29,246 nucleotides of DNA from a virus. This document shows, one piece after another, positions 1 through 29,246 of the stretch. The DNA lies in IMG/VR virus record IMGVR_UViG_3300047277_000134, positions 1 to 29,246 of that record, one strand, 5' to 3'. The notes beneath the pieces were generated by a model. That model worked only from the letters and a program-made list of their open reading frames with translations, did no database searches and had not been told where the DNA came from. Both the position numbers and the translations under genes were made by a program. The first letter of the stretch is position 1; every line of letters starts with the position of its first letter.

Positions 1-497
1 ATTCTTAAATCCGCTACCCCAGAAGCTGTTAGCACCCAAATGTTTGCACCTGCTGCAAGTTTTTCAGAAAAAGAAGAGAATTTTGCAATTTTTGTTCCAG
101 TTACAATTGTTACCAAATTTGATTGACCTATAAAAACATCTTTATCACCAAGGTTTTGGATAGTAACACTTACTCTGGCTGTTAAAGGTGTTGAGGCAAT
201 TTGAGAAACCACCGAACTAACAGCGTGTGCTGATGCTTTCCACGATCCAAAACCCGCTTCCACCATGCTGACTGTTTCAAGTGCAGCTAAAGTAGCAGCG
301 TCAAGAGCAATAACCGAGTTTGAAACGTCTACTTTATCTGTAGCGAAAACTAAATCTCTAATATCAAAATCAGTAGCAATAACTGTTAAGTTTTCAAGAG
401 CTGCCAAAGTTGCAGAATCAAGTGCAATTACTGAACCTGAAACATCTACTGCATCAGTTATAAAATCTAAGGGACGTACTTCGTCTAAATTAATCAT
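1..497 (-). CDS. Putative tail/fibre-associated structural protein (3' end outside window)
   Basis: An open leftward frame starts with ATG at 497 behind a TAGGAG ribosome site and runs off the left edge after 165 codons. No enzyme motif is visible. Residues about 17-40 and 56-79 form a 39-residue-period repeat (V-D-V-S-x-S-V-I-A-L-D-x-A-T-L-A-A-L-E), a helical, heptad-like pattern common in elongated phage tail proteins. Residues about 108-126 (R-V-S-V-T-I-Q-N-L-G...V-F-I-G-Q-S) match a segment of the protein encoded at 813-1604, so the two share a small beta-rich module. It is the last visible gene of the leftward late operon, downstream of lysis genes. Role as a tail or receptor-binding component is inferred from context and repeats only. 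Confidence 0.7.
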   Translation of the reverse strand, partial: MINLDEVRPLDFITDAVDVSGSVIALDSATLAALENLTVIATDFDIRDLVFATDKVDVSNSVIALDAATLAALETVSMVEAGFGSWKASAHAVSSVVSQIASTPLTARVSVTIQNLGDKDVFIGQSNLVTIVTGTKIAKFSSFSEKLAAGANIWVLTASGVADLR

Positions 498-505
498 AAA
501 AACTC

Positions 506-811
506 CTATCCATGAGTTATTAATACTTCAATCGTAATGATTGGTATACTGCTCTCAATATATAAAATTTTACCTGATGTTTCTAAATTTTCAAGTGTAA
601 AAATACAATAAGGTTTAACAGTAATGTATTGTCCACTAAGTGTTTCTGAAATTTTTAATGTACAAGCTACTCTAGAGCGTAGAATTAGCCCCTTGGTATT
701 TACTGGCAATGTTAATGTGGCTTGATTGGCAACAGTAATCAGCTCAAGTATTGTAAGATTCAATGCTCCAGTGGAAACAATGGGTTTAAAGACGGGACTA
801 CTAATTGCCAT
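506..811 (-). CDS. Hypothetical phage structural protein, 101 aa
   Basis: The 101-residue frame is rich in Thr, Ile and Val and predicts mostly beta structure, without signal peptide, membrane segment or catalytic motif. ATG at 811 lies one base before the stop of the upstream gene (813-1604) with only a weak ribosome site, which suggests translational coupling. The following gene starts 9 bases after its stop. Position between two probable tail proteins that share a domain suggests a small tail or fibre accessory protein. I do not recognise a family. Confidence 0.6.
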   Translation of the reverse strand: MAISSPVFKPIVSTGALNLTILELITVANQATLTLPVNTKGLILRSRVACTLKISETLSGQYITVKPYCIFTLENLETSGKILYIESSIPIITIEVLITHG

Positions 812-812
812 A

Positions 813-1604
813 TTATGCTAACTCCATTATTTTTAAAATGTTTGTTGAACCTATAGGAGATATTGCATAGATACTAATTGCATCTGTTACATCAGTAGAG
901 AAAAAAGTTGTAGGTAATATCTCCCATCCCTCTTCTGGTCCCGATGCAGTTACGTCACTCTCTCCAATAAATACTGAATCTGGTCCTTTATTTTCAATTA
1001 GAATAGAATTTCTCATTTCCAATGACAACGGAGGTATAATTGAAGCCACGTCGTTTATTACAATATTAGAAATTTTCATTCTAATACTCAGCCCAGACTT
1101 AACATTTCCAGTAACACTTACTGCTCCAGAAATAACTTCAATTGGAACAATTGCTCCACCTATATCTGTGCCATTAATTACTGCTTTAGTTAAAAGTGCA
1201 TCTGAATCAATTTGTACAATTCCATTTAAAGGAACTAATTGGAGAGGATGATTACCATAGGTGACTTGTAATCTAATATAAGTCTGGTCCACTACAGCGG
1301 CATTGAATATTCTTGCCCTAAAATATTTTTGCTTTATTACTATTCTATGTGATTCGTATTCTGTTGCATTTATTACATACTGGATAGAATCATCTACATC
1401 AGTTCCATTAGGAGAAAATTCTAGAAATAAAATACCGACTTGATCTGTTATTAAAGAACAAACTAAAGTAGTAAAATTAGTTGTTACTTCCCACTCTCCT
1501 GTGAAAAATGAGGCAACACTTAAAGGTACATCAGTGCTATTTCCACCAGATATTTTTGTGCTTATTGAAGTGCTTAAACTTCCAGTATCAATAGGATTAC
1601 TCAT
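813..1604 (-). CDS. Putative tail / receptor-binding-type structural protein, 263 aa
   Basis: An N-terminal beta-sandwich-like region (about residues 30-120: F-x-G-x-W-E...G-I-L-F-L-E-F-S-P-N-G-T-D...Y-F-R-A-R) resembles modules common in phage tail or baseplate-distal proteins, where a 'deviation-from-measurement' style beta domain is repeated. The C-terminal segment 198-220 (R-N-S-I-L-I-E-N-K-G...V-F-I-G-E-S) is shared with the partial gene at 1-497. ATG at 1604 overlaps the TGA of the upstream lipoprotein gene (ATGA) and has an AAGGAAAA ribosome site. No enzymatic motif. A tail-surface role is inferred from these modules and neighbours. Confidence 0.65.
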   Translation of the reverse strand: MSNPIDTGSLSTSISTKISGGNSTDVPLSVASFFTGEWEVTTNFTTLVCSLITDQVGILFLEFSPNGTDVDDSIQYVINATEYESHRIVIKQKYFRARIFNAAVVDQTYIRLQVTYGNHPLQLVPLNGIVQIDSDALLTKAVINGTDIGGAIVPIEVISGAVSVTGNVKSGLSIRMKISNIVINDVASIIPPLSLEMRNSILIENKGPDSVFIGESDVTASGPEEGWEILPTTFFSTDVTDAISIYAISPIGSTNILKIMELA

Positions 1605-1906
1605 TTATTTTTTCCTTTTCTCTTGAGCCATAACCTAACTTCTTCCTGCCAAAGATAAATAGTGCCTGTAGATTCAGGAGAGAAACCCACTAACTTATTA
1701 CATTTCATAATATCGTAATCTTTAGAGTCTCCAACTTTTCCAATTCTATCCGTATTCCATTCATATAAATGACAACGGCAGTATGGGCCTTCATCAGATT
1801 CTAGAACTATGAGGCATCTTTCCTGTGGAAGAATTTTAGGGAAATCATCGCATCCACTAAGGAAGATTATCATAAGCAGAGTCAATGTCTTTTTTAGTCT
1901 TTGCAT
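1601..1906 (-). CDS. Lysis-cassette lipoprotein, candidate outer-membrane spanin subunit
   Basis: Residues 1-19 are a type II signal peptide: positive start (M-Q-R-L-K-K), hydrophobic stretch (T-L-L-M-I-I-F) and lipobox L-S-G-C with Cys19 as lipidation site. The mature part of about 83 residues contains further cysteines (E-R-C, Y-C-R-C-H, K-C-N-K). The start lies inside the upstream small membrane-protein gene in another frame (50-base overlap), the arrangement seen in Rz/Rz1-type spanin pairs, and a GH25 endolysin lies just upstream in the operon. An o-spanin bridges to an inner-membrane partner and disrupts the outer membrane at lysis. Unlike lambda Rz1 it is not proline-rich, so the assignment rests on lipobox and context. 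Confidence 0.65.
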   Translation of the reverse strand: MQRLKKTLTLLMIIFLSGCDDFPKILPQERCLIVLESDEGPYCRCHLYEWNTDRIGKVGDSKDYDIMKCNKLVGFSPESTGTIYLWQEEVRLWLKRKGKNK

Positions 1907-2045
1907 TTTTCAAATTCTCTACTGCCAATTTAAGCTCTTTATTTACTTTTCTTAATCTATAAACATCGTAGACAAAGTATAGCACAGGCATAATTACTAC
2001 TGTTAGTATCCAGTTTAAAAAGACTGTGCCAACTTTTGCCCACAT
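1857..2045 (-). CDS. Small membrane protein, candidate inner-membrane spanin (or holin accessory)
   Basis: The 62-residue protein has one membrane helix (about residues 8-28, V-F-L-N-W-I-L-T-V-V-I-M-P-V-L) followed by a charged helical tail with heptad-like pattern (L-R-K-V-N-K-E-L-K-L-A-V-E-N-L). That is the layout of an i-spanin, though shorter than usual. Its 3' end overlaps the lipoprotein gene by 50 bases in another frame, and its ATG overlaps the stop of 2045-2260 by one base (TAATG). A holin or antiholin is an alternative. Confidence 0.6.
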   Translation of the reverse strand: MWAKVGTVFLNWILTVVIMPVLYFVYDVYRLRKVNKELKLAVENLKNAKTKKDIDSAYDNLP

Positions 2046-2260
2046 TATTTTTTTAACTCTTCAAATAATTTAGCTAACATCTTATGTAGCTCTAGTTTCA
2101 ATGGAGGATAGACCATTGCCATTACAGCATCGTCTACTAAATTAGTAGAGTCTGCTACAACTTTTTTAAGGGAGGGTTCTAATAGTAATTCAACAGCTAA
2201 AACTGGAAGGTCTTCAATTTTAGATTCCAAAAGTGACTTTTTCATTTCGTGACTAAACAT
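2045..2260 (-). CDS. Hypothetical 71-aa helical protein of the lysis region
   Basis: ATG follows an AAGGAAAG ribosome site. The protein is helical and Leu/Lys/Glu-rich, with no clear membrane segment, signal peptide or catalytic residues. It lies between two single-pass membrane proteins in the lysis cassette and is translationally coupled to the downstream candidate spanin gene. I do not recognise a family; a lysis-regulating or host-interaction role is possible but not shown. Confidence 0.55.
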   Translation of the reverse strand: MFSHEMKKSLLESKIEDLPVLAVELLLEPSLKKVVADSTNLVDDAVMAMVYPPLKLELHKMLAKLFEELKK

Positions 2261-2287
2261 ATTACTTTCCTTGTAAATGAAGTTATA

Positions 2288-2473
2288 TTACTTCTTATTT
2301 TCTAATAAATAATTTTTTATGTACTTAATATCAGATTTAATTTCAGTGATGTCGCTCTTTGTATTTTCCATACTTGCCTCTATTCTGTAAGTAGAAGCTA
2401 CAAAAGTACAGAACCAGATAATAAAAGGGGCCAGCATTATAGATAAAATTAATTCTATGCTTAATTTTTTCAT
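2288..2473 (-). CDS. Holin-like single-pass membrane protein, 61 aa
   Basis: A short positive N-terminus (M-K-K) is followed by one hydrophobic helix (about residues 6-27, including M-L-A-P-F-I-I-W-F-C-T-F-V-A-S) and a C-terminal amphipathic coiled-coil (I-E-A-S-M-E-N-T-K-S-D-I-T-E-I-K...). Size and topology fit a small holin or an i-spanin. The gene follows the endolysin gene by 8 bases and has an AAGGGG ribosome site, so it belongs to the lysis cassette. Holin function is inferred from topology and position. Confidence 0.55.
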   Translation of the reverse strand: MKKLSIELILSIMLAPFIIWFCTFVASTYRIEASMENTKSDITEIKSDIKYIKNYLLENKK

Positions 2474-2481
2474 AAAGCCCC

Positions 2482-3186
2482 TTATTTATTCAGACTGAAT
2501 AAATCCATTTGCTTGTTATAAATACTAGCATCGGCATTTCCACAGCCAGCAATCTTTTCTTTATCAGAATATTGCCAAGCAAAGAAAGTATTCCACGGAG
2601 AAGGAGGCATAGGAGGATTGTTTTTGCTTCTATAAACTGCAAGCCACAAAGGAAACTCTGCAAATCTCGAATCCATTTGCAAGAATTTCGCTAACGCTAA
2701 TCCAGTATAAATGATTGGAGTCTTTCCAGTAATTAATTGAACGTGCTTTAAAAACTTTAAGCAATCTTCTTTACTGTTTTTCAAATCTTTATCGTTCTGT
2801 GACCCGTTAGTTTCATAATCTAAAATAGGATTAACCTCAAAAGCTCCGTGAGTAATGATGTAAAAGTTTGCTTGCTTTATTGGATCATCGTCACATTCGT
2901 AAAAATGATAACCAGAATAAACGATGCCCTTAACTGCACAAGCCTTCTTTCTAGGTACATGAGTTGAGTCTATATAGCTGATACCGTCTGAGCATTTATT
3001 AATCAAAATGGGGCAATCATAAGCCTCTACATCGAAGTGTTCTTCCCAATGGGAGAGGTCTGCGAACAGACCACTCCATGCTTCAAAATCAAATTTCTTT
3101 TTATTAATTGTTGTAAAGATAGGCTCACCATTTCCTTTGGGTTCTTTGTAAAAAATCTTTCTAAATTTTTGTTTTACCCATGACAT
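2482..3186 (-). CDS. Endolysin, GH25-type muramidase
   Basis: The 234-residue protein matches the glycoside hydrolase family 25 pattern, enzymes that cut the beta-1,4 bond between N-acetylmuramic acid and N-acetylglucosamine in peptidoglycan. Visible landmarks are the first-strand motif F-A-D-L-S-H-W (Asp43), the K-C-S-D-G...D-S-T-H core, G-Y-H-F-Y, the catalytic D-x-E motif in P-I-L-D-Y-E-T-N-G (Asp123, Glu125), P-I-I-Y-T-G, P-L-W-L-A-V-Y and a late A-W-Q-Y-S. There is no signal peptide, so release should depend on a holin. It lies directly upstream of the membrane proteins of the lysis cassette, with an AGGAT ribosome site before ATG at 3186. Confidence 0.88.
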   Translation of the reverse strand: MSWVKQKFRKIFYKEPKGNGEPIFTTINKKKFDFEAWSGLFADLSHWEEHFDVEAYDCPILINKCSDGISYIDSTHVPRKKACAVKGIVYSGYHFYECDDDPIKQANFYIITHGAFEVNPILDYETNGSQNDKDLKNSKEDCLKFLKHVQLITGKTPIIYTGLALAKFLQMDSRFAEFPLWLAVYRSKNNPPMPPSPWNTFFAWQYSDKEKIAGCGNADASIYNKQMDLFSLNK

Positions 3187-3188
3187 GA

Positions 3189-5018
3189 TTAAATCCTATA
3201 AGTGATGTAAGTATTCGATGCTGTTTTTCTAGTTCTAAAAGTAGCACTACTACTTAAAGCTACTGTCATATTTCCAACTACTGTATGAGCTACTCCTGCC
3301 AAAATTGTCACGGCGTTTGTTGCTCCAGTATTGATTACTGTCCAATCGTGAGAAGCATCGTTAGGTGGAGTTTGAAATCCAATATCTGTAAGTGTTCCAG
3401 TTGGAAGTGTCATTGATACCGCTGCTGCTGTAGTAGATGTAATAATTCTTGTGGCAATTTGAGCTACTGTTATCGTAGCTGTTGAGTCGGCAGTTGACGG
3501 AGTTGGTTGAGACTTTAAAATATTTCCAGCGAAGTAGTTAAGAGCAGTACCAGCAGCATAAAAGTTCCATCGTCCTACAGCGGCTACTATGTTAGACCAG
3601 AATCCAAAATTGTTCGTTGCTCCTGTCAGTGTTGAGCTAACATTAAATCCATATTGATTCGTAATTGATGATCCTGCACCGATTGTCCCTTGGGATGCTG
3701 TATAGTGATTCAAGGTAGTAAGATTAAAAGCTGCCGCCTGAGTTGACGGTAATGATGAGTATGCAGCTGCATACGATGTTACATCCGACTGAATCGCTGG
3801 CGCATTTATTATAGAGTTTTCTGTAACAGCTCCGGTCAAATTCCCCCCTACTCTAAGTTTTTCACCTGTAGTTATAGCAGTTGTTCCTATACCAACTCCC
3901 CCAGCAAAAAAATTATCCGCAGTACCGGCAGCATAAAAGTTCCATCGTCCAGTTCCTGCTGCTAGGTTAGAAAGAAAGCCGAAATTGTTTGTTGCTCCTA
4001 TTAATGTTGAACTCGCATTAAAGCCGTACTGATTCGTAACTGATGAACCAGCACCGATTGTCCCTTGGGCTGCGCTATAGTGGAGAAGTGATCCAAGAAC
4101 AAATGCTGCTGCGTCAGTCGAGGGTTGTGTCCCATGAAGATAGGCTGACGAGGTTACATCTGACTTTACAAGGGAAGGACTGTATGTGCCGTAGGCAGAA
4201 GTTCCACCTGTTAAGTTTTTTGCAATTCTAAGGGTTTCGGTTCCGGCAATACCTGCACCAATACCAATTGATCCAGCAAAATAACTTTCAGCTGAAGCGT
4301 CGGCCTGATAAATAGCGTAATGCTCTCCAGATATAGTTCCACCTGTTGATGGTGTGGAAATGTAAATATCGTAAAGAGTTCCAATTGTACCTGTTTCGAT
4401 TTGCGGAGACAATTGGATTCCGTATACCGATGTAGTGGTAGGTGTAGCACTAACATTTACATTGTCGTGACCATAAAAATTTCTAGTCCCATAAATAATA
4501 GATACCGCACCGCTGTCATCTGTCCCCACTGACAAGTCATTTCTCAGTATCGAATTTGCAATACCGTAAATAGTCGAAGTATTTACAATTCCAGTATCAA
4601 CTTGGACTTTGTTCGTGATACTTAATCCTATGGTTGTTCCTGAAGTGGTAGTAGATTTGCGAGTTGTTACTAGGTTGTAAATACCACTTCCTGCAACATC
4701 CGTATTTGTATAATCATTTTTAATCCCATAAATAAGTCCAGAATTGATATCATGAACGTGCAATTGCGCACTAACTGGATTAATACCAATACCAACATTC
4801 CCAGTATTATCAATTCTCATTGCCTCAAGATTTCCATCATCGCCTACTTGGAAAATGATATCTGATCCATCAACTCCAACTCCGCTTGTGGGTCTTAATA
4901 TAAGGGTCGAAGTCGGTGAAGTACCCCCGACAACAACTGAAGTAAGCACTGTATCTACGACAGTCGTGCTTCCTATTTGATCTACACTATGATTTAATTG
5001 CGATATAATTTCTGACAT
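3189..5018 (-). CDS. Tail fibre-like protein with internal repeats, 609 aa
   Basis: The protein is rich in Gly, Ser, Thr and Ala with short beta motifs. It carries repeated G-x-V/I-G-I-G turns (G-N-V-G-I-G, G-S-I-G-I-G, G-G-V-G-I-G), typical of trimeric phage fibres. A unit of roughly 125 residues is present twice in the C-terminal half (Q-G-T-I-G-A-G-S-S...T-N-Q-Y-G-F-N...A-T-N-N-F-G-F...G-R-W-N-F-Y-A-A-G-T-A), encoded around 3520-3850 and 3890-4230, and a more diverged version precedes them. It sits between the ejection-protein genes and the endolysin, where podoviruses encode fibres. Cell-surface recognition is inferred; there is no visible enzymatic domain. Confidence 0.75.
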   Translation of the reverse strand: MSEIISQLNHSVDQIGSTTVVDTVLTSVVVGGTSPTSTLILRPTSGVGVDGSDIIFQVGDDGNLEAMRIDNTGNVGIGINPVSAQLHVHDINSGLIYGIKNDYTNTDVAGSGIYNLVTTRKSTTTSGTTIGLSITNKVQVDTGIVNTSTIYGIANSILRNDLSVGTDDSGAVSIIYGTRNFYGHDNVNVSATPTTTSVYGIQLSPQIETGTIGTLYDIYISTPSTGGTISGEHYAIYQADASAESYFAGSIGIGAGIAGTETLRIAKNLTGGTSAYGTYSPSLVKSDVTSSAYLHGTQPSTDAAAFVLGSLLHYSAAQGTIGAGSSVTNQYGFNASSTLIGATNNFGFLSNLAAGTGRWNFYAAGTADNFFAGGVGIGTTAITTGEKLRVGGNLTGAVTENSIINAPAIQSDVTSYAAAYSSLPSTQAAAFNLTTLNHYTASQGTIGAGSSITNQYGFNVSSTLTGATNNFGFWSNIVAAVGRWNFYAAGTALNYFAGNILKSQPTPSTADSTATITVAQIATRIITSTTAAAVSMTLPTGTLTDIGFQTPPNDASHDWTVINTGATNAVTILAGVAHTVVGNMTVALSSSATFRTRKTASNTYITYRI

Positions 5019-5058
5019 ATAAATATCCTTTTTAAAAAAACAACAATATTAATAAAAA

Positions 5059-7533
5059 TTATAAACCACTACTTTTAAAATTGCTACTATGATGTGTATG
5101 ATTGGCCGCCGCGTCAGTCATTCCTTGTACAAATGGTTTAAGAAAAAATAAATTAGCTCCAGGAACATATGTCTTAGCTAAATCTAAAGCACCCTTGGCA
5201 GGGTTTCCTTCCATAGCCGTTTTAGCCGATACAAAAGGTTGTAACAAAGCCCCTGTTGCAGGAGATATTAATAGCTGTGCTCCTAGCTCGGCTTTGTTAC
5301 TCTTCCAAGAAAGTAAATCCCCAGGAGCACCTGCCGCCCCTCCTCTGGCCATTGCTTCTGGAAGAAGAGAAATATCTCTTTCTTGAAAGCGTCTAAGAGT
5401 TTCTTTGTCTCCAGTAATCGCGGCATTTATTAAAATATTAAGTGCACCTGCCGCAGTAAATGACCCAAAAACTGCACCCATATTGTATAAACTTTCTTTA
5501 TTGGTCCAGTTGACTTTTCCACCCTGAATACCCGACGGGTCTAATCTTCTAGCTGCTCCAATAGTTGTATCTAGAAAAACTTTTGTTTGAGTAGCTTTAA
5601 ACTGCATTAAAAATCTTCTAGCTTCTCCTTCTAAAGAACCTGGAGTTGTATCTCCAAGTAAAATTCTTCTCTCTCTATTTCCTGGAATAGGCGCGCCACT
5701 TTTAATTTTATGTAATAGCCATTGCCCCATTCTTTCTTTATACGATGCTAGTTGATGTTCAGCTTTAATTGGATCACTCATTTCTGGATTCAATTCCATA
5801 AATTCATGTACGTCCATTCTAAAAATATTTCTCATTCCATTTTTAGTATTTAAACCTAATTTAGCAGTTATGTTTACTTCGTGTTGAGTTATCCCAAACT
5901 TGCCAAGATCGGCCATCATAATATTATTAATCTTCTTCCCATTGGCTGCATCTGCCAAATATGTCAGATACATTTTAGCATTTACTATATGAGCAGTTTT
6001 GTTAAAATAGTATGCTCCACTTGCTTTAGAAATAAATTCTCCAGACTGTCTAAGTTTTCCCGATAACCAACTCCCACCATTCATAGCGGATAATTCTTCA
6101 TGGCTTGTCATAATATCATGGTTAGAAAATAAATAAGAATCAGATAAAGAGTTGCCCCCATGCATGGCCGATTCTAGTAAAGATGGTATATAGAATTTAG
6201 CCGTATTGAACATGGAACTTATAAATCCTTCTTGCATTAAATTTCTATGTTGAACTGCTGTAGCAGCAGGGTCCATTATAATAGAAGTTATTCCAGCCGT
6301 TCCTAATTTAGCTTGTGCGGCTATAGTTCTAACGTCCATTAGAAAGCTACCTACTTTTGTAGGAGGCGGTATTTTAGGTCTTATTAATCCGTTCCATGCA
6401 ATATCTAATTGCTTAATAGAATGGCTTATTTCTAGATCAGTTTTGCCCTGTAGTTTTAATTGTCTTGAGGTTAAAGTTTTAACCATATCAAAACCTTTTT
6501 TTGGAGACGCTCCAAATATAGTCACTAGTCCTATATCTTTAGCTGCCATGTGACTATAGTTTTGCATTTGCGATGCTAACGTTTTGTGTTTTCCAAATTG
6601 GTTTAAATATGACTGTACTGATTCCCCACTTTTCCAAGTAGTAAATGATCTTGCTCTAGATCGTCTTTCTGCAATAGATACTGTAGTAGCTAAAGAACTA
6701 GGTACTTCATCATGTAGCATCGATTCTTCTGCTGTAATTTTTTTATATGAGTAATCTAAAATCTGATGAACTTTATTGGTAGCTGTTTCAGGCAACGCTT
6801 CTCCAGATTTAATCATGTTTTGAAATTCAATAATATCTCTAGTTGGAACTTCTGGAAATTCTTTATGAAATTGTAAATGTTTATCCAGTGATTTAAACCA
6901 CTCTAATTTATTTCCATAAATAGATGATCCGTCATGTGTCATGGCCCCACTATAATTTGATACATAGGCTACTCTTAATCCTGCTCCATTTAATTCTTTA
7001 TTGATTATTGAATAATGTCTTCTAAGAATTGATGCAGTTTGATTTATCTTATCTGCTCCTACCCCTTCATATTTCTTTCCTGAAAATATTACTTCTCTAA
7101 TGGGAACATCAAAAACTCCTGATCTAAATTCTCTAGCAAACCCTATTGCTTCTATGTCTCTATTTACAGAACCCCAGTATGCTTTTTGTTTTGTTTGAGT
7201 AAGCCCTTCTACATTTATCCCTGATCCTTTAACAACTGATGAGGTCTGTTCCATTAAACTAAGGGCGGCCTGAATATGATCTCCTCCCCACTGTTTATGA
7301 AGAATCTTATCTACATTCAATGCATACTTTCCAAGAGTATCTAGTTCTGTTAATAATTTTAACCCAACTTCTAATCCTCTAGCTTTTGAAAAAGAATCAA
7401 TAAATGATCTAAGCACTCCTCGATCAGTTATATTTTCTCTAACACTATTAATATATTTAATAGAACTTTTTAATTTGGTTGCGTCCTTGTCAGGATAATG
7501 GGCAGTTACACCTAATTCACATGGAGTTGTCAT
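5059..7533 (-). CDS. Large putative internal virion (ejection) protein, about 824 aa
   Basis: I prefer ATG at 7533, which overlaps the TAA of the upstream gene by one base (TAATG) behind an AAGGAA ribosome site, over an upstream TTG at 7551. The protein is long, helical and Ala/Gly/Lys-rich. A hydrophobic, membrane-compatible stretch near the C-terminus is followed by a Gly/Ala-rich segment (A-R-G-G-A-A-G-A-P-G-D-L-L). No enzyme motif is recognised. It directly follows the lysozyme- and ADP-ribosyltransferase-bearing virion genes and precedes the fibre gene, the position of T7 gp16-like ejection proteins. That role is inferred from size, composition and synteny. Confidence 0.65.
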   Translation of the reverse strand: MTTPCELGVTAHYPDKDATKLKSSIKYINSVRENITDRGVLRSFIDSFSKARGLEVGLKLLTELDTLGKYALNVDKILHKQWGGDHIQAALSLMEQTSSVVKGSGINVEGLTQTKQKAYWGSVNRDIEAIGFAREFRSGVFDVPIREVIFSGKKYEGVGADKINQTASILRRHYSIINKELNGAGLRVAYVSNYSGAMTHDGSSIYGNKLEWFKSLDKHLQFHKEFPEVPTRDIIEFQNMIKSGEALPETATNKVHQILDYSYKKITAEESMLHDEVPSSLATTVSIAERRSRARSFTTWKSGESVQSYLNQFGKHKTLASQMQNYSHMAAKDIGLVTIFGASPKKGFDMVKTLTSRQLKLQGKTDLEISHSIKQLDIAWNGLIRPKIPPPTKVGSFLMDVRTIAAQAKLGTAGITSIIMDPAATAVQHRNLMQEGFISSMFNTAKFYIPSLLESAMHGGNSLSDSYLFSNHDIMTSHEELSAMNGGSWLSGKLRQSGEFISKASGAYYFNKTAHIVNAKMYLTYLADAANGKKINNIMMADLGKFGITQHEVNITAKLGLNTKNGMRNIFRMDVHEFMELNPEMSDPIKAEHQLASYKERMGQWLLHKIKSGAPIPGNRERRILLGDTTPGSLEGEARRFLMQFKATQTKVFLDTTIGAARRLDPSGIQGGKVNWTNKESLYNMGAVFGSFTAAGALNILINAAITGDKETLRRFQERDISLLPEAMARGGAAGAPGDLLSWKSNKAELGAQLLISPATGALLQPFVSAKTAMEGNPAKGALDLAKTYVPGANLFFLKPFVQGMTDAAANHTHHSSNFKSSGL

Positions 7534-9941
7534 TAATGTTTCCTTAGGCAATTTTCTATTGCCTTTGCGACTTCGTTTTCTTGTTCAGGAGAATTATCTG
7601 CATATTCTTTTTTAACTGCATCTATTTCTTCTTGAATTTTCTCTAGTTCTATTTCATTTATACTTTTTATCTTAATGTCTTCAGCATTATAAATTACAGT
7701 GTGTTCATTGGGCTGGTCATATAGCCAAGTGGCTCCCTTGATTCCGTTGTCAGCTAAGAATTTCCCCGCCTGAATTTCCCCAGATGTACTTGGGTTGCCT
7801 CCCTCCTGCACTAAAAAATCCCTAGTTAATTCGTATAATTGCAAACCTAAAATTTCCTCTCTTGTAGAAAAGTCTATCTTCAGTTTACTCTGTATAAAAG
7901 AATCTAATTCAGGATTTTTTTCAAACATTTTTTCTATCTTTATTTTTATTTCAGGACTTTGATTAGTGATAAATTTATCCGCTTCGATAAGGTTTGCAAT
8001 ATCTGGAATAGTAGATTCGTACAAGAAACCCCCGCTACTAAAACTGGTCGCCAGGTTTTTTTTACCGAAGTAATGGCCTCTCCCAATTACAGCCCCGTTT
8101 CTATGTCCAGCGAAGTCGTCTTTAAACTGTTCAAATAACTTATCAGAGCCGTGAAATCTTTCCTGTATAGCTATTATTTTGCTTAATGATTGCGATTGCT
8201 TAACTTCGGCGAAAACATCTTCTAATTTTTCCTTTATATTTTTGACCATATCAGGAATTTCGTCTGTGACATGAGGAATAGATTCAAATTCTGGACTATT
8301 CCAAAACTTTATATCTAGTTCTAAAGCAGGATCGCCATCGTAATAATCGTCTTCGGGTATAGAATCTTCCATAGGAATAGTTTTACCTTCTCCTAAATTA
8401 ACATCTTCCGTAGTTCTTAGATTAGTTTGTTCTTCTGGAGTCGGATTAATAGGATTGTCAGATTGTCCTTCATGGACTTTTTCAAGATGTTCTCCTTTTA
8501 AAGCATCATCGAAAATAGATAGTACAGAGTGTTTAGTTTTACCCATTTCCTCAGTATGTATTGTTCCTTCTATGCCATCAGCTTTAAATACTTTATTAAT
8601 CTCATTGAACATTTCTACTGTGTCTTTTCCAGACATACCGTTTTCTTTTGCGTAATTATTAATCTCTTTAAATACTTGTGCCAAAGTAGATTCATCAGTG
8701 ATCTTGTCTAAGAATCCTACTCCCATATTTAAAGGGTTTTCTATGATATCTAATATCTCTTGATGATCTAATATTATTTCGTTATCAAGATCAATAGTTT
8801 TTATATTTCCGTCATGTCCATATATCTCATAGTTATTCCCATCTTTTGCAATAGAATCAAACATACCTTGAGTAGCATTTGGGTCCGATGAAAATACATG
8901 AGTATCTCCAAATCGTTCTCCTAAATAATCAGACTTACCAGATGTCTTTTCAAAGACTCCAGTAAATGCTTTAGCAGTATTAAATACAATATTCCTTTCT
9001 CCAGTAAATGCTTTAGCAGACATTCTCTCTGATACAGACGAAAGAGGACTACCCATTTCTGCCGATACAGTATGTGCCGCTGCTTCTTTAAATATTGCCT
9101 CATTAGCTGACTCAGAATTAATATGAGCATTAGATTTATCTTTAAGTTTTAAAAAGTTATCTTCTCTTAGTTTATTGACAAATTCTTTTCCTGAATTTTT
9201 AGCTGCTCCAAATAATCCACCGCCTACATATTTCAATCCTGCAAAAGCAACAGCAGAACCGATAGCACCTTCGACTGTTCCAATAAGAGTAGTCTCTTCT
9301 CCTCTTGTGTATTCATCAAGTACAGCCTTTTTTAAAGGGTACATTGCGGCAGTTTCTCCTATCACGTTTACGGCCAGCTCGTGTCCAAATAAGGACGCTG
9401 CCCTAGAACCCGCTATTTTTGCCATATAAGTAGGGGCAATGCTAGTTAAAGGAGCTTTAAGTACATTTGCAAGCTGTCCTGCTCTACCAAAGATTGATAA
9501 TACTAAAGGGTCTGTTAGACCTCCAGCAAGATCAATTGCAGCTCCCATAGTCCACATACTAGAACTATCAATCCAATCTGGATTATCGCCAAGTAAGAAC
9601 TGTCTCATTTCTTCTGTTTGTAATTTTTGATTATGTTTATCTACAATCATTTCTGCTTGAAATGCAGTAGCACCACCTTCAAAAAATCTTTCGGGCATAT
9701 CGGGGTGTATTACCTCTAGTTGTTCTTGAGTTTGTTTGGGTTCTCCATAAGATATTCCTGCGCCCAATAGATTATAGAAGGGATTAGATTGTACTGTGTC
9801 CCAGAACTCTCTCTTGGCCCATGAAGAAGTTTCAGGGGCTACTACGGATTGATCAATTAAAGCGCGTTGTTCTAATTGAGGATCAATAGTTTCCGAAGAT
9901 GGATTTAATATCCCTTGAAATATCCCTTGAATTGATGCCAT
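7533..9941 (-). CDS. Putative internal virion protein with C-terminal ADP-ribosyltransferase-like domain, 802 aa
   Basis: The N-terminal 250 residues are Ala/Gly-rich helical with hydrophobic stretches (about 130-160 and 215-247), consistent with an ejected, membrane-interacting protein. Residues about 594-758 fit the ART fold seen in phage polyvalent proteins: R-F-H-G-S (His597), a G-R-G-H-Y-F turn (620-625), F-L-Y-E-S (638-642), a late K-F-L-A-D-N-G-I-K-G (727-736) and closing strand H-T-V-I-Y-N. Such enzymes transfer ADP-ribose from NAD+ to proteins. Residues about 325-480 look like a second, diverged copy (F-T-G where F-H-G is expected; F-K-A-D-G-I-E-G). A heptad-rich tail ends the protein. 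ATG at 9941 overlaps the preceding stop. A takeover role like T4 Alt is an inference. Confidence 0.7.
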   Translation of the reverse strand: MASIQGIFQGILNPSSETIDPQLEQRALIDQSVVAPETSSWAKREFWDTVQSNPFYNLLGAGISYGEPKQTQEQLEVIHPDMPERFFEGGATAFQAEMIVDKHNQKLQTEEMRQFLLGDNPDWIDSSSMWTMGAAIDLAGGLTDPLVLSIFGRAGQLANVLKAPLTSIAPTYMAKIAGSRAASLFGHELAVNVIGETAAMYPLKKAVLDEYTRGEETTLIGTVEGAIGSAVAFAGLKYVGGGLFGAAKNSGKEFVNKLREDNFLKLKDKSNAHINSESANEAIFKEAAAHTVSAEMGSPLSSVSERMSAKAFTGERNIVFNTAKAFTGVFEKTSGKSDYLGERFGDTHVFSSDPNATQGMFDSIAKDGNNYEIYGHDGNIKTIDLDNEIILDHQEILDIIENPLNMGVGFLDKITDESTLAQVFKEINNYAKENGMSGKDTVEMFNEINKVFKADGIEGTIHTEEMGKTKHSVLSIFDDALKGEHLEKVHEGQSDNPINPTPEEQTNLRTTEDVNLGEGKTIPMEDSIPEDDYYDGDPALELDIKFWNSPEFESIPHVTDEIPDMVKNIKEKLEDVFAEVKQSQSLSKIIAIQERFHGSDKLFEQFKDDFAGHRNGAVIGRGHYFGKKNLATSFSSGGFLYESTIPDIANLIEADKFITNQSPEIKIKIEKMFEKNPELDSFIQSKLKIDFSTREEILGLQLYELTRDFLVQEGGNPSTSGEIQAGKFLADNGIKGATWLYDQPNEHTVIYNAEDIKIKSINEIELEKIQEEIDAVKKEYADNSPEQENEVAKAIENCLRKH

Positions 9942-12900
9942 TAGAATAACCCCTTATCGCCAAACAAGACTTTTTCATTTGCTTTTTTTAAATAGGTTTC
10001 TTCATGTAATCCTTGTCTGTAAAGCTCTACTCTTCTTTTAGCTCTTTTAACCTGATTTTCTACAGTCACATATTTTCCATTTATTTTTACTTTAACTAAT
10101 TTAAGAATATTTGCCATGGCCTCTTCATGTTTTCCTTGATTCACGAGTTTAATAGTTTCATCTGCATAACCTGGTTTTCCATTATAGACCATATCAGCTA
10201 AAACACCTTTTATTTTATCGGGAACTGGAGTTGTCAATTTTTTACTGACAGTTTTTTCTGCATCTATAAGATCGACATTTCTTTTTCTAATGCCATCTTC
10301 TCTAGTCATTTTATAAGGAGTTTCTCCTTTTTTAAATTTTGTGCCGTATCCTACAGACATTTCTCCACCTTCAACAGAAGGATAAGGATTTTCACTAAAC
10401 CCTTCAAATTCATTGACCAATCCAATTGCAAATTTTACTGGGGCAGATATTTCCTTAGGGGCAGAAAGTTTTTCTGATTGAGTATATCTAGAAAGTGTTT
10501 TATTAAAGCTGTCTTTTTCAAGTCCGTTTGGATTTACTTTAAATACATCAGACTTGCCATCTGTCTTTAATAACTTTAGGCGTGTAGAGACTCCCCCATT
10601 ACTCTTAGACATTAAATACAACTCGTTATTTTTTCCTGTAATATCTGCGGAAGCAAAAGATAAGCCGTCCATTTTTTCTTTTAAAAAAATATTCTGCATT
10701 GTACTTTGAGACATATCCTTTAAATTCTTGGCGGCATTTGGTAGATTAGTCATTTCAGAAAAATCAAGTTTATAAAGATTATTTTTTAATCCTTCTTTGA
10801 TTGAATCTAATGCAGATGAAGCATTAGCTTTTAATGTATCAATATCTATAGAAGAATCTTCTGGAAGAATAGCACTGATAGCATCGCTAACAACTGCTTT
10901 TTTTGTAAAGAATTGTTTTATAGTTTTATCTACTACAGGTTGCATTCTTCCCTCTAAATCATTATACCATTCTCCTTCAGGAGGATTATTATTTAAATCG
11001 TCTAATATAGCTAACCTGATATTTTGAGTATCGTACATTAATACGATTTGATCATCCCCAACACCTGCTTTACGCGCTACCTTTTTAAGGTCTTTAAGAT
11101 AGTCATTGTTTTTAAACATTTTAGTTAATGTCTCATCTACCTCTTTAAATCCATTGTCTGATTTAAACATTCCGGCCACATTTAAATTCTCTATCAATTG
11201 TTTTTGTCCATCAGGACCAGTGTATTTATTTCTAAGTGAGATTATACGAGCGTCTATGGCCAGTTTAGTAGGCGAATCATTCTCACCCATGTTCATATAT
11301 AAATTAGCATCTCTTGGTTTCATACCGTTTTTAGCAATAGCTTGAGTATAAAAACTAGTAGCTGCATTAGGTCCCATTAAATTTACACTTTTATAAGTTT
11401 CTACTTGTTGTTCAGGACGTTCTAGATTTACTTTATCAAAAATCTTTTTAGCAAATTCATCTGGCATAAGTTTTTCTGATTCTAATCGGGACGCTCCTGT
11501 GTGTATTTTATCGTAAGCATCATTTATATATTTACTTGCTCTAATTGCTCCTTCTTTATCTATAAGAAAAGTCCCATCTCCCTTCACTTTAAAGGCATTG
11601 TTCATTACATCTGTATACTCTTCTGTTTTAACAATAGCGGAAGCAGGGTTATTATTCATCTCAGTTCGCCATTTTTCTGCTTCTGTATGTAATGTATTTA
11701 ATACAGTAGTTTTATCTTTCATTCCTAGAGAAGGATTATCTTTTATAGCTTTATCATATTCTTCTCTAGTTATTCCTCCTGCCTTTAAATAGGAAGGTAG
11801 AGAATTATTTAAATCTTCATCTATAAGTGTCTGCCAACCCGCATCGCTAGTTCCTCCTGATGGAATATATTGTTTATGTGCCTTATTCAAGAAGGCAGTA
11901 AAAACAGCATCACTCACATCTCTAATTATATCGGTTTTTTCTCCTTTATAATCAGGACTAGTTACTATACTAGAAAATTCTTTTAAGTCTGTTATAGAAC
12001 CTTTTGCTAAAGAATTGGCTTTCCAATCTTCAAGTTGTTTTATATTTGAATTTTTCCCAGCAACCGCCATCTTAAATTTAATAGTTAGAAACTTATCTAA
12101 ATAATCATTCTTTTCTTGAGCTGATAATAAATCCGCATTTTTATCTGGAGGAGTAGTTTTAAATCTACTTTCAATATCTTTTCCAGTTAAATCTTCCATG
12201 ATTGAATCATAGAGTTTTTGACCTTCTGGAGTCCCGTCTTTTATCCCACTTAAATCAATTTTTTGTTGGACATATTTTCTGTATTCTCCAATATCAGCTA
12301 ATCCTAATGAAGGTCCTAATGATCTTCCAAAACTATCGGCCGCCATTTTAGAATCTACACCATTAAAAGATTGTGCATTTCTTAGATTGGTTCTAAGTTT
12401 AGTTTCAAAAATCTCTTTCATAGCTTTATCTTTAGCTAAAGAAGCAGGTCCTAGTCCTATGGTCTTTTCCATAGTAGGGTATTTTAAATTGATTTGATCT
12501 AGAGCATTTTTATATGACTGATCTGTAGAAGAGGCACTCGACAATAATATAGGATCAGATGTACTAGAGATTGTTTTATCCCACCCATCTAATACATTTT
12601 TCTTAGTAAGGGACACTCCAAGATATAAGTCTTTTATGTTATCTTCGGTTATTCTTGGTCTTGCGATATCGTTAAACTTTCCTCTAGCTAAATCATCTTC
12701 TAGGCCTTCACCATACTCAGTAAATTTTTCTGCCCTAAATTTAGCTATATGCTGTTCATATGTATCCTTAGTACCTTTAACTAAATTGGTATCCACATCA
12801 ATATTTACTAATGCCTGTGATTTCTTATTAGCAATTTCGCCATCCATCTTACCCCAAGCATCTTGAGCTTCTCTGTCTGTATTTACATCTTTTTGCTTAT

Positions 12901-13048
12901 GGTATAAATCAATAGCGACATTTCCTAAATTTTTTGTAACTGAAGACAAGGCTTCATAAGATTGTTGTCCTTGTCCACTAAAGATTTGTTGTCCTCTAGG
13001 AACTTCGGCCACTGGAATATTTAATTGTGATAAATCTACTCTTGCCAT
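9941..13048 (-). CDS. Large internal virion protein with C-terminal GH24 lysozyme domain, 1035 aa
   Basis: Most of the protein is charged, helical and unlike any enzyme I know. The last roughly 170 residues (from about 866) resemble T4-type GH24 lysozyme: N-E-F-E-G-F (candidate catalytic Glu882), N-P-Y-P-S, G-G-E-M-S-V-G-Y-G-T (900-903 = GYGT), a middle helix A-D-M-V-Y-N-G-K-P and a C-terminal R-A-K-R-R-V-E-L-Y-R-Q-G. GH24 enzymes cleave peptidoglycan glycan strands. Fused to an ejection protein in podoviruses, such a domain opens the wall locally as DNA enters. The gene sits between the gp14-like gene and the ART-bearing gene, in the place of T7 gp15/gp16. Ribosome site GGATAT precedes ATG at 13048. 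Confidence 0.78.
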   Translation of the reverse strand: MARVDLSQLNIPVAEVPRGQQIFSGQGQQSYEALSSVTKNLGNVAIDLYHKQKDVNTDREAQDAWGKMDGEIANKKSQALVNIDVDTNLVKGTKDTYEQHIAKFRAEKFTEYGEGLEDDLARGKFNDIARPRITEDNIKDLYLGVSLTKKNVLDGWDKTISSTSDPILLSSASSTDQSYKNALDQINLKYPTMEKTIGLGPASLAKDKAMKEIFETKLRTNLRNAQSFNGVDSKMAADSFGRSLGPSLGLADIGEYRKYVQQKIDLSGIKDGTPEGQKLYDSIMEDLTGKDIESRFKTTPPDKNADLLSAQEKNDYLDKFLTIKFKMAVAGKNSNIKQLEDWKANSLAKGSITDLKEFSSIVTSPDYKGEKTDIIRDVSDAVFTAFLNKAHKQYIPSGGTSDAGWQTLIDEDLNNSLPSYLKAGGITREEYDKAIKDNPSLGMKDKTTVLNTLHTEAEKWRTEMNNNPASAIVKTEEYTDVMNNAFKVKGDGTFLIDKEGAIRASKYINDAYDKIHTGASRLESEKLMPDEFAKKIFDKVNLERPEQQVETYKSVNLMGPNAATSFYTQAIAKNGMKPRDANLYMNMGENDSPTKLAIDARIISLRNKYTGPDGQKQLIENLNVAGMFKSDNGFKEVDETLTKMFKNNDYLKDLKKVARKAGVGDDQIVLMYDTQNIRLAILDDLNNNPPEGEWYNDLEGRMQPVVDKTIKQFFTKKAVVSDAISAILPEDSSIDIDTLKANASSALDSIKEGLKNNLYKLDFSEMTNLPNAAKNLKDMSQSTMQNIFLKEKMDGLSFASADITGKNNELYLMSKSNGGVSTRLKLLKTDGKSDVFKVNPNGLEKDSFNKTLSRYTQSEKLSAPKEISAPVKFAIGLVNEFEGFSENPYPSVEGGEMSVGYGTKFKKGETPYKMTREDGIRKRNVDLIDAEKTVSKKLTTPVPDKIKGVLADMVYNGKPGYADETIKLVNQGKHEEAMANILKLVKVKINGKYVTVENQVKRAKRRVELYRQGLHEETYLKKANEKVLFGDKGLF

Positions 13049-13063
13049 TTTATATCCTTATAT

Positions 13064-13603
13064 TCATCCACCATTATCTGGCAGTGGTAACTTTGCTTTT
13101 GCTTTTGCTTTTGGTTCATATAGGCTAGTTCCTCTTTGAAGAATAGTGTCTACATTATCTATATTCCTTGCCTGTACTGAATCCCTATAATCAGACCCTA
13201 CCGCTTGTCTATCTTCCATAATCGCCTCAGAATCAAGTCTAGCCTGCTCTAATGCTTGATCTGAAGCGTACATTGCTCTATTAGCTATCTCATCTAAAGA
13301 TTGATTTACTATGGAAGCGTTACGGCTAACTCCTCTTCCTAGCATACTAGAAAATTCTGAAGTTTGGTCTGCTCCACCTTGTGCTTTTAAAGCTTCTGAT
13401 TGTTGTCTACCTTGAGCTAATCTTCTGTCAGATTGTTTCTTTAAAGCGGCTTGTTTAGCTTCGGCTTGTTTTTCAGCGGATTTATCTCCTAGATAAGAAG
13501 TAACTCCCCCTATTATGGCTCCTGCTGCTGCTCCGTAAACTCCTCCTGCAACTGCACCTGTAGCTGCTCCTGCTCCTGCTCCTGTTAATATACTACTGGC
13601 CAT
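13064..13603 (-). CDS. Putative internal virion protein, T7 gp14-like, 179 aa
   Basis: Residues about 7-37 form a glycine-zipper membrane segment (G-A-G-A-G-A-A-T-G-A-V-A-G-G...A-A-A-G-A-I-I-G-G). A long Lys/Gln/Ala-rich helix (K-S-A-E-K-Q-A-E-A-K-Q-A-A-L-K-K) and a polar C-terminus with K-A-K-A-K-A-K follow. This layout is typical of small ejection proteins that insert into the host envelope. It lies directly after the nozzle gene and before the lysozyme-bearing virion gene. ATG at 13603 has a strong AGGAG ribosome site. Identity with gp14 is inferred from layout and order. Confidence 0.7.
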   Translation of the reverse strand: MASSILTGAGAGAATGAVAGGVYGAAAGAIIGGVTSYLGDKSAEKQAEAKQAALKKQSDRRLAQGRQQSEALKAQGGADQTSEFSSMLGRGVSRNASIVNQSLDEIANRAMYASDQALEQARLDSEAIMEDRQAVGSDYRDSVQARNIDNVDTILQRGTSLYEPKAKAKAKLPLPDNGG

Positions 13604-13604
13604 A

Positions 13605-16202
13605 TTATTCTCCTGAGTAACTTACGCCTCTTAAAGCTATGCCTGATATATTTAAAGGTGTAGGGTCTAATGATTCTATATAAACATGAACTTCTTTGTC
13701 TGGAGATTGAGGAAAATCAATTGAAACTAATTTAGTAGTATTTCCTGTTGTTATTCCTTCAGAACTCATTAAATTATTTTCATCTGGACCATATTGAAAA
13801 GGTCCAGACTTATCTATTAAAACAGTTATCCTGTCTATTCTTTGAATATCTCCAACAGACGATCCAAATTTAGCACCTTCATGTATAGGTAAAGTTTTAA
13901 TTGCAGCATAGACTGAATCAGTATAAATATAAACTGTCTCAGTTGTTAAAAGAGTAGAATCAAAAGGAAGTAAACTAGTTAAAAAAGAACCAGAAGGTAC
14001 ATCAAAGTCGTAATATGTATAAACACCTTCCTGATCAATAATTACTATATGTACTGTTTTATTAGAAAATAAAGAAAAACCTGGAAGTGCTCCAACTGCA
14101 TATCTATATATATCTCCATGTAGCGGAAGAGTAGTAGGATATTTTCCTCCTTCAGTTAAATCTATAATAAATCTTGTTACTAATTCATAACTACCGTCTT
14201 TTAAATAAACCCTTAGTCCAGAAAAATCTAAAAGTTCTTTCTCAAATGTAAACTTTGAAAAAGCCTGTATTTTTGTATCGGAATGAACAGCTAGAAAATA
14301 TAAATCTTTAGTATTTGTTAGGCATAGAAGTCCTTGCAATTCATTTATCCATTCTATTTTTGTAAAGATAAGATCAAATCCTGTAAGAGCTAAAGAAACT
14401 AAATTGTCCAAAGAATCAAAATCTTTATCTTCAGTTATAATAACTCGAATATCTCTACCTTCATTTGCTAAAAAGAATATTTTTCTATCTCCATCAGTAG
14501 TCATAGATACAATAGAGGCATTTGTACCAAATGCTGTTTGACTGTATGTAGCCGCAGAATAATTGCCTCCAGGAACCGTTACTTGATTTTCACCATTAGA
14601 AGTTCCCATATGAATAGCTCTTCTAGAAGCTATCCAACAAATTTTCCCTAAAGAAGGTAATGTATCCCCAAATCCAAATCTAAAAATATCAGTTATATTT
14701 GATCTAGTAGTAGAAGTAGATATTGAAGAGAATGTTGCTCCCTGATAATTAATACCTGAAAAATCTGAACTAGCGTCTTGCAAAAGATTTACTTGCATGA
14801 ATCCTTGTCTATAGTAAATATTATTTGGGTGTAAAGCAGCAGACCACCAAGAAGAAGGATTACTAGAAACATTGGCATACATCAATCTTCCGAACGCAAA
14901 TCCACAAACTTCTGGATGATTATTATCTCCCCAAGAGGATATTTTCCAAAGAGTTGATCCTGATCCTGAGGTTACTCCCCCTACACACTGAATAGCACTA
15001 TATGTTATAGTAGTGCTTGAAAAGGTATACACAAGAGTGATAAAAAATACAAGGTCTTTAGTCGCATCATCAGATGGTATAGATATAAATCTTCCTACTA
15101 ATCCATTTTCGGAACCTCCCGCTAAGTAAGCTACTGATTTAGACACAGTAACCCAACTGCTTATTTCTTGCGTAGACTTAACTACTACTCCAGAAGTTGA
15201 GGTTGAGCCATATAGAATAGGCATTACAGTTGAATAAGCTATTGCAGTTGGATCTGTATTCAAAGTATTAAAAGGAAAATTACTTGGACAAATAGGACAA
15301 TCTACTCCATCTCCTATATATTTACCTAAAGTGCGTTGTAATAAAACAGTAGATACATAATAGGGATAGATAATAAATTTTCTAACATTTAGTACATCAG
15401 TTGTATAATCTAATAGAGAAATTAAAAAAGAAAATCTGTTTGTAGTAAATACTACTGTTCTTTCTGAAATTACTTTATATTGAATAACCTTTATCTGACT
15501 ATTATTTTGATACGCGGATAATTTATTATCTATAAAATATATTTCATCAACTGGTGCAATCATGTATCTACCATTCCACATGGCCATGTCAGAATTATTT
15601 CCTGATATTTCATATCTAGTAACATAAGCTCCATTAGGACTTACTGTAGGTGGTCCAGAAGGAAGTGCTGTTGCCGTAAAAAAAATGTTTAAAGCGTCGA
15701 CTATAGTTATTACAAATTTTCCATTTACCAAAGTTGGTGAGCTGCAATCTAGTCCAGAAACTACTACAGTATCTCCAACAACAAATCCATGTAGATTAAA
15801 CATTGTTACATAAAAGGTAAATCCAGCATAACCCCAAGCTGATACATATTTTGGAAAAATTCCTGTTCCAAATACTTTAGTTGGCTGTTCTCCTTCATTT
15901 ATTAGAATAGTTGTAGAACTAAAATTACCATCTATTGCCCCAAAAGTACCACTAGGATCAACAGATATTGTATAATCTATTCCTAAAAAAGGGACAGTAA
16001 AATTCTGTTTGTCTACTACATAATTAGCTTTTGATAATAATTCTAGTCCCGGCCTTTTTGTGATTGCTCCTGTTCTATCTACTATAAAATTATTTAACAC
16101 TTCTGCGGAAGATAAATCAGAAGCCTCGGAAATAGAGCCTCTTAATCTAGGGGATATTAATCCATTCTTAAAAGTATTTATAATTCTAGTAAATTTACTC
16201 AT
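13605..16202 (-). CDS. Tail tubular protein B / nozzle (T7 gp12-like), 865 aa
   Basis: The N-terminus (F-K-N-G-L-I-S-P-R-L-R-G...A-E-V-L-N-N-F-I-V-D-R-T-G-A-I-T-K-R-P-G) is the signature start of podoviral tail nozzle/stabilisation proteins, which form the distal tail tube. The rest is beta-rich, as expected for a nozzle propeller. Residues about 120-196 form a small beta domain (H-G-F-V-V-G-D-T-V-V-V-S-G...V-N-G-K-F-V-I-T-I) related to an insertion in the adjacent adaptor protein. ATG at 16202 overlaps the TGA of the adaptor gene (ATGA), so the two are translationally coupled. Confidence 0.85.
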   Translation of the reverse strand: MSKFTRIINTFKNGLISPRLRGSISEASDLSSAEVLNNFIVDRTGAITKRPGLELLSKANYVVDKQNFTVPFLGIDYTISVDPSGTFGAIDGNFSSTTILINEGEQPTKVFGTGIFPKYVSAWGYAGFTFYVTMFNLHGFVVGDTVVVSGLDCSSPTLVNGKFVITIVDALNIFFTATALPSGPPTVSPNGAYVTRYEISGNNSDMAMWNGRYMIAPVDEIYFIDNKLSAYQNNSQIKVIQYKVISERTVVFTTNRFSFLISLLDYTTDVLNVRKFIIYPYYVSTVLLQRTLGKYIGDGVDCPICPSNFPFNTLNTDPTAIAYSTVMPILYGSTSTSGVVVKSTQEISSWVTVSKSVAYLAGGSENGLVGRFISIPSDDATKDLVFFITLVYTFSSTTITYSAIQCVGGVTSGSGSTLWKISSWGDNNHPEVCGFAFGRLMYANVSSNPSSWWSAALHPNNIYYRQGFMQVNLLQDASSDFSGINYQGATFSSISTSTTRSNITDIFRFGFGDTLPSLGKICWIASRRAIHMGTSNGENQVTVPGGNYSAATYSQTAFGTNASIVSMTTDGDRKIFFLANEGRDIRVIITEDKDFDSLDNLVSLALTGFDLIFTKIEWINELQGLLCLTNTKDLYFLAVHSDTKIQAFSKFTFEKELLDFSGLRVYLKDGSYELVTRFIIDLTEGGKYPTTLPLHGDIYRYAVGALPGFSLFSNKTVHIVIIDQEGVYTYYDFDVPSGSFLTSLLPFDSTLLTTETVYIYTDSVYAAIKTLPIHEGAKFGSSVGDIQRIDRITVLIDKSGPFQYGPDENNLMSSEGITTGNTTKLVSIDFPQSPDKEVHVYIESLDPTPLNISGIALRGVSYSGE

Positions 16203-16996
16203 TGTCGAATTCCAAATGTAGAATCTTCTGGATAACGAGATTCGGGAGTTCCTTCTTGAGAATTATATGACCTTGCTCTTCGTAAGTATCTTTCAGCTTC
16301 TTGAATGATTGCTTGTTGTAGAGCTGCTGATTGTACTAGTGAATATGCCATATCCTCAGCTAGTTTTAAGTAGAATGCCTTAATGAAACTAGGGTTCCAT
16401 AATGTCTCATCAGTCTCAAAAATTAAGACTCTAGCATAGAGTACATTTGTTTCTTTAGTGGCATGTATCGAACCTGTGGCAGGTGTAGCAGGACTTCCTG
16501 TTACTGCATAAGAATAGGTATTGGCAGTTAGTACAGTTATTGTAAATGTGCCGTTGTATTGAGTTTGAGTTGCCCCAGAAATATTAACAGAATCTCCTGT
16601 TGAATATAAATGTCCGACTTGTGTTACTGTAGCAGTAGTGCTTGATCTAGTTATAGTTACCACTACCACTTTATCATCATAGTCTGTAACTACTTTTCTT
16701 CCTTCAACTCTATAAGTGATTTCTTGGAGTGAAGATGTTTTATTCAATTCAAGTATTCGTACAACATTAGAGGCATAAGAATAGGAACAAGCATATTGAA
16801 ATAATGGAACAGTTGATTTTGTTAATCTAACTCTACTAGTAGCAAAGTTCCAAGTTGTATCGTTGATAACTTCTTTTAAAGTAACATCATATTGAGCGAT
16901 AGCTAATAGAGCTCGCTTATTGACATCGACTAAAGTTACGATGGGTTCTGCCCCACATCTAGCTAAAGCAGTATTAATTATCGTTAATTTATCCAT
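16199..16996 (-). CDS. Tail tubular protein A / adaptor (T7 gp11-like), 265 aa
   Basis: The start D-K-L-T-I-I-N-T-A-L-A-R-C-G-A-E-P-I and the region L-L-A-I-A-Q-Y-D-V-T-L-K-E-V-I-N-D-T-T-W-N-F-A are typical of the gp11/adaptor family, which forms the ring between portal and nozzle. The C-terminal helices (L-A-E-D-M-A-Y-S-L-V-Q-S...Q-E-A-E-R-Y-L-R-R-A-R) also fit. Residues about 111-179 are an inserted beta domain (G-H-L-Y-S-T-G-D-S-V-N-I-S-G...Y-N-G-T-F-T-I-T) also present in the nozzle. The gene lies just after a leftward intrinsic terminator, which should lower its expression relative to the head genes. Confidence 0.85.
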   Translation of the reverse strand: MDKLTIINTALARCGAEPIVTLVDVNKRALLAIAQYDVTLKEVINDTTWNFATSRVRLTKSTVPLFQYACSYSYASNVVRILELNKTSSLQEITYRVEGRKVVTDYDDKVVVVTITRSSTTATVTQVGHLYSTGDSVNISGATQTQYNGTFTITVLTANTYSYAVTGSPATPATGSIHATKETNVLYARVLIFETDETLWNPSFIKAFYLKLAEDMAYSLVQSAALQQAIIQEAERYLRRARSYNSQEGTPESRYPEDSTFGIRQ

Positions 16997-17010
16997 TTAT
17001 CCCACCCAGA

Positions 17011-17041
17011 TAAAAAAAAGGCGAGGATTTTATACCTCGCC
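17011..17041 (-). terminator. Intrinsic terminator after the small head gene
   Basis: On the minus strand a perfect 7-bp stem GGCGAGG/CCTCGCC (arms 17035-17041 and 17020-17026, 8-nt loop) is followed by eight T residues. It lies between the 17072-17431 gene and the adaptor gene. Because the tail genes follow without room for an obvious new promoter, it probably acts as a partial terminator. Confidence 0.9.
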
Positions 17042-17071
17042 ATTAGAAGTAAGAATTATTCTACTATTTAA

Positions 17072-17431
17072 TTAAACAACAGTATAAGTAATAAATCCAA
17101 AAGGATTAGCAGTGTAACCTCCACCTGCCGCTGTTACTTTAATTATCGATTCGTCTAAAAGAACATCTCCTACAGCCAATACTGTAGGTGCTCCTAGACT
17201 ATCTACTTTTGAAAAAGTAGGAGCTGCGCCCATACCTACAAAAGAAGAGATTGTTAGTATTCTTGCACCACTTGGAATTTTTCCAACTGATAAAACGTCA
17301 GCAGCAGAAGGTGTTCCAGTGTAGGCATCGAAAAGAACTTTTACAGCTCCTCCGTACTCTCCTACGTTAGGACGTTCAGCAGGGACATTTATAAATGCTT
17401 TTGTGTAATTATTACCGCTAATAGCCGTCAT
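17072..17431 (-). CDS. Putative head decoration / virion structural protein, 119 aa
   Basis: The 119-residue protein is beta-rich with no catalytic motif: N-V-G-E-Y-G-G-A-V-K-V-L-F-D-A-Y, then V-G-K-I-P-S-G-A-R-I-L, then a Gly-rich C-terminus. It is encoded immediately after the major capsid gene and is bounded by a hairpin before and a strong intrinsic terminator after. That places it in the highest-expressed transcript segment, as expected for a capsid decoration or head-stabilising protein. The ribosome site TAGGAG precedes ATG at 17431. Function is inferred from position and composition. Confidence 0.65.
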   Translation of the reverse strand: MTAISGNNYTKAFINVPAERPNVGEYGGAVKVLFDAYTGTPSAADVLSVGKIPSGARILTISSFVGMGAAPTFSKVDSLGAPTVLAVGDVLLDESIIKVTAAGGGYTANPFGFITYTVV

Positions 17432-17450
17432 GATATTCTCCTAAGATAAA

Positions 17451-17464
17451 GGGGCTTTCGCCCC
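17451..17464 (-). terminator. GC-rich hairpin with GAAA tetraloop after the capsid gene (weak terminator or processing site)
   Basis: On the minus strand GGGGC-GAAA-GCCCC is followed by only TTTATC. The short U tract suggests partial termination, or an mRNA stability or processing element, rather than full termination. It lies between capsid stop and the next ribosome site. Confidence 0.6.
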
Positions 17465-17477
17465 TAATTAATTATTG

Positions 17478-18422
17478 TTATTCTTCTGAAGTAATGACTT
17501 CTAGTACACATTTTTCTTCAAGACGTGTACACCCTACAGACATTTTTGAGTAGATTTGGATTACGTCGCCTTTAGTTGGTAATCTATCGATCATTGTTGA
17601 CATATCTTCTGCTTTTACCATTAGTACGCCTTGTTTTACGAAAGCAATACAACGTCTAGCTTTAGTATAAGTTACAGTTCCCGAACCTGATCCGTAAACT
17701 CCAGTAGTAACATTGTAAGTAATGTTAGCAGAAGGTCGTCTTACAAGTTCAGTTCTTACGAATCTTATACCCATAAATTGATCTACAGCCCCAGCTACTA
17801 ATGCTTTAACACTGTTAAAGTCAGTAGAAGTTACAGCAGTAATTCCAAGTAAAGAATCGATTTCTTCAGCAGTTACTACTAAAACCAATTCTCCTTCAAC
17901 TTCATTTTGTTCAAATTTCTTTTTGATAGCTCTAAGAGTTGGGACGTTAAGACCAACACCGCTAGTAGTTGTACCATCGAAAGAGACTAGTTTTTGAGAT
18001 GTAGGAAGAGCAACAGAAATAGCGCCAGCTTTTCCTTGTTTAGCGTCTGCAAGAGCACCATCAAGAATAATACCATCCATTAAACGACCAAAGGCCATTT
18101 GGAATGCTTGAGAAATTGGAGCTTGTGGGTCATGGATCATATTCAATTTATCTAAATGATCAACGTACTCTGCTTTATCGTAAGATAAAAAAGAAGCCAT
18201 ACGTCTATCACGAGCAGTTTCAGACGGAACGATATCAGCATACTTGTTTACTCTTTGAGTAGGAGCTGCTGAAAGACCGTAGAAATCCCAGAATTGATTT
18301 TCTGCTTTTTGCATTTCAACTCGAACTAGACCAGCTAGACGAGAAGATTTTTGTTGGGCCAAGTGCCAAACGTTTGAATTGAACGAGTTTACATAATGAA
18401 CAGGTACTATTGATGTAGACAT
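17478..18422 (-). CDS. Major capsid protein, 314 aa
   Basis: The order scaffold, capsid, head protein, adaptor and the size fit a podoviral HK97-fold major capsid protein. The protein begins V-P-V-H-Y-V-N-S-F-N-S-N-V-W-H-L-A-Q-Q-K-S-S-R-L and contains an alternating alpha/beta body with P-T-L-R-A-I-K-K-K-F-E, E-L-V-L-V-V-T-A-E-E-I-D-S-L-L and a basic C-terminal strand region. It shows stronger codon bias and tighter sequence than neighbours. It has its own promoter with twin operators upstream, a strong TAGGAG ribosome site, and a hairpin downstream, consistent with high-level expression. Confidence 0.82.
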   Translation of the reverse strand: MSTSIVPVHYVNSFNSNVWHLAQQKSSRLAGLVRVEMQKAENQFWDFYGLSAAPTQRVNKYADIVPSETARDRRMASFLSYDKAEYVDHLDKLNMIHDPQAPISQAFQMAFGRLMDGIILDGALADAKQGKAGAISVALPTSQKLVSFDGTTTSGVGLNVPTLRAIKKKFEQNEVEGELVLVVTAEEIDSLLGITAVTSTDFNSVKALVAGAVDQFMGIRFVRTELVRRPSANITYNVTTGVYGSGSGTVTYTKARRCIAFVKQGVLMVKAEDMSTMIDRLPTKGDVIQIYSKMSVGCTRLEEKCVLEVITSEE

Positions 18423-18479
18423 AAGATTCTCCTAAAATTAATAAAACATTTTTTTTAAGATTATCCGATTATTCGGGTC

Positions 18480-18497
18480 TTGATTTTAGAAAATCAA
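18480..18497 (-). repeat. Perfect 8-bp inverted repeat in the capsid leader
   Basis: TTGATTTT-AG-AAAATCAA forms a perfect 8-bp stem with a 2-base spacer (loop widened in practice). With a second small inverted repeat at 18527-18543 (TAGAATT/AATTCTA) it makes the capsid mRNA leader unusually structured. Confidence 0.6.
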
Positions 18498-18507
18498 CTT
18501 TTATGGG

Positions 18508-18560
18508 GCGTAATACGCTTGTCCTGTAGAATTTCTAATTCTAGAATAAGCGTACTACGC
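18508..18560. promoter_or_regulatory. Two palindromic operator-like sites, GCGTA-N-TACGC
   Basis: Sites at 18508-18518 (GCGTAATACGC) and 18550-18560 (GCGTACTACGC) are each perfect 5-bp palindromes around one base. Their centres are 42 bp apart, about four helical turns. One fills the -35/-10 spacer of the capsid promoter and the other lies about 20 bp downstream of its expected start. Binding by a dimeric regulator with looping is an inference; no such regulator is encoded in the window. Confidence 0.6.
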
Positions 18561-18571
18561 GTCAGTGTCAA
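18543..18571 (-). promoter_or_regulatory. Sigma-70-type promoter for the capsid transcript
   Basis: Reading leftward, TTGACA (18571-18566) is followed by 17 bases and TATTCT (18548-18543), a perfect -35 and 4/6 -10 at ideal spacing. The -35 overlaps the scaffold stop codon. A palindrome lies exactly in the spacer, suggesting repression or activation of head gene expression. Confidence 0.6.
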
Positions 18572-19437
18572 GACTGTCTAGAAATAATTTCTTGGTAGCG
18601 TAACATTTCTTCTACTGCGCTTTTGTGCTTTGGACTATTGCTATCGTAATATGCTCCAGTATTATCCGCGTAGATGTCATTTATTTTAGATTGTGCGTCT
18701 TTACTGCTCATTCCAAACGTCTGAACAACATCTTGAGAAAATGTATCTTCTCTATTTAATTTAGATGTAATGTTATTAAGCAACCTTAAAAAATGTCCAT
18801 CATTTGACAATGGAGACTCTAAAACAGATCTAAGTAAATCTTTACCGCCAAAATGTTCAATTGTTTTTTGTATTCCCATCAAATTTCTTTGAAAGTCATT
18901 TCCCCATTCTTTTTTTAGACCTTCTGAAGTTTGTTCCTTTTCTTGTGCTTGTTCTTGCTCATAACCTGTTACAATTTGCTCATTGTATTTTTCCATTTCA
19001 TTTGCAATAGAAGATAGTTGATCAGGACGAATATTCATCTCATACGCTTTTGCCGTTAGTAACTTATTAAATTCCTTATTGTCCATAGAAGGAGGTAATT
19101 CTGCTTTATAGTCTTCTAATCCCGCAGGGAGTCCAGCTTTAACATAGTAATCTTTCCACTGTTCTGCTGTAGAGTTTTTATTCGGAATTACTACTCTATC
19201 TGCACCTACCATTTTCTGCGCATGGTAGTATCCTTTAACCACATCATTCATATCTTTAACAGATGAAAACATAGGCTCTTTTAAAATCTCTTCTCCTATA
19301 TTCAATCCTTTTGCCCATTCAGGAGCCGTCCATGTAGACAGAGGTTCCGCAGATGGATTAAAAGACGCTTGCTGTCCTGATTCTGTCGAAGTATTTTCTG
19401 CACCGCCAGCTACACTTCCTAATAAATTAATATCCAT
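18568..19437 (-). CDS. Capsid scaffolding protein, 289 aa
   Basis: The protein is acidic and helical. Its N-terminal region (P-L-S-T-W-T-A-P-E-W-A-K-G...K-D-M-N-D-V-V-K-G-Y-Y-H-A-Q-K-M-V-G-A) is followed by I-P-N-K-N-S-T-A-E-Q-W-K-D-Y-Y-V-K-A-G-L-P, a pattern characteristic of podoviral scaffold proteins, and then a long Gln/Glu coiled-coil. It precedes the capsid gene, as scaffolds do. It would direct procapsid assembly and then leave. ATG at 19437 has an AGGAG ribosome site; the stop codon overlaps the capsid promoter. Confidence 0.82.
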   Translation of the reverse strand: MDINLLGSVAGGAENTSTESGQQASFNPSAEPLSTWTAPEWAKGLNIGEEILKEPMFSSVKDMNDVVKGYYHAQKMVGADRVVIPNKNSTAEQWKDYYVKAGLPAGLEDYKAELPPSMDNKEFNKLLTAKAYEMNIRPDQLSSIANEMEKYNEQIVTGYEQEQAQEKEQTSEGLKKEWGNDFQRNLMGIQKTIEHFGGKDLLRSVLESPLSNDGHFLRLLNNITSKLNREDTFSQDVVQTFGMSSKDAQSKINDIYADNTGAYYDSNSPKHKSAVEEMLRYQEIISRQS

Positions 19438-19469
19438 AAATTCTCCTCGATTGTCCCATTACAGGATCG

Positions 19470-19724
19470 TTATATTTTTTCTTGATCATTCAAGATTTTT
19501 TCTAATTCATTAGCATCTATATTAATGGTTCTCAATATCCTAAGAACTACTGATCTTTCTCCTTCTTTATACGATACTTCGTGAGGATTAGCGTCCATCG
19601 TTGACTGTAAAATATGGAATGTTTTCATTAGATCGTTTAATACTAGTTTTCCTTCATCAGTAGAGAATACTGTTTTGTATGCTCGAACTAAATCTGCTCT
19701 CTTATGCCTTTTCCAAAATACCAT
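19470..19724 (-). CDS. Bbp19-like small phage protein, 84 aa
   Basis: The pattern A-Y-K-T-V-F-S-T-D-E-G-K-L-V-L-N-D-L-M...Y-K-E-G-E-R-S-V-V-L-R-I-L matches a small family first named from Bordetella phage BPP-1 protein Bbp19, usually encoded between portal and scaffold genes, as here. Molecular function is unknown; a virion or assembly role is suggested by the conserved position. An AGGAT ribosome site precedes ATG, and the portal stop lies 7 bases upstream. Confidence 0.7.
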   Translation of the reverse strand: MVFWKRHKRADLVRAYKTVFSTDEGKLVLNDLMKTFHILQSTMDANPHEVSYKEGERSVVLRILRTINIDANELEKILNDQEKI

Positions 19725-19731
19725 TTAAATC

Positions 19732-21354
19732 CTATTGTTTCGGCTCAATAGCTTGTGCTTGGGCCATATTCTTTGTTGATTGAGAGTTCATCTGATCCAT
19801 CTGGGCCTGTTGAGCTGCTTGTTGTACCTGCTCTCTCTTAGTTTTAATGTCCTTAGTCTCTTTCTCAGTATGAAGTAAGTGTAAAGGAGCACCATACGAT
19901 TTATAGATAAATTTAGCTGTAGCATCTAAGTCAAGCACATCTATAATAGTTGGATCAGCTTGCGCAAATTGCATTACTGTTTGTAATGCCCTTACTGCCG
20001 AATCCCCCTCTACTGATTCTTGTGCTCTAGCTAGTTGAGATACAAATTTAATCTCTATTTTAGAGTGTGACAGTTCTTCTGGAGGAGGAGTTAATAACCC
20101 CTTTCTAGAAGCAATACCCATTACCCTAACAATAATTGGAGCGTGAAGTTCATACATTAATCTACCCAATATAGGAGAAAGCGTACGCAATTGTTCATCT
20201 CTTCTCATCTGTACTTCAGTAGCGGTCATTCTATCTGATTCAACCAAATGTAATTGATCGATATAGAATGCTTTCTGTATGTTTGCGTGAAGCAATTCAA
20301 TGATCTGGTTCCCAATTTGGGGGTTTGCCCCTGTAATAATTGGTTCAATTCTATCTTTAGAATCTGCTCTATAGTAATTTGTTCCTCCAGGAACGAATCG
20401 TACTGGAAGTAATACTCCCTCATCAGGGACTTGTAGAGGAGGATTGATTGCAAGTTGCGCTCCTTCTAGCCATACTTTCATCATTTGATTGGCTGTCTTA
20501 ACATCAGGAAGAGCATACATAGCAGGCCCTCTCCCGTACATCTCTCCTGAAAGTTTATAAAATCTAGAAATAATACAAGGATTTTCTTGGAACCCTTCAA
20601 TTTTTAATATTACAAAATGTTCTTTTAATACTTTTACAGAAGTAAAAGGTAGTAATGGGTGTCTTAGTCTTTCAGGCATTCTATCCGAAGGTTCTACAGC
20701 ATGGATAATTTCATATTCTTTTAAAGGGTCTTTAAAACGCAACTCCAATAATTCTTTAGGAAGAGAGTTTCCATACTCGCCATATAACTGATCAAGTGTT
20801 CTTTTATACTCATGGTAAGTTGTATCTATTACTCCCCTGTAGTTCTCAGAAATAGAACAATCGTAAATAGGTCTAGATTGAAATCTACATACTTCATCTT
20901 CATCTTCTTCAATTCTCAAATAAGAAGTATGCAAAGAACATAAATCTAAATAGACCTCGTGAATTTCTGACTGAAAATTAGAGTGATTTAAAATACCATT
21001 GATAGTCTTAGCAGTATCCTGTAACCATTTAGCGTTCTCTAATTTATTATCCGTTTCATGGTCTCCAGTAGAGAAACTAAACCACTGCACAGAAGGGTTA
21101 GTTAGCATACCATGTAGAGCTGATGCTAGTCTTTCAGATGAACGTCTTCCCGTTGAATCGAAAAGTTCTTGCCCCTTCTTTTCTCCAGGAACACTTCCAC
21201 CCCAAACATTACTTTTCTCTGGTAAAAAATAAGTAGTCAATTCTTTCCAGTGCGATTCCCATGAGGATTTATATAACTTTAATTTGTCGTATTTATTTAT
21301 TACATATTGAGATAATTCTTTATCCCTTGTGTTGTTTTGTACTACTGTTCCCAT
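19732..21354 (-). CDS. Portal / head-to-tail connector protein (T7 gp8-like), 540 aa
   Basis: Family features are visible from the start: Y-K-S-S-W-E-S-H-W-K-E-L-T-T-Y-F-L-P near residues 28-45, L-F-D-S-T-G-R-R-S-S-E-R-L-A-S-A-L-H-G-M-L-T-N-P-S-V-Q-W-F near 64-92, the G-R-G-P-A-M-Y-A-L-P-D-V-K-T-A-N segment, R-M-T-A-T-E-V-Q-M-R-R-D-E in the C-terminal half, and a Gln-rich C-terminal tail. Twelve copies of such proteins form the vertex through which DNA is packaged by the terminase and released. ATG at 21354 overlaps the stop of the upstream gene (TAATG). Confidence 0.9.
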   Translation of the reverse strand: MGTVVQNNTRDKELSQYVINKYDKLKLYKSSWESHWKELTTYFLPEKSNVWGGSVPGEKKGQELFDSTGRRSSERLASALHGMLTNPSVQWFSFSTGDHETDNKLENAKWLQDTAKTINGILNHSNFQSEIHEVYLDLCSLHTSYLRIEEDEDEVCRFQSRPIYDCSISENYRGVIDTTYHEYKRTLDQLYGEYGNSLPKELLELRFKDPLKEYEIIHAVEPSDRMPERLRHPLLPFTSVKVLKEHFVILKIEGFQENPCIISRFYKLSGEMYGRGPAMYALPDVKTANQMMKVWLEGAQLAINPPLQVPDEGVLLPVRFVPGGTNYYRADSKDRIEPIITGANPQIGNQIIELLHANIQKAFYIDQLHLVESDRMTATEVQMRRDEQLRTLSPILGRLMYELHAPIIVRVMGIASRKGLLTPPPEELSHSKIEIKFVSQLARAQESVEGDSAVRALQTVMQFAQADPTIIDVLDLDATAKFIYKSYGAPLHLLHTEKETKDIKTKREQVQQAAQQAQMDQMNSQSTKNMAQAQAIEPKQ

Positions 21355-21680
21355 TAGGAATTACTCCCGCCAAGAATAGATTGCGATTGTCCTGTACCCT
21401 GTTGTTTAGATAGCTTTGCTTGATCTAATTTTCTTCTTCTATATGCATCAATTCCTTCTTGTGCTCCAATATTACCCTGCATATTTAACATTGAACCTAA
21501 GTCTTTTGTTTGTACATCGCTTGTTAAACTATCTTTAGTATCTCTAAACTTGTCTGTATTCGTTTCTGTCAATGTTCCAGCAGTAGCATAGCCTAAAATC
21601 CCTGTATCTAAAGCCTCTTGAGTATCAAAAACATCTTGCCAACTAAAATTACCATCATTAAAATTCTTTTTTACTGCCAT
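21354..21680 (-). CDS. Hypothetical protein between terminase and portal, 108 aa
   Basis: A polar, probably partly disordered protein without signal, membrane or enzymatic features; it contains N-F-S-W-Q-D-V-F-D-T-Q-E-A-L near the start and a Lys/Gln/Ser-rich C-terminus. It is two bases downstream of the terminase stop and coupled to the portal start. An AAGAGG ribosome site supports it. A packaging or virion accessory role is possible from position only. Confidence 0.6.
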   Translation of the reverse strand: MAVKKNFNDGNFSWQDVFDTQEALDTGILGYATAGTLTETNTDKFRDTKDSLTSDVQTKDLGSMLNMQGNIGAQEGIDAYRRRKLDQAKLSKQQGTGQSQSILGGSNS

Positions 21681-21682
21681 AA

Positions 21683-23014
21683 CTACCTCTTGAAAGGGTC
21701 AAATTTAGTTTCCGCTTCTCTCGGAAAGCTCTTTGAGTTTATATCACCGCTTGACTTATAGCAAACACCTAATACTGCAAAAGCAGATGCCCCATGAGAA
21801 GCCCAATTGTGTAAAGGAGAATCTTGAAAAATGCCGTTCTTAGCGTCCCATTTTCTCTCGTAGTTCTTCAAAGCGTCAAGTCCTCTCATGCAATTAATCC
21901 TATCAAATTTAGCCGTCTTTAATAAAACCCTTACCGCATTTATTTGGTCAGCTACAGGAGTCTTCCTACCAAGTTTAGGTCTAATTCCAAGCAATTTCTT
22001 GGCAGTATTAACCCTCGAATTACCCGAACCCCACTCCCTAACCGCACCGTCATGTGGGAAAGTGTGCTCTGCGTAACTGTATCCCTTCTCCTTCAACTTC
22101 TGAGCATAATACTCTAATCCCTGCCCACTCATCTCAAGATAGTCTATAACGTGCATATGCTCCCCAATCTGCTGAGTAAACCAGATAGCGGTAGAATCAT
22201 CTACCCCTATATCCCACCACGTTTTAACTAGGTACTGAGGATCGTAAGGAAGATCACGGATACGCCCCTGTTGCTCTGCTTCCACCATGTACTTGCCATA
22301 GTAAGCTCCAACCAAGGCAGCTTGGAAAGAACACATAAACTCCTGATCAAACTCTTCCTCACTCATCTCAGCGCGTAAAGCCTCTAACTCTTCAGGTGGT
22401 ATAATACCTGTCTTATCCGCAGTAGCACAAAAAGCAAGCCATTTTAAATGGGGATTCTTAGACATGTTCAACTGAGCCGTCTGGAACATCTTGTAAAACT
22501 GATTCATTCCCTTAGGAGTACCAATAAATACCGCCCACCCAAGCCTGTCAGATAGCAATGGACGCACGATCTCCCCCCAGATAGAAGGAATCATCTGAGC
22601 AAACTCATCAAAGATACATCCGTCTAAATAAATCCCTCGAATACTATCAGGGTTCTCTGCTCCCAAAAGCCATATAGTAATAAAGTCACCCTTATCATGG
22701 CGAGGAATACGTATCCGTAACTTAGCTTCGTTCTTATCAATTCCTGGATAATGCTCGAACATCTCCTTCAAATACACCCAAGCAATACGCTCCGCTTGCC
22801 CATAAGTAGGAGCAATATACGCATACTGTGGATTATGATGGATACACTCAAGCCCTGCCGTGGCCAGCTCTGCCAGTGCAAACCGTGTCTTACCAAAACG
22901 TCTATGACAAACAGCTACGAAAAATCGTATCTTCCTCTGCCTTATAGTCTGGTGTAAATGTGCTTGTATAGGTCTTGGAGTATATCCAAAACTTATTATT
23001 TTTGTCTCAGCCAA
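21683..23014 (-). CDS. terL: Terminase large subunit, 443 aa
   Basis: The motor domain has a Walker A-like C-H-R-R-F-G-K-T (residues 36-43), Walker B G-C-I-F-D-E-F (Asp136-Glu137) and coupling motif G-T-P-K-G (165-169). The RNase H-like nuclease domain shows W-W-D-I-G (Asp268) and F-P-H-D-G (Asp322). The last nuclease motif reads S-H-G-A-S-A-F, where S-H-G-A-D-A-F is usual, so the third carboxylate is replaced by Ser or supplied elsewhere. The enzyme would translocate DNA into the procapsid and cut concatemers. The frame starts with TTG at 23014 behind an AGGA ribosome site; no ATG lies nearby. Confidence 0.92.
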   Translation of the reverse strand: MAETKIISFGYTPRPIQAHLHQTIRQRKIRFFVAVCHRRFGKTRFALAELATAGLECIHHNPQYAYIAPTYGQAERIAWVYLKEMFEHYPGIDKNEAKLRIRIPRHDKGDFITIWLLGAENPDSIRGIYLDGCIFDEFAQMIPSIWGEIVRPLLSDRLGWAVFIGTPKGMNQFYKMFQTAQLNMSKNPHLKWLAFCATADKTGIIPPEELEALRAEMSEEEFDQEFMCSFQAALVGAYYGKYMVEAEQQGRIRDLPYDPQYLVKTWWDIGVDDSTAIWFTQQIGEHMHVIDYLEMSGQGLEYYAQKLKEKGYSYAEHTFPHDGAVREWGSGNSRVNTAKKLLGIRPKLGRKTPVADQINAVRVLLKTAKFDRINCMRGLDALKNYERKWDAKNGIFQDSPLHNWASHGASAFAVLGVCYKSSGDINSKSFPREAETKFDPFKR

Positions 23015-23035
23015 AAAATCCTAATTGTTAAATGC

Positions 23036-23119
23036 CTAACATTTACATTTAGACATTTCTTTCTTACATTTTTTACAAACTTTCTTTTTTAGAACTGCTT
23101 TAAAAATTGGAGCTTTCAT
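23036..23119 (-). CDS. Tiny Cys/Lys-rich peptide, 27 aa
   Basis: ATG at 23119 lies 4 bases after the stop of the upstream gene, with an AGGAA ribosome site inside that stop region, and the frame ends 21 bases before the terminase start. The peptide starts M-K-A-P-I-F-K-A-V-L and ends in V-C-K-K-C-K-K-E-M-S-K-C-K-C, giving a CxxC...CxC metal-binding-like pattern in a strongly basic chain. It fills an otherwise gene-free gap in a packed operon. Its function is unknown; nucleic-acid or zinc binding is a guess from composition. Confidence 0.55.
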   Translation of the reverse strand: MKAPIFKAVLKKKVCKKCKKEMSKCKC

Positions 23120-23123
23120 TTTT

Positions 23124-23294
23124 TTATTCCTGTTGTGGAGCTTGTCCACCATATTTAGCACGTTGTTTATCTTTCTTTTCTTTCAATGCTTCTTTTACTT
23201 TCTTATTATACACATCTTTTTTAGTCTCTTCGTCTTCTGGCAGTTCTGCCTTTTCTAACTTACTGTCTAAAATACTAAGTGTCTTAGCTTTCAT
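23124..23294 (-). CDS. Hypothetical basic helical protein, about 56 aa
   Basis: The chain is highly charged (K-L-E-K-A-E-L-P-E-D-E-E-T-K-K-D-V...K-E-K-K-D-K-Q-R-A-K-Y-G-G) and ends in Gln-rich residues; a coiled helix is likely. I chose ATG at 23294, just after the upstream stop (23296) with GGAA before it. ATG at 23312 and a longer version to 23360 are open but overlap the upstream gene more. No family is recognised. Confidence 0.5.
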   Translation of the reverse strand: MKAKTLSILDSKLEKAELPEDEETKKDVYNKKVKEALKEKKDKQRAKYGGQAPQQE

Positions 23295-23295
23295 A

Positions 23296-23493
23296 CTAGT
23301 TCCAATTACCATATTTGATAGATTCTTTTCTACTCTTAGCTGCTTCTTGATCGGCCACAATCTTTTCTGAGCCAGATTGAATGTACCCCTCTTGCCCAGC
23401 AGGAACTCCCGCTTCTTTTATTCTTTCTGCTTTCTTCTTATTGCTTGCCAATGCCTTTGCTACTCTTTTTTTTGCGTCGTCTGCTGCTGCCAT
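23296..23493 (-). CDS. Hypothetical Lys/Ala-rich protein, 65 aa
   Basis: The N-terminal half is a basic helix (A-A-A-D-D-A-K-K-R-V-A-K-A-L-A-S-N-K-K-K); the rest is polar. A GGGGA ribosome site precedes ATG at 23493, 10 bases after the small-terminase stop. It lies between the two terminase genes, which suggests a packaging or DNA-binding accessory role, not shown by any motif. Confidence 0.5.
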   Translation of the reverse strand: MAAADDAKKRVAKALASNKKKAERIKEAGVPAGQEGYIQSGSEKIVADQEAAKSRKESIKYGNWN

Positions 23494-23503
23494 ATAATTC
23501 CCC

Positions 23504-24178
23504 TTATGTTTTTATATCTACATTTACCATAGTATCGGAAACACCCCAACGCTCCTGCAACACAGGAGTAGGCTCCACAGTAACCACAACTGTCTCCTTG
23601 TTACCCTTACCATCGTCAAATCCCTTAAAATTACCAAACTCATCGATAAGTATATCCTTCGGACCCTCAGAGTCAAGCACCCCTGTATGTAAAGTTATAT
23701 TGATACTCGCAGGACCAGAAACCTTGTCGTCCTTCTTGCCATAGTAATCTGGAGAAGCCTTCTCCGCTGCCCACTTGTAACTGTCAATCCGTAACTTAGC
23801 CACAGGAACATCGTCCTTGCTAATAGCGTTCCTCGCTTCCTCGATCACTAAATCGTGGAATACATCTGCCCTCTGCTTCCTAGCTTGCTCATAGCGAATA
23901 CGGAACTCAGGGTGAAGGGACAGCCAAGCATAAATCCTACTAGACTCTGGCATGTCAGGCATACGGCAAATCTCACGAAGCGTCTTACCCGTTCTGATAT
24001 GGTTGCAAAGTTTATCCACTAATAATAGGCAGTAAACAAAATGAGAAGTATCAGGAACAGACTCCACTACGCAAAGTTTTCCAGTGTTAAGGTCTATTGT
24101 CTCATACGCTAATGTTGATTTGTTATAAATATGATATAAATTAGGTTCTGCGTTCTGTACAGATAGTGCATTTTCCAA
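23504..24178 (-). CDS. terS: Terminase small subunit, Sf6-type, 224 aa
   Basis: The central region (T-G-K-T-L-R-E-I-C-R-M-P-D-M-P-E-S-S-R-I-Y-A-W-L...P-E-F-R-I-R-Y-E-Q-A-R) is the helix-turn-helix DNA-recognition pattern of Sf6-like small terminases. It is followed by the oligomerising helix with L-R-I-D-S-Y-K-W-A-A-E-K-A-S-P-D-Y-Y-G. The protein would bind the packaging site and load the large subunit. The frame begins with TTG at 24178 behind a strong AAGGAGG; the nearby ATG is out of frame. It is first in the leftward operon, next to the repeat array. Confidence 0.88.
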   Translation of the reverse strand: MENALSVQNAEPNLYHIYNKSTLAYETIDLNTGKLCVVESVPDTSHFVYCLLLVDKLCNHIRTGKTLREICRMPDMPESSRIYAWLSLHPEFRIRYEQARKQRADVFHDLVIEEARNAISKDDVPVAKLRIDSYKWAAEKASPDYYGKKDDKVSGPASINITLHTGVLDSEGPKDILIDEFGNFKGFDDGKGNKETVVVTVEPTPVLQERWGVSDTMVNVDIKT

Positions 24179-24206
24179 TTGTCCTCCTTAAAGGATTGGA
24201 TTAAAT

Positions 24207-24231
24207 GGCGTATGTTTTATGCCCATACGCC
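24207..24231 (-). other. Hairpin in the terminase leader
   Basis: GGCGTATG (24207-24214) and CATACGCC (24224-24231) form a perfect 8-bp stem around a 9-nt loop. No T tract follows on either strand, so it is not an intrinsic terminator. It lies in the 5' leader of the small terminase transcript and could be a protein-binding or stability element. Confidence 0.55.
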
Positions 24232-24246
24232 AAGGGCATTTAGAAT

Positions 24247-24276
24247 ATCCTACTCTGGCAAATTTACTTATGTCAA
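24247..24276 (-). promoter_or_regulatory. Sigma-70-type promoter for the leftward late operon
   Basis: Leftward TTGACA (24276-24271) is followed after 18 bases by TAGGAT (24252-24247). An A-rich tract (AAAAATA repeats on this strand) lies immediately upstream, like an UP element. A TATTCT similar to the capsid promoter -10 overlaps at 24247-24242 but is spaced too far. It is about 70 bases before the terminase start. Confidence 0.5.
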
Positions 24277-24283
24277 GTTTTTA

Positions 24284-24318
24284 TATTTTTTATTTTTTAT
24301 TTTTTATTTTTTATTTTT
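24284..24318. repeat. AT-only 7-bp tandem repeat (TATTTTT x5)
   Basis: Five perfect TATTTTT units with more A/T on both sides. It could act as an UP element for the adjacent leftward promoter or as the duplex-unwinding part of an origin beside the 21-bp array. Confidence 0.8.
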
Positions 24319-24447
24319 TTATATTTTAGGCGGTTTAACTGTTTGAGGTTCTGCGTAGTTACTCATCTCGTTTTTTTGTATCGCGAGAGCAGTGCACCAA
24401 ATCCATAATCCTCGACGAGCGTTGGGGGGGGTAGGGGTGCTTGTATG

Positions 24448-24669
24448 CGTGTACGCGCGATAAGGAGCCGTGTACGCGCGATAAGGAGCCGTGTACGCGC
24501 GATAAGGAGCCGTGTACGCGCGATAAGGAGCCGTGTGCGCGCGATAAGGAGCCGTGTGCGCGCGATAAGGAGCCGTGTGCGCGCGATAAGGAGCCGTGTG
24601 CTTACTCATGTGCGCGCGATAAGGAAACGTGTGTACGCGTGTCGTGCGCTCGTGAGCGCGATAAAAGGA
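24448..24669. repeat. 21-bp iteron-like tandem array
   Basis: Seven contiguous 21-bp units run from 24448 to 24594. Each contains CGCGCGATAAGGAGC after CGTGTA (first four) or CGTGTG (last three). Diverged copies follow at about 24609-24630 and 24654-24669. Unit length is two helical turns. The alternating pyrimidine-purine part (GTGTGCGCGCG) is GC-rich against the AT-rich background and could adopt Z-DNA. The region sits between divergent operons and next to the small terminase gene. A replication origin or a packaging (pac) recognition site are the main options. The open frames across it are by-products of a repeat length divisible by three. Confidence 0.85.
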
Positions 24670-24672
24670 TAT

Positions 24673-24755
24673 GGTGTCACTTTGACCCCAGATCGGTGTC
24701 ACTTTGACCCCAGTGGTGTCACTTTGGCCCCATGCTCAGTGTCACTTTGACCCCA
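24673..24755 (+). promoter_or_regulatory. Four tandem GGTGTCACTTTGACCCCA boxes, candidate activator sites (copy A)
   Basis: Boxes begin at 24673, 24695, 24715 and 24738; the last two differ by one base each. Spacing of 20-23 bp puts them on the same helix face. They lie 30-110 bp upstream of a sigma-54 promoter, where enhancer-binding proteins bind. The same boxes recur upstream of the ubiquitin-like gene. Confidence 0.7.
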
Positions 24756-24784
24756 TGCCCTACGGAATCTCAGCTACTTACGAC

Positions 24785-24801
24785 TTGGCACGGCAATTGC
24801 T
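24785..24801 (+). promoter_or_regulatory. Sigma-54 (-24/-12) promoter, copy A
   Basis: TTGGCACGGCAATTGCT matches the sigma-54 consensus YTGGCACGrNNNTTGCW at every fixed position. The expected start is near 24812, giving a leader of about 53 nt before the ATG at 24865. Confidence 0.75.
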
Positions 24802-24864
24802 TGGTCAATCCACATCGGCAAACAATTTCGTTTTCCGAATTAAATTATTCACTGGAGAATTTTT

Positions 24865-25107
24865 ATGACTAAAACTATCGAACAACTTACTCTTGAGCTT
24901 GAATCTATGAAGCAGGCCCTAAAACAAGCAAAGATCGCTCAAAGACCTAAAACCCCTGTCACAGCTGAAATTCACACAGCCAAAGATTCAGGCAAACTAA
25001 GTATTAAAATAGCACAAGGTTTCAGAACCGCTTATTTAAACAAAGATCAAATTGAATTTATTATCAACAATCAAGAATCAGTTTTACAAATGGCGAATAA
25101 TCTTTAA
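24865..25107 (+). CDS. Hypothetical protein, 80 aa, first gene behind sigma-54 promoter A
   Basis: The N-terminal third is a coiled helix (I-E-Q-L-T-L-E-L-E-S-M-K-Q-A-L-K-Q-A-K). The rest looks like a small alpha/beta unit (V-T-A-E-I-H-T-A...K-L-S-I-K-I-A-Q-G-F-R-T-A-Y-L-N-K-D-Q-I-E-F-I). GGAGA precedes the ATG. No family is recognised. It is followed by a GC-rich hairpin and a second small gene, and shares regulation with the ubiquitin-like operon through the duplicated promoter block. Confidence 0.65.
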   Translation: MTKTIEQLTLELESMKQALKQAKIAQRPKTPVTAEIHTAKDSGKLSIKIAQGFRTAYLNKDQIEFIINNQESVLQMANNL

Positions 25108-25124
25108 TAAAAAAAAAAACAATA

Positions 25125-25150
25125 AGCCCGCCAATGGTGGGCTATATTTT
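25125..25150 (+). terminator. Hairpin between the two small rightward genes, partial terminator
   Basis: AGCCCGCC (25125-25132), loop AAT, GGTGGGCT (25136-25143) form an 8-bp stem with one G-U pair, followed by ATATTTT. The interrupted T tract suggests partial termination before the next gene. Confidence 0.6.
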
Positions 25151-25165
25151 AAAAGTGGAGAATCT

Positions 25166-25345
25166 ATGAATACTGCAATTATTGATCCAAACTGTTTACT
25201 TGCCAATTGGTCAGACTTTCCATTAACCGAGTCCAATGTATTGTCTCCAATTGAAATACTTACCTATGAGGCTCTAATAGACTCTGATGATGCCTTTCTA
25301 TGCATGGAATCCTTTTTTCCTAATAGTGATTTCAATGAAGCGTAA
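25166..25345 (+). CDS. Hypothetical acidic protein, 59 aa
   Basis: I choose ATG at 25166 because it has a good GTGGAG ribosome site; a longer frame from 25052 would overlap the upstream gene and run through the hairpin. The protein is acidic and helical (S-P-I-E-I-L-T-Y-E-A-L-I-D-S-D-D-A-F-L) without known motifs. The small size, acidity and position would fit an inhibitor-type phage protein, but nothing in the sequence shows this. Confidence 0.55.
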   Translation: MNTAIIDPNCLLANWSDFPLTESNVLSPIEILTYEALIDSDDAFLCMESFFPNSDFNEA

Positions 25346-25444
25346 CATATCGCGCTGTGAGATGCTTGCTTTGCTCGTAGCGATAGGAATTACTGTAAAA
25401 ATAATAGAGGGCATTTTTTTATTTTAATTTATTTTTGGTCACTG

Positions 25445-25474
25445 ACTCGGCTTGTCATTAGCGGTCGAGTTTTT
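25445..25474 (+). terminator. Weak terminator-like hairpin after the small-gene operon
   Basis: ACTCG (25445-25449) pairs with CGAGT (25466-25470) around a 16-nt loop, and five T residues follow. It is about 100 bases after the last stop of the rightward small-gene operon. Confidence 0.4.
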
Positions 25475-25519
25475 GCCATAAATTACAGCCACTTTATAGC
25501 TAAACAATTTTTATTACTT

Positions 25520-25863
25520 GTTACACTTGTTACATGTTACAGCTACTTCCCAACACTTTCACGTATATGTGTTTTTCATTTTTCTCTCGGGACCTGTTTT
25601 TTGCATTGATTAAAGTTATAGAACTAGTATTGTAACATACACCTAAACCTTGCCAAAATCCCTGTAATATCGGTCATGTTACATGTTACAGCTACGCAAA
25701 AGTTTGCATGGCAGAAACGCATCTTGTCACTGTAACATTTTTACGTCAGTTTTGAGTCATTTCGTAACGCACGAGATAATACTCCATGTGTCTATACAAT
25801 CTTCATTTTGATGCCTATAATCATGTTACAGCGACACCTACAGTCACGTTTTGGGGTTGTAAC
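25520..25863. promoter_or_regulatory. Cluster of GTTACA / TGTAAC motifs in three inverted-pair modules
   Basis: The gene-free stretch 25346-26347 contains GTTACA at 25520, 25529, 25536, 25678, 25685 and 25825, and TGTAAC at 25631, 25731 and 25858. In each of three modules a rightward ATGTTACA is followed by its inverse TGTAACAT (9-bp perfect arms at 25683-25691 and 25730-25738). Nine hexamers in about 345 bases is far above chance. Rightward copies extend to GTTACAGCTAC or GTTACAGCGAC. They look like binding sites for a dimeric DNA-binding protein; function is unknown. Confidence 0.65.
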
Positions 25864-25900
25864 ATTTACCACGCTACGCGTTTCTGCATAGCAAATGCCC

Positions 25901-25964
25901 TAAAAATAAGCCCCCTAATAAGCCCTAAAAAAGCCCCTAATAAGCCCTAAAAAAGCCCCTAAAT
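25901..25964. repeat. 22-bp direct repeat, CCCTA-rich / telomere-like
   Basis: Two perfect 22-bp units (25919-25940 and 25941-25962) with partial copies on both sides contain AAGCCCTA and AAGCCCCTAA. The minus strand has five or more runs of 3-5 G separated by 7-8 bases (TTAGGG-like), so a quadruplex is conceivable. Confidence 0.7.
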
Positions 25965-26041
25965 AGGCTAAACTGCCAAGGTGCAACCAACGCAGAATGG
26001 CTTGACTTGCTATCATTATAGTCGGTTTTTCTTGCCGTAAA

Positions 26042-26179
26042 TCGGCACTGACGGCAAGAAACGTGCCAATTTGGATCGGTGTCACTTTGACCCCAGATCG
26101 GTGTCACTTTGTCCCACGGCAAGAAACGTGCCAAGTCGTAACGGTGTCACTTCGGCACTGACGGCAAGAAGTGTGCCAA
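26042..26179 (-). promoter_or_regulatory. Three repeated sigma-54-like elements facing left
   Basis: ACGGCAAGAAACGTGCCAA occurs at 26051-26069 and 26116-26134, and a variant at 26161-26179. On the minus strand each reads TTGGCAC-N6-TTGC, keeping the -24 GG and -12 GC at the correct 12-bp spacing. Expected starts would be near 26042, 26107 and 26152. A CTTGCCGT at 26031-26038 also pairs with ACGGCAAG at 26051-26058. No gene lies to the left for 700 bases, so they may drive RNA, bind RNA polymerase non-productively, or be repeats of another kind. Confidence 0.5.
26078..26152 (+). promoter_or_regulatory. GGTGTCACTTTGACCCCA boxes, candidate activator sites (copy B)
   Basis: One perfect box at 26078-26095, a second with one change at 26100-26116 and a partial one at 26143-26150. 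The 34 bases 26078-26111 are identical to 24673-24706 including the spacer. They lie 57-130 bp upstream of sigma-54 promoter B. Confidence 0.7.
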
Positions 26180-26208
26180 CACTGGCAATGTGAAATCGGT
26201 AGGTTAGC

Positions 26209-26225
26209 TTGGCACGGCAATTGCA
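26209..26225 (+). promoter_or_regulatory. Sigma-54 (-24/-12) promoter, copy B
   Basis: TTGGCACGGCAATTGCA matches the sigma-54 consensus at all fixed positions and shares 16 of 17 bases with copy A. The expected start is G26236, which is exactly the first base of the hairpin described next. It precedes the ubiquitin-like operon. Confidence 0.75.
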
Positions 26226-26235
26226 AGGTCAATTC

Positions 26236-26304
26236 GGCAATCGTCATCAAGCCATTCCAGCTATCTCGATTGCCACCCCATTAATTTAATTAGTGGGTTT
26301 TTTT
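26236..26304 (+). ncRNA. Candidate sigma-54-driven structured small RNA or leader
   Basis: From the predicted start, GGCAATCG (26236-26243) pairs perfectly with CGATTGCC (26267-26274) around a 23-nt loop. An intrinsic terminator (26277-26304) follows directly. The result is either a roughly 69-nt small RNA or a 5' attenuator in front of the ubiquitin-like gene. Existence of the transcript is inferred. Confidence 0.5.
26277..26304 (+). terminator. Intrinsic terminator upstream of the ubiquitin-like gene
   Basis: CCCATTAA (26277-26284) pairs with TTAGTGGG (26290-26297) with one wobble, and seven T residues follow. It stands between sigma-54 promoter B and the ubiquitin-like ATG, so transcription must read through it, or it ends a small RNA. 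Confidence 0.7.
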
Positions 26305-26347
26305 AAAATAAACTGCCAATATCGGCACAATATCATAGGAGATATTT

Positions 26348-26554
26348 ATGATTACAGTAACAGTTAAGATAATGGGACGAGCACAACCTGAAGTAATAGA
26401 GGATTTTTCAGGAACAACAGTACAAGAATTAATGAACAGACTCAACCTAGCAGGGAACTACACGATTAATATTGGCGGTGTACCTGCTCAAACAACATCA
26501 ACTCTTGTATTTGGTAGCTACGTTGTATTCGCCCCAAGCGTAAAGGGCGCATAG
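26348..26554 (+). CDS. Ubiquitin-like beta-grasp modifier (MoaD/ThiS-type), 68 aa
   Basis: The chain fits a beta-grasp fold: strand M-I-T-V-T-V-K-I-M, second strand, helix T-V-Q-E-L-M-N-R-L-N-L, then Y-T-I-N-I-G-G-V-P-A...L-V-F-G-S-Y-V-V-F-A-P-S-V-K-G-A. Spacing and the F-A-P-x-V-K-G end are typical of the small bacterial Ub-like proteins encoded with E1, E2 and JAB genes. The C-terminus is Gly67-Ala68, not Gly-Gly, so removal of Ala would expose a conjugable Gly. An AGGAGAT ribosome site precedes ATG. The gene lies behind sigma-54 promoter B and is followed by a terminator, then by the E2, E1 and protease genes. A sulfur carrier is the alternative, less likely given the E2-like neighbour. 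Confidence 0.85.
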   Translation: MITVTVKIMGRAQPEVIEDFSGTTVQELMNRLNLAGNYTINIGGVPAQTTSTLVFGSYVVFAPSVKGA

Positions 26555-26565
26555 TCTCCTATATT

Positions 26566-26589
26566 AGCGGTAGAAATACCGCTTCTTTT
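26566..26589 (+). terminator. Intrinsic terminator after the ubiquitin-like gene
   Basis: AGCGGTA (26566-26572), GAAA tetraloop, TACCGCT (26577-26583), then TCTTTT. A stable 7-bp stem with a short U-rich tract is likely to terminate part of the transcripts, so the modifier mRNA should exceed that of the downstream enzymes. Confidence 0.75.
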
Positions 26590-26663
26590 ATTGAACTGGC
26601 AATCTAAGTCTTGTCAATTGAATAAAGGAATATTTTTTCCTTATACAAACACTGGAGGTTATT

Positions 26664-27908
26664 ATGTTTGTCGAATCTGGAGAGTTACTTACGCCCGCTT
26701 TTAAGCGAGCTATCTACGACAATCCCTTGTTACAAAATTTCGAGACTAACAAGGAATTACTGGAAAGTTTAAAGAACAGTAACGATGGGAATTCTCAGGA
26801 AATTGAGAGGCGTGAAAGAGAGCTAGTGGGGCTTAAAATCAGTTTAAATGTAGGTACTCAGAAAGTAGGACGATTTATAACAAGTCAAGCACTTCTGGCA
26901 AAGCTGATAGATAAAAATAAGAATGATATTAACATTGACTTCTTTGATAAAGAGAAGATTGAAGCGTTTTTTAATTCTATGTCCTTGACATTTGTGGATT
27001 TATATTTATCGACAGATTGTTATGAAGGGGTACTAACGTATATAAGACCTACTAGGTATATTGAAGCCATGCCTGTGCCTCCTTTAATGATAAAAGTTAT
27101 GTATATTTTAAAGAATAATGTTTTGACTTTTAGTACCGTACACGTAAGGACTGTCATTAGGGCTGTTTCTCTTTCTTTTATACACCCTCATATATCTAGT
27201 ATTACTAATGGTAATGTTAAGATATGTCTAGGTAATTTTATAGATGTATTAAGTGAAAATAGTGCTTCTGTAGTGATTAGTGGGTATCAAGATCACGTTG
27301 TAATGATTGAGAATTTATTATCTACATATAATTCTGATTCTCCTTATATTTCATTAAATGAGTTATCACTGTCAATGCTTACTACTGATGTATTCCACTG
27401 TTCTCCACATAAAATACAGGCATCAGGATTCAGTATATTGGGCAAAAGAATAGAAGACCACATTGTAAATAGATCAATTGGTTATCCGTATAATATTAAA
27501 GTAATTGAGTTAATTGGATTGGATGAATTAGTTAAATGGGAAGAGGCGGTTAAGAAGAATACATACTCTTCTATACTAGAAGAGACTTTATTAGGAATAT
27601 CTTTTCTTGATCACGATGGCGATGATTACGAGATGCTTCAGAGTTTAACCTCTTATAGAAAAAAATTAATTACGGTATTTGGAGAGGGGTTAGATAATCC
27701 TAATGAGTATTCATATTTTGAAGATGGTGAAGATGGTGATGATGAAGAGAGTGATACTAATTTACAAAGAATTAGTGAAGATAGTTTTAATGACGTATTA
27801 GAACAGTGGACTAGGTATTTAAAGGGACGTGGACAAGGTGTATTTAATATTAAAGTAGCTGAATTTAGAATCTTTATTACAGAAGAGGTATCAAATGTAC
27901 TTAACTAG
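26664..27908 (+). CDS. E2-like ubiquitin-conjugating-type protein, 414 aa
   Basis: Residues 174-176 H-P-H followed by I-S-S-I-T-N-G-N-V-K-I-C-L-G (Cys188) reproduce the E2 active-site pattern H-P-x-(I/V)...G-x-(I/V)-C-L, with the candidate catalytic Cys in C-L-G. The preceding V-M-Y-I-L-K-N...L-T-F-S-T-V-H strands and the P-V-P-P loop, and the following I-E-N-L-L-S-T-Y-N-S-D-S-P-Y-I, fit the UBC/RWD-type fold of bacterial E2-like proteins. It is much longer than a bare E2 (about 150 residues). The N-terminal 90 residues are helical, and the C-terminal part contains a helical region and an acidic stretch (351-366). A GGAGG site precedes ATG. The E1 gene overlaps its 3' end by 14 bases. Transfer of the modifier to a target is inferred. 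Confidence 0.78.
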   Translation: MFVESGELLTPAFKRAIYDNPLLQNFETNKELLESLKNSNDGNSQEIERRERELVGLKISLNVGTQKVGRFITSQALLAKLIDKNKNDINIDFFDKEKIEAFFNSMSLTFVDLYLSTDCYEGVLTYIRPTRYIEAMPVPPLMIKVMYILKNNVLTFSTVHVRTVIRAVSLSFIHPHISSITNGNVKICLGNFIDVLSENSASVVISGYQDHVVMIENLLSTYNSDSPYISLNELSLSMLTTDVFHCSPHKIQASGFSILGKRIEDHIVNRSIGYPYNIKVIELIGLDELVKWEEAVKKNTYSSILEETLLGISFLDHDGDDYEMLQSLTSYRKKLITVFGEGLDNPNEYSYFEDGEDGDDEESDTNLQRISEDSFNDVLEQWTRYLKGRGQGVFNIKVAEFRIFITEEVSNVLN

Positions 27909-28563
27909 GCACAGGGATATATTAGGACAAATAGACCTTAACTACCCTATCAATATTATAGGGGCGGGTTCTATTGGCAGTTATGCGTGTTTGGCACTAG
28001 CTAAACTTGGCTTTACTGATATTACTATTGCAGACGATGGTAAAGTGGAGGAAGAAAATATTGCCCCACAATTATATAGGCTAAAGGATATTGGTAAATT
28101 TAAAGTAGATTGTTTAAAGAGAATGATAAAGGAGCAGACGGGAGTTGATATTATTGCAATTCCTACAAGGATTAATACTCTTAATACTGATCACGTAGAG
28201 GGAGGACTAACAATATTGGCAGTAGATACAATGACAGCGAGGAAAATATTATTCGTTTCTATTTGTTCTTCTTTTTTTATTGATGCACGAATGGCCATTG
28301 AGTTTTTGACTATTATTTCTATTAAGTCAGGGCCTATATTCAACAAACAGCATAAATATTACTCTGATACTTTATTTGACGATAGTGATGCAGTTCAGGA
28401 AGCGTGTACTAATAAAGCAATTGCTTATACATCATTAATAGCGGGGGGATTGATTGCTAGGACAGTTATGGAACAGTTGAGGGATAAAGATAATTACAGA
28501 TCGCAGACATTGAATTTTGATATTAATAATTTAGATATGGTGAGGTTAATATGCCCAGAATAA
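27895..28563 (+). CDS. ThiF/E1-like modifier-activating enzyme, 222 aa
   Basis: The Rossmann-type adenylation domain shows I-I-G-A-G-S-I-G-S (nucleotide loop, 21-29), the acidic pair A-D-D at 46-48, N-I-A-P-Q-L-Y-R-L-K-D-I-G-K-F-K (55-70, the N...R...K signature) and L-A-V-D-T-M-T-A-R (Asp111, Arg116). Cys171 in E-A-C-T-N-K-A is the candidate thioester cysteine. There is no zinc-binding CxxC pair. Such enzymes adenylate the modifier's C-terminal Gly with ATP and pass it to E2. The length is that of a minimal E1-like protein. AGAGG precedes ATG. It overlaps the E2 gene by 14 bases and the JAB gene by 13 bases, so all three are translationally coupled. Confidence 0.87.
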   Translation: MYLTRHRDILGQIDLNYPINIIGAGSIGSYACLALAKLGFTDITIADDGKVEEENIAPQLYRLKDIGKFKVDCLKRMIKEQTGVDIIAIPTRINTLNTDHVEGGLTILAVDTMTARKILFVSICSSFFIDARMAIEFLTIISIKSGPIFNKQHKYYSDTLFDDSDAVQEACTNKAIAYTSLIAGGLIARTVMEQLRDKDNYRSQTLNFDINNLDMVRLICPE

Positions 28564-29246
28564 TAATTCCTTTAGAGATAAAGACTAAAATACAATTTAT
28601 AGTTGATAATTGTAGCATGGAAGTAAGCGGATTAGGTACAGTTAAATTTGATGTAGAAGAAAATGCTTATAGAGTAATTGATGTAATTTTATTAGATCAA
28701 GAGGTAGGTTCTGCTCATACTGACCTTGATGATAATGCCGTAGCTAGGGCTTGTTATGATATGAGAGACAGTGAAGGAGAGTTGGCGTTTTGGTGGCATA
28801 GTCACGTTAATATGTCTACTAATTGGTCAGGTCAAGATTATGAGACTATGGGTTTAATTGGCAAGCATGGGCTTTGTGTTGCAGTAGTATTTAATAAAAA
28901 GAATGAGATGCGAGGGGCATTAGCAATGTCTCCAGTAGGTTTTCCTTATATTAGATTGGACAATGTAAAAATAGATATTGAATACGGACATACATTTAGT
29001 GATTTAGATTTATTGCAAGAGATAAAGGATAAGGTCAAGCCTAAAAAGTATGCCCCTATTGTTAATGAATATGAACATGGATACGGATACGGATACGGCC
29101 ATCAAAGTAATCAAAGTAAGCAAAGTAAGCAAAGTAAGCAAAGTAAGCAAAGTAAATCGGAAGATGAGCAATGGGAGACTGATATGAAAAACTATGCTCA
29201 TATTTGTTGGAAAGATATGACTACATTAGAGAAAGCGTCTTATAAA
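28551..29246 (+). CDS. JAB/JAMM metalloprotease (deubiquitinase-like), truncated by window end
   Basis: The 232 visible residues contain a complete JAMM motif: Glu24 in M-E-V-S-G-L-G, and H-S-H-V-N-M-S-T-N-W-S-G-Q-D with His83, His85, Ser93 and Asp96 at the exact HxH-x7-S-x2-D spacing. In Ub-like systems this zinc protease trims the modifier's C-terminus and removes it from targets. After the catalytic domain comes a low-complexity linker (G-Y-G-Y-G-Y-G-H, then Q-S-K repeats, 177-202) and the start of another region (D-M-K-N-Y-A-H-I-C-W) that continues past the edge. ATG at 28551 has GAGG 5 bases upstream and overlaps the E1 gene. Confidence 0.9.
   Translation, partial: MPRIIIPLEIKTKIQFIVDNCSMEVSGLGTVKFDVEENAYRVIDVILLDQEVGSAHTDLDDNAVARACYDMRDSEGELAFWWHSHVNMSTNWSGQDYETMGLIGKHGLCVAVVFNKKNEMRGALAMSPVGFPYIRLDNVKIDIEYGHTFSDLDLLQEIKDKVKPKKYAPIVNEYEHGYGYGYGHQSNQSKQSKQSKQSKQSKSEDEQWETDMKNYAHICWKDMTTLEKASYK
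29103..29156 (+). repeat. 9-bp in-frame microsatellite (CAAAGTAAG) in the JAB gene
   Basis: Six units of CAAAGTAAN encode a Gln-Ser-Lys/Asn repeat linker. Three GGATAC units just before it encode Gly-Tyr. Copy number changes would alter linker length without frameshift. Confidence 0.85.

Follow-up and report, generated by a model that had tools for sequence, protein, structure and literature searches.

A predicted sigma-54 control region with enhancer-like box arrays between the divergent genes of a podovirus-like phage

Sigma-54 promoters open only through a dedicated sensor ATPase, so that a phage relying on them ties gene expression to one chosen host signal. The question raised by this locus is whether a phage has placed genes under such control and, if so, which genes and which signal. 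The window, the whole stretch of DNA analysed, comes from an IMG/VR virus record and covers 29.2 kb of the genome of a podovirus-like phage. It has Pfam matches to an Sf6-type small terminase, a large terminase and a head-tail connector, and it encodes a GH25 endolysin. The leftward virion genes begin at 24178 with the Sf6-like small terminase gene (23504-24178, minus strand; assigned by Pfam and comparison with relatives), and the rightward small genes and the Ub-like/414-aa/ThiF/JAB set begin at 24865. Repeat-rich non-coding DNA lies between and among the genes of both directions. Seven near-perfect 21-bp tandem repeats (CGTGTACGCGCGATAAGGAGC) occupy 24448-24599, in the interval that separates the small terminase gene from the boxes described below. 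Within 350 non-coding bases at 25519-25870 there are nine copies of TGTTACA/TGTAACA, direct and inverted, with seven more in the rest of the window; they resemble a second, separate operator- or iteron-like cluster. A sigma-70-type promoter-like sequence, TTGACA-18-TAGGAT (24247-24276, minus strand), is found 5' of the small terminase gene and is a candidate promoter for the leftward virion operon.

Two 17-mers on the plus strand, at 24785-24801 and 26209-26225, consist of TTGGCACGGCAATTGC followed by T or A and are identical at 16 of 17 positions. Promoter 1, TTGGCACGGCAATTGCT, has a predicted +1 at 24812, and promoter 2, TTGGCACGGCAATTGCA, at 26236, counted from the -12 C at 26224. Both fit TTGGCACG-N4-TTGC exactly, with GG at -24 and GC at -12 (consensus and enhancer distance after PMC3844500 and PMC1274295). 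Three sigma-54-like core matches on the minus strand, absent from the first-pass annotation, face the terminase side: TTGGCACGTTTCTTGC at 26054-26069, an element at 26119-26134 that, together with its upstream bases, shares the 15-base TTACGACTTGGCACG with promoter 1, and TTGGCACACTTCTTGC at 26164-26179. The exact core TTGGCAC-N5-TTGC thus occurs five times in the window, against 0.37 expected with one mismatch allowed, and no shuffle reached five; 1.13 Mb of DNA from related phages contained no exact match. The five sites are copies of two sequence types rather than independent occurrences, and conservation is therefore a better test than counts.

Each plus-strand element is preceded by tandem boxes. 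Four enhancer-like copies of GGTGTCACTTTGACCCCA start at 24673, 24695, 24715 and 24738 (24673-24755, plus strand), with their GTCA cores at -110, -88, -68 and -45 relative to the T of the -24 TGG. The second array (26078-26156, plus strand) has boxes at 26078 and 26100 and a degenerate copy at 26143, with cores at -129, -107 and -64 from promoter 2. The box is a GTCA-N3-TGAC dyad, GGTGTCA-CTT-TGACCCC, with one arm mismatch, and the six copies compare with none expected in 100 shuffles. The blocks share 34 identical bases (24673-24706 and 26078-26111). The first-pass annotation had described two consensus 17-bp elements, tandem boxes upstream of each and 34 bases common to the blocks, and all of this was confirmed. 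With array cores at -45 to -129 of the -24 element, both blocks have upstream sites within about 70-150 bp, the usual sigma-54 enhancer distance (PMC3844500).

Conservation was examined by searching IMG/VR for a pair of GTCA-N3-TGAC sites upstream of TGGCAC, with the -12 element left free. Most of the 13 stretches recovered were inside coding sequence, and an intact -12 TTGC in non-coding DNA was present in two, L297 and L299. Both prove to be relatives of the window phage, with large terminases 52-53% and small terminases about 38% identical to its own. Capsid and portal of L299 are 46% identical to those of the window, and L297 also encodes Ub-like (41%; 67 aa in L297), JAB (43%) and ThiF (33%) proteins. 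The DNA of the two contigs is about 97.5-98.7% identical, and they were counted as one lineage. Their element, CTACTTACGACTTGGCACG-(CTGT or TTGT)-TTGC, fits the sigma-54 pattern exactly. A second lineage is represented by L039 (large terminase 47-52% and portal 40% identical to the window phage), which has an exact 18-mer box and, in register, TTGGCATG-CATC-TTGT; with two changes from the pattern, this module match is weaker than that of L297/L299. In that contig, sites that retain the GG and have no more than two mismatches occur about 0.02 times per 150 nt. Counted from the -24 element, the boxes lie at -90/-66/-47 in L297 and -99/-76/-43 in L039. When the five blocks are aligned, the -24/-12 letters persist and the spacer is GCAA, CTGT/TTGT or CATC; invariant letters around a free 4-base spacer are the trace expected of selection by the sigma-54 holoenzyme.

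The sigma-54/box module was not found in more distant relatives. No match was returned in IMG/VR for the promoter 26-mer or for a ThiF query, nor for the region itself when phage and plasmid collections were searched at the DNA level, and a box-like match in contig L124 sits in coding sequence and was judged to be due to chance. In L297, the place corresponding to the 21-bp repeats of the window holds G+C-rich GTGTGTATGTG-type repeats. The same contig has a second degenerate block at 5693-5760, with an opposite-strand sigma-54-like element (one mismatch) beside two or three GTCAAAATGGC-type boxes, an arrangement that recalls block 2 of the window.

Because the -24/-12 letters are kept while the spacer varies, the boxes lie at a typical enhancer distance and a hairpin starts exactly at the +1 of promoter 2 (see below), there is good support for sigma-54 promoters equipped with upstream enhancer arrays, and use of sigma-54 at the window promoters is very probable.

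The activator is a more tentative matter. The NorR consensus GT-N7-AC served as a lead and was then tested. Published NorR sites are tandem GT-N7-AC sequences with GTCA/TGAC arms (PMC1274295), and the window has this arrangement, with GTCACTTTGAC present four times in addition to degenerate copies. Upstream of E. coli norVW the NorR sites GTCAATTTGAC, GTCATATCGAC and GTCATTTTGAC stand at -111, -90 and -66, counted in the same way from the -24 TGG, and arrays at other NorR loci stand, e.g., at -99/-79/-54, -109/-89/-64 or -88/-66. A profile was built from 20 distinct bacterial sites, NorR being the one bEBP family compared. By this profile the four intact boxes outscore every other site in the window, a result equalled by only 0.34% of column-permuted profiles. 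At 12.6 the boxes score near the bottom of the range for true NorR sites (12.4-18.5), and such a score is expected about 0.7 times per 29 kb by chance; the first box of L297 scores lower, at 9.8. Since the boxes agree with NorR enhancers in sequence, spacing and array position, the single most likely activator is a host NorR or NorR-like bEBP, in which case the promoters would respond to nitric oxide. A NorR-type activator is the best lead and is not proven; we rate it at somewhat below an even chance.

As the comparison covered one bEBP family, other activators with a similar dyad are possible. The promoters could be served by a bEBP other than NorR, encoded for instance in the missing part of the phage genome, and the signal would then not be nitric oxide. 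This is a close contender that falls just short of being probable. It accords with box scores that reach only the low end of the NorR profile, with the failure to find an identical tandem array among about 85,000 species genomes and with the incompleteness of the contigs, but it leaves aside that spacing and position of the arrays are within a few bases of those at NorR loci. It also has to contend with the outcome of the scan for an enhancer-binding protein gene that the first-pass annotation had proposed: none is present on the window or on the other module-carrying contigs, all of which are fragments. The hosts of named phages with a related terminase or capsid include Pelagibacter, Vibrio, Alteromonas, Methylophilales and Rhodoferax. 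A sigma-54 match was found in neither of two Pelagibacteraceae genomes, as against four other bins with related phage contigs, and these bins may be incomplete or mis-binned. The exact core TGTCACTTTGACC gave scattered single matches in 200 genomes of one phylum, with no clue to the host.

As to the genes served, the first-pass annotation held that the duplicated block drives two operons, a small-gene operon and the Ub-like operon. Promoter 1 leads through a 53-nt leader directly into an 80-aa gene (24865-25107, plus strand); L039 has a similar gene of 81 aa on the corresponding side (E = 3e-4 in a single comparison). The next ORF (59 aa, 25166-25345, plus strand) is 3' of a terminator-like hairpin at 25125-25143. 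Control of the Ub-like operon from 26209 is doubtful, because an intrinsic terminator at 26277-26304, which had been overlooked, should end the transcript of promoter 2 after 69 nt. Most of the transcription initiated there would be expected to end at about 26304, short of the gene for the 68-aa Ub-like (beta-grasp-like) protein (26348-26554, plus strand), which has no Pfam family. Further downstream (26664-29246, plus strand), a 414-aa protein is followed by ThiF/E1-like (27895-28563) and JAB-like (28551 to the window end) genes, assigned by domain searches and comparison with L297. An in-frame 9-base tandem repeat of about six copies (29103-29155) gives the JAB-like gene a (QSK)n linker.

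A small RNA or an attenuated leader is thus the more likely product of promoter 2. The predicted 69-nt RNA (26236-26304, plus strand; from fold, scan and shuffles) contains a 5' hairpin at 26236-26274, a terminator hairpin at 26277-26297 and T7 at 26298-26304. It would form the stem GGCAAUCG...CGAUUGCC, followed by CCCAUUAAUUUAAUUAGUGGG-U7 (z = -6.6). A perfect 8-bp stem joined to an intrinsic terminator occurs at one place on both strands of the window, starting exactly at 26236, and in none of 40 dinucleotide shuffles; the position of this hairpin therefore supports the predicted start of promoter 2. A promoter directly followed by a short structured transcript with a GC stem and U-tract, and free of an ORF, makes a discrete small RNA a candidate that is, on balance, favoured. 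The RNA matched no Rfam family, and no equivalent was found downstream of the promoter in L297. A search for its targets within the window gave a best duplex that was not significant over 28 genes. At least 119 other IMG/VR stretches combine a sigma-54 core with a T-run; among the matches listed, two have any terminator and neither resembles the one here. The 11-mer TCAAGCCATTC is common to the RNA (26247-26257, plus strand) and a possible minus-strand transcript (25995-26005) that ends at a terminator-like site at 25969-25954; it might be a common seed, a post hoc observation that serves as a lead only.

The other product, an attenuated leader at 26236-26304 with regulated read-through into the Ub-like operon, would restore the control by promoter 2 that the first-pass annotation had assumed, but is rather unlikely. 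The Ub-like gene begins 44 nt past the terminator, with no good sigma-70-like promoter found between them, and in L297 the Ub-like/JAB/ThiF set is on the strand downstream of the conserved promoter; these points speak for a leader. The strength of the two-hairpin fold, whose stem is perfect from +1, speaks against it, as does the fact that neither an alternative antiterminator fold nor a leader peptide was identified. In L297 the conserved sigma-54 promoter leads into a 110-aa gene, followed on the same strand, past long non-coding stretches, by an Xre-like protein, which looks like an Xre-type regulator, and by the Ub-like, JAB and ThiF genes. Since this promoter precedes the strand that bears them, the Ub-like side may plausibly be under sigma-54 control in this lineage, though in the window not by way of promoter 2 directly. 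The Ub-like/large protein/JAB/ThiF set is common to window 26348-29246 and L297 291-4019, with a different gene order, and the Ub-like protein ends in VKGGC in L297 and in VKGA in the window.

The boxes might instead be iterons or packaging sites for a replication initiator or the small terminase, with the likeness to sigma-54 and NorR sites incidental. In the window, L297, L299 and L039 alike, the arrays adjoin the small terminase gene; about two helical turns separate successive repeats, further repeats occur in the vicinity, and the cumulative GC skew turns at about 24-26 kb. The skew turn, however, coincides also with the switch in gene direction, and this explanation does not account for -24/-12 letters kept at a fixed place 3' of the arrays with a free spacer, for the dyad symmetry of the boxes or for an RNA starting at +1; we consider it improbable. 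Remnants of mobile elements, or host promoter DNA gained by chance, could give duplicate blocks with a bacterial-type promoter, but this idea was dropped as very improbable, given that no transposase gene is seen around the blocks, that both are in direct orientation, that the species genomes lack the identical array, and that relatives keep the module at the same position despite terminase and capsid identities of only about 46-53%.

In the preferred explanation, the DNA that separates the leftward virion genes from those running rightward is a control region of the enhancer-dependent (sigma-54) type. A bEBP-class activator, from the host or the missing part of the phage genome, would bind the tandem GTCA-N3-TGAC dyads, which lie some 45-130 bp upstream of the -24/-12 element, and would open RNAP-sigma54 by hydrolysing ATP. 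Promoter 1 would transcribe the first rightward small gene. Promoter 2, in the duplicate block, would give the 69-nt RNA, with its first hairpin from +1 and its end at the intrinsic terminator, and the genes beyond, the Ub-like set included, would be reached only by read-through or antitermination. The activator may be a host NorR or NorR-like bEBP, with nitric oxide as the signal. This explanation as a whole seems probable. That a podovirus-like lineage puts its first rightward genes, together with a small RNA in the window phage, under host RpoN and the NO sensor NorR is a more speculative and rather doubtful proposition; if true, the infection programme reads the nitric oxide or anaerobic state of the host. 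In the open full-text literature, outside which most subscription journals lie, no report of phage promoters of this kind or of NorR use by phages was found.

Several known systems offer comparisons. The downstream genes recall the PRTRC-type Ub-like/ThiF/JAB set, as the window ThiF matches TIGR03736 (E 6e-12, below the family cut-off) and has Ub-like and JAB neighbours; the window set is divergent, belongs to a podovirus-like phage and is only context for the promoter finding. Bacterial sigma-54-dependent small RNAs exist, e.g., Qrr and GlmY. They share with the predicted RNA a sigma-54 promoter directly 5' of a short, structured, intrinsically terminated transcript, whereas the window RNA is phage-borne, 69 nt long and without an Rfam match. 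The closest parallel to the arrays is the sigma-54-dependent, NO-responsive norVW of E. coli, where tandem GTCA-N3-(T/C)GAC dyads 20-24 bp apart precede a TGGCACG-type element at -111/-90/-66, compared with -110/-88/-68/-45 in the window. The window array differs in being on a phage, before phage genes and a predicted small RNA, in having four sites in block 1 and in having no norR gene nearby. The box centre is A/T only at norVW and CTT or CGT in the window.

Follow-up and report, generated by a model that had tools for sequence, protein, structure and literature searches.

A predicted ubiquitin-like conjugation cassette encoded by a podovirus and its possible role early in infection

Introduction

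What does a phage do with a ubiquitin-like conjugation operon? Bacterial operons of this kind are viewed mostly as anti-phage weapons, but here phages of many lineages own the whole set, beside DNA-copying genes. The locus that raises the question lies at the right end of the window, the whole stretch of DNA analyzed (29,246 nt; IMG/VR virus record IMGVR_UViG_3300047277_000134). A preliminary description of this DNA had recognized four consecutive rightward genes as a full, phage-borne ubiquitin-like conjugation and deconjugation set. All four open reading frames were found at the positions it gave, on the + strand, and each component was identified by profile search.

26348..26554, + strand: ubiquitin-like modifier gene (68 aa; beta-grasp; C-terminus -PSVKGA), from ORF, AlphaFold2, Foldseek and profile evidence
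26566..26583, + strand: terminator-like hairpin AGCGGTAGAAATACCGCT followed by a T-rich tail, in the gap between the modifier and E2 genes
26664..27908, + strand: E2-like (UBC) gene (414 aa), with a core at about aa 97-245 and extra N- and C-terminal regions
27183..27233, + strand: E2 active-site segment HPHISSITNGNVKICLG (aa 174-190), with His174 and Cys188
27895..28563, + strand: E1-like activating enzyme gene (222 aa), overlapping the E2 gene by 14 nt
28405..28407, + strand: codon of the candidate catalytic Cys171 of the E1
28551..29246, + strand: JAB/JAMM metalloprotease (putative deconjugase) gene (232 aa), overlapping the E1 gene by 13 nt

The JAB reading frame has no stop codon and runs off the contig end; since the JAB of the nearest relative is 240 aa long, the window protein is short by a few residues only. 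Judged from its sequence, the cassette very probably belongs to the ubiquitin-like conjugation/deconjugation class, with a biochemical activity that is predicted.

Phage context of the cassette

Terminase, portal and capsid genes share the contig with the cassette and make up a caudoviral gene set.

17478..18422, - strand: major capsid protein (phrog_3437, 1.5e-51)
19732..21354, - strand: podovirus portal/head-tail adaptor (phrog_332, 8.7e-127)
21683..23014, - strand: large terminase subunit, TerL (phrog_2, 2.1e-39), divergent to the cassette
23504..24178, - strand: small terminase subunit, TerS (phrog_1482, 1.5e-27)

In tblastn, the nearest named relatives of the portal are Pelagibacter podophages (~40% identity). 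An Rfam search of the window gave no match. The cassette had been described as lying next to virion genes; the adjacency is true, but the cassette occupies the opposite strand, ~2.2 kb beyond TerS. The set is not a contig chimera, the objection foreseen in the preliminary description, because a second contig (L090, also labelled L232) repeats the layout with the same TerL (77% identity), an E1 of 56% identity and a complete JAB.

Components of the cassette

The small protein had been read as a beta-grasp modifier, and three lines of evidence agree: its AlphaFold2 model (pLDDT 92) has this fold, Foldseek relates the model to NEDD8, Mth1743, MoaD and ubiquitin with probability 1.0, and the modifier-family profile (A7) matches SAMP2 in the PDB at 2.9e-10. 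Modifier profile matches fall inside a cassette in 121 of 122 cases. The window protein ends in -VKGA, not -GG; in the family, GG termini are found in 80 of 121 modifiers and GA, GN or AG in 17 of 121, and in relatives a further 1-3 residues often follow ...KGG, or the tail is long and rich in Lys, as in the L090 precursor. A working C-terminal glycine on the window modifier (-KGA) would need trimming by one residue. Among the relatives, the modifier gene is separated from the E2/JAB/E1 block by a median gap of 75 nt with a surplus of hairpins (13 of 99 gaps, against 1.0 expected in shuffles), and the L090 modifier gene is likewise trailed by a hairpin and T5. The hairpin after the modifier gene suggests an arrangement that would yield much tag and little enzyme.

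The E2-like protein is strongly diverged, the window copy sharing 13-21% identity with most relatives, and tblastn gave no match for the window E2 or the L102 E2 against phages, or for the window E2 against plasmids. The HPH...C segment by which it had been called E2-like lies at aa 174-190, and the active site ‘HPHVSSxGxICWG’ resembles the eukaryotic HPN...C site. Only UBC-fold E2-type entries occur among the best 60 PDB matches listed for the family E2-core profile (A9; best 2.2e-4), a result that counts against two possibilities raised earlier, namely that the protein has no relation to UBC enzymes and that the modifier is a plain sulfur carrier. The UQ_con domain was matched in 10 of 30 family members, and conservation extends to Cys188 in 144 of 144 members, the Pro in 139 and His174 in 116. 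Of 136 E2-profile matches, 134 adjoin an E1 and the other two lie upstream of a JAB, while none of 10,391 shuffled ORFs was matched; the E2 assignment is therefore not due to chance. Full-length modeling was less informative: the AlphaFold2 model is poor (pLDDT 56), and Foldseek returned nothing significant with it. With VIA the model showed a faint resemblance to UBC in 2a7l (aa 109-220; 81 residues at rmsd 3.0, Z 3.9), the top rows being dismissed as long-helix noise. PDB matches obtained with a full-length E2 profile came mainly from DNA polymerase beta over a helical region and were set aside.

The window E1 matches Pfam ThiF at 1.6e-20, and the E1-family profile (A3) retrieves UBA6, ThiF, NAE and SUMO E1 from the PDB. 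Across 165 distinct E1s, Gly23, Gly25, Asp47, Asn55 and Lys70 are invariant, Asp111 is kept in 163 and Cys171 in 159, that is, in 159 of the 160 that have any residue at this site. The Pfam match and this conservation bear out the proposed ThiF/E1 domain with its nucleotide site, Asp111 and candidate Cys171. The JAB protein matches Prok-JAB at 8e-5; the best PDB match of its family profile (A8) is RPN11 (2.1e-9), and the Caldiarchaeum Rpn11 homologue is also matched. The HxH-x7-S-x2-D motif, on which its identification as a JAMM protease had been based, is present in the window and in 153 of 153 family members. Glu24 (12/12), His83, His85, Ser93 and Asp96 are invariant in A8; the upstream Glu24 is a metal-site residue absent from the preliminary description.

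Distribution and genomic neighborhood

Relatives were gathered by two IMG/VR scans with JAB and E1 alignments as queries; single-protein scans of IMG/VR with the window E1 and E2 found none. The two scans yielded 146 distinct E1s, with all four genes at 85 of the 146 E1 loci; the cassette is a member of a large family. Catalytic residues are retained in essentially all of the 144-165 relatives, and the E2, JAB and E1 genes abut or overlap across cassettes. No RING protein was seen, and no E3 is apparent in the cassette. In the E1 tree, 125 of 128 E1s from E2-bearing cassettes form one clade (support 0.79), within which the window is sister to L090 and L017.

Cassette-bearing phages are of widely differing kinds and sizes, with contigs that span 27-208 kb. 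TerL of one family occurs on 29 of 50 cassette contigs; the cassette is divergent from it in 21 of 27 and runs in the same direction in six. The TerL relatives L243 and L244 have no cassette, which is therefore accessory; L233 (36 kb, TerL 75%) was left out of this evidence, its contig ending 1.3 kb upstream of TerL. A same-strand primase lies within 3 kb downstream of the cassette on four contigs and a same-strand Sak4-type recombinase on nine, the latter with gaps of 61-153 nt. With these two families searched, just 14 of the 50 contigs tested have a primase or Sak4 within 3 kb; linkage to replication genes therefore does not hold for every cassette. On mobile elements of Myxococcales the cassette adjoins a DnaG-like primase and occurs in several copies per genome; cultured Xanthomonas jumbo phages have an E1-E2 pair beside topoisomerases, and Flavobacterium phages encode E1 and JAB homologues.

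In the large phages L091 and L100, a phage-encoded ClpC unfoldase lies just downstream of the cassette, which may feed it in some large phages. A search of 50 relatives for ClpS, a possible adaptor downstream of the cassette, detected none.

Relation to known systems

Type II CBASS shares with the window an E1 related to the Cap2 adenylation domain (7tsq, 3.5e-9), an E2-like Cys and a JAB protease. Cap2, however, is an E2-E1 fusion that conjugates the CD-NTase, whereas the window has separate genes and its own modifier. No CD-NTase (SMODS) was found in 50 records including the window, itself a fragment, and PADLOC returned only weak CBASS E1 and JAB matches for the window, with none for the E2 or modifier; the window cassette is thus not a CBASS operon. 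Bil operons combine a modifier, E1, E2 and JAB and act in phage defence. No Bil-named model was among the PADLOC and NCBIfam matches returned for the window. Bil and related operons have the same gene set as the window, whereas the window set is phage-encoded and sits in an early/replication arm.

The PRTRC cassette, which we take to be the type 6d operon, likewise resides on mobile DNA and encodes its Ub-like, E2, E1 and JAB proteins in separate genes. PRTRC_ThiF matches the window E1 weakly (5.8e-12), at 45.4 bits against a cut-off of 144.75, and PRTRC models gave no match for the window E2, modifier or JAB. The type 6d operon comprises Ub-like, JAB, E1, E2 and helical proteins (Iyer et al., 2006; PMC1779556), and its E2 has no His before the Cys (PMC1779556), whereas His174 precedes Cys188 in the window E2. 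The modifier is nearest to SAMP2 of the archaeal SAMP/UbaA/JAMM1 system, and the JAB matches to RPN11 and the Caldiarchaeum homologue recall the Caldiarchaeum ubiquitin system; in contrast to these, the window set is viral, forms a compact operon with a UBC-type E2 and adjoins phage replication genes. Ub-like and JAB domains also occur in phage lambda/T1 TAPI-TAPK, but these are late tail genes and E1 and E2 are absent (PMC1779556).

In crAss001, gp76-gp78 include E1 and JAB homologues in order, with the Cys and JAMM residues common to the window. The gene set lies near the primase, and its genes are annotated as thiamine biosynthesis and metalloprotease; no modifier gene was found at the locus. 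HSH...CxG and PY motifs in gp78 are suggestive of an E2, but profile comparison gave a probability of 19% and the assignment is not established.

Predicted mechanism and role

As we envisage the pathway, the JAMM protease would cut the modifier back to its ...KG terminus, whose glycine the E1 would adenylate with ATP before forming a thioester on Cys171. The UBC-type E2 would then accept the modifier on its Cys188 and couple it to target proteins without an apparent E3, and the JAMM protease would also strip it from them. The cassette belongs to the early/replication arm and not to the virion module, because it is divergent from the terminase on most contigs where both were found, lies directly upstream of a primase or Sak4-type recombinase in several groups and adjoins a DnaG-like primase in Myxococcales elements. 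Most likely, host and/or phage proteins would be modified early in infection, allowing the DNA of the element to establish and replicate. This early or replication role, read from gene order, is put forward tentatively. Taken together, class and role make a self-contained, reversible ubiquitin-like conjugation system of the podovirus early arm moderately probable.

A rival account is that the genes are cargo for anti-phage or inter-phage competition, acting like Bil or CBASS Cap2 to tag proteins of superinfecting phages, whether of the virion or not, and so shielding the infected or lysogenised cell. Bacterial Ub-like operons that were put to the test (CBASS) do protect against phages (PMC10097602), not every TerL relative has the cassette, mobile elements of Myxococcales bring several copies of it into one genome, and an early-arm position equally suits defence or anti-defence genes. 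Against this stand the lack of a CD-NTase in the window and 49 relatives, the lack of a PADLOC match for E2 or modifier, the wide range of sizes and kinds among the phages that bear the cassette, and the several sampled groups in which the neighbors are replication and recombination genes, not a defence island; this account appears unlikely. Counter-defence, in which the whole set, or just the JAMM protease, would disturb ubiquitin-like or other host immunity during entry, is improbable: anti-defence genes commonly sit in the operon that opens the early arm and a JAMM protease could remove host conjugates, but a full conjugation set exceeds what a counter-protease needs and the four genes stay together in most cassettes.

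Virion modification, the tag being joined to capsid or tail proteins of the same phage as particles assemble, was suggested at first and would be in keeping with the full virion module on the contig and with the Ub-like TAPI and JAB-containing TAPK of lambda-type tail genes (PMC1779556). It is less supported now and quite improbable, as the cassette runs opposite to the virion genes and with the replication/recombination arm, and lambda TAPI/TAPK systems have neither E1 nor E2. A sulfur-carrier or small-molecule pathway, with E1 and modifier as ThiF/ThiS-like donors and a JAMM protease that frees the carrier without tagging, is highly improbable: the E1 is in the ThiF superfamily, five modifier relatives match ThiS weakly and JAB enzymes are known in sulfur-carrier operons (PMC1779556 rows 4a-4e), but the operon includes a UBC-type E2 with HPx...C, the JAB profile is nearest RPN11, the E1 has no rhodanese fusion and no biosynthetic gene was recognized in the listed cassettes.

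Implications

A literature search, whose reach excluded preprints and most subscription papers and which is thus weak evidence, found no description of a phage-encoded E1/E2/ubiquitin-like class. The presence of related sets in many unrelated phages, beside their replication genes, suggests that many phages, like nucleated cells, tag proteins, and do so early in infection. More speculatively, and with considerable doubt, a widespread class in viruses and mobile elements with canonical UBC-type E2s, coupled to modules for DNA replication and recombination, might reversibly modify replisome and recombination proteins, as a counterpart of the eukaryotic control of replication by ubiquitin and SUMO. 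Cultured Xanthomonas jumbo phages (E1-E2; PhiXhv-12 has the pair), crAss001 and Flavobacterium phages (E1, JAB) are entry points tractable in the laboratory. If the prediction is true, protein tagging would be a common tool of bacterial viruses, whose compact four-gene E1-E2-modifier-deconjugase systems would be available to biochemistry and would offer a place to seek the ancestry of eukaryotic ubiquitination.

The cassette and its phage setting

The window record, a linear viral sequence of 29.2 kb, is part of a podovirus. Its leftward genes encode the small and large terminase subunits (TerS and TerL), portal, capsid protease, major capsid protein, tail proteins and endolysin, and the portal's closest named relatives, about 40% identical, belong to Pelagibacter podophages. 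The window ORFs searched include no recognisable replication gene, so the record probably lacks much of the genome. Four rightward genes begin beyond 2.2 kb that hold no leftward virion genes, and their enzyme genes overlap by 14 nt (E2/E1) and 13 nt (E1/JAB):

26348 to contig end, + strand: modifier, E2-like, E1 and JAB genes, in that order (ORF positions)

The preliminary description had read these as a full ubiquitin-like operon, and all four genes are present, each assigned by profile and/or fold. Operon and phage genes lie on one real contig, and the chimerism that could have separated them is not found: a 10.3-kb contig from a different metagenome (L090, its TerL listed as L232) repeats the window's layout of divergent terminase, gap and modifier-E2-E1-JAB, with 77% identity in TerL and 56% in E1, and the GC content of the cassette (0.34) agrees with that of the virion genes (0.36).

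Identity of the proteins

The window E1 matches Pfam ThiF (1.6e-20), and a profile of ten relatives retrieves TcdA-type, UBA6, ThiF, NEDD8- and SUMO-activating enzymes from the PDB. The JAB matches Prok-JAB (8e-5), its family profile finding yeast RPN11 (2.1e-9) and a Caldiarchaeum RPN11 homologue as best PDB matches, not bacterial JABs. As single sequences, neither the window modifier nor the window E2 matched any family. The modifier family profile matches SAMP2 (2.9e-10), and Foldseek relates its beta-grasp AlphaFold2 model (pLDDT 92) to NEDD8, Mth1743, MoaD and ubiquitin, each with probability 1.0. Structure prediction, proposed as a check in the preliminary description, thus bore out the modifier but gave a poor model of the whole-length E2. 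A profile built from the cores of 30 E2 proteins nonetheless retrieves UBC-fold E2-type enzymes from all PDB sequences (60 of the 60 matches listed, best 2.2e-4), in alignments that run through HPN...C and the next helix; 10 of the 30 cores match Pfam UQ_con, and every other family is matched by one core at most. Searches with profiles, also proposed there, support the identity of all four proteins.

Judging from the families to which the proteins belong, the JAMM protease would trim the modifier, E1 would activate it, E2 would conjugate it, and the protease would remove it once conjugated. Two relatives' modifier genes (L090:5549-5869 and L014:3316-3564) encode a Lys/Ala/Thr-rich tail beyond ...VKGA, as if the product were a precursor for trimming.

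A family in IMG/VR

Single-sequence scans of IMG/VR found no relatives. Alignment scans found 207 with the JAB and 122 with the E1, 80 being kept from each, and the cassette is a member of a family, not a one-off. Among 146 distinct E1s at the collected loci, 103 have both E2 and JAB alongside and 85 belong to loci with all four genes; the order is modifier-E2-JAB-E1 in 69 four-gene loci and the window's modifier-E2-E1-JAB in five. E1 residues Asp47, Asn55 and Lys70 are invariant (165 E1s), Cys171 is retained in 159 of 160, and the active-site Cys of E2 in 144 of 144. The JAB HxH, Ser and Asp are retained in 153 of 153, HxH conservation in JAB-scan loci being partly by construction because that scan selects the HSHxxM motif; the E1 scan is free of this bias for JAB and E2. 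In an E1 tree rooted at the midpoint with few outgroups, 125 of 128 E1s with an E2 neighbour form one clade (support 0.79), and L090 with a second relative, L017, is sister to the window (support 0.98).

Median spacings in the relatives are -1 nt for E2-JAB, -10 nt for JAB-E1 and 75 nt between the modifier gene and the enzyme genes. Terminator-like hairpins occur in 13 of 99 modifier gaps (1.0 expected), including that of the window:

26566-26583: terminator-like hairpin after the modifier gene

L090 likewise has a hairpin-like sequence there. Since the modifier is set apart by a gap with excess hairpins, it may be made in excess of the enzymes.

Upstream of TerS (24427-24674) the window carries 7-8 tandem 21-nt units, CGTGTACGCGCGATAAGGAGC, open in several frames. 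GTGTCACTTTGACCC repeats form two clusters ~1.3 kb apart (24673-24775 and 26042-26233), and GGCAAGAAACGTGCCAA repeats lie immediately upstream of the modifier gene; these last two are possibly operators or an origin. None of the three was found in L090. TGTTACA/TGTAACA motifs recur in the pre-cassette gap of both window (25519-25696) and L090 (4489-4704).

Relation to known systems

CBASS Cap2/Cap3 systems have a CD-NTase and no modifier gene of their own, whereas here a modifier gene is present and no CD-NTase was found in the window or 49 relatives' records. Iyer et al. (2006; PMC1779556) defined types 6a-6e of the bacterial Ub-like/E1/E2/JAB operon, together with the TAPI-TAPK tail-assembly pair of phages; the type 6d E2 lacks the His before the Cys. 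Type 6d is the nearest known operon type. The PRTRC_ThiF family, which we take to be type 6d, is far from the window E1. The open literature searched describes no E1-E2-modifier-JAB cassette linked to phage replication, and two papers on crAss phages are silent on such genes. As literature coverage is incomplete, we do not call the cassette categorically new; it is a variation on already known ubiquitin-like operons.

Named phages carry related genes. crAss001 (gp76-gp78; L006:977-4648) and Flavobacterium phage Fpv3 (L002) have E1/JAB homologues of the cassette family, annotated as thiamine biosynthesis/metalloprotease, and the HSH...C gene preceding them may be a remote E2. In Xanthomonas phage PhiXhv-12, a cultured jumbo phage (L007:1247-4621), an 892-aa E2-like protein with HPHM...CLG and a Cys-rich, finger-like C-terminal tail is followed by an E1, the pair sitting between DNA ligase and topoisomerase genes. 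An unannotated gut phage (MT835544; L004:2137-5627) has a small gene, a large PHIDDYQCFRG-motif gene, JAB and E1 in a row, adjoining reverse-transcriptase-like and integrase-like genes.

Genomic neighbourhood and possible role

TerL of one single family is present on 29 of 50 relatives' contigs, and the cassette is divergent from it in 21 of the 27 where TerL was located. Directly downstream on the same strand (<=3 kb) lie a primase in 4 of the 50 contigs and a Sak4-like annealing protein in 9, the latter after gaps of 61-153 nt; one contig has an opposite-strand primase nearby. The searches covered two replication families and place this link on 14 of the 50 contigs, so it may be wider. In two large phages the cassette is followed directly by a ClpC-type AAA+ gene, which suggests tag-linked unfolding or proteolysis:

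L091:11245-13776: ClpC-like AAA+ unfoldase with a Cys-rich N-terminal finger
L100:10941-13460: ClpC-like AAA+ unfoldase with a Cys-rich N-terminal finger

The cassette also occurs in bacterial MAGs (Myxococcales, Planctomycetes, Uhrbacteria) and in a Thermoplasmata bin. In Myxococcales a single genome carries it on several contigs, beside DnaG-like primases and with a coupling-protein ATPase or replication-relaxation protein upstream, an arrangement that points to mobile elements. In one Myxococcales MAG (L170, L173, L179), two of several copies adjoin a DnaG-like primase, a Replic_Relax or TrwB-like protein lies upstream, and the cassettes probably belong to integrative or conjugative elements. 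TerL relatives L243 and L244 have the primase arm without the cassette, which is therefore accessory.

Defence or competition is the main rival to a role in the element's own propagation. Virion modification, one of the roles offered in the preliminary description, is unlikely, as the most constant company of the cassette is mobile-element DNA replication and recombination, not virion genes; sulfur transfer is likewise improbable. Because the cassette sits in the early/replication arm, we favour a role in helping the element to establish itself or to replicate, and counter-defence is one form that such a role could take.
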